This document shows, piece after piece, positions 1-32,208 of a stretch of 32,208 nt of DNA. Within the stretch, counting starts at the first letter, position 1. Each line of letters begins with the position of its first letter. The position numbers and the translations under genes are program-made. The stretch covers positions 1 to 32,208 of the forward strand of contig JAIRRB010000035.1 of the NCBI GenBank assembly GCA_031256195.1, in the 5' to 3' direction. The notes under the pieces are model-generated. The model saw only the letters and a program-made list of their open reading frames with translations. It was not told the DNA's origin and made no database searches. This DNA is from Treponema sp. Its GTDB lineage: Bacteria; Spirochaetota; Spirochaetia; Treponematales; Breznakiellaceae.

Positions 1-147
1 CTCTATCCCCTCAGTGACACTTCGCATAACCTCCAGCTGATTAACATGCCCCTACCTCTGTAAAATATCGACGCCAAACCCTTAATTAACCCTTCTCAAA
101 CATTTTCTTTATGCCAAAATCTTTCCCCCCTCTCTTCCAAACTCAAA

Positions 148-624
148 ATGCTATCCTTTTTTTATTTCCTGGTGTACTATATCTCCATGCGTTCGCTGGC
201 CCTCTCCCTCTTTACTCTTGTCATCAGCCTCATAGACGCAAAAACGTTCAGAATACCGGATGCTCTACTGTTATCCTGCTTTATCGTACTTGTCTTCCTT
301 GATCTTTCCCGCCCTGCTCAATTCTCTTTCTTTTTTGAACATTGCTTGACCGCCTGTTTCTGGTGTGCCGTCTTTTACTTCATTTATCAATACTCAGGTG
401 GACTGGGATGGGGAGATGTAAAATATGCCGCTCTGCTCGGATATGCCCTCGGCCTGGAAAAATCCTGCATTGCCTTCCTCTTTACCGCTTTTAGTGCTAT
501 ATTCATTTATGGTATAGGAATAGGTATTTTGGGGTGGAAAAAATCAGCTAAACTGCCCTTTGCTCCATTTTTGAGTTTCGGTACGCTGGCGGCTGAATTT
601 TTCAAAATCGGTTTGAGGGAATAA
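148..624 (+). CDS. Prepilin peptidase, short A24 form
   Basis: Inner-membrane aspartic protease that removes the leader of the pseudopilins encoded downstream. The 158-aa protein is almost entirely hydrophobic. It carries both A24 catalytic motifs: Asp30 in SLIDAKTFRIPD and Asp90 in GLGWGDVK. The tail LPFAPFLSFGTLAA is typical of PilD/GspO. The N-terminal cysteine-rich methyltransferase domain of classical GspO is absent, as in short TadV/CpaA-type peptidases, so N-methylation of mature pseudopilins may be missing or done elsewhere. Neither ATG 148 nor in-frame ATG 187 has a clear Shine-Dalgarno, so the start is uncertain. It ends 5 bp before the secretin gene, which makes it the first recognisable gene of the operon. 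Family assignment is firm. Confidence 0.88.
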   Translation: MLSFFYFLVYYISMRSLALSLFTLVISLIDAKTFRIPDALLLSCFIVLVFLDLSRPAQFSFFFEHCLTACFWCAVFYFIYQYSGGLGWGDVKYAALLGYALGLEKSCIAFLFTAFSAIFIYGIGIGILGWKKSAKLPFAPFLSFGTLAAEFFKIGLRE

Positions 625-629
625 CAGCT

Positions 630-2792
630 ATGAAAAATGGCCGCACTCTGATAGGCGTACTTCTTTTTCTTGTTCTGCCTTGGACGCTCATGGGGCAAAC
701 CATTAAAAAAATGGATTTCCGCAACCAGAGTATCAGTGACATTTTGATGGTTCTGGCAGATATGGGCAACCAATCCATCATCATTGACCCCAATGTGACG
801 GGAACAGCTACTTTTTATTTTAGTGACTCCGAATTTGAAGAAGCGCTGTTCCAATTTATTGATGCCTGCAACCTGTTTTGCGAAAAACGGAATAATGCGT
901 ATTATATCTCTAAAATACAGATCAGCGTGGCAAACGACCTTGTTTCCGTCCTGGCCGAAGATGTGGACATTGAAATGCTGATAAAAACCATTTCCCGAAA
1001 CGTTGGCAAAACCATCGTTTTTGACACGCTGCCGCGGGCTGTCATCAGTATCCATTCACAACAGGTCAAATTAAAGGATGTTCTGGAAATCATCATCAAA
1101 AAATACGCGGAATATTCGGTACAGGAAGAAAACGGCGCTTTTTATCTCAAGCGCACGGAATCAACGTCAAGCAGCCCGGACCGTCTTGGTTCCAATGCAA
1201 TCAGAAAAGACGGCGATCTGTATACCATGGAAATTCAGCGAGCCTCTTTTTCTGCAACTATTGCCCTTCTGTTCAAAACAGCCGGAAGAGAATACTCCAT
1301 GCTGCAGCGGGCCGACTCCACATTGGACAACCTGTACTTTGAAAGGAAGCCTTTTAACCAACTCCTTCGGCTGGTACTTGAACAGGCAAACTGCGATTTT
1401 ACGGAAAACAATGACATTTATTATATCTTTGAAGTACAACGGCGAGACATCTTAAAAAATTACAAAGAGATAATGGTAATTCAGATGCAGAACATTTCAG
1501 TCGAAGAAGCCGCAAACCTTCTGCCATCGGATTACAACAGCGCTTCTTTTCTTAAAATAAATAAAAACGCCAATTCAATTTATCTTACCGGCAGCACAGA
1601 GGAACTTCAGCCTATTGCCAATTTTCTGACCATGCTTGACGTACCGTCAAAAGATAAGTCTATTTTGCGTTTTGAGCTGCAATTTCTGAAAGTTACTGAT
1701 TTCCTCTCGCTCCTCCCCAAAGAACTTATCGCCGCAGGCCCTCTGGTAATACCCGATACCAACGCATTTGTAGTCAGCCTGACCGATGATATGACGGAAA
1801 AATATAATTCCTTTATTGGACTGGTTGATAAAAAAAACGTGGGAATGCCGATTCGGTTAAAATACATCAAAAGCGAAGAACTGGTTCAAAATTTGCCGCC
1901 CTCCGTACAAAAAGAGGAAATCATAGTCTCGGTAGACCCCAGTTTGGTATTTTACCGGGGTACCGATGAAAAACGGAACAAATTTCTTGAACAATTAAAA
2001 CTCATCGATCAACCAAAACCACAGATTCGCTATCAGCTCCTGGTAATCCAATATCAGCGGAACGATAATATTAACTGGAACAGGTCTCTTACGATAAACG
2101 GAAACCCGCTGAACAATCATACCGACATAAAATCAGGTATGTTTTCCAATCTGCTCAATGTCCAATTTGATGTCATATCGGGCCTTGGTCCGCAGATGGC
2201 CTTCCAGTTGAATCTTCAGTTGGGAGAGGATAGAGCCAGGGTGCTGGCGGATACAACATTAAATGGATTATCCGGACAGGAAATAAAATTTGAAAATACC
2301 AATACCTTCCGTTATCGTGACACTACCATCGATCCTGAAACAGGAAGGCCGTTTTACACAGGGGTAACCAGAGAAATACGAAGCGGACTTGTGCTGGGAA
2401 TCAACGGATGGGTTTCAGGTGATGGTATGGTAACCATGAAAGTCAACGCGGCGGTTTCAAAACAGGATGAAAGCGGGGCCAATGCCAGTGCAACGACCAA
2501 TCCGCCGCCAACTTCGGAAAGGATAGTGAACACCCAGGTCAGGACAAAATCGGGAACACCTATTGTTATTGGAGGTTTGCTGCAAATAGAAAAGGTTGAG
2601 TTAATACATAAAACCCCGCTTCTGGGCAGTATCCCAATCCTTGGGAGGCTCTTTCAGGATATAACCATATCGGATATTACCACAGAAATGGTTATCTATA
2701 TAATACCTAACGTACATCTTGGGGACAATTCACCGCCGAATTATTCAAGACGTTGTGAAGATTTATATAAAAAATATATCCTCAGCGAGTAA
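630..2792 (+). CDS. gspD: Type II secretion / pilus-type secretin (GspD-like) with extended N-terminus
   Basis: Outer-membrane channel of the system. A signal peptide covers about residues 1-23. Three successive STN/N0-like segments follow, at about 26-95, 105-175 and 195-270, each with the pattern 'repeat start, S/N-hydrophobic helix, Y-I/L end'. Then come N1-N3-like ring domains (about 280-460; 'IQMQNISVEEAANLL' is a standard N1 opening). The C-terminal secretin domain ends in GTPIVIGGLL and TPLLGSIPILGRLF, the family signature. At 720 aa it is longer than many GspD proteins because of the additional N-terminal segments. It lies between the prepilin peptidase and GspE. GspD and PilQ are hard to separate, but the GspG- and GspK-type genes downstream favour GspD. 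Confidence 0.9.
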   Translation: MKNGRTLIGVLLFLVLPWTLMGQTIKKMDFRNQSISDILMVLADMGNQSIIIDPNVTGTATFYFSDSEFEEALFQFIDACNLFCEKRNNAYYISKIQISVANDLVSVLAEDVDIEMLIKTISRNVGKTIVFDTLPRAVISIHSQQVKLKDVLEIIIKKYAEYSVQEENGAFYLKRTESTSSSPDRLGSNAIRKDGDLYTMEIQRASFSATIALLFKTAGREYSMLQRADSTLDNLYFERKPFNQLLRLVLEQANCDFTENNDIYYIFEVQRRDILKNYKEIMVIQMQNISVEEAANLLPSDYNSASFLKINKNANSIYLTGSTEELQPIANFLTMLDVPSKDKSILRFELQFLKVTDFLSLLPKELIAAGPLVIPDTNAFVVSLTDDMTEKYNSFIGLVDKKNVGMPIRLKYIKSEELVQNLPPSVQKEEIIVSVDPSLVFYRGTDEKRNKFLEQLKLIDQPKPQIRYQLLVIQYQRNDNINWNRSLTINGNPLNNHTDIKSGMFSNLLNVQFDVISGLGPQMAFQLNLQLGEDRARVLADTTLNGLSGQEIKFENTNTFRYRDTTIDPETGRPFYTGVTREIRSGLVLGINGWVSGDGMVTMKVNAAVSKQDESGANASATTNPPPTSERIVNTQVRTKSGTPIVIGGLLQIEKVELIHKTPLLGSIPILGRLFQDITISDITTEMVIYIIPNVHLGDNSPPNYSRRCEDLYKKYILSE

Positions 2793-2796
2793 TGGT

Positions 2797-4272
2797 ATGG
2801 AAAAAATAGACCTTAAAAAAATTGATTTTTCTGCTTTTCAGGGAGGGGCTTATTCGCGGGAATTTATGAGCCGAAATGGCGTAGTAAAGCTGGATGAGTC
2901 CGAAAACCAGGTAAAAGTGGCAATTGCAGACGGAGGCAACAGTGATATTACCACCTATATTGAAGGTTATCATATTCCCAAAAAAGTTATTTTCTATTCC
3001 GTTAGTAAAGCGGATTTTGCTGCATTCATAGGCGAGACAACCAACATTGACGCGGCGCTGGAACAGACAAAAGGAAATCGGGAAAAAAAATATACGCTTG
3101 ACACCATAACACAGGACGCGCCCATTATTAACATCATTAATGGCATCTGCATTGATGCAATCCGCCTTGAAGCTTCAGATATCCATATTGAAGCCCAGTC
3201 TGATTATATTCAAATTCGCTATAGGATTGACGGAGTTCTGCAAATATCAAAAAAAATTGAAAAATCCATTTTTTCATCCGTCTCGAACCGCATCAAAATA
3301 ATGGCCGGCCTTAATCCCCTGGAACAACGGCTGCCCCAGGATGGCCGCATGACCGTAGCTGTCGGCGGAGAAGACATTGATCTTCGGGTTTCCATAATTC
3401 CCACCACAAATGGGGAATCTATAGTCCTGCGAATATTTAATAAATCCGCAAAGTTGTTAAACCTCGATGAACTGGGGTTTGACACTGATGACCTTAAACG
3501 AATTCGAACCAGTGTTGATCAGCCCAATGGTCTGATTCTCCTTACCGGTCCCACCGGGAGCGGAAAAACAACGACTTTACATGCGCTTTTGGGAACTTTG
3601 GCCGTAAACGAACTAAAAATTGTCACGATTGAAGACCCGGTGGAACAGCTTATCTCCGGCATAAACCAGGTTCAAATAAATGAAGAAATAAATCTCTCCT
3701 TTGACGGGATGCTTCGCCGCGTACTCCGGCAGGACCCCAATGTCATCATGGTCGGAGAAATTCGGGATGCGGTTACCGCGGAGTTGGCGCTGCGTTCCGC
3801 CCTGACAGGCCATCTTATTCTATCTACCCTCCATACAAACGACAGCGTTTCGGTTATTGCCCGACTGGAAAATATGGGGTTAGAACCATATCTCATTGCT
3901 GCAGTACTGCGTTGTGTGGTTGCCCAGCGGTTGGTTCGTAAAGTATGTCCCCACTGCGCAAAACAGACTCCTGTTCCCAAAAAAATACGGGAACGTATGA
4001 AAAAGTACGAAATTGTTGCCGGGTCATCCATGCTGGTACCGAGCGGCTGTGAGTCGTGCGGACAGACCGGGTATCGCGGACGTACGGTGATTAGCGAGAT
4101 TTTACAGATCGATTCGGAAATCACCGAGATGATAATTAGGCAAAAACCCGCATCTGCTATTCTTCGTTATGCTGAAACTGCCGGAATGAGCAGCATGGCC
4201 GCCGATGCTCTGCAAAAACTGGTTGATGGGGTTACCACCCTTTCTGAAATAGAACGGGAGGTTATGCTGTAA
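2797..4272 (+). CDS. gspE: Type II secretion ATPase GspE
   Basis: Cytoplasmic hexameric ATPase that powers pseudopilus assembly. About residues 1-90 form a T2SSE_N-like domain. The catalytic part has Walker A GPTGSGKT (251-258), the Asp box and Walker B region (TIEDPVE; RQDPNVIMVGEIRD) and the His box (TGHLILSTLHTND). A zinc site follows, built from a CPHC pair and a CESC pair, characteristic of GspE/PilB. The ORF track begins at 2719, inside gspD. The ATG at 2797, 4 bp after the gspD stop, gives the normal family N-terminus, so that start is used (491 aa). The stop overlaps the gspF start (TAATG), which suggests translational coupling. Confidence 0.94.
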   Translation: MEKIDLKKIDFSAFQGGAYSREFMSRNGVVKLDESENQVKVAIADGGNSDITTYIEGYHIPKKVIFYSVSKADFAAFIGETTNIDAALEQTKGNREKKYTLDTITQDAPIINIINGICIDAIRLEASDIHIEAQSDYIQIRYRIDGVLQISKKIEKSIFSSVSNRIKIMAGLNPLEQRLPQDGRMTVAVGGEDIDLRVSIIPTTNGESIVLRIFNKSAKLLNLDELGFDTDDLKRIRTSVDQPNGLILLTGPTGSGKTTTLHALLGTLAVNELKIVTIEDPVEQLISGINQVQINEEINLSFDGMLRRVLRQDPNVIMVGEIRDAVTAELALRSALTGHLILSTLHTNDSVSVIARLENMGLEPYLIAAVLRCVVAQRLVRKVCPHCAKQTPVPKKIRERMKKYEIVAGSSMLVPSGCESCGQTGYRGRTVISEILQIDSEITEMIIRQKPASAILRYAETAGMSSMAADALQKLVDGVTTLSEIEREVML

Positions 4273-5471
4273 TGCCTCATTATCAATGTTTGGTGTACGA
4301 TACAAAAAGGAAAAAAACAAAAATAATGAGGAACGCCACCAATGAAAAGGAATTGGCGCTTTCATTCAGTGAAAACGGACAATACCTTATTTCCTGTAAA
4401 ATTGTCGAAGAAGTTAACTTATTCAAAACAAAAAAACATTTTAACAAGAAAATTATTCTTGAGTTTACTGATATAATGGCCAGCCTTTTACGGGCAGGAT
4501 TAACGCTTCAGGACGCCCTTGATTTATGCAGCTCAATTTCAGTTAACGCGAAAACATCTGTACTCAGCAAAACCATACTTGATGGTTTGAACCGGGGAAT
4601 GCCTTTTTATGAGGTGCTCAAAATATATACTTCCTCTTTTTCGCCTCTCTATCGTTCACTCATACGTCTTGGGGAAAAAACAGGTTCTGTTGGATCAGTA
4701 TTTTCCCGAATTAGTTCGTATTTGCAGGCCGAGAAGAAGATTCGCGGCAAACTGGGAAACATTCTCTGGTATCCGCTTTTGATTCTCGGTATCGCGGTTA
4801 CAGGATGCTTTGGGATAATTTTCTATGTCATGCCAAGAATGACCGATATTTTTTCCGCCTTCAATAACAACATAGCTGAAACAAACATCACACTGGACAA
4901 TATCTACCGTTCATTGTGGATATCTCTGGGGATCATAATAATTTTTGCAGTCACGGCGCTTTTCATTTTCATTTTTCGTCGAATGTCAAAATCATTTGCC
5001 TTTTTTATCGATGCGGCAGTCCTTTCGCTTCCTCTGGTTGGCCCCTTTATTCAGTCTCTGCAAACGCTTGATTTTTCATTTGCCATGGAAATGTTGACAG
5101 GCTCCGGCATAACCATAAACAATGCCCTCAAGGAATCAGCGGATGTCGTTACAAATCGGGCGTTCAGCAATGCCATACTTGAAGTATATGAGAAGATACT
5201 GCGGGGAGAGAAGCTTTCCTCTTCGTTTCTGGATAATAAGGCGTTTCCGGAATATATTGGAACATGGATGGCAGTAGGGGAAAAAACCGGTGCGGTAGAG
5301 CCGGTTTTTTCCCAGGTTCGAACATTTTTCCAGGCGGATGTCGAACATGGTTCCGAACGCCTGATGGGAATAATCGAACCTGCTTTAACCCTGCTTATCG
5401 GAATAATGGTACTGATACTTATAATCCAGTTTGTACTGCCAATTTTTTCACTTTATGGTAGAATTATCTAA
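4272..5471 (+). CDS. gspF: Type II secretion inner-membrane platform protein GspF
   Basis: Polytopic platform protein that couples GspE to pseudopilus growth. It is 399 aa, normal for GspF/PilC. Two T2SSF repeats are visible, each beginning with a 'F...M..LL.AG..L..AL' pattern: LEFTDIMASLLRAGLTLQDAL near residue 60, and LDFSFAMEMLTGSGITINNAL near 265. Each repeat has a GEKTG motif (LGEKTGSVGSVF, VGEKTGAVEPVF). Hydrophobic segments lie near 165-190, 215-235 and the C-terminus (ALTLLIGIMVLILIIQFVLPIFSLY). The start overlaps the gspE stop by one base. Confidence 0.94.
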   Translation: MPHYQCLVYDTKRKKTKIMRNATNEKELALSFSENGQYLISCKIVEEVNLFKTKKHFNKKIILEFTDIMASLLRAGLTLQDALDLCSSISVNAKTSVLSKTILDGLNRGMPFYEVLKIYTSSFSPLYRSLIRLGEKTGSVGSVFSRISSYLQAEKKIRGKLGNILWYPLLILGIAVTGCFGIIFYVMPRMTDIFSAFNNNIAETNITLDNIYRSLWISLGIIIIFAVTALFIFIFRRMSKSFAFFIDAAVLSLPLVGPFIQSLQTLDFSFAMEMLTGSGITINNALKESADVVTNRAFSNAILEVYEKILRGEKLSSSFLDNKAFPEYIGTWMAVGEKTGAVEPVFSQVRTFFQADVEHGSERLMGIIEPALTLLIGIMVLILIIQFVLPIFSLYGRII

Positions 5472-5482
5472 GGAAGGATATT

Positions 5483-5926
5483 ATGAAGAAGCACATATCG
5501 TCAATTCATGAGAATGGATGGACATTCATGGAAACCATCATTGTCATTGCCATAGTTCTCATCTTGACATCATCAGTGGGATACATGGCTATCCAATACC
5601 TTGACAAGGCCCGCGTCGCCACAGCCAAAAGTCAGATTGAATCTTTTTGTACCGCTCTTGAATCCTACTACATCGACTGTGGCAGATACCCGACCGCCGA
5701 ACAGGGTTTACAGGCGCTATGGCAAAAACCGGTCATACAGCCCATAAGTGATAATTGGGCAGGACCGTATATTTATAAAAGCATCCCAAAAGATCCCTGG
5801 GGGAATTCTTATGAATACACAGCCCCTGGGCACAATGGGCTGCCTTATGGCATCCGATCCTTTGGATCAGATGGCAAAGAGGGAGGAGAGAAAAATGATG
5901 CGGATATCACCTCTTGGGGTGAGTAA
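5483..5926 (+). CDS. gspG: Major pseudopilin GspG
   Basis: Main subunit of the periplasmic pseudopilus. The leader is MKKHISSIHENG, cleaved after Gly12; the mature protein would begin WTFMETIIVIAIVLIL with Glu at +5, as peptidase and assembly need. Trp at +1 replaces the usual Phe. The globular part is classic GspG: RYPTAEQGLQAL, WAGPYIYKSIPKDPWGN, and the calcium-loop ending SFGSDGKEGGEKNDADITSW. At 147 aa it has the normal length. AAGGAAGG precedes the ATG. This gene is the best evidence that the operon is type II secretion rather than a type IV pilus. Confidence 0.95.
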   Translation: MKKHISSIHENGWTFMETIIVIAIVLILTSSVGYMAIQYLDKARVATAKSQIESFCTALESYYIDCGRYPTAEQGLQALWQKPVIQPISDNWAGPYIYKSIPKDPWGNSYEYTAPGHNGLPYGIRSFGSDGKEGGEKNDADITSWGE

Positions 5927-6101
5927 AGAAAACGGTTATGTGCTGTTGCGGAGTTTACTGGCCCTGTTTATCGTAGTTCTCTGTTTTGCTTCGGTGTTGG
6001 CAGGAATTACCGTATTTTCCCATCGCAGCGCTGTCCTGCTTGAACAAACAGAACAGGAAATTCAAACCAGAAATGAAGCAGTCAGAAATATACTCAGATA
6101 A
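5895..6101 (+). CDS. Helix-only mini-pseudopilin
   Basis: A 68-aa protein read from ATG 5895, in a different frame from the end of gspG. The ORF track extends it falsely to 5748. GGAGGAGAG immediately upstream decides the start. It has a short basic leader ending KENG, then YVLLRSLLALFIVVLCFASVLAGI, a type III signal-like helix, and stops after about 30 more residues. Position +5 is Arg, not Glu. Among pseudopilins, lack of Glu5 is usual only for GspK. There is no room for a globular head domain. Its place between GspG and another minor pseudopilin suggests a GspI/GspH-like partner; the exact class cannot be assigned. Confidence 0.68.
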   Translation: MMRISPLGVSKENGYVLLRSLLALFIVVLCFASVLAGITVFSHRSAVLLEQTEQEIQTRNEAVRNILR

Positions 6102-6504
6102 AGTAACCCATTGTTGTGGATTCACGTTAATGGAAACATTGGTATCCATTGCGTTAATTTTAACCCTTAGTTATTGTATCATTGTTGCGTTCTCTGTCGC
6201 TACCAGAGCAAATTTGAAATCCATGGTCGCCATTAGAACTGCCCATAAAATACTGGAAACAGACCGCTTTATTCGTGAAATGACAGATTCCCTGCATGTT
6301 CCTTATTGGTTAAAACCGGAAGAATCAATTGCGGAATTTAAAAATGAATTATGGCGTTCAAGAGCGGGAAAATATATACAGGAAATTACCACTTTATATG
6401 ATTCTTCAGGTTTGCCAAGGGGTGTTACAGTAGGTTATACTATAGGCGTCAGACACATAACAACATCAGCCCTATTTCCTTTTTTACAAGTTACGGAGAA
6501 ATAA
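6073..6504 (+). CDS. Minor pseudopilin (GspI/GspJ type)
   Basis: Read from ATG 6073, overlapping the previous gene by 29 bp, it encodes 143 aa. The leader ends HCCG, followed by FTLMETLVSIALILTLSYCIIV, a textbook prepilin N-methylation motif with Phe at +1 and Glu at +5. The rest is a small mixed domain with no motif I recognise. Gene order (after G, before K) points to the GspI/J slot of the tip complex. The ORF track start at 5986 is too early. It acts in the inner membrane and then in the pseudopilus tip. Confidence 0.8.
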   Translation: MKQSEIYSDKVTHCCGFTLMETLVSIALILTLSYCIIVAFSVATRANLKSMVAIRTAHKILETDRFIREMTDSLHVPYWLKPEESIAEFKNELWRSRAGKYIQEITTLYDSSGLPRGVTVGYTIGVRHITTSALFPFLQVTEK

Positions 6505-6506
6505 AA

Positions 6507-7427
6507 ATGAAAAGAGAAGAAGGAGCGGTAGAATTAGGGGCAGTAATCATCCTTTTTTTTGTATCGGCTATATTTGCAGGTTCAGTATTGTTTATTCAGG
6601 CAAACATGACCTATTTCAGAAGAAACAGTTTTGAACAGGAAGAAAAAATAAAAGCGGAAAATATGTTAAAGGAAATCGTGCGATCATTCCAACCGTTGAA
6701 AGGCTACGACTATGATGCCGTCAATAATCCGTTACTTTTGGATTTACAGAACAAATATGCCGATTACAATCTTGCAATCATGGATATTTCAAGCGGTTAC
6801 CATCTTGATTTTCTGACCGATAGTGATTTGCATGATACAAGACTAAGAGAATTCCTTTTTCGTAATGGAAACCCTTCTGAATTTATTGCATGGCGAAACA
6901 GTCATGGATTATCAACCGTTAAAACGGCATGGAGAAGTTTTTTACGGGATGAAGCGTGGGATTCCTGCGTTTCGTACGGTTGGATACATACCTCACAGAC
7001 AGATTCTTTTGCTTTCAGTGTTGTAAGCGCATCGTATAAAACCGGCGACTTAAAATCCCTTTTTCCGCTGGTAAATCAGATGCCGCTCATAAATGTGAAT
7101 ATGGTTTCTCCGGACATCATTACCCCGCTTATCATGCGGCCGGTCTTTGAAGTTAAGAAACCTTCAGAAAAAGCAGAAACGCTCAAAAACAAACTGCTGC
7201 AGGGACAGGTTATACTTTCCGATCTGTCATCATATTTGGAAATCCCCAAAAATCATGCTTTGTTTACATATCTTGGTACAAAGACCGCATTTTGGAGAAT
7301 TATTTTTTGCTATAGGTCGGGAATGTATGTTGAGGCGGTTGTCGCCGCAATTCCGAAAAAAGATGGTGGTATACAGGAAATTGCACAATATATACTGATA
7401 GACAGGAATATACGCTATGAGCTATAA
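6507..7427 (+). CDS. gspK: GspK-like minor pseudopilin
   Basis: 306 aa. A very short leader (MKREEG) is followed by AVELGAVIILFFVSAIFAG, with Gly rather than Glu at +5, as is typical of GspK. The segment PLINVNMVSPDIITPLI (about 193-209) matches the 'INVNTA.PEVL.AL' turn of the GspK helical domain. GspK caps the GspH-I-J tip complex. Size is in the family range. GGAG lies upstream of the ATG. Its last 11 bases overlap the next gene. The GspK assignment rests on the leader type, the INVN motif and gene order. Confidence 0.8.
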   Translation: MKREEGAVELGAVIILFFVSAIFAGSVLFIQANMTYFRRNSFEQEEKIKAENMLKEIVRSFQPLKGYDYDAVNNPLLLDLQNKYADYNLAIMDISSGYHLDFLTDSDLHDTRLREFLFRNGNPSEFIAWRNSHGLSTVKTAWRSFLRDEAWDSCVSYGWIHTSQTDSFAFSVVSASYKTGDLKSLFPLVNQMPLINVNMVSPDIITPLIMRPVFEVKKPSEKAETLKNKLLQGQVILSDLSSYLEIPKNHALFTYLGTKTAFWRIIFCYRSGMYVEAVVAAIPKKDGGIQEIAQYILIDRNIRYEL

Positions 7428-9186
7428 AACAAAAAATAGCGCCATGCTGCCAAGACCGTCATTTTCCCTCTTTATTTTGGATTTACCCCGTTTGAGAGGG
7501 AAAGCGCTGGAAAACGCCGCACGGAATTGTTTGGTTGGCCTATACCCTGACAATCTTGGTGATCGTCCCCTGGTTATAAAGCGTAATAACCAGAAAAAAA
7601 GATCGTATCTTGTTTTTGTACTGAATCCGGCGCTGCCTTATAAACCGCTTCCCGTTTCCACATTGTTTGCCATGAAATATTTTTGCAGGGGAAACGCCAG
7701 TGTGCTTTTCATGGAATCAAATTGGATGGAATTCATCCTGATTGAAAATGGGGCGCTTGTAAAATCAGAAGTAAAAACAAGAGATGCCGCTATTTCCGAA
7801 GAAACCATTATTCGGTTCTTTGGCAAAGAGAATAATCAACAACCCCGCCCTGAAGGGCAGGGTATTAAACCCCTCAGCGCGAATAAAATTGATGTTTTCT
7901 GTCATAAAAATGATGTTCATCTGTTTAGCGATAACAAACACAATTCTGATATTATTATACACATTCTTGAAAATGAATTGGGTAAATTCCCTTTGTATAC
8001 CTATTCAATCTTTGATCATCTTTCCATTGCAAAAAGAATACAAAGATTTTTTTTAATATTTTTTTCACTATTGGTTATGGGAGGAATAAGTTACAATATT
8101 TACAATCAGCATCAAATGAATAAAAAAGAAATCTTGCGTACCAAGTTACTGGAAGAAGAAGAAAAATTGCACTCCGAAGCAGAACAAAAGGACAGGATGC
8201 AGGTTCTGACATTGCAGGAACGCTACCGCCAGCTTGTGGAACATAAAACTGCCGGTCCCTATGAAACCATGGATACTATTTCCCGTTGTTTGGATGACAA
8301 AGCGCGAATCAGTTCCATTACGATTAAAGATGGGTTTTTTCAAATGGAAACTCAGGCTTCCGATTCTTTGGAAATTCTTAGAGTATTTGAAGATACCGTT
8401 AAAGTACAAAACCCCATGCTACAGCAAATTCATCCCTTAAAAAACGGGGAGCGTTTTACCATTAGCGGTACCGTTTTGTCAGAAAAAGAAAGCATCGATA
8501 CTTCACTTTCCACGAAGGAGCAGATAGTTATTCTGGAAGCGCTTATTGTTAAAGAAGAAAACAAAAACCATGGAAAGCTGCGTCCTTCGGATTTTGGTGT
8601 TAATATTCGGGGACTATTGACAAAGTGGAGATGTTCCATTAACGCATACCAATATTTAACAGTAGAGAACGATCGGGAAATCGAATTTTCAATCAAAGCA
8701 ACAAGCGGTAATTTTTTTAGTTTTCTTCGGGAGGCATCAATAAACAATAACGGATGGATATTTACCCTGGTACAAATTCGTAATCTAGCACCCCAGAATG
8801 CCGTAGACGGGCTTTTCAGGGTAAGGGCGGAAACAGTTGTTGAAGATGGGACGGATACCATTGAACCATATAAGGAATCCCCGGTAACCGGTATAAGCCG
8901 ACATTTTTTTATTCCTCCCCCTCCGCAGCCTCAAGTGATAAAAGCATCTCCCTTGCCCATTCCTCCTCCTCCGCAGGTAAAGCCTGAACCAGCTCCATGG
9001 CTTGCGTATATCGGGGTTACCAGTGATTATACCGGAAGCCAGTTTATTTATGTAAAAAATACCCGAAACGGGGCCATGTTGCGGCTGGAAAATATCGCTG
9101 AAGGGGAAAACCGATATATAATAACGCCAATGGGAACCATAGAAGCGCAAATTGAAGGAAAATTATACGAAATCACGAGGAGGTGA
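7417..9186 (+). CDS. Composite assembly-platform protein (GspL/PilN + GspM/PilO + GspC/PilP-like)
   Basis: 589 aa with one transmembrane helix near 210-230 (FFLIFFSLLVMGGISYNIY). The N-terminal 200 residues would be cytoplasmic and resemble the reduced actin-like part of GspL/PilM-N. After the helix comes a coiled coil (KEILRTKLLEEEEKLHSEAEQKDRM). A PilN-like periplasmic fold follows (ARISSITIKDGFFQMETQASD...ISG), then a second such fold (about 395-485) resembling PilO/GspM, then a proline-rich linker (IPPPPQPQ, IPPPPQVKP). The C-terminal 65-residue beta domain (YIGVTSDYTGSQFIYVKNTRNGAM) resembles GspC-HR/PilP. No separate L, M or C gene is present in the operon, so one protein probably does all three jobs. 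Residues about 142-157 are encoded by a palindromic repeat. Domain identities are by pattern, not search. Confidence 0.7.
   Translation: MSYKTKNSAMLPRPSFSLFILDLPRLRGKALENAARNCLVGLYPDNLGDRPLVIKRNNQKKRSYLVFVLNPALPYKPLPVSTLFAMKYFCRGNASVLFMESNWMEFILIENGALVKSEVKTRDAAISEETIIRFFGKENNQQPRPEGQGIKPLSANKIDVFCHKNDVHLFSDNKHNSDIIIHILENELGKFPLYTYSIFDHLSIAKRIQRFFLIFFSLLVMGGISYNIYNQHQMNKKEILRTKLLEEEEKLHSEAEQKDRMQVLTLQERYRQLVEHKTAGPYETMDTISRCLDDKARISSITIKDGFFQMETQASDSLEILRVFEDTVKVQNPMLQQIHPLKNGERFTISGTVLSEKESIDTSLSTKEQIVILEALIVKEENKNHGKLRPSDFGVNIRGLLTKWRCSINAYQYLTVENDREIEFSIKATSGNFFSFLREASINNNGWIFTLVQIRNLAPQNAVDGLFRVRAETVVEDGTDTIEPYKESPVTGISRHFFIPPPPQPQVIKASPLPIPPPPQVKPEPAPWLAYIGVTSDYTGSQFIYVKNTRNGAMLRLENIAEGENRYIITPMGTIEAQIEGKLYEITRR
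7841..7887. repeat. Palindromic intergenic-type repeat inserted in a coding region
   Basis: ACCCCGCCCT/AGGGCAGGG forms a hairpin with one mismatch, followed by GGGTATTAAACCCCTCAGCGCGAATAAA. The last 28 bases match 31453-31480, which is non-coding, at 26 of 28 positions. Here the element is in frame and encodes about PRPEGQGIKPLSANK. Confidence 0.75.
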
Positions 9187-9192
9187 CAAGAA

Positions 9193-9753
9193 ATGAACAA
9201 AATTATTTTGGTGCTCTCTCTGGCAGCGCTATTGGCCGACTGCCGGTCTATCTCGGTTCCCAAACGTGCGATACAGGATGCAGGCATGATATATGCCATG
9301 GTTTACGATTACGAGAATACCCCGGTATATGGTGTCACTGTTTTTATCGATGGAAAAAAGTATACAGAATCCGATTTACAGGGACGTTTTGTTCTGGAAT
9401 TCAGAAAAGGCGGCAAATACACTATCAGATTGGAAAAATCGGGCTATGAACTTATAGAAGATACTTTTACCTATGACCCCATGAATGTATTTTATTTCAA
9501 GATGGTAAATGCGTCTCAACTGTTATCTCAGGCAGAGGAAGCTATGGAGCAATATGCATACATGGAGGCGGAAGAGTTGATAAACCGTATGCTTAATCTG
9601 GAACCCAACCGTCCGGACATACTATATTTTCAAAGTATAGTCCTGTATCGTCAGGGACGCAAAGCTGAAGCAAGAGTAATACTTGAAAATTTGCAAAGCG
9701 GGGGAATAGACGGAAAATATATAAAGGAGTTTTTGGATAAACTATCTGATTAA
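9193..9753 (+). CDS. Small lipoprotein with carboxypeptidase-regulatory-like fold and TPR-like helices
   Basis: 186 aa. A short hydrophobic leader ends LAALLADC, which fits a lipobox apart from the unusual Asp at -1. About residues 35-85 look like a carboxypeptidase-regulatory/PEGA-type beta domain (YAMVYDYENTPVYGVTVFIDGKKYTESDLQGRFVLEF). About 100-180 are helical with TPR spacing (AEELINRMLNLEPNRPDILYFQSIVLYRQGRKAEARVILENL). It starts 6 bp after the fusion gene with GAGGAGG upstream, so it is the last gene of the secretion operon. A pilotin-like role in secretin targeting is an inference from position only. Confidence 0.72.
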   Translation: MNKIILVLSLAALLADCRSISVPKRAIQDAGMIYAMVYDYENTPVYGVTVFIDGKKYTESDLQGRFVLEFRKGGKYTIRLEKSGYELIEDTFTYDPMNVFYFKMVNASQLLSQAEEAMEQYAYMEAEELINRMLNLEPNRPDILYFQSIVLYRQGRKAEARVILENLQSGGIDGKYIKEFLDKLSD

Positions 9754-10034
9754 TCAGGAATCCCAGAGTCCATAAATAATTTTCTATTCAAACGTTATGC
9801 TGCCAAGGAAAAGAAGTATTGGGCGATCTGACACACAAAGACAAGTTCCACATAAAAGACGCCGTTGTACCTCGTATGCGCATGACGAACCCCGCCGCAA
9901 GCAGCGGGGTATCGTCGTTCTTAACTCCTCCTCTGTGAAAGTTTCTCACTCTTTCACTCACCGGGTTTGGAGTTAAGGCGCCGGTTCTTCCGGTGGTCTT
10001 AATCTAATTCTATGTCCTATAAGGACTTACAAAA
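9754..10034. other. Non-coding interval with hairpins between secretion operon and tRNA-Lys
   Basis: No supported gene. It contains ACCCCGC-N8-GCGGGGT (9889-9910), related to the palindromic repeat family; an imperfect GCCGG-TTCTT-CCGGT hairpin flanked by TTAAG/CTTAA near 9973-10001; and the dyad GTCCT-ATA-AGGAC (10014-10026) just beyond the 3' end of the tRNA. None has a convincing U-run, so the stop signal of the secretion operon was not identified. Confidence 0.5.
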
Positions 10035-10107
10035 TGAGCCGTGCAGGATTCGAACCTCCGACCACCGCCTTAAAAGGGCGATGCTCTACCGACTGAGCTA
10101 ACGGCCC
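10035..10107 (-). tRNA. tRNA-Lys (anticodon UUU)
   Basis: The reverse complement folds as a 73-nt tRNA. The acceptor stem is GGGCCGT/ACGGCTC with discriminator A, the D arm is GCTC..GAGC, the anticodon stem is TCGCC/GGCGG with loop CTTTTAA (UUU, Lys), the variable loop is TGGTC, and the T loop is TTCGAAT. The 3' CCA is not encoded. The T stem reads GGAGG/CCTGC, leaving a G50-G64 mismatch where most tRNA-Lys have GCAGG/CCTGC. The tRNA class is certain; the mismatch may be real or a base-call error. Confidence 0.93.
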
Positions 10108-10410
10108 AAAACAGCACCGCGTCAAGCGGTGTTATTTGAAACAAATCAACCGGCCCCGGCACCAAAAACAGTTACCATGACCCGTAATGTAAGCCCGCCT
10201 TCAGGCGGGCGACAGTGCCGCTGAAATAACGGCTTGAGGGTTCCCGTAGGGAACCTGCGTACCACCAAATATGACAAAAACGACCAAATTTGTCAATAGA
10301 GCGCATTGGATTTTTTACCACGGCGGGTACAGGGTTCCGGCAAGAACAGCCGTCCCAGTCAAAGGCGGGATTCATCAGGTTTACGCCAATGTCAACAAGA
10401 TTTGCCAAGG
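10108..10410. other. Non-coding interval with three strong hairpins
   Basis: No supported gene in about 300 bases. It holds CACCGC-GTCAA-GCGGTG (10115-10131; read on the - strand it is followed by TGTTTT and could end transcription of the 10411-10995 gene), GCCCGCCT-TC-AGGCGGGC (10193-10210, perfect 8-bp stem) and GGTTCCC-GTA-GGGAACC (10239-10255, perfect 7-bp stem). A similar short GC hairpin, CCGCC-GTCA-GGCGG, recurs at 28999-29012. Confidence 0.55.
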
Positions 10411-10995
10411 CTACTTCTTTGTGGTAACCGGTTTAATATCGCCGTAAATTTTTTTGGTCAGTTCAGGGGAAGTATACCACAGCATAACCGGATCACCCTC
10501 GCGGGCGTTTACTTTTAAGCACACATAGCCGCTGGGAAGATTCCATGCGCTTTCATAGGGACGCAATTCCCTGACAATTCCGTCAAAAAGATAGGTAGGG
10601 CCAAAACGATCCCGCAGTTCCTGCCGTACCTCGCTGTAGCAACGCATAAGTTCGTCCGTGGTATAGGTAAGAAAGTAGTACGTCCCCCCCTGTAGTCCCG
10701 ATTGGGAAAAATAGGCCAGCATATAGGTAGTATACCCGTTTACCTCAACATTTTCCCAAGCAAGGACAGTAAGTCCGTGATCTTCCCACTCTTCCCGCAA
10801 GAGCGGTTTTCCCATCTTTTTTATCACGTCCGCCGTGCTGGTTCCCCAGGAAAAACCGTGAAAGGTGACCTTGGTCTCATAACTGGCAGGTTCTTCGACT
10901 TTATTATTTTTGTCCGCGGCGGATAAAACGGCAAGCGGCAAAAGGAACATAAACAAGAATTTTTTGATGCTATACCCCCATATATTACTGTTCAT
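10411..10995 (-). CDS. Exported hypothetical protein
   Basis: 194 aa with an N-terminal signal (KKFLFMFLLPLAVLSAAD, cleavage near residues 26-28) and no lipobox, so probably periplasmic. The mature part opens with FHGFSWGTSTADVIKKMGKP, a wording I associate with a family of treponemal exported proteins of unknown role, in which a short 'W-G-x-S-x-x-x-V' helix begins the domain. The rest is a mixed fold rich in aromatic residues. The start is uncertain: GGAG lies only one base before the ATG. It is transcribed towards the tRNA. I do not recognise a function. Confidence 0.7.
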   Translation of the reverse strand: MNSNIWGYSIKKFLFMFLLPLAVLSAADKNNKVEEPASYETKVTFHGFSWGTSTADVIKKMGKPLLREEWEDHGLTVLAWENVEVNGYTTYMLAYFSQSGLQGGTYYFLTYTTDELMRCYSEVRQELRDRFGPTYLFDGIVRELRPYESAWNLPSGYVCLKVNAREGDPVMLWYTSPELTKKIYGDIKPVTTKK

Positions 10996-11065
10996 GCTCC
11001 AGTTTCAGTCACCACAATATGATTTCTGATACTTCTTTCAAGCATTGCTGGTATTTTTTCCGTTA

Positions 11066-13057
11066 TTATCGGGTTTTGTCAAGGGAGAGCGTGAAAGAAA
11101 CCCGCTCCGCAATGCCGCTGCCGTCCAGCTTGTTGTCCCGAAGCAATTCAGCCCTGGTCCCCAGAGCGCGGCCGTTAATGGCAAAATCTTCCTCAACTGC
11201 CAGCACCAGGATTTCCGCCCGGCATTTCCGGCAGCGGGCCAGGGCCGCGGCATACTCGCCAAATCCCCCGGATTTTATCCCTTCCTCAATAAAGACAGCC
11301 GCATCGTAACGGTTCAATATTTCCGCCAAATAATCCTCATCAACCGGTTTCAGGAAACGAAGGTTGTACAAATCCGCCTGAACCCCTGCGGCCTGAAGTT
11401 TTTCCAGGGCGTCAAGCGCCTGAGGATACAGGCTTCCCGTAAAAGCCAGACAGATGCGGCTGCCTGCCGTTTGCCGCAGCCACACTCCCCTGCCCTGCTC
11501 CACCGGAAGGGAAAAAGCAGGCAGTTCCGCCAGACAGGGGGCTTTGGGATAACGTATCATCGCCGGACTGTTAAGGCGCAGGGCATAATCCAGCATGAGG
11601 CGCAATTCACGTTCGCTTGCCGGGGCAAGAATCGTCATTTGGGGAACGGTGCGGAACAGGGCTATACCAAAAAGACCCTGATGGGTCTCGCCGTCACCGT
11701 CAACAAAACCGCTGCGATCCAGGGCAAAAAGAGCCGGAAGATTTTGCAGCGCAACGTCATGGATTATCTGGTCAACCGAGCGCTGAATAAAGGTTGAATA
11801 AATCGCCGTTACCGGCCTGAGGCCCTGCGCCGCAAGACCGGCGGCAAAGGTTACCGCATGAGATTCGGCAATACCTACGTCAAAAAAACGGTTCGGATAC
11901 GCTTTTTTAAAAGGAAAAAGTCCGGCGCCCTTTTCCATAGCGGCAGTTAACGCGACAATACGCTTGTCATGTCCGGCAAGGTCAAGCAGGGCGGCGCCAA
12001 AAACATCGGTAAAAGACAGCGTGGTTCCGTTATGCGTAACGTTATTCGCTTCGGCGGCATCGGCATTGCCGTTGGCGCCACCTTCGGCGGCGGCGGCACC
12101 AGTGGTGGCGAGGCCGCCGCTGACCGAGAAGGCCCCGACTCCGTGATAATTTCCCGGATCGTCTTCGGCAAAACCGTAGCCCTTGCCTTTGCGGGTAATC
12201 ACATGAATCACCACCGGCCGCTCAAGCTGCCGCACATCTTCAAACACCCGCGCCAGACTTTGAATATTATGGCCGTCAATCGGCCCGACATACTCAAAAC
12301 CCAGATCGACAAAAAAATTGTCGGTGTAAAACACCGCCTTAACCGCCCGTTTCAGCCGCACGACCATATCGAAAAAAGCATCCCCGACATAGGGAATTTT
12401 TTTGGCCATGGAATCAAAGGAACGGCGGAAACGCTGATATTTCGCCTTCATCGAAAGGCGGCTTAAATATTTGGAAAGCCCTCCCACATTGGCGCTGATT
12501 GACATTTTGTTGTCGTTAAGGATAACGATGAGGGGAAGCTCAAGATGCCCCGCATGGGAGAGGGCTTCATAGGCAAGCCCGCCGGTTAACGCCCCGTCTC
12601 CGATTACCGCAACCGCCCGGGAAGGGCGCGCCTTGCCCCTGCCTCCCAGTATCCGCTCCGCGGCAAGCAAGCCCGCGGCGGCGGAAATGGCAGTTGAGGC
12701 ATGGCCGGTATTAAATACATCGTGGGGGCTTTCTTCCCGTTTGGGAAAGCCAGCCAGCCCCTGCGCCTTGCGCAGTCCGGAAAAAGCGGCAAAGCGCCCG
12801 GTAAGCAGTTTATGCGCATAGCACTGATGCCCCACATCCCAGACTATTTTGTCGTGCGGCGAAGCAAATACCCGGTGCAGGGCTATACTCAGTTCCACCA
12901 CCCCCAGATTCGAGGCAAGGTGTCCGCCGTTTTGCGCTACCCGGTCAACAATAACTTCCCGTATCTCAACCGCCAACCGATCCAGTTCCCTGAAATTGAG
13001 TTTTTTTAGATCAGCCGGACCGTTAATGCCAGACAAAAGGGAGACCATATTCAACAT
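11066..13057 (-). CDS. dxs: 1-deoxy-D-xylulose-5-phosphate synthase
   Basis: Thiamine-diphosphate enzyme that condenses pyruvate and glyceraldehyde 3-phosphate, the first step of the MEP isoprenoid pathway (also feeding thiamine and pyridoxal synthesis). Diagnostic parts in order: GGHLASNLGVVEL, WDVGHQCYAHKLLTGR, the ThDP-binding GDGALTGG...NDNKMSIS, FVDLGFEYVGPIDGHN, DVGIAESHAVTFAAG with the catalytic Glu, DRSGFVDGDGETHQG, and the C-terminal transketolase domain. At 663 aa it is longer than usual (about 620), mainly because of a low-complexity Ala/Gly/Asn insert (GAAAAEGGANGNADAAEANN) between the N-terminal and pyrimidine domains. No strong Shine-Dalgarno is visible at ATG 13057. Confidence 0.97.
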   Translation of the reverse strand: MLNMVSLLSGINGPADLKKLNFRELDRLAVEIREVIVDRVAQNGGHLASNLGVVELSIALHRVFASPHDKIVWDVGHQCYAHKLLTGRFAAFSGLRKAQGLAGFPKREESPHDVFNTGHASTAISAAAGLLAAERILGGRGKARPSRAVAVIGDGALTGGLAYEALSHAGHLELPLIVILNDNKMSISANVGGLSKYLSRLSMKAKYQRFRRSFDSMAKKIPYVGDAFFDMVVRLKRAVKAVFYTDNFFVDLGFEYVGPIDGHNIQSLARVFEDVRQLERPVVIHVITRKGKGYGFAEDDPGNYHGVGAFSVSGGLATTGAAAAEGGANGNADAAEANNVTHNGTTLSFTDVFGAALLDLAGHDKRIVALTAAMEKGAGLFPFKKAYPNRFFDVGIAESHAVTFAAGLAAQGLRPVTAIYSTFIQRSVDQIIHDVALQNLPALFALDRSGFVDGDGETHQGLFGIALFRTVPQMTILAPASERELRLMLDYALRLNSPAMIRYPKAPCLAELPAFSLPVEQGRGVWLRQTAGSRICLAFTGSLYPQALDALEKLQAAGVQADLYNLRFLKPVDEDYLAEILNRYDAAVFIEEGIKSGGFGEYAAALARCRKCRAEILVLAVEEDFAINGRALGTRAELLRDNKLDGSGIAERVSFTLSLDKTR

Positions 13058-13139
13058 CTTATAAAAAGTATATCCCTTTTTTGTTTGATTTCAGTAAAAG
13101 CGCGAGAATCGCCACAACGAAAGTCTCAAACGATTCCCA

Positions 13140-13229
13140 TTATTTGTTCTTGTGTCTGTTTTTCCGCAATTTTTTCTTGCGTTTATGAGTGGCAATTTTT
13201 CGCAGTTTTCTTTTTCTTCCGCAGGGCAC
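13140..13229 (-). CDS. Very small, highly basic ribosomal-type protein (missed by the ORF track)
   Basis: On the - strand AGGAG is followed 7 nt later by GTG and 29 codons: VPCGRKRKLRKIATHKRKKK... to ...NRHKNK, stop TAA at 13140. More than half the residues are Lys or Arg. The pattern 'MP.GKKRKR.K.ATHKRKKR.RKNRHK.K' is, from memory, that of small basic ribosome-associated proteins in Bacteroidetes and spirochaetes (related in style to COX24/AURKAIP1-domain proteins). It has its own promoter-like signal upstream. The ORF track shows only an overlapping 65-aa ORF in another frame, which is a shadow. RNA binding in the ribosome is inferred from composition and this resemblance. Confidence 0.75.
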   Translation of the reverse strand: MPCGRKRKLRKIATHKRKKKLRKNRHKNK

Positions 13230-13259
13230 TTCAAATCTCCTTGTATCAAAGATAGAAAC

Positions 13260-13288
13260 AGTATGGGGCAGGATGAAAAAAAGGTCAA
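13260..13288 (-). promoter_or_regulatory. Sigma-70-like promoter for the small basic protein
   Basis: On the - strand, TTGACC (13288-13283), a 17-base spacer and CATACT (13265-13260). It lies about 30 bp upstream of the GTG start and of its AGGAG site. Confidence 0.55.
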
Positions 13289-13312
13289 TAGGGTATAAAA
13301 GGAGATGTCCGG

Positions 13313-13744
13313 TTATTCGGACAAAATAATATCTTTGATGAGGAAAAATACCAGCACTGCCAGCCCAAAAAATGCGGCTATCATTTTAATGACCGTGTCG
13401 GAAACAAATTCCGGGTTTGCGGCATAAAGAACCTTCCCCGCGGACATTTCAAAACGTGCGGCGACATTCAACCCCTTGATACGGACAAATTTTTCATCTC
13501 CCGTACCATAACCAAGCTGCCGCGCATATACCGACATCGTATCCTGATCATTCAAAATGCTGTTTTTGGTATTATAGAAGTCCTGTTTGATATTTTCCAG
13601 ACTGTTCCGGTTTTCCACCAGCCTGAGATGTTCCGCCTCAAGATGCTTCCGTGCGTACAGGCCGTTTTGCCCCAGAAAAAAGGAAAAAAAAGCATATACC
13701 ACAAATGCCGTCCAGAAAACGAGCATATACCGCATGAAACGCAT
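13313..13744 (-). CDS. Septum formation initiator family protein (FtsB/DivIC-like)
   Basis: 143 aa. An N-terminal membrane helix (YMLVFWTAFVVYAFFSFFLG) is followed by a coiled coil (about 30-70, KHLEAEHLRLVENRNSLENIKQDF) and the family's 'short insert then YARQLGYGTGDEKFVRI' motif, where FtsB/DivIC proteins typically read A-R-x-L-G-x-x-x-x-x-E. Such proteins bridge FtsL and FtsQ at the division septum. Unusually, a second hydrophobic helix closes the protein (VIKMIAAFFGLAVLVFFLIKDIIL), so both ends would be in the membrane. It sits between the TPR lipoprotein and the small basic protein on the same strand. Confidence 0.8.
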   Translation of the reverse strand: MRFMRYMLVFWTAFVVYAFFSFFLGQNGLYARKHLEAEHLRLVENRNSLENIKQDFYNTKNSILNDQDTMSVYARQLGYGTGDEKFVRIKGLNVAARFEMSAGKVLYAANPEFVSDTVIKMIAAFFGLAVLVFFLIKDIILSE

Positions 13745-13774
13745 TGCTTAATTATCGACAATTTTGGCCCGAAA

Positions 13775-14626
13775 TTAACGGTTTTCCAGGCGGGAAAGGG
13801 CTTCCGACGCCGCCGCTTCGTTTCCCAGAGCGCGGAAAATCTCCGCGGAACGTAAATAGGCGGTACGAGCCGCGTCGCGGCTGCCCATTTTGTGGTATAC
13901 ATCGCCCAAAGCGCGCCAGTCGGAGGCCAGTCCCCAGGAATTTTCAACGCGGCGGTCAAAAGCGGCGGCGTTTCCCAGGGCCTCCAGCGCCCCGCTGTAA
14001 TTGCCGGAAAGGGAACGGAATGAGGCAATCATATACCAGTCATAGGCCGCCAACTCAAGAAACAGGTCTTTTTCATGAATTTCCAGACTGCGCCGGACTG
14101 CGGCTTCCGCATCGGCATAACGGCCCAGTTCTTTTTCCACAAGACCCATGACCGCCCATGCAAAAGCAACGGAAAACCGGTCCGATTTGATGATATCTAA
14201 AGCCCGCTGTACCTCATCCCGCAGGGATTGAGCGGCGGTTTTTCCACCTGCCGACAGTAGCTTTCCCCGCGCCAGATGAACACGGCTCAATGCGGCCCAT
14301 TCAGCGTTTTTCGCCCGTTCCGCCTCGGTCAGGGCCTCATTCCAGCCTGCTACGGCTTCCTCCCTGCGGCCCAGCGAGAAAAGCACATTGCTCTGGGAAA
14401 GTCTGGTACGAACCCGCAGGCCCGAATCATCGGCGGCAATGGCAAGCCGCACTGCTTCATTAAGCAGTACCAGGGCGGTCTCAAGACTGCCCCTATCCGC
14501 CTGTTTGTTGCCCAGTTCAAGCTGCGATTCCGCCTGCTTGCGCAGATTATACGTATCACCGGACTTTTTGGGCTGCGAAGAACAGGCGGAAATAAAGAGC
14601 AGCGCCCATAAAATCGTTGTTTTCAT
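13775..14626 (-). CDS. TPR-repeat lipoprotein
   Basis: 283 aa with signal peptide and lipobox FISAC|SS (Cys15). The mature protein is a run of TPR-like helix pairs; examples are LELGNKQADRGSLETALVLLNEAVRLA, LLSLGRREEAVAGWNEAL-type units, VEKELGRYADAEAAVRRSLEIH and LGDVYHKMGSRDAARTAYLRSAEIF. These are protein-protein scaffolds, presumably periplasmic or under the outer membrane. It follows mlaD by 11 bp in the same direction, so it may be an accessory part of the lipid transport set. Specific role unknown. Confidence 0.82.
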   Translation of the reverse strand: MKTTILWALLFISACSSQPKKSGDTYNLRKQAESQLELGNKQADRGSLETALVLLNEAVRLAIAADDSGLRVRTRLSQSNVLFSLGRREEAVAGWNEALTEAERAKNAEWAALSRVHLARGKLLSAGGKTAAQSLRDEVQRALDIIKSDRFSVAFAWAVMGLVEKELGRYADAEAAVRRSLEIHEKDLFLELAAYDWYMIASFRSLSGNYSGALEALGNAAAFDRRVENSWGLASDWRALGDVYHKMGSRDAARTAYLRSAEIFRALGNEAAASEALSRLENR

Positions 14627-14637
14627 GCCATCTCCCG

Positions 14638-15624
14638 TTAAAATTCCATATCCCTGACAGCGGAGCCGCCGGTATGCGCTTCATTCTGCGTGGGCACCCC
14701 CCCCCTGAGCAAGGGATTGTTGGTAACGGCGACAGCCGCATCCTGTATAGTTGCGATAACCACACGCAATTCCGCAACCATTGCCGCAAGCTGGGGAAGC
14801 TGGGCCGGAATAAATTCAGAAGTTTTATCCAAATTCTGTAAAATACCGGCAAAAGCGTCAAGCGATTTAACCAAATCCTGGTACACATTGCCTTCGGAAT
14901 CGAGAATTGCAGCTATTGAGCCGTCAGGATTGGCAAGTTTTTCGGAAAATCCCTGGGCATTCACCAGGATAGGTTCAATCTGTACCATAATCCCGTTAAG
15001 ACTGTCTTCAATATTGGCAGGTATCTTGTTGGCCATCTGCTCCAGTCCCCCCATAGTCCGCCCCAGACTGGTCCGTTCAGTTCCTTCAAAAGCCTCCTGC
15101 ATATCCGTAAGCAGGGCATTTAAGGAAGCCAATATAGCGCCGGCGTTGTTCATAATACTGTCCTCAGGGTCAGGACGCACCGCAAGCCCCAGCGCCAGCA
15201 GTTGTTTTCCTTCGATTGAATTGACTGTGGGAATAACCTCGCCTTCGGAGATAAGTTCTGTTCCCGAACCCGGAAAAAATATAAATTGATTCCCCCCCAG
15301 GCTGCTGATAGGGCTGACGATAATGTCAACCAGAGACCCTTTTTTAACCCGGTCAATATAGGTGTCAAAAATGGTAAAACGCACTTCAACCTGATCCCCC
15401 ACCAAATCAAACGATTTGACGCGGCCAATGGTAAAGCCCTTGTACTGGATCGGCATATTCTTGTTCAGGCCCGCTGCCGTCGGAAAATAAGTTCTGAAAT
15501 GATAGTCGCGGGAAAACCAGCGTTGATTTGATCCCAGCATGAATATGACAAAAACCAATACGACCATGGCCAATATAATGAAGCCCCCCACAATCTGATC
15601 GGCAAAACGAATGGATAATTTCAT
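14638..15624 (-). CDS. MCE/MlaD-family lipid-binding protein
   Basis: 328 aa. One N-terminal membrane anchor (FADQIVGGFIILAMVVLVFVIFML), then one MCE domain at about 38-115 (FRTYFPTAAGLNKNMPIQYKGFTIGRVKSFDL...GSLVDIIVSPISSLGGNQF). A long helical tail follows with regularly spaced hydrophobic residues. MCE proteins form hexameric rings that carry phospholipids between inner and outer membranes. Its ATG overlaps the stop of the ATPase gene (ATGA), indicating coupling with the MlaF/MlaE genes. Longer than E. coli MlaD (about 180 aa) because of the helical tail, so it may form a needle-like extension. Confidence 0.9.
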   Translation of the reverse strand: MKLSIRFADQIVGGFIILAMVVLVFVIFMLGSNQRWFSRDYHFRTYFPTAAGLNKNMPIQYKGFTIGRVKSFDLVGDQVEVRFTIFDTYIDRVKKGSLVDIIVSPISSLGGNQFIFFPGSGTELISEGEVIPTVNSIEGKQLLALGLAVRPDPEDSIMNNAGAILASLNALLTDMQEAFEGTERTSLGRTMGGLEQMANKIPANIEDSLNGIMVQIEPILVNAQGFSEKLANPDGSIAAILDSEGNVYQDLVKSLDAFAGILQNLDKTSEFIPAQLPQLAAMVAELRVVIATIQDAAVAVTNNPLLRGGVPTQNEAHTGGSAVRDMEF

Positions 15625-16355
15625 GTAGCCATTCCCTTTTCAATATAGCGGCCAAGGTCATCATCGCCGTCAATTTGTTCTTTGGTCAGCCTGAGGAATA
15701 TCTGTCCCTCCAAAATCATAACCACAATGTCAGCCAGATCACGGATTATCTGTATATCATGACTGACAAAAATTACCGAAGCGCCTCTGTTTTTCAAATT
15801 TTTGACCATGTTAACCAAGCGCTGCGCGGCGCCTTGATCCAGAGATTCGGTCCATTCGTCCAGATACAGCAGTTGAGGGCGGCACATCATGGCGCGGGCA
15901 AAAGCAAGGAGTTTCTGTTCTCCCATGGACAGGAGAGCAGGCCGTATACCCAGGTCTTTTTTGTAACCCACTTCAGTCACCACCGATTCAATCCTTCTTT
16001 CCCGTTCGGCTTTGGACATTGCCGGAAAATGTACACGCAGGGGAAGTTCCAGAGTCTGAAAAAGATTCTGATTTTCCCACAATGCGGAATCCTGAAAAAC
16101 TACCGCGGCTTCCCGCCTGAACATAAGGTTCTCCTGCCGGCCCATACGGGCAATGTTCCTGCCTCTGAACAACACCTCGCCTTCATTGGGGGTAACAAGC
16201 CCGGCGGCAAGTTTCAGCACCGTACTTTTACCGCTGCCGGAGGGCCCTATCAGGGCAGTGGTCTTTCCCTCCTCAAAATGGAATGAAAGACTGCGAACCA
16301 GCCTTCTGTTCTGCGCCGAAAAAGAGATATCCTTCATTTCAACGATACACGACAC
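15621..16355 (-). CDS. ABC transporter ATPase, MlaF-like
   Basis: ATPase of the MCE lipid transporter. Walker A is GPSGSGKST. The signature loop is LLSMGEQKLLAFARAM, a variant of LSGGQ with Met and Glu; Walker B is LLYLDEWTESLD, and the H-loop is VIFVSHD. The ORF track begins at 16427, inside mlaE. A GTG at 16355 with GAGAGG 5-6 nt upstream, 17 bp after the mlaE stop, is the likely start and gives 244 aa, normal for MlaF. An internal ATG (16337) is an alternative. 'DEW' in place of 'DEP' after Walker B is worth noting. Confidence 0.88.
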   Translation of the reverse strand: MSCIVEMKDISFSAQNRRLVRSLSFHFEEGKTTALIGPSGSGKSTVLKLAAGLVTPNEGEVLFRGRNIARMGRQENLMFRREAAVVFQDSALWENQNLFQTLELPLRVHFPAMSKAERERRIESVVTEVGYKKDLGIRPALLSMGEQKLLAFARAMMCRPQLLYLDEWTESLDQGAAQRLVNMVKNLKNRGASVIFVSHDIQIIRDLADIVVMILEGQIFLRLTKEQIDGDDDLGRYIEKGMAT

Positions 16356-16372
16356 TACAGCCTCTCGTACTG

Positions 16373-17236
16373 TTACGCCAATGCTACATAATACATGGTT
16401 ATAAGGATAATATCCACCACTATACATCCGGCAAAGGCATTGCTGACCGCCCGTAATCCCGCAATGGGAACCTCAGTTCTGGCCCGTTCCACATTCAGCC
16501 CCTCGGTTATGGCCCCAATGGAAATAATAATCCCAAAAGCGGCGCTCTTGATGGTCGAAATAAATATATCCAGAACTGTTAAATTCTCCAGCAAATTACT
16601 GAAATAATAGTCGGCAGGCAGGGCGTTAAATATCCGCGCAACCGCATAGGAACCGGCCAGCCCAAATATGGAAAAATAGATGTTCAACAGTACCAGGGAT
16701 ATGGTTACGCCGAGGAAGCGGGGGACGGCCAAATGTTCAATGGGGTCTACACCTACGGATATATACGCTTCTATCTCATGGCCAATAACCATACCGGCGA
16801 TTTCGGTGGCAATGGCGGTGGCCGAGCGGGCGCTGACAATGAACGCCGTCAACAGCGGCCCCAGTTCTCTGGTTATAATAATAATCAGCAGGGAATAAAT
16901 AAGCTGCTGCTGGGAAATCCGCTCCAGGTAAGGAAGGCCGATAACATTAACCGCCGCCCCGATTCCCAGGGCAAGCAGGCTGGAGATACCCATTGCCTGC
17001 ACAAAGGTAAACAGAATCTGCATCACCAGAATCCGCGCTGAAATATGCCAGCGCCTGGCAAAAGAACCTATCGCCTTGAGCGTCCGGGCAAAAAAACCCA
17101 AGTTATAAAAAAGCTGCCGTATACCGGCAGATAAATCCCCCATAGGGTGATTATATACCATAACATAGAAAGAGGTTAATACCCATAATTCGCTCAAATC
17201 CGCTTCCCAAAAACCGCCCTTTTCGTCCTTTGACAA
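16373..17236 (-). CDS. MlaE-family lipid ABC permease
   Basis: Integral membrane permease of the MCE system. The core has the family motifs RELGPLLTAFIVSARSATAIATEIAGMVIGHEIEAYISVGVDPIEHLAVPRFLG and the tail IVVDIILITMYYVAL. The ORF track start is a TTG at 17236 without a clear Shine-Dalgarno. ATG 17161 and ATG 17143 (giving 256 aa, the usual MlaE length) are equally possible, so the first 25-31 residues are doubtful. First gene of mlaE-mlaF-mlaD-TPR. It diverges from the fos-like gene. Confidence 0.88.
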   Translation of the reverse strand: MSKDEKGGFWEADLSELWVLTSFYVMVYNHPMGDLSAGIRQLFYNLGFFARTLKAIGSFARRWHISARILVMQILFTFVQAMGISSLLALGIGAAVNVIGLPYLERISQQQLIYSLLIIIITRELGPLLTAFIVSARSATAIATEIAGMVIGHEIEAYISVGVDPIEHLAVPRFLGVTISLVLLNIYFSIFGLAGSYAVARIFNALPADYYFSNLLENLTVLDIFISTIKSAAFGIIISIGAITEGLNVERARTEVPIAGLRAVSNAFAGCIVVDIILITMYYVALA

Positions 17237-17278
17237 AATCAGCCCAAAAGCGGAAGATAATCACCATGAGAGGAAATA

Positions 17279-17680
17279 ATGATAAACGGAATAAATCATA
17301 TTACCATTTCTGTAAAAAACATAGATACTGCATTTTTGTTTTATAAAAATATATTGAAATTAAAACCGGTAATGAAATCAAACAGAAGCGCCTATTTTTT
17401 AGCCGGTAAAATATGGATAGCTGATCAGAAAGAAAATTATGTATTATCGGAAAATTATTCCCATATATGTTTTAATGTATCCAAAAGACATTATAAAAAT
17501 TTTGTGGAAAAAATAAAAGAAAATGAAATAAAAGAATGGCAGGAAAATAAAACAGAAGGAGATTCATTATATATTATGGATGGCAGCGGAAATAAACTGG
17601 AAATACACTTTTCCGGATTAAAAGAAAGAATAAAATATGGTAAAAAATATTTTGGAAATGAAACAAAGTGGTTTATATAA
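17279..17680 (+). CDS. FosA/FosB-like glyoxalase-fold (VOC) thiol transferase
   Basis: 133 aa, the usual length of fosfomycin-modifying VOC enzymes. Metal ligands expected in FosA (His7, His64, Glu110) have counterparts at His7 (GINHITISV), His62 (YSHICFNV) and Glu108 (NKLEIHF). The segment TEGDSLYIMDGSGNKLEIH resembles the FosA potassium/substrate loop, and Arg117 falls where FosA has its substrate Arg. The family adds a thiol (glutathione or bacillithiol) or water to fosfomycin. Whether this one does so is not shown by sequence alone. The gene is strikingly AT-rich and Lys/Ile/Asn-rich beside its neighbours, which suggests transfer. AGAGGA precedes the ATG. Confidence 0.8.
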   Translation: MINGINHITISVKNIDTAFLFYKNILKLKPVMKSNRSAYFLAGKIWIADQKENYVLSENYSHICFNVSKRHYKNFVEKIKENEIKEWQENKTEGDSLYIMDGSGNKLEIHFSGLKERIKYGKKYFGNETKWFI

Positions 17681-17743
17681 AATTACCTGGTTGGCAATAA
17701 TATTTATAATACAAGAAGAAAATCGAAAAAAGTATTTTGCATC

Positions 17744-18329
17744 TTGAAATTCACCCCCCCCCCCCCCCCAATAATTGGTATAATTATAAAAGGAGAAAAA
17801 GGATGTTTCGAAATATCTCTAGATGAAATTTCGGCGCTGTCTCATTACTTTAATCTTATGCTTGATAAAATAAAAAAGCTGATTATTATCATCAAACAAC
17901 AGGCAAATACACTGTCAGGCATCGGAAAAGAACTTACTTCCCACATGACAGAAACATCCTCCGCCGTAAACAATATCGACTCGGCTATCCAAAGCATTAA
18001 CGGCAAAGTGATTAATCAGAGCGCCAGTGTTACCGAGACTAACGCAACTATGGAACCGATCACTTTAAATGAACAAATTTGGGGCGATTGACGGCGCTGT
18101 CAGAACCGTTGCAGAACAGGAGGAAAACATTCGCAATGCCATGGAGGAACAGAGTCAGGGGAGCAGGCAAATTCTTGAGGCCATCGGTCAGTTAGGTGAA
18201 ATAACCCGGCAGGTAAAAAACGGCTCGCTTGAAATGCTCGAAGGCAGCAATGAGGTAATTAAAGAGGGTAAAAACCATAAAGGTATTAATACCTTAATAA
18301 ATGAGGTTTCACGGTTCAAGGTGGAGTGA
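17744..18329 (+). pseudogene. Decayed methyl-accepting chemotaxis protein
   Basis: Two ORFs in different frames (17744-18091 and 18069-18329) carry separate parts of one treponemal-type chemoreceptor. The first has the HAMP-proximal part (SLDEISALSHYFNLMLDKIKKLIIIIKQQANTL...SASVTETNATMEPIT). The second has the far methylation helix (KFGAIDGAVRTVAEQEENIRNAMEEQSQGSRQILEAIGQL) and the terminal EVSRFKVE. The signalling hairpin tip and the N-terminal sensor are missing. A second gap lies between VIKEGKN and INTLINEVSRF. The join near TTTAAATGAACAAATTTGG also shifts frame. An ATG with AGGAG at 17803 stops after seven codons. No working receptor can be made. Confidence 0.82.
17754..17769. repeat. 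Homopolymeric C tract (16 bases)
   Basis: Sixteen consecutive C between the fos-like gene and the chemoreceptor remnant. Tracts this long slip during replication and, in treponemes, poly-G/C tracts near promoters are known to vary expression. Here it precedes a broken gene, so it may be a relic, or its length may be unreliable. Confidence 0.85.
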
Positions 18330-18412
18330 TAGCGTGCAAAATCCCGGGGAAACAGGAAGCGGCCATCCCCTTAATTAAGTGATTTTTGACCTTAAAAATA
18401 CACTTTTTCGTC

Positions 18413-18441
18413 TTGATACATTCACGCTGAAATGATACAAT
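18413..18441 (+). promoter_or_regulatory. Sigma-70-like promoter for the HEAT-repeat gene
   Basis: TTGATA, a 17-base spacer and TACAAT, 41 bp upstream of the ATG at 18483, which has AAGGAG 8 nt before it. Confidence 0.7.
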
Positions 18442-18482
18442 ATTCCCTATAAACACGGTACACCAGAAAAGGAGTATTAAAG

Positions 18483-19652
18483 ATGAAAAAACACCTTATT
18501 TTTTTGTTGATGATTACGGCGGCAGTTTCGGGTTTTGCGGCTGATCAGGACGTGGCTGTATATGAGATTCACTACAATGCCGCACTGAGCTATGCAAGCC
18601 AACTGGTTATTCTTCAGGATATGGCCAAGACGCAGCCGTCAGACGCGAATGAATTTTACACAAAGGCATTGCGTAAACTGGTTGCCGAATACAGCAACAT
18701 CAAGGACGACAACGAGAAGAAAGCCGCTGATGAGCAGGCAATAATCCTCGCGGCCCAGCTTGGAGCGGGAAAACATGCCCCGGCTGCTTCGGACCTGTGG
18801 CAGGTCGCCAATAGATTTGAAGCGGCGATGGCAAGAGCCGAGGCCATGATGGCGTTGGGCAATATCCCCGCCCCGGCCTATATTCCCCAGATAATCCGCG
18901 TCCTGGAAAGCATGAATGTCAAACCAACGCCCAACCGCCTTTATGGGGAAAGGATTGCCAATGGCGCGATTATCGCGCTGGAACGGTATCAGGATCCATC
19001 CGGTTATCTCCCGGTATTTTTTGCGTCAATAGGCTGGTATGCTCCCATTGTCCGGGAACAGGCGACAAAATCGCTTGCCATCATTGCCCAGGACCCTTCA
19101 TCCTATATGATGGATGTTGTCAAAAAATCGTCATACAACCATTATGCCAAATTCGCCGCTTTGAAAAATACTGAAGCAGCCGCGATAGACAACAAAAAGA
19201 AAGTGGAAATCGCGGTAGAAGCGCTTAACCAGGGCTGGAGAAGCAATAACAGGAACGAAGAAATAAAGATAACCCTTGCGGAAATGAGGAAGCTGGCAAT
19301 TAACATGATCAACCGGTACAAAAGCGATAATCAGGCGATATACCAGCTTTTGGAACGGAGTTGTACCCAGGGCGGTTTAGATGAAAAATTTTCCGCTATT
19401 GCAACGCTCGCTTCTCAGGGAACCGAAGAATCTTCCAAACGCCTGTCAAAGTTACTGGTGGATTTAAACAACAAACGATTACGCAACAATATCGATCAGG
19501 AAGACGAACAGTTGGTTCGGGCGGTCATTCCCGCTCTTGGTCAATTAGGTCTCGCTCAAAGCCGGTCAGCCCTCAGCGCCGTTGGCGCTTCCAACTGGCC
19601 CCCGGCGGTGGTAAAACTCGCCGATGAAGCGCTTGACCAGCTGAAACGCTAA
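18483..19652 (+). CDS. Exported HEAT-repeat protein
   Basis: 389 aa with signal peptide (MKKHLIFLLMITAAVSGFAAD, cleavage near residue 20) and no lipobox. The rest is alpha-helical with HEAT-like units of 30-40 residues: AYIPQIIRVLESMNVKPTPN, IANGAIIALERYQDPSGYLPVFFASIGWYAPIVREQATKSLAIIAQDPSSYM, and QLVRAVIPALGQLGLAQSRSALSAV near the end. Such solenoids usually bind other proteins. Similar proteins occur in treponemes (from memory), with no known function. A good promoter and ribosome-binding site suggest it is well expressed, and it is probably a single-gene unit ended by the terminator at 19662. Confidence 0.82.
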   Translation: MKKHLIFLLMITAAVSGFAADQDVAVYEIHYNAALSYASQLVILQDMAKTQPSDANEFYTKALRKLVAEYSNIKDDNEKKAADEQAIILAAQLGAGKHAPAASDLWQVANRFEAAMARAEAMMALGNIPAPAYIPQIIRVLESMNVKPTPNRLYGERIANGAIIALERYQDPSGYLPVFFASIGWYAPIVREQATKSLAIIAQDPSSYMMDVVKKSSYNHYAKFAALKNTEAAAIDNKKKVEIAVEALNQGWRSNNRNEEIKITLAEMRKLAINMINRYKSDNQAIYQLLERSCTQGGLDEKFSAIATLASQGTEESSKRLSKLLVDLNNKRLRNNIDQEDEQLVRAVIPALGQLGLAQSRSALSAVGASNWPPAVVKLADEALDQLKR

Positions 19653-19661
19653 AGAATTTTA

Positions 19662-19707
19662 ACCACGGAGGAATACCCCCTGTTATTGCTCCGTATAACT
19701 CCGTGGT
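19662..19707. terminator. Bidirectional terminator-like stem-loop between convergent genes
   Basis: ACCACGGAG (19662-19670) pairs exactly with CTCCGTGGT (19699-19707). It has AATTTTA on one side and GAAAAATC on the other, giving T-rich tails in both directions. It sits between the HEAT-repeat gene (+) and the 19736-20218 gene (-). Confidence 0.62.
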
Positions 19708-19735
19708 GAAAAATCTAAAAGTGTATGATTCTCAA

Positions 19736-20218
19736 TTATCTGTTTAAAATTAGATCATCAAGATCGCTAAATTCCGGCGCTTGCTCGTAAAAGGGGCGTT
19801 TGTTTTTTGCGTTTATTGCGTCAATATCTTTTACTCTGTTGTACAATTCAGAAACCAGGTTGGCAAAAAGTTCAAGATTGGCGGAAAAAGCGTTCACCGC
19901 CATGTCCCGCAGCACCTTATCCGGACCGCTTGCACCTCCGTCGCTCAAGCGCCGGAGGGAAGGGGCGACATCACGGCGGGTAGCGACAATAAACCGCGCG
20001 GTGGCGGCAATTTGACGGTACATTTCATCAAGGTGAAACCCCTCGTAGCGGTGCTGCTCAAATTTTTCAGTCAAATTTTCGACGTTATCCCAGGTTGTCT
20101 TGTCCAGCGGCAGCTGCAACAGGGCAGGCCGAATATAGCGGTTTGATATATTAGTTTTGTAATGCTCGCCAACACGTTCAATCAGGCGCATAACTTGAGC
20201 ATCTTTTATCTGGTCCAA
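19736..20218 (-). CDS. Conserved-looking hypothetical protein, mostly helical
   Basis: 160 aa, cytoplasmic (no signal or membrane helix). The start is TTG with GAGGAGG four bases upstream, which makes this rare start credible. The protein is largely helical and charged (NLTEKFEQHRYEGFHLDEMYRQIAATARFIVATRRDV) and ends in acidic FSDLDDLILNR. I recognise no motif. It diverges from the solute-binding lipoprotein gene across 75 bp and converges on the HEAT-repeat gene. Confidence 0.68.
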   Translation of the reverse strand: MDQIKDAQVMRLIERVGEHYKTNISNRYIRPALLQLPLDKTTWDNVENLTEKFEQHRYEGFHLDEMYRQIAATARFIVATRRDVAPSLRRLSDGGASGPDKVLRDMAVNAFSANLELFANLVSELYNRVKDIDAINAKNKRPFYEQAPEFSDLDDLILNR

Positions 20219-20240
20219 AATGCCTCCTCAACAGACACAA

Positions 20241-20269
20241 TTTACAAACACTTCCATTTTTACTATAAT
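20241..20269 (+). promoter_or_regulatory. Strong sigma-70-like promoter for the solute-binding lipoprotein gene
   Basis: TTTACA, a 17-base spacer and a perfect TATAAT, 25 bp before the ATG at 20294. Confidence 0.72.
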
Positions 20270-20293
20270 GGTTTTTGGGCAGATTGACAAGTA

Positions 20294-21565
20294 ATGAAGG
20301 ATAAAATGAGGATGATTTGTACACAACGGTCAATTTTACCCCTGTTGCTGGCATGGGCGGCGCTGAGCGCCGTTTCCTGTTCTTTCGGCAGCGACAAAAC
20401 CGCTATACTCTGGTCGGACCGGCCTGAATTCGCTTTTTATGGCGAATATTTTAATGCGGAGCAGAATCAATACAAAATTGAAACCCATTATTATGACTTT
20501 CCCGCTCAAAAACTGAAGGAAAGCGGCGCCAGCCCTGACATTGTTGTGGGGAGCTGGCTAAAAGGCGTTTCGGTGCGGGTTTTTTTCAGGCCGCTGGACA
20601 GTCTGTATAAAAAAAACGCCTTTTTTCAAAATGACTTTTATCCGCGGCTTCTGTCCCTGGGAAATATCGAAGGAAAACAATACCTGCTGCCGGTAGCATT
20701 TAATGCCCCGATGGCGATTTTTGCCCGCGACAAGGGGGAACAGCTTTCCAATCCTTTTACCATCGGTTTTAACGAGATGAAAAAGCTGGGGAAAGATTTT
20801 AACGCCGAAATCGGCGGCGTATATGCCAAAATGGGTTTTTCTCCTTCATGGGATGATAATTTTCTGTTTAGCATGGCGGCGCTGTACCATACTTCATTCA
20901 GGGAGGCTGACCCCATTGCCTGGGATTCTCCGGCTCTTGACCGGGCGATGAGCTTTGCTTACGACTGGGTATGCGAAGCCAATACCAATATTCAGGCGGT
21001 GGATGATTTTACCTTCAAATATTTTTACAATCCTCCGGCGACGCTTGCCCTTTCGGGACGGATATTGTTTACCTGCATGGACAGCGACAATTTTTTTACT
21101 CTGGTGGAAGACCAGCAGAACAAACTCGATTTTCGCTGGCTTGCCGAGCAGGATGTTATACCGCTTACCGAAAGAACGGTCTATCTTGGCCTGGCTAAAA
21201 AAGGCAAAGCGCCCAAAGCCGCCGAGGCTTTTCTCCGCTGGTTTTTCAGCGCGAACACCCAGCGCAATCTTCTTGAAATAAGCCGGCAAAACCGGATGTC
21301 TGAAACATCCTTTGGCATCAGCGGGGGCTTTTCCGCCATGCGTCCGGTTACCGAGCAGGTCTTCCCCCAGTTTTATCAGGGCCTGCTGGGTCATATGCCC
21401 CCGGCGGAATTTCTTTCACCCGCCCATGTGCTTCCCGTTAACTGGATGTCCCTGAAAGAACGGGTCATACTCCCCTACCTTCACGACCGCGCCCGCCAGC
21501 CGGACAATGAAGGGATTCACCAGTTAGAACGCCGCCTGGCGGATTGGCTGCGGATTAACAGGTAA
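20294..21565 (+). CDS. Extracellular solute-binding lipoprotein (ABC family 1 type)
   Basis: 423 aa. Signal peptide with lipobox LSAVSC|S, so anchored by lipid. The mature protein reads like a sugar-type binding protein: TAILWSDRPEFAFYGEYFNAEQ at the start, SPDIVVGSWLKG, LPVAFNAPMAIFARDKG, and a C-terminal lobe with LAKKGKAPKAAEAFLRWFFSANTQRNLLE. It would deliver a ligand to an ABC importer, but no permease or ATPase gene is next to it. ATG 20294 has no Shine-Dalgarno, whereas in-frame ATG 20306 has AAGGA four bases upstream and may be the true start. The ligand cannot be told from the sequence. Confidence 0.82.
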   Translation: MKDKMRMICTQRSILPLLLAWAALSAVSCSFGSDKTAILWSDRPEFAFYGEYFNAEQNQYKIETHYYDFPAQKLKESGASPDIVVGSWLKGVSVRVFFRPLDSLYKKNAFFQNDFYPRLLSLGNIEGKQYLLPVAFNAPMAIFARDKGEQLSNPFTIGFNEMKKLGKDFNAEIGGVYAKMGFSPSWDDNFLFSMAALYHTSFREADPIAWDSPALDRAMSFAYDWVCEANTNIQAVDDFTFKYFYNPPATLALSGRILFTCMDSDNFFTLVEDQQNKLDFRWLAEQDVIPLTERTVYLGLAKKGKAPKAAEAFLRWFFSANTQRNLLEISRQNRMSETSFGISGGFSAMRPVTEQVFPQFYQGLLGHMPPAEFLSPAHVLPVNWMSLKERVILPYLHDRARQPDNEGIHQLERRLADWLRINR

Positions 21566-21630
21566 TACATACCCCGCCACAATCAACAGCCTCATTCTGA
21601 AACGCTTTTTTATTTTTCTGACACTTCGCG

Positions 21631-22221
21631 CTAATAAAGATTATTGTTCATATCCAAAGTTTCTTTTCTGCCATCAGCAAAATTCAATACAATCCTGTCA
21701 CGATTAATTATTGTTAGTATAATCTCCAGAGTTTCACCTTTTTCTAAATTATGTTCCCATGGTTGAAATATAATGGTGAGTTTATTTCCAGATAATGTCC
21801 AAGTGCCTCTCCGAGCATGGCCTGCTTCTTTTCTGCCAGTACTCACAATATGATCGGGCTCAAAATCCCAATAATCCCTTACCTCTCGGTCAGTATTCCA
21901 GTACCCAAGAACTGGCTCAGTATCATCGGGCATTGTGGCTGATAAATAACCTCCAAAAACCCAAAACCATCCATTGCGGCTACATCTATACCAATAATCT
22001 GTTATTCCATCAATTGTTACCTTGCTATCGCTCTTTTCAGACACATAAACTCTTGTACCATGTAAAAGAGTACCAATCTTTTCACTTGAAACAGACGGCG
22101 ATCCTCTTTTATTTAACCCATCTTTTGAGTTAACATACTTAATACATGGAAATTCTTTAGCAAATATTACACAAGAACATAATACGAAAATACAAACAAT
22201 AAGTCCCCGTTTACTATTCAT
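21631..22221 (-). CDS. Exported SH3-domain protein
   Basis: The ORF track starts at 22233; in-frame ATG 22221 (MNSKRGLIVCIFVLCSCVIFAKEF) gives a more typical signal peptide, so about 196 aa. The first domain (about 30-95, YVNSKDGLNKRGSPSVSSEKIGTLLHGTRVYVSEKSD...YWYRCSRNGWFWVFGGYL) is a bacterial SH3b fold; the pattern 'G-L-N-x-R-x-x-P...G-W-V' is diagnostic. The second domain (RRGTWTLSGNKLTIIFQPW...) is a small beta barrel of the lipocalin-like type seen in treponemal exported proteins. Likely a cell-wall or surface binder. It is AT-rich relative to its neighbours. The signal contains Cys residues, but no clean lipobox. Confidence 0.76.
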   Translation of the reverse strand: MNSKRGLIVCIFVLCSCVIFAKEFPCIKYVNSKDGLNKRGSPSVSSEKIGTLLHGTRVYVSEKSDSKVTIDGITDYWYRCSRNGWFWVFGGYLSATMPDDTEPVLGYWNTDREVRDYWDFEPDHIVSTGRKEAGHARRGTWTLSGNKLTIIFQPWEHNLEKGETLEIILTIINRDRIVLNFADGRKETLDMNNNLY

Positions 22222-22298
22222 AAGAAACCTCATTATATAACGTTGATGGATTCATTCCTGTTAAACATCTAGCTCGCTGTCGGTGACAGACACCCCCC

Positions 22299-23735
22299 TT
22301 ACACAAAAAAATCTCTCCCGCTGCCGCAGCGTATCTTTTCTACATTCTCAACAGTCTTCATGCGTACTTCTTCATTGGCAATATGGGGGATTTCTTTTTC
22401 AATGGCGGCGGTGGATTTTTCCCTGAAAGCGTCATCGCCGTAATCCATGGAATATTCGCTCAGGGTCATCAGGGCGTTGGGAAGGCAGACGTTTCCAATC
22501 TGGCCCGATTTTGCCAGAGACATAAATCGGTCACCGGTTCTGCCGCTGCGGTAACAGGCCGTACAAAAACTGGGCAGGTAACCGTCGTCCATTAATTCAG
22601 AAACAATCTCAAGGGCGCTGCGGTCATCGTTGACAAAAAACTGGGGATTTGCCGTTTCATTGCACTCTCGTTTCGCATAACCGCCGACCTCGGTACTGGA
22701 ACCGGCGCTGACCTGCGATATTCCCAGTTGCAGCAGTTTTTTCCGCATTTCATGACTTTCTCTGGTTGAAAGAATCATTCCGGTAAAGGGAACGGCGATA
22801 CGGATAATGGCGACGAGTTTCGCAAAAGTTGCATCATCTACCAGATGGGGAAAATCGGCAATATTCATTCCTGCCGCCGGACAAAGACGGGGAACGGAAA
22901 TGGTATGAAAGCCGACATGGTATTTTTCTTCCAGATGCTCGTTATGAATCATCAGGCCCAAAACTTCAAAATAGGGGTCGGCCAGACCAAACAAAACGCC
23001 GCCGCCAACATCGTCAATTCCCGCTTCCTGGGCGCGGTCAAAGGCGGTCAGATGCCAGGCAAAGTCCTTTTTCGGCCCGGCAAGATGAACACGGTCATAC
23101 GTTGGCTCATGGTATGTTTCCTGAAAGAGAATATAAGTGCCGATACCCGCCTCATGTAACTTGCGGTAGTTTTCGGTTGTTGTTGCGGCAATATTTACAT
23201 TAACACGGCGAATTTCGCCATTTTCAAATTTCATACCGTAAATGGTTTGAATGCAGTCAAGGATGTAGCCGATAGGGCACTCCTTCTCTGATTCACCGGC
23301 CTCAAGCGCAAGCCGCTTATGCCCCATTTTTTCGAGTATTTTGACCTCTTCCCGCAGTTCGTCCATCGTCAGTTTACGGCGGCCAAAACCATGTCCACAG
23401 TTAAAACTGCAATAGGCGCAGCGGTTCACGCAATAATCGCTGACGTATAACGGGGCGAACATGACAATCCGGTTACCGTAGATATGCCGCTTTATCTCAC
23501 CGGCTATATTAAAAATCCGTGCAAGGTGATCGGGGTTTTTATTAACCAGCAGGGCGGCAATTTCGCGGTGATTAAGCCCCTGGAAACGCTCCGCCTTGTC
23601 CAGCGAGCGGCTGACGGCTTCGTCACCGGCATAGCCTGCCTCTCCCAGCAGATTTTCAACATACTCACGGTTGATAAAATGGGTACCCATGTTCTCCAGT
23701 ATAGCGCGGTAAACGGCACTTGTCATTAGGCTCAT
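22299..23735 (-). CDS. hydG: [FeFe]-hydrogenase maturase HydG (radical SAM)
   Basis: Radical-SAM tyrosine lyase that makes the CO and CN ligands of the hydrogenase H-cluster. The radical-SAM cluster motif is C102-x3-C106-x2-C109 (CVNRCAYC). HydG is separated from its relative ThiH by the C-terminal second-cluster motif, here C391-x2-C394-x22-C417 (CTACYRSGRTGDRFM...GNVC). Typical HydG wording is present: HKRLALEAGE, ETYHEPTYDRVHLAGPKKDFAWHL, QVSAGSSTEVGGY. At 478 aa it has normal length. hydE, hydF and a hydrogenase are not in this window. The presence of HydG implies H2 metabolism, as expected of gut treponemes. No clear Shine-Dalgarno at ATG 23735. Confidence 0.95.
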   Translation of the reverse strand: MSLMTSAVYRAILENMGTHFINREYVENLLGEAGYAGDEAVSRSLDKAERFQGLNHREIAALLVNKNPDHLARIFNIAGEIKRHIYGNRIVMFAPLYVSDYCVNRCAYCSFNCGHGFGRRKLTMDELREEVKILEKMGHKRLALEAGESEKECPIGYILDCIQTIYGMKFENGEIRRVNVNIAATTTENYRKLHEAGIGTYILFQETYHEPTYDRVHLAGPKKDFAWHLTAFDRAQEAGIDDVGGGVLFGLADPYFEVLGLMIHNEHLEEKYHVGFHTISVPRLCPAAGMNIADFPHLVDDATFAKLVAIIRIAVPFTGMILSTRESHEMRKKLLQLGISQVSAGSSTEVGGYAKRECNETANPQFFVNDDRSALEIVSELMDDGYLPSFCTACYRSGRTGDRFMSLAKSGQIGNVCLPNALMTLSEYSMDYGDDAFREKSTAAIEKEIPHIANEEVRMKTVENVEKIRCGSGRDFFV

Positions 23736-23791
23736 TTTTTATCTATTATGGAAATTTGGTGAGATATTAAGTTGGACGGGAGTAGTCAATA

Positions 23792-25801
23792 ATGAACGCA
23801 ATACTGCCGTATATTACCGGCCTCATGGGCATTTTGCTGATACTATCTATCGCGGCCCTGATGTTGCTATACCGCGCAAAGGTCCAACTTGCGAAAACAC
23901 TGGAAGAAGAAAAAAACCGGCATCGAAAAGAGATTCATTGGCTGACATCCATACTTGACTCGGTAAGCTCTCCCATTACCGTCACCAATAAAAATATGGA
24001 GTGGACTTTTGTCAACAAAGCGGTTGAGCAATTTCTGAACGTAAAACGGGAAGACATAATAGGCTCGCCGTGCAGCCGCTGGGGAGCCAATATCTGTAAT
24101 ACTGAAAACTGCGGCGTTACCAGGCTGAAAAACGGTTACCGGGAAACATATTTTAAACAGTTCGGCAATGAATACCATGTGCTTGTTTCCTATTTGTACA
24201 ATGAAAAAGGCGAATTGGACGGGCATGTCGAGATGGTCTATGAAGATACCGCCGTCATAAACAGGGAAAAAAAGAAATTTGAGGCATTGGCTCACTGGTA
24301 TGAATCCATTCTTGACGCTATACCGGTTTTTATTTCTGTTACCGACACGGATATGCACTGGACATTTATTAACGCGACGCTTGAGCATGATTTGGGTGTA
24401 CAACGAAAAGACGTTATCGGTAAACATTGCAGCTATTGGGGATTAACCCATTGCAATACCGGTAATTGCAGCATAGAGCGCGCAAAGAACGGTATGCGCC
24501 AGACCTATTTTTCACGGGGAAACATGTCCTGCCAGGCCGATGTCCGGATACTCAGGGACTTAAAGGGCGAAATAATGGGGTATCTGAAACTGGTACAGGA
24601 TATTACCGAACTGGAACAGATGACGAAACAGCAGACGGAGGTAGAAGCCGCCAGCCGCGCCAAGTCGGCGTTTTTGGCCAACATGAGCCACGAAATACGC
24701 ACGCCGCTTAACGCCATTATCGGCATGACAACCATAGGAAAATCCGCCGCCGATCTTGAACGCAAAGATTACTGCTTTGACAAGGTAACCGACGCATCAA
24801 CGCATTTGTTAGGTGTCATTAACGACATTCTTGATATGTCAAAAATTGACGCCAACAAATTTGAACTTTCGCCGGTAGAATTTAATTTTGAGAGAATGAT
24901 TGCGCGGGTGATTGATGTCATTAACTTCCGTGTGGATGAAAAACAGCAAAAACTCACGGTACACATTGATACAGCAATTCCCCCAACCCTGATTACCGAT
25001 GACCAGCGGCTGGCTCAGGTCATTATCAACCTTTTGGGAAACGCGGTTAAATTTACGCCGGAACACGGCTCTATCAACCTTGACGCGCGGTTTTTGGGAG
25101 AAGAAAACGGCTTATGCACCCTGATAATTGAGGTAAGCGACACGGGAATCGGAATCAGCGCCGAACAGCAAAAACACCTGTTCAACTCGTTTCAACAGGC
25201 TGATTCCGTTACGGCGCGCCGGTACGGAGGTACCGGATTGGGCCTTGCCATTTCCCAAAACATTGTCAGGATGATGGGCGGAAAAATTAAAATTAATTCC
25301 GATCCCGGAAAGGGTTCCGTTTTTACCTTTACGATACAGGTGAAAAAAGGCGTTGATACCCATAATGAGACGAACGATTGTCCGGTCAGTGAAATGCCTG
25401 ATATAACCGGCATTTTTTCAGGATACCGTGTTCTTCTGGTCGAAGATGTGGAAATAAACCGCGAGATAGTAAGAACCTTGTTTGAGCCGACACTCCTGGA
25501 AATAGTTGATGCCGAAAACGGGATACAAGCGGTGAGCGCATTCAATGAAGCGCCGGATGCCTATGATTTGATTTTCATGGATATACAAATGCCCGAAATG
25601 AACGGTTATGAGGCAACGCAGTGTATTCGGGCCCTGGACACACCGAAAGCCAAAACTATTCCGATAATTGCCATGACCGCCAATGTGTTTCAGGAGGACA
25701 TTGCAAAGTGCATGGATGCCGGCATGAACGGCCATGTCGGAAAACCCCTGAATTTCAACGAGGTTCTGAACAAACTGCGCTCTTTCCTGAATTTTAAGTA
25801 A
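23792..25801 (+). CDS. Hybrid histidine kinase with two cysteine-motif PAS domains
   Basis: 669 aa. One N-terminal membrane helix (about 7-27), then a short coiled coil. Two PAS domains follow (about 52-155 and 170-275), each carrying C-x7-C-x4-C (Cys94/102/107 and Cys213/221/226). The kinase core has HisKA with His300 ([16 protein letters not shown]), the N box ([12 protein letters not shown]), G1 (DTGIGIS) and G2 (GGTGLGLA). A receiver domain (about 545-665) has Asp597 ([11 protein letters not shown]), Thr629 and Lys651. No periplasmic domain, so sensing is cytoplasmic. No separate response regulator gene is adjacent. GGGAG lies upstream of the ATG. The cysteine triads suggest metal, cofactor or redox sensing (inference). 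Confidence 0.93.
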
Positions 25802-27065
25802 AGGTCTGCACCAGACAATACCGTTTTTTGCCTGCCCGTAAAATCAATTCCCCTTCCGCGTTAAGCCGGTCTGCGCCGATAAGGGCCGCTACATCGCCGA
25901 CTGCTGCAAGTTCGCCACCAGAGCTGGCGCCGCCATTGGCGGCAGACACAAAGGCCCCGCCCTGCTGAACCAGGCGGCGGGCTTCGCTTTTACTGGGGGC
26001 CAGCGCCGCATCACAGAACAGGTCTACAATAGGGTAACCGGCTTCAAACGCGGCGCGGGGAAGTTTGGCCTGGGGCATGGCGGATTTGTCGCCGCCTGAA
26101 GCGCCGCCGCCAAAAGCGGCCTGCGCTCCGGCAAGGGCCCTGTCCGCTTCATCTTTACCATGAATCAGGGCGGTTACTTCCCAGGCAAGGCGTTCCTTGG
26201 CCTTGTTGGGGTTTATGTCCGGCACGGTCAGGGCTTCACATTCTTCGACAGGCAGAAAAGTAAACATCAGCAGAAAACGGCGTATGTCCGCATCCTGCAC
26301 ATTGCGCCAATACTGAAAAAAGTCGTAAGCGCTGGTTAGCGCCGGGTCGAGGAACAACGCCCCTTTTTCGGTCTTGCCCATTTTTTTGCCGTCCGCGGTA
26401 GTGATCAGGGGGAAGGTCATGCCGAAAACTTCCGCCCCCTCAACACGGCGAATCAATTCCACACCGGCGACAATGTTGCCCCACTGGTCGTCGCCGCCAA
26501 TCTGCAGGCGGCATCCGCAGCGGCGGTACAGTTCCAAAAAGTCATAACTTTGCAAAAGTTGATAATTAAATTCAATAAAAGAAAGGCCGGTTTCCATCCG
26601 CATTTTGTATGCCTCAAAACTCAGCATACGGTTCACCGAAAAATGACTGCCAATATCCCGCAAAAAGTCGATATAGTTAAGACCGGCAAGCCAGTCTTTA
26701 TTATTTGCCGTCCATGCGCTCGTGTCGTCAAAGCTGACAAAGCGGTCAAGCTGATTTCGGATGGACTCAGTGTTGGCATCCAGTTGCTCATAACTCAGCA
26801 TTTTTCGCATTTCGGATTTTCCCGAAGGATCCCCAATCCGGGCAGTACCGCCGCCCAGCAGAGCAATTCCCTTATGACCCGCATCCCTCAGATGCCGGAA
26901 GGCAAAATAGGGAACCATGTGGCCGATATGCAGACTCCCGCCGGTAGGGTCAGTGCCTTCGTAAAATATAACCGGCCCCTCGTTCATCAGTTGGGAAAGG
27001 CCCTCTGTGTTGGTGCATTGCTGAAAAAAACCCCGCGCCTTTAAATTCTCAATCGCCGGATGCAT
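25794..27065 (-). CDS. tyrS: Tyrosyl-tRNA synthetase
   Basis: Class I synthetase that charges tRNA-Tyr. HIGH motif at 46-49 ([14 protein letters not shown]), tyrosine-pocket wording ([39 protein letters not shown]), KMSKS-type loop as [14 protein letters not shown], and a C-terminal S4 domain ([14 protein letters not shown]). At 423 aa it has normal length, yet two Gly/Ala/Ser-rich inserts stand out ([15 protein letters not shown] and [16 protein letters not shown]). GGAGG precedes the ATG. Its stop overlaps the end of the convergent kinase gene by 8 bp. Confidence 0.97.
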
Positions 27066-27082
27066 TATTCCTCCAGTGGAAC

Positions 27083-27112
27083 AGTATACTGTTTTTTCCG
27101 GTTATAAGCCAA
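27083..27112 (-). promoter_or_regulatory. Sigma-70-like promoter for tyrS
   Basis: On the - strand TTGGCT (27112-27107), an 18-base spacer and TATACT (27088-27083), ending 18 bp upstream of the ATG. The -10 lies inside the perfect palindrome ACAGTATACTGT (27081-27092), a possible operator. Confidence 0.6.
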
Positions 27113-27172
27113 GCCGGTGGCTGTTACCGCATATACCAGCAGGGGGCGGCGCTACGGGAGTTTACGCCCATG

Positions 27173-28387
27173 CTATATATCAAAATGAGCTTGATCGGTA
27201 ATGTGCGCTGTTTCTATATTCAGCACCCTGATATTAAGTTTGCGAGCGCTGCTTGCGCCGCTTATCCAGCAGAGTACCGCGTATTGCGCGCCCAGTTGAT
27301 GGCCTATCGAAACGGCTGAATTGTCGTCCACGTTTCCAGACAACTGGAATTCCTGTTCAGCGTTAATCAAAGCCTGACTCGAACGGTCAACTACCTTTAA
27401 ATTTCCCGCCTGAACAACGGATGTGATTATCTGATCTACCGCATCATTAAGCATGGAGCGTTCAGTAGATTTTGTTTGCATAATCATGATAACTGCGCCG
27501 GAGGGCAGTTTTGAATTGAGCACATCGGCTGCATTTTTTACCGCCTTCACAGCCAATCCGGTTCTTTCACTGTCAATCTGGGCCATTTGGACGCTGACGG
27601 CGGCATCGCTTTCGATAGCCTGCCTGAGGATGTCGGCATTTACCCCGGCGGCAACACTGCCGTATCTCTCGGCAATTTCATCGTATTGCCTTATAGCCTC
27701 CTGATATTCGCCATTCTTGACAATGGCCAGAGCCATCTTCATCAGTTGCTTCACCGTTTTGTCTTTTAAGGTTTCATTCATCAATGTGCGATTCGTACTG
27801 ACAACCGTCGGGACAATATCCTGCTGTAGGCTTCTCATTTGAGAATCAACAATTTTTTTCGCAAGTGTCAGCGCATCAGCCAGATTGGCATACGATTCCG
27901 TACTGGAGTCGCTGCTTGAACCCTGTTTTGAAACCTGTCCGAGTTCCATACCGGTCCTTGAACTCCTAACGCCGTACACAAATGCCACCGAGACCTTGCG
28001 TGTATAGGTGATGGTAACAATGGTGTTCCCGTTTTTATCTGTCCTTTCATGCGGAGTCTGCGATTCTTCCGATGCGACGCTCCTTAACTCACCGAAGAAA
28101 ACCCCGTCCGCATTGGGATCGGCCGGGGCTACGATAATAAATTTTCCGGTAGCCGGAATCATTGACTTCGCCCGATCTGTCAGATGCTGCGTAAGCTGCG
28201 CGCCCAGAGAGCCGCCAACCCCGCTTTTATTTTCAAAATCCCTGATACCCAGACTCTTTACGGTGTTCATTCCACTTATGGTAGGCATTCTTACCGACTT
28301 GATAGGTACTGATGTGGCGCAGCCCGCCAAACTTAACATGATTACCGCCTTAACGGCGATAATTCCCCATTTTGTCAGGCTCTTCAT
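27173..28387 (-). CDS. CsgG/LpoB-like lipoprotein
   Basis: 404 aa. Signal peptide with lipobox SLAGC|A (Cys22). After a Val/Ser-rich stretch comes GIRDFENKSGVGGSLGAQLTQHLTDRA, a CsgG-type opening ('I..F.N.SG.G.....L...L'). A central helical part contains a TPR-like unit (LAIVKNGEYQEAIRQYDEIAERYG). A second CsgG-like domain closes it: LNDAVDQIITSVVQAGNLKVVDRSSQALINAEQEFQLSGNVDDNSAVSIGHQLGAQYAVLCWISG. Proteins of this type are outer-membrane-associated lipoproteins (export pores or LpoB-like activators). Two CsgG-like halves in one chain are unusual. GGAGG precedes the ATG. The gene appears to stand alone. Function not defined. Confidence 0.78.
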   Translation of the reverse strand: MKSLTKWGIIAVKAVIMLSLAGCATSVPIKSVRMPTISGMNTVKSLGIRDFENKSGVGGSLGAQLTQHLTDRAKSMIPATGKFIIVAPADPNADGVFFGELRSVASEESQTPHERTDKNGNTIVTITYTRKVSVAFVYGVRSSRTGMELGQVSKQGSSSDSSTESYANLADALTLAKKIVDSQMRSLQQDIVPTVVSTNRTLMNETLKDKTVKQLMKMALAIVKNGEYQEAIRQYDEIAERYGSVAAGVNADILRQAIESDAAVSVQMAQIDSERTGLAVKAVKNAADVLNSKLPSGAVIMIMQTKSTERSMLNDAVDQIITSVVQAGNLKVVDRSSQALINAEQEFQLSGNVDDNSAVSIGHQLGAQYAVLCWISGASSARKLNIRVLNIETAHITDQAHFDI

Positions 28388-28517
28388 GGAACCCTCCTCT
28401 TACATCCAGCCTTCCGGCTGGTAAGTTTTGCCGCGTTTCAGTATACCCGGTAAGGCGGGGTTGTTACAGTAGGCGGATTTTTATGCGGTTCACTTTATGT
28501 CTTTAAGAGTTTAACCA

Positions 28518-28922
28518 TTATTCGTAATCCTTGTGGATCACAAACATAAATTCATAATCATAAGAACCGTAATGAATTGAATTATTGTCAGTCGCATAAC
28601 GTATTGCTATCATACCATTTCTTTCAAGTGAGGCAATAAAGTCGTCAACCTGCGAGCCAAACCCTCTGGCTCGCATAGAATTTTTTACATCACCAATTGA
28701 TTGATTTATAAAACTCATCCCCACACTGGTACTCTCTTGCTTTTTTACATATTCAAGAGCGCTTTTACCTGAATAAATGAAAAGCATACTGTAGGTACTT
28801 GAAGAAATGCCATAATATGACACCTTATAACCTTCTTCCCATTCATTACCGCACCCAACAACCATCATTCCGAATACCAGTGTCATTACCAGCATTCCCA
28901 ACCAGAACCTTTTGTTTACCAT
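28518..28922 (-). CDS. Short lipoprotein with the shared MVNKRFWLGMLVM leader
   Basis: 134 aa. The leader MVNKRFWLGMLVMTLVFGMMVVGC|G has a clean lipobox (VVGC) and is nearly the same as that of the 30192-31013 gene, at DNA level too. The mature 110 residues (EGYKVSYYGISSSTYSMLFIYSGKSALEYVKKQE...HYGSYDYEFMFVIHKDYE) look like a small alpha/beta domain with a central helix (INQSIGDVKNSMRARGFGSQVDDFIASLERNG). I do not recognise it. GGAG with a hairpin directly upstream precedes the ATG. It diverges from an XRE regulator. Surface or periplasmic location is likely; role unknown. Confidence 0.78.
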   Translation of the reverse strand: MVNKRFWLGMLVMTLVFGMMVVGCGNEWEEGYKVSYYGISSSTYSMLFIYSGKSALEYVKKQESTSVGMSFINQSIGDVKNSMRARGFGSQVDDFIASLERNGMIAIRYATDNNSIHYGSYDYEFMFVIHKDYE

Positions 28923-28934
28923 TTGTTTTCTCCT
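28852..28934 (-). repeat. 83-bp start cassette shared with 30943-31025
   Basis: This stretch, covering the ribosome-binding site, start codon and lipoprotein signal sequence, is identical at 81 of 83 positions to 30943-31025, while the mature coding parts show no resemblance. It points to recent exchange or copying of the leader alone. Confidence 0.88.
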
Positions 28935-28935
28935 T

Positions 28936-28953
28936 CACTTTGGCGACAAAGTG
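28936..28953 (-). promoter_or_regulatory. Conserved leader hairpin upstream of the lipoprotein ribosome-binding site
   Basis: CACTTTG-GCGA-CAAAGTG (+ strand reading), a perfect 7-bp stem immediately before GGAG. The same hairpin with loop GCAA precedes the 32013 lipoprotein gene. Confidence 0.65.
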
Positions 28954-29243
28954 TATAAAAAATTAAACAGCTCATACGAGCCATTTTATCCAAATAAACC
29001 GCCGTCAGGCGGGCCGCAAAATTAATTTACGCCTAAAATGCCATATACTTTTAGATTTTCACTCAATTCCATGAACTGTTGAAAAATCATCCTATAAGGT
29101 TCATTTAATTTGTATTATTACATTTTCATGGTGTTTTGTCAAGCATTTTAAGACCTATTATGATTATATTATGTATTTTTTCTGATATTTTCGGCATTTT
29201 AGGCTGTTTTTTGTGTTTTTCAAGTCATTTAGACTAAAGGTGT
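28954..29243. promoter_or_regulatory. Divergent control region with repeated CATTTTA sites
   Basis: Non-coding, AT-rich. GCCTAAAATGCC (29031-29042) is the exact reverse complement of GGCATTTTAGGC (29193-29204). Related half-sites occur as CATTTTAAGACC (29144) and CATTTAGAC (29226); the last forms the dyad TTTAG-A-CTAAA just before the XRE start at 29244. This arrangement suits autoregulation by the XRE protein and control of the divergent lipoprotein gene. A short GC hairpin lies at 28999-29012. Confidence 0.5.
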
Positions 29244-29570
29244 ATGGAAATAAAGACACTTTTTGGGTTAAATCTGAAACGCTATCGAAAAGAAAAGCGT
29301 TTTTCGCAGGAACAACTGTCAGAAAAAATAGACATATCGGTTAAGCACTTAAGTAAAATCGAAAGGGGATTAACGTTTATATCCGCCGACCTCCTTGCAA
29401 AAATATCAAATAATCTGGGGGTTTCTGTCGCTCGTTTATTTTGTATGGAAAATGAAAATATTTATGATGATAATGTATTGAAAAAATTTGACAGGATAAC
29501 AGAGGAACATCTTATAAGAGCAATGGAAGGAATAAAAGGTGATATAAGGAAAAATGAAATAGACGGTTAA
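29244..29570 (+). CDS. XRE-family helix-turn-helix regulator
   Basis: 108 aa. Residues about 8-62 form a Cro/CI-type HTH: LKRYRKEKRFSQEQLSEKIDISVKHLSKIERGLTFISADLLAKISNNLGVSVARLF. The C-terminal 45 residues are charged and helical and could give dimerisation. AAAGG precedes the ATG closely. Divergent from a lipoprotein gene, with operator-like repeats between, so it probably represses itself and perhaps its neighbour (inference). Confidence 0.86.
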   Translation: MEIKTLFGLNLKRYRKEKRFSQEQLSEKIDISVKHLSKIERGLTFISADLLAKISNNLGVSVARLFCMENENIYDDNVLKKFDRITEEHLIRAMEGIKGDIRKNEIDG

Positions 29571-29620
29571 ACTCAAAAGAGACACCATACGCACCCCGCA
29601 AAACCGCATTTTAATGCTCC

Positions 29621-29649
29621 TTGTTTGTGGTGTATTTTCATGCTATATT
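29621..29649 (+). promoter_or_regulatory. Sigma-70-like promoter for the antitoxin gene
   Basis: TTGTTT, a 17-base spacer and TATATT, 73 bp before the antitoxin ATG. The leader contains a GC-rich hairpin region around GACGCCGTATGGCGGC. Confidence 0.58.
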
Positions 29650-29722
29650 TACCTTATGATGCCGTGACGCCGTATGGCGGCGCTTAAATCCATTCCGCTC
29701 ATCACGCGGACCGGAGGGACGC

Positions 29723-29962
29723 ATGAGCGTTACTCAAACCGTAGAAATACCCGCCAATCATCGGTTGATCCTTGACGTACCCCGCGAAGTACCGGCGGGG
29801 CCGGTTATTCTTACTTTTACTCCGGCAAAGTACGGAAGTAATCCCCGAACCGCTGCCCCTGACCGCAAGCCTATTTCGAAATATTTTGGAATTCTTTCTC
29901 CAAACGTTTATGGTGATGGTGTGGCTTATCAGCGAAATATTCGGGATGAGTGGGATGAATGA
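29723..29962 (+). CDS. VapB-like antitoxin
   Basis: 79 aa. N-terminal beta segment QTVEIPANHRLILDVPREVPAGPVILTFTPA is the type seen in antitoxins that precede PIN-domain toxins in treponemes and cyanobacteria (from memory); the C-terminal tail (KPISKYFGILSPNVYGDGVAYQRNIRDEWDE) would clamp the toxin. GGAGGG lies upstream of ATG. Its stop overlaps the start of the next reading frame by 8 bp, the usual toxin-antitoxin arrangement. Since the toxin is broken, it is probably an orphan. Confidence 0.72.
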   Translation: MSVTQTVEIPANHRLILDVPREVPAGPVILTFTPAKYGSNPRTAAPDRKPISKYFGILSPNVYGDGVAYQRNIRDEWDE

Positions 29963-30071
29963 AAGCCGTTTTGTACTTGATACCAATGCGGTGATTTTTC
30001 TTACTACAAGGGGTAATGTAATACCATCCGGCCTTGAATGGCCCGGTTTTAAAACTAAAAACATAGGTTAA
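29955..30071 (+). pseudogene. VapC-type PIN toxin gutted by an in-frame deletion
   Basis: A 38-aa reading frame begins MNESRFVLDTNAVIFLTTRGNVIPSGL, the exact form of a PIN-domain N-terminus with the first catalytic Asp (LDTN). It passes directly into EWPGFKTKNIG, the usual last residues of treponemal PIN proteins (..WPGF..). About 80-90 internal residues holding the other acidic catalytic residues are missing. The frame is kept across the join. Endonuclease activity is not possible. Confidence 0.75.
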
Positions 30072-30110
30072 TATAACTTCCTTATTTCTCATTCTCCCTG
30101 TAAACAAACT

Positions 30111-30141
30111 GTCCGCCGTCTGCTATGGCAAACAGGCGGAC
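30111..30141. repeat. GC-rich inverted repeat downstream of the 30192-31013 lipoprotein gene
   Basis: GTCCGCC (30111-30117) and GGCGGAC (30135-30141) enclose a 17-base loop. On the - strand, where the lipoprotein gene ends, it is followed by AGTTTGTTT, a weak terminator candidate. Confidence 0.45.
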
Positions 30142-30191
30142 AAGTGTGGTTACATATTTATGTATGTCGTAAAACCTGTTAAACCAGAGAA

Positions 30192-31013
30192 TTACCAGTC
30201 ATCGGAAGGCGGTGTACTGGAATTATTAAACGCTATCTGGTATGTACCGCTCGTGGAAGAATCGTACTGAAATACACTACCTTGTGTTACCCTTACATAG
30301 TAGACCTGTCCGTTCGTTACTATTAAAGGTGTGTAATTATTACCTCTACCACTGCGCAAGTTGCTTGCATTACCAAGCGCATCACCGGAATTTGAATAAA
30401 GTCGAATATCCATATTATCCATTGTTCCGAAAATGACATGAAAATATTGTGTACTTGCGTTTGCAGTGAACTTGAACCACTGCTCACCGTTAACCAATAT
30501 ATTCCCATCTGCCCATACTCCAGTGTAAAGACTAACCGCTACGTCAAAAGTGCCGGGCGTAAATTGTACGGAATTGAACGTTATTCGGTATGTACCGCTC
30601 GTGGAAGAATCGTACTGATATACAGTACCTCGTGTTATCTTTACATAATACACCTGTCCGCTTGATACCGAAAAAGATTCATAATTATCACCTCTACCAC
30701 TACGCAAATGGAGTGCATTACCAAGCGCATTACCGGAATTTGAATAAAGTTGTATATCCATATTATTCATCGTTCCGAAAATGACGTGAAAATATTGCGT
30801 ACTTGCGCTTGCAGTGAATTTGAACCACTGCTCACCGCCATCTGGAACAGTACCATCGCTCCAGACATTGGCAGTAAGTTCGATTGCGTTTTTTGGGGTT
30901 TTATTGCCACTATCATCATCATTGTCATCTGTTGGAACATCACACCCAACAACCATCATTCCGAATGCCAGTGTCATTACCAGCATTCCCAGCCAGAACC
31001 TTTTGTTTACCAT
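30192..31013 (-). CDS. Lipoprotein with two tandem beta-sandwich (PPC-like) repeats
   Basis: The ORF track begins at 31031; ATG 31013 (MVNKRFWLG) with AGGAG 7 nt upstream is the real start (273 aa). The lipobox is VVGC|D, followed by an acidic linker (DVPTDDNDDDSGNKTP). Two repeats of about 100 residues follow. Each has the core GEQWFKFTA.ASTQYFHVIFGTM.NMDI.LYSNSG.ALGNA..LRSGRG and ends YQYDSSTSGTY.I.FN, like bacterial pre-peptidase C-terminal domains. The DNA repeat has a 348-bp period (TGTACCGCTCGTGGAAGAATCGTACTGA at 30243 and 30591), so the duplication is recent. Probably a surface binding protein. Divergent from an XRE gene. Confidence 0.85.
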   Translation of the reverse strand: MVNKRFWLGMLVMTLAFGMMVVGCDVPTDDNDDDSGNKTPKNAIELTANVWSDGTVPDGGEQWFKFTASASTQYFHVIFGTMNNMDIQLYSNSGNALGNALHLRSGRGDNYESFSVSSGQVYYVKITRGTVYQYDSSTSGTYRITFNSVQFTPGTFDVAVSLYTGVWADGNILVNGEQWFKFTANASTQYFHVIFGTMDNMDIRLYSNSGDALGNASNLRSGRGNNYTPLIVTNGQVYYVRVTQGSVFQYDSSTSGTYQIAFNNSSTPPSDDW

Positions 31014-31025
31014 TTGTTTTCTCCT
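30943..31025 (-). repeat. 83-bp start cassette, second copy
   Basis: 81 of 83 positions match 28852-28934. It ends just upstream of the ribosome-binding site; beyond it the two upstream regions differ completely (hairpin there, ACTCTA operators here). Confidence 0.88.
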
Positions 31026-31040
31026 CGTCATTAAAATATT

Positions 31041-31056
31041 ACTCTATATTTAGAGT
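31041..31056. promoter_or_regulatory. Operator-like dyad 1 (ACTCTA-TATT-TAGAGT)
   Basis: Perfect 6-bp inverted repeat with 4-base centre, in the 85-bp gap between the divergent lipoprotein and XRE genes. Same arms as the site at 31075. A -35-like TTGTCT begins at its last base. Confidence 0.72.
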
Positions 31057-31074
31057 TGTCTTTAGTATATTCCC

Positions 31075-31090
31075 ACTCTAATTTTAGAGT
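31075..31090. promoter_or_regulatory. Operator-like dyad 2 (ACTCTA-ATTT-TAGAGT)
   Basis: Second copy of the dyad, centred 34 bp from the first. It covers a possible -10 (TAATTT at 31079) spaced 17 bases from TTGTCT (31056-31061), so a bound protein would block the XRE promoter. It ends 8 bp before the XRE start codon. Confidence 0.72.
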
Positions 31091-31098
31091 CAAGCGGT

Positions 31099-31305
31099 AT
31101 GGAGAAGGAAACAGAAAAAATTTTAGAAAAAATTCGCCAAAAAAGGCTCGAAAAGAAACTTTCGCTACTCCATTTGGCACAGGAGCTGGGTATTTCACAT
31201 AGCCATTTATATTATATTGAAAGCAAGAGGGTGATTCCTTCGATTGATGTTATTGTAAAAATCGCCAAAGCATTGGATTTTCCCTTAAATGATTTATTGG
31301 ACTAA
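31099..31305 (+). CDS. Small XRE-family helix-turn-helix regulator
   Basis: 68 aa, almost only the DNA-binding domain: IRQKRLEKKLSLLHLAQELGISHSHLYYIESKRVIPSIDVIVKIAKALDFPLNDLL, a complete Cro/CI-type HTH. No Shine-Dalgarno is visible, and the inferred promoter would place the transcript start within about 10 bases of the ATG, so translation may be nearly leaderless. Two identical-arm dyads sit directly upstream. Likely autorepressor that also controls the divergent lipoprotein gene (inference). Confidence 0.84.
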   Translation: MEKETEKILEKIRQKRLEKKLSLLHLAQELGISHSHLYYIESKRVIPSIDVIVKIAKALDFPLNDLLD

Positions 31306-31344
31306 TTGACTGGTTTGCCGTATTTTCGGGTTTTACTGGATGAG

Positions 31345-31480
31345 GGTATCATACCGCAGGGTTCGTCAACAATAGTTGACACGCCCTGTACCCGCCTGAC
31401 AGCTGAAAGCGGTCAGGTCTTCCGCAACAGAGCTCGAACCATAGGTTCGGCGGGGTATTATACCCCTCAGCACGAATAAA
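31345..31480. repeat. Cluster of palindromes ending in the GGGTATTA..CAGC.CGAATAAA repeat
   Basis: Between an XRE gene and a convergent lipoprotein gene lie five consecutive palindromes: GGTAT-C-ATACC (31345-31355), GTCAAC-AATA-GTTGAC (31365-31380), CCTGAC-N11-GTCAGG (31395-31417), CGAACC-ATA-GGTTCG (31435-31449) and GGGGTAT-T-ATACCCC (31452-31466). The last 28 bases (31453-31480) match the element inside the secretion fusion gene at 26 positions. No ORF is supported here. Confidence 0.75.
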
Positions 31481-31494
31481 TCTTTTACGCCGTA

Positions 31495-32013
31495 TTACGG
31501 TTCATCAGGCTCTTTCTTCCCGCTTTCACCATGATCACCTTCAGTTCCCCACCATTGAGTCACAATGAAGATTACCGTTGTGCCTTCAACTTCCAGTGTA
31601 CCCTTATATGCGTCATAGTAATCCCCTATTGCACGAGACACAGACCCCTGCGGCGGCGGCATAACTGGATCCTTATCACCAGTTCCGCCTCTATCCATAA
31701 ATGCCAGTGTCCAGTTATTGCCAGAAATGGTCAATTTTTGTTTACCGTTATCATCACTATACCATACGCCGCTCAGCAATACTCCGCCGGCGCCTTCCTT
31801 GATAAATGTCACCTGATTGGCTTTATGAAAATCTTCTTCTATGAATATCTTCGTATTGTTATCCGACAATATTCCCGTCATGGGCAGGTATTCACCAGGT
31901 TTTACCGCAATCCAATGCGGAGTTTTATTTGAGTCTTCATCACACCCAACCACCAGTATGGTGAAAACCAGCGCCATTAGCAGTATTCCCAACCACAACA
32001 TTTTGTTCGCCAT
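31495..32013 (-). CDS. Lipoprotein of the same leader family
   Basis: The ORF track starts with GTG at 32028; ATG 32013 with AAGGAG just upstream is the better start (172 aa). Leader MANKMLWLGILLMALVFTILVVGC|D, a diverged relative of the two leaders upstream. The mature part is a small beta-rich domain (GILSDNNTKIFIEEDFHKANQVTFIKEGAGGVLLSGVWYSDDNGKQKLTISGNNWTLAF...YKGTLEVEGTTVIFIVTQW), similar in outline to the 'tolerance/threshold' beta domains of treponemal lipoproteins, ending in a charged EGDHGESGKKEPDEP tail. Function unknown. A matching XRE gene, if any, would lie beyond the window. Confidence 0.8.
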   Translation of the reverse strand: MANKMLWLGILLMALVFTILVVGCDEDSNKTPHWIAVKPGEYLPMTGILSDNNTKIFIEEDFHKANQVTFIKEGAGGVLLSGVWYSDDNGKQKLTISGNNWTLAFMDRGGTGDKDPVMPPPQGSVSRAIGDYYDAYKGTLEVEGTTVIFIVTQWWGTEGDHGESGKKEPDEP

Positions 32014-32025
32014 TTCTTTCTCCTT

Positions 32026-32043
32026 CACTTTGGCAACAAAGTG
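32026..32043 (-). promoter_or_regulatory. Conserved leader hairpin, second copy
   Basis: CACTTTG-GCAA-CAAAGTG, identical in stem to 28936-28953 with one loop change (GCAA against GCGA), again touching the ribosome-binding site of a lipoprotein gene. Confidence 0.65.
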
Positions 32044-32148
32044 TACATTATGCGTTTGAATTCATAAAAAAATGGCCCTTAATACCAGAGGTTCTTGACT
32101 AGCACTTTTCCGATATTTTGAACAGTTTTTGAAAATAGGCAACTGATC

Positions 32149-32167
32149 ATCGGTATAAATGACCGAT
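32149..32167. promoter_or_regulatory. Dyad at window edge (ATCGGT-N7-ACCGAT)
   Basis: Inverted repeat with 6-bp arms in the non-coding, AT-rich end of the window upstream of the 32013 lipoprotein gene. By analogy with the two modules to the left it may be the operator of a regulator beyond 32208. Nothing else is seen in 32044-32208. Confidence 0.4.
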
Positions 32168-32208
32168 TTTTCAATGATTTAACCCTCTTTTGAGCAGTTT
32201 CTACGATT

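Follow-up and report, generated by a model that had tools for sequence, protein, structure and literature searches.

The window, which is the whole 32,208-nucleotide stretch of DNA analysed, contains a gene for a protein (LMC) that is very likely (probability about 0.9) a natural fusion of three genes for the inner-membrane platform of the type II secretion system (T2SS). LMC consists of GspL, followed by a helix-less periplasmic part of GspM, a proline-rich linker and a GspC HR-type domain that also lacks its helix. The fusion is conserved within a single clade, and it very likely arose from separate genes for L, M and C, in that order. Secretion activity, stoichiometry and the binding of GspE and GspD are inferred.

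Gene, operon and domain layout

LMC has 589 aa and is encoded by 589 codons at 7417..9186 on the + strand in an uninterrupted reading frame. The assignment of the whole gene is supported by profile alignments, operon comparison and an AlphaFold2 model of the full-length protein (mean pLDDT 78). The first 11 bases of the gene are shared with the 3' end of the gspK-position gene, and a 6-base gap separates the stop from a lipoprotein gene. The operon order is O-D-E-F-G-I-J-K-LMC-lipoprotein, with every gene on the + strand.

The operon begins with a GspO-like prepilin peptidase (148..624; Pfam Peptidase_A24, E 8e-15). This is followed by a GspD secretin with an N0 domain (630..2792; Pfam Secretin 4e-28, type_II_gspD_N0 1.5e-9), a GspE ATPase (2719..4272; Pfam T2SSE 1e-121, best NCBIfam match type_II_gspE) and GspF (4272..5471; Pfam T2SSF 7e-41). 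The TTG start listed for gspE results in a 74-base overlap with gspD. Since gspE relatives encode about 490 aa, this start is likely too early, with the true one probably lying near 2797. The major pseudopilin GspG (5483..5926) scores above the NCBIfam typeII_sec_gspG cut-off. The minor pseudopilin in the GspI position (5895..6101) is assigned by sequence and weak minor-pilin matches, and the one in the GspJ position (6073..6504) by its prepilin N-terminal motif (TIGR02532). The GspK-position protein (6507..7427) is conserved in related operons. With a secretin, GspE, GspF, GspG, a prepilin peptidase and pseudopilins in one locus, the gene set of a T2SS is present.

The lipoprotein encoded 3' of LMC (9193..9753) has CarboxypepD_reg-like and TPR parts, as indicated by Pfam and by related operons. 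Most spirochaetal T2SS operons have such a gene 3' of C or of the fusion, irrespective of fusion state (the window, loci L027, L036, L043 and L103, and most other related loci). It is possible that the protein is a pilotin-like factor for the secretin.

The N-terminal segment of LMC is a cytoplasmic GspL/PilM-like (actin-like) domain (residues 1-204, 7417..8028), modelled by AlphaFold2 as a mixed domain at residues 16-200. Residues 205-274 (8029..8238) contain the only membrane helix (208-226, from hydropathy), which continues into a long periplasmic helix; the model has a single long helix at 204-274. The first ferredoxin-like domain (GspL periplasmic/PilN; residues 281-357, 8257..8487) is modelled at 281-354 and the second (GspM/PilO, without its own membrane helix; residues 364-473, 8506..8835) at 366-471. 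The proline-rich linker (residues 474-522, 8836..8982) is disordered, with pLDDT below 50 at 473-519. The C-terminal segment (residues 523-589, 8983..9183) is a GspC HR/PilP-like beta domain, also without its own membrane helix, and is modelled with six strands at 529-586. The alignment for the full-length model had 13 sequences. A separate model of the M-C segment, made from 19 sequences, has a pLDDT of 82 (about 93-97 in the C domain) and also gives six strands. The mutual packing of the domains is not resolved because the pTM is low (0.39).

An earlier note, made from the sequence alone, had claimed a single-helix protein with a cytoplasmic N part, a coiled coil, two PilN/PilO-like folds, a linker and a beta domain. 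This layout held, since the AlphaFold2 model has the same order, with the long helix at 204-274. Its claim that the operon has no separate L, M or C gene also held on operon annotation.

Assignment of the L, M and C segments

The three segments were compared by hhalign profile-profile alignment of 13 fusions with class-wide families of separate L, M and C proteins; family-only sets were also compared. Residues 9-357 align with the separate L family (E 9e-34), residues 364-473 with the separate M family (E 3e-14) and residues 523-589 with the separate C family (E 5e-10). Column-shuffled controls reached a score of at most 19, compared with 77, 104 and 261 for the real alignments. The spirochaetal C family was in turn aligned with GspC, using Pfam T2SSC-recognised proteins of other Spirochaetota plus E. 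coli K-12. It matches over the HR domain with an E of 5e-6 and a score of 43-49 (shuffled maximum 17), and the spirochaetal M and L families have no match to this GspC alignment.

Searches with existing models were much less sensitive. Pfam and NCBIfam scans did not recognise the LMC protein, and a Geminin match (E 0.05) was taken as chance. Pfam T2SSL matches neither LMC nor the separate spirochaetal L relatives, which suggests that the whole lineage is too divergent for this model. Pfam PilN matches three of the 17 separate L relatives, with a best E of 0.0017, and T2SSM matches one separate relative weakly (E 0.0076). Comparison with the single E. coli K-12 GspL, GspM and GspC sequences gave nothing and is too insensitive. 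A profile sequence search of solved structures returned only designed beta-propellers, coiled coils and unrelated proteins.

Foldseek matched the N part of LMC to PilM (2ych, 5eou, 3jc8_Ma) and to the GspL cytoplasmic domain (5tkw, prob 0.97; 4pht_X, 0.95). The first ferredoxin-like domain matched periplasmic EpsL (2w7v, prob 0.99) and 5hl8 (prob 0.99, TMt 0.74), and the second matched PilO (2rjz and 3jc8_Oa, prob 1.00). No segment had a match at E <= 0.001; these E-values, despite probabilities of about 0.95-1.00, are likely due to a query that is multi-domain and diverged. With these moderate fold matches, LMC has the GspL architecture of an actin-like cytoplasmic domain, one membrane helix and a periplasmic ferredoxin-like domain. 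It also has the ferredoxin-like periplasmic domain after L that is expected of GspM/PilO. For the C-terminal beta domain no Foldseek match was found. Its fold is therefore assigned only by profile similarity and operon position, that is, by the GspC HR profile link through the separate C family, together with the six modelled strands. The N part matched best to 3hrg, the Bacteroides actin-like protein BT_3980 of unknown function, which is possibly a PilM/GspL-type relative.

Other copies of L, M or C were searched for in the window's genome (G000), a draft that is 81% complete, and in the complete genome of Breznakiella homolactica RmG30 (G034; Breznakiellaceae, Treponematales). In the draft, Pfam T2SSL was not found and there was no PilM beyond actin-family background. 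Two PilM_2 matches there (463- and 344-aa frames, E 0.005 or worse) were set aside as this background; we take them to be FtsA/MreB-type actin-family proteins from size alone. The separate-L and separate-M profiles matched only the fusion itself in this draft. A separate-C match at contig C151 (E 0.1, 54-aa frame) was taken as chance. The separate-C profile missed the window's own C domain, so the absence of a diverged separate C in the draft rests on weak sensitivity. The complete genome is a better test of a missing separate C, and in it all three profiles match only the fusion.

The claim of the earlier note that one protein replaces GspL, GspM and GspC therefore held. Relatives have separate L, M and C at the same position, each aligning to the predicted segment, and structural matches were obtained to PilM/GspL-cytoplasmic, EpsL periplasmic and PilO folds. 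No separate genes were found elsewhere in either genome. The C segment is supported by operon position and profile only.

Related operons and origin of the fusion

A search of the same family found relatives in 27 of 200 genomes, and a GspF search indicated that nearly all genomes with this T2SS type also have an L-M-C region. Within the family, L-M-C is fused in the window, G034, G077, G041, G047, G087, G089, G057, G036 (partial), G195, G172, G167 and G196. An L gene with an M-C fusion is found in G021 and G064. The three genes are separate, and follow each other as L, M and C, in G039, G103, G159, G038, G091, G081, G109, G049, G030 and G042, with M or C not resolved in some of these ten genomes. 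In about 10 family genomes, separate genes at the operon position of LMC encode an L of about 385 aa, an M of about 165 aa and a C of about 140-200 aa. Separate genes in the same order are also found in many other Spirochaetia families. Further half-fusions of the L plus M-C type occur in G267, G263, G329, G414, G470 and G420, and full fusions in other families occur in G294 (614 aa), G372 and G484 (about 460 aa) and G430 (456 aa).

Several of these loci have peculiarities. The fusions of about 460 aa, from family f2 (L102:7965-9359, L106:7794-9173), have a much shortened cytoplasmic part, with the GspL domain cut to about 70 residues, so the link to the ATPase must differ in this family. In G089 and G057, which are of one genus (L033:6697-8292, L034:6709-8334), the C domain lacks the last three of its six strands and stops right at the lipoprotein gene; it is possible that HR function is altered there. 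In G430 the fusion (L124:5824-7194) is located shortly 3' of gspG, and neither a GspJ nor a GspK gene was recognised between the two. The draft genome G047 has two T2SS loci (L030, L045), one fused and one of the unfused type, which may be due to its 7% contamination.

A tree was built with IQ-TREE from concatenated D, E, F and G of 40 loci. All scored fusions except that of G430 form one clade with support of 100/100. Since most of the lineages around this clade have separate genes, these are likely the ancestral state. The fusion of G430 is likely a second, independent event, although the long branches make this less sure. At least four more changes on the tree have to be assumed for the M-C half-fusions. 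This repeated, independent fusion of M and C suggests that the two act as neighbours. The T2SS is patchy even in the window's genus, where about five genomes (family f1) carry this type, and the T2SS tree disagrees with the families, with f15 adjoining the window. Both observations suggest loss and lateral transfer.

The dN/dS is about 0.05-0.34 for L, M, linker and C each (pairs where computable), which indicates purifying selection on every part, and the proline-rich linker is the least conserved. Hydropathy shows one hydrophobic stretch in 15 of 15 fusions checked, located between the cytoplasmic and periplasmic parts of L. The separate L, M and C proteins have at least one membrane helix each (a few L with a second weak stretch), and the half-fusion M-C proteins have one helix each, at the M end. 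The N-terminal helix present in separate M relatives is absent from LMC. The C segment also has no N-terminal helix of its own and no C-terminal PDZ or coiled coil; the PDZ part is absent from all spirochaetal C relatives aligned. Since there is one helix per fusion and one per separate protein, fusion deleted the M and C helices. In each fusion the join runs from the periplasmic end of one protein into the periplasmic part of its neighbour, with loss of the second helix. Topology is preserved in this way, which argues that the product is meant to work as a single chain.

Proposed function, alternatives and significance

In known systems GspE is bound by the cytoplasmic domain of GspL, ferredoxin-like domains pair GspL with GspM, and GspC HR binds GspD N0 (PMC6882859, PMC3815138, PMC9239104). 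By analogy, one LMC chain would run from its N part at the GspE ATPase across the membrane to its C segment at the GspD secretin. GspE and the N0-bearing GspD are thus only the expected partners of these two segments, without binding data. A single chain would set L:M:C at 1:1:1, as had been claimed from the sequence; this remains an inference, as proteolysis could undo it. A bolder reading is that LMC forms a complete and functional platform in which each protomer has one helix and the ratio is strictly 1:1:1, so that the GspM and GspC helices and the two-fold excess of GspC found in Klebsiella are dispensable for type II secretion. The evidence leans towards this reading, but only slightly.

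One alternative is that the gene is fused but the product is cut or internally initiated, giving separate L, M and C parts in the cell. The linker (473-522), being disordered and least conserved, is a plausible cleavage site. However, M and C pieces released by cleavage would lack the membrane helix that all separate relatives keep, and pieces from an internal start would have no export signal. This alternative is very unlikely. It is also very unlikely that the C-terminal beta domain is not a GspC HR but a GspB-like HR or an unrelated domain, with only L and M replaced and the secretin link elsewhere. In favour of this are the missing fold match, the HR fold shared by GspB (PMC9239104) and a weak Pfam T2SSB match (E 0.15) in one separate C relative. 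Against it, the separate C genes have the GspC layout of one N-terminal membrane helix, a linker and an HR, their family matches GspC HR profiles, and profile searches of the two genomes found no other C-like gene.

There is also very little support for a type IV pilus machine (PilMNOP) in place of type II secretion. In its favour, PilM-PilN, PilO and PilP are relatives of L, M and C, and the scores of the secretin, E and F fall short of the NCBIfam cut-offs. However, GspG passes the NCBIfam T2SS cut-off, type II models are the best match for GspD, GspE and GspF, and no PilT-family protein scored over cut-off in the window's genome or the complete G034; together these indicate a T2SS and not a type IV pilus. 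The single compact operon with its pseudopilin set also argues against a pilus. Finally, an assembly or sequencing artefact joining three genes, conceivable in a draft, is all but excluded by purifying selection and by the same fusion in at least 14 genomes, one of them a complete isolate (G034).

The reading of LMC as a fused T2SS platform can be compared with known systems. Proteobacterial T2SS (Pul, Out, Eps, Xcp, Xps) have the same domain types and a similar operon, with GspD, E, F, G, pseudopilins and prepilin peptidase, and with L and M after K. They differ in that GspL, M and C are three proteins with three helices, whereas LMC is one protein with one helix and no PDZ part; in E. coli K-12, C heads the operon and in the window it is last. 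Type IVa pili have comparable actin-like, two ferredoxin-like and HR/PilP-like domains, but in the four proteins PilM-PilN-PilO-PilP, and a pilus is not indicated here. The separate L, M and C of other Spirochaetia (e.g. the complete genome G039) are direct homologues at the same operon position, but are unfused and each have their own membrane helix. Natural GspA-GspB fusions in Vibrio/Aeromonas-type T2SS (PMC9239104) are also envelope fusions, but of parts that act with the secretin and peptidoglycan and not in the core platform. No earlier description of an L-M-C fusion was found in the literature searched, which was open-access only. Within that scope LMC is a previously undescribed form of an already known machine, and it is both conserved and deeply rooted in the phylogeny.

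How many copies of GspC a T2SS contains is unsettled. Klebsiella PulC:E:L:M was determined as 2.13:1:0.97:0.99, or about 12 GspC per 6 L and M (PMC6882859), so that PulC is present at about two per L and M, whereas LMC has all three in one chain. The Xanthomonas platform has been modelled as six trimeric CLM complexes (PMC11981180). Full function is reported to depend on self-interaction of the membrane helices of GspC and GspM (PMC3815138). Detection models with a separate gspC as mandatory (PMC6668835) would score LMC systems as incomplete. LMC also offers a single-gene platform construct for structural work. A conserved fusion that would force a 1:1:1 ratio and drops both helices makes copy number and the need for these helices testable. 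The group of treponeme-like gut bacteria that carries the fusion would provide a natural experiment on the copy number of the parts and the membrane anchors that a T2SS needs.
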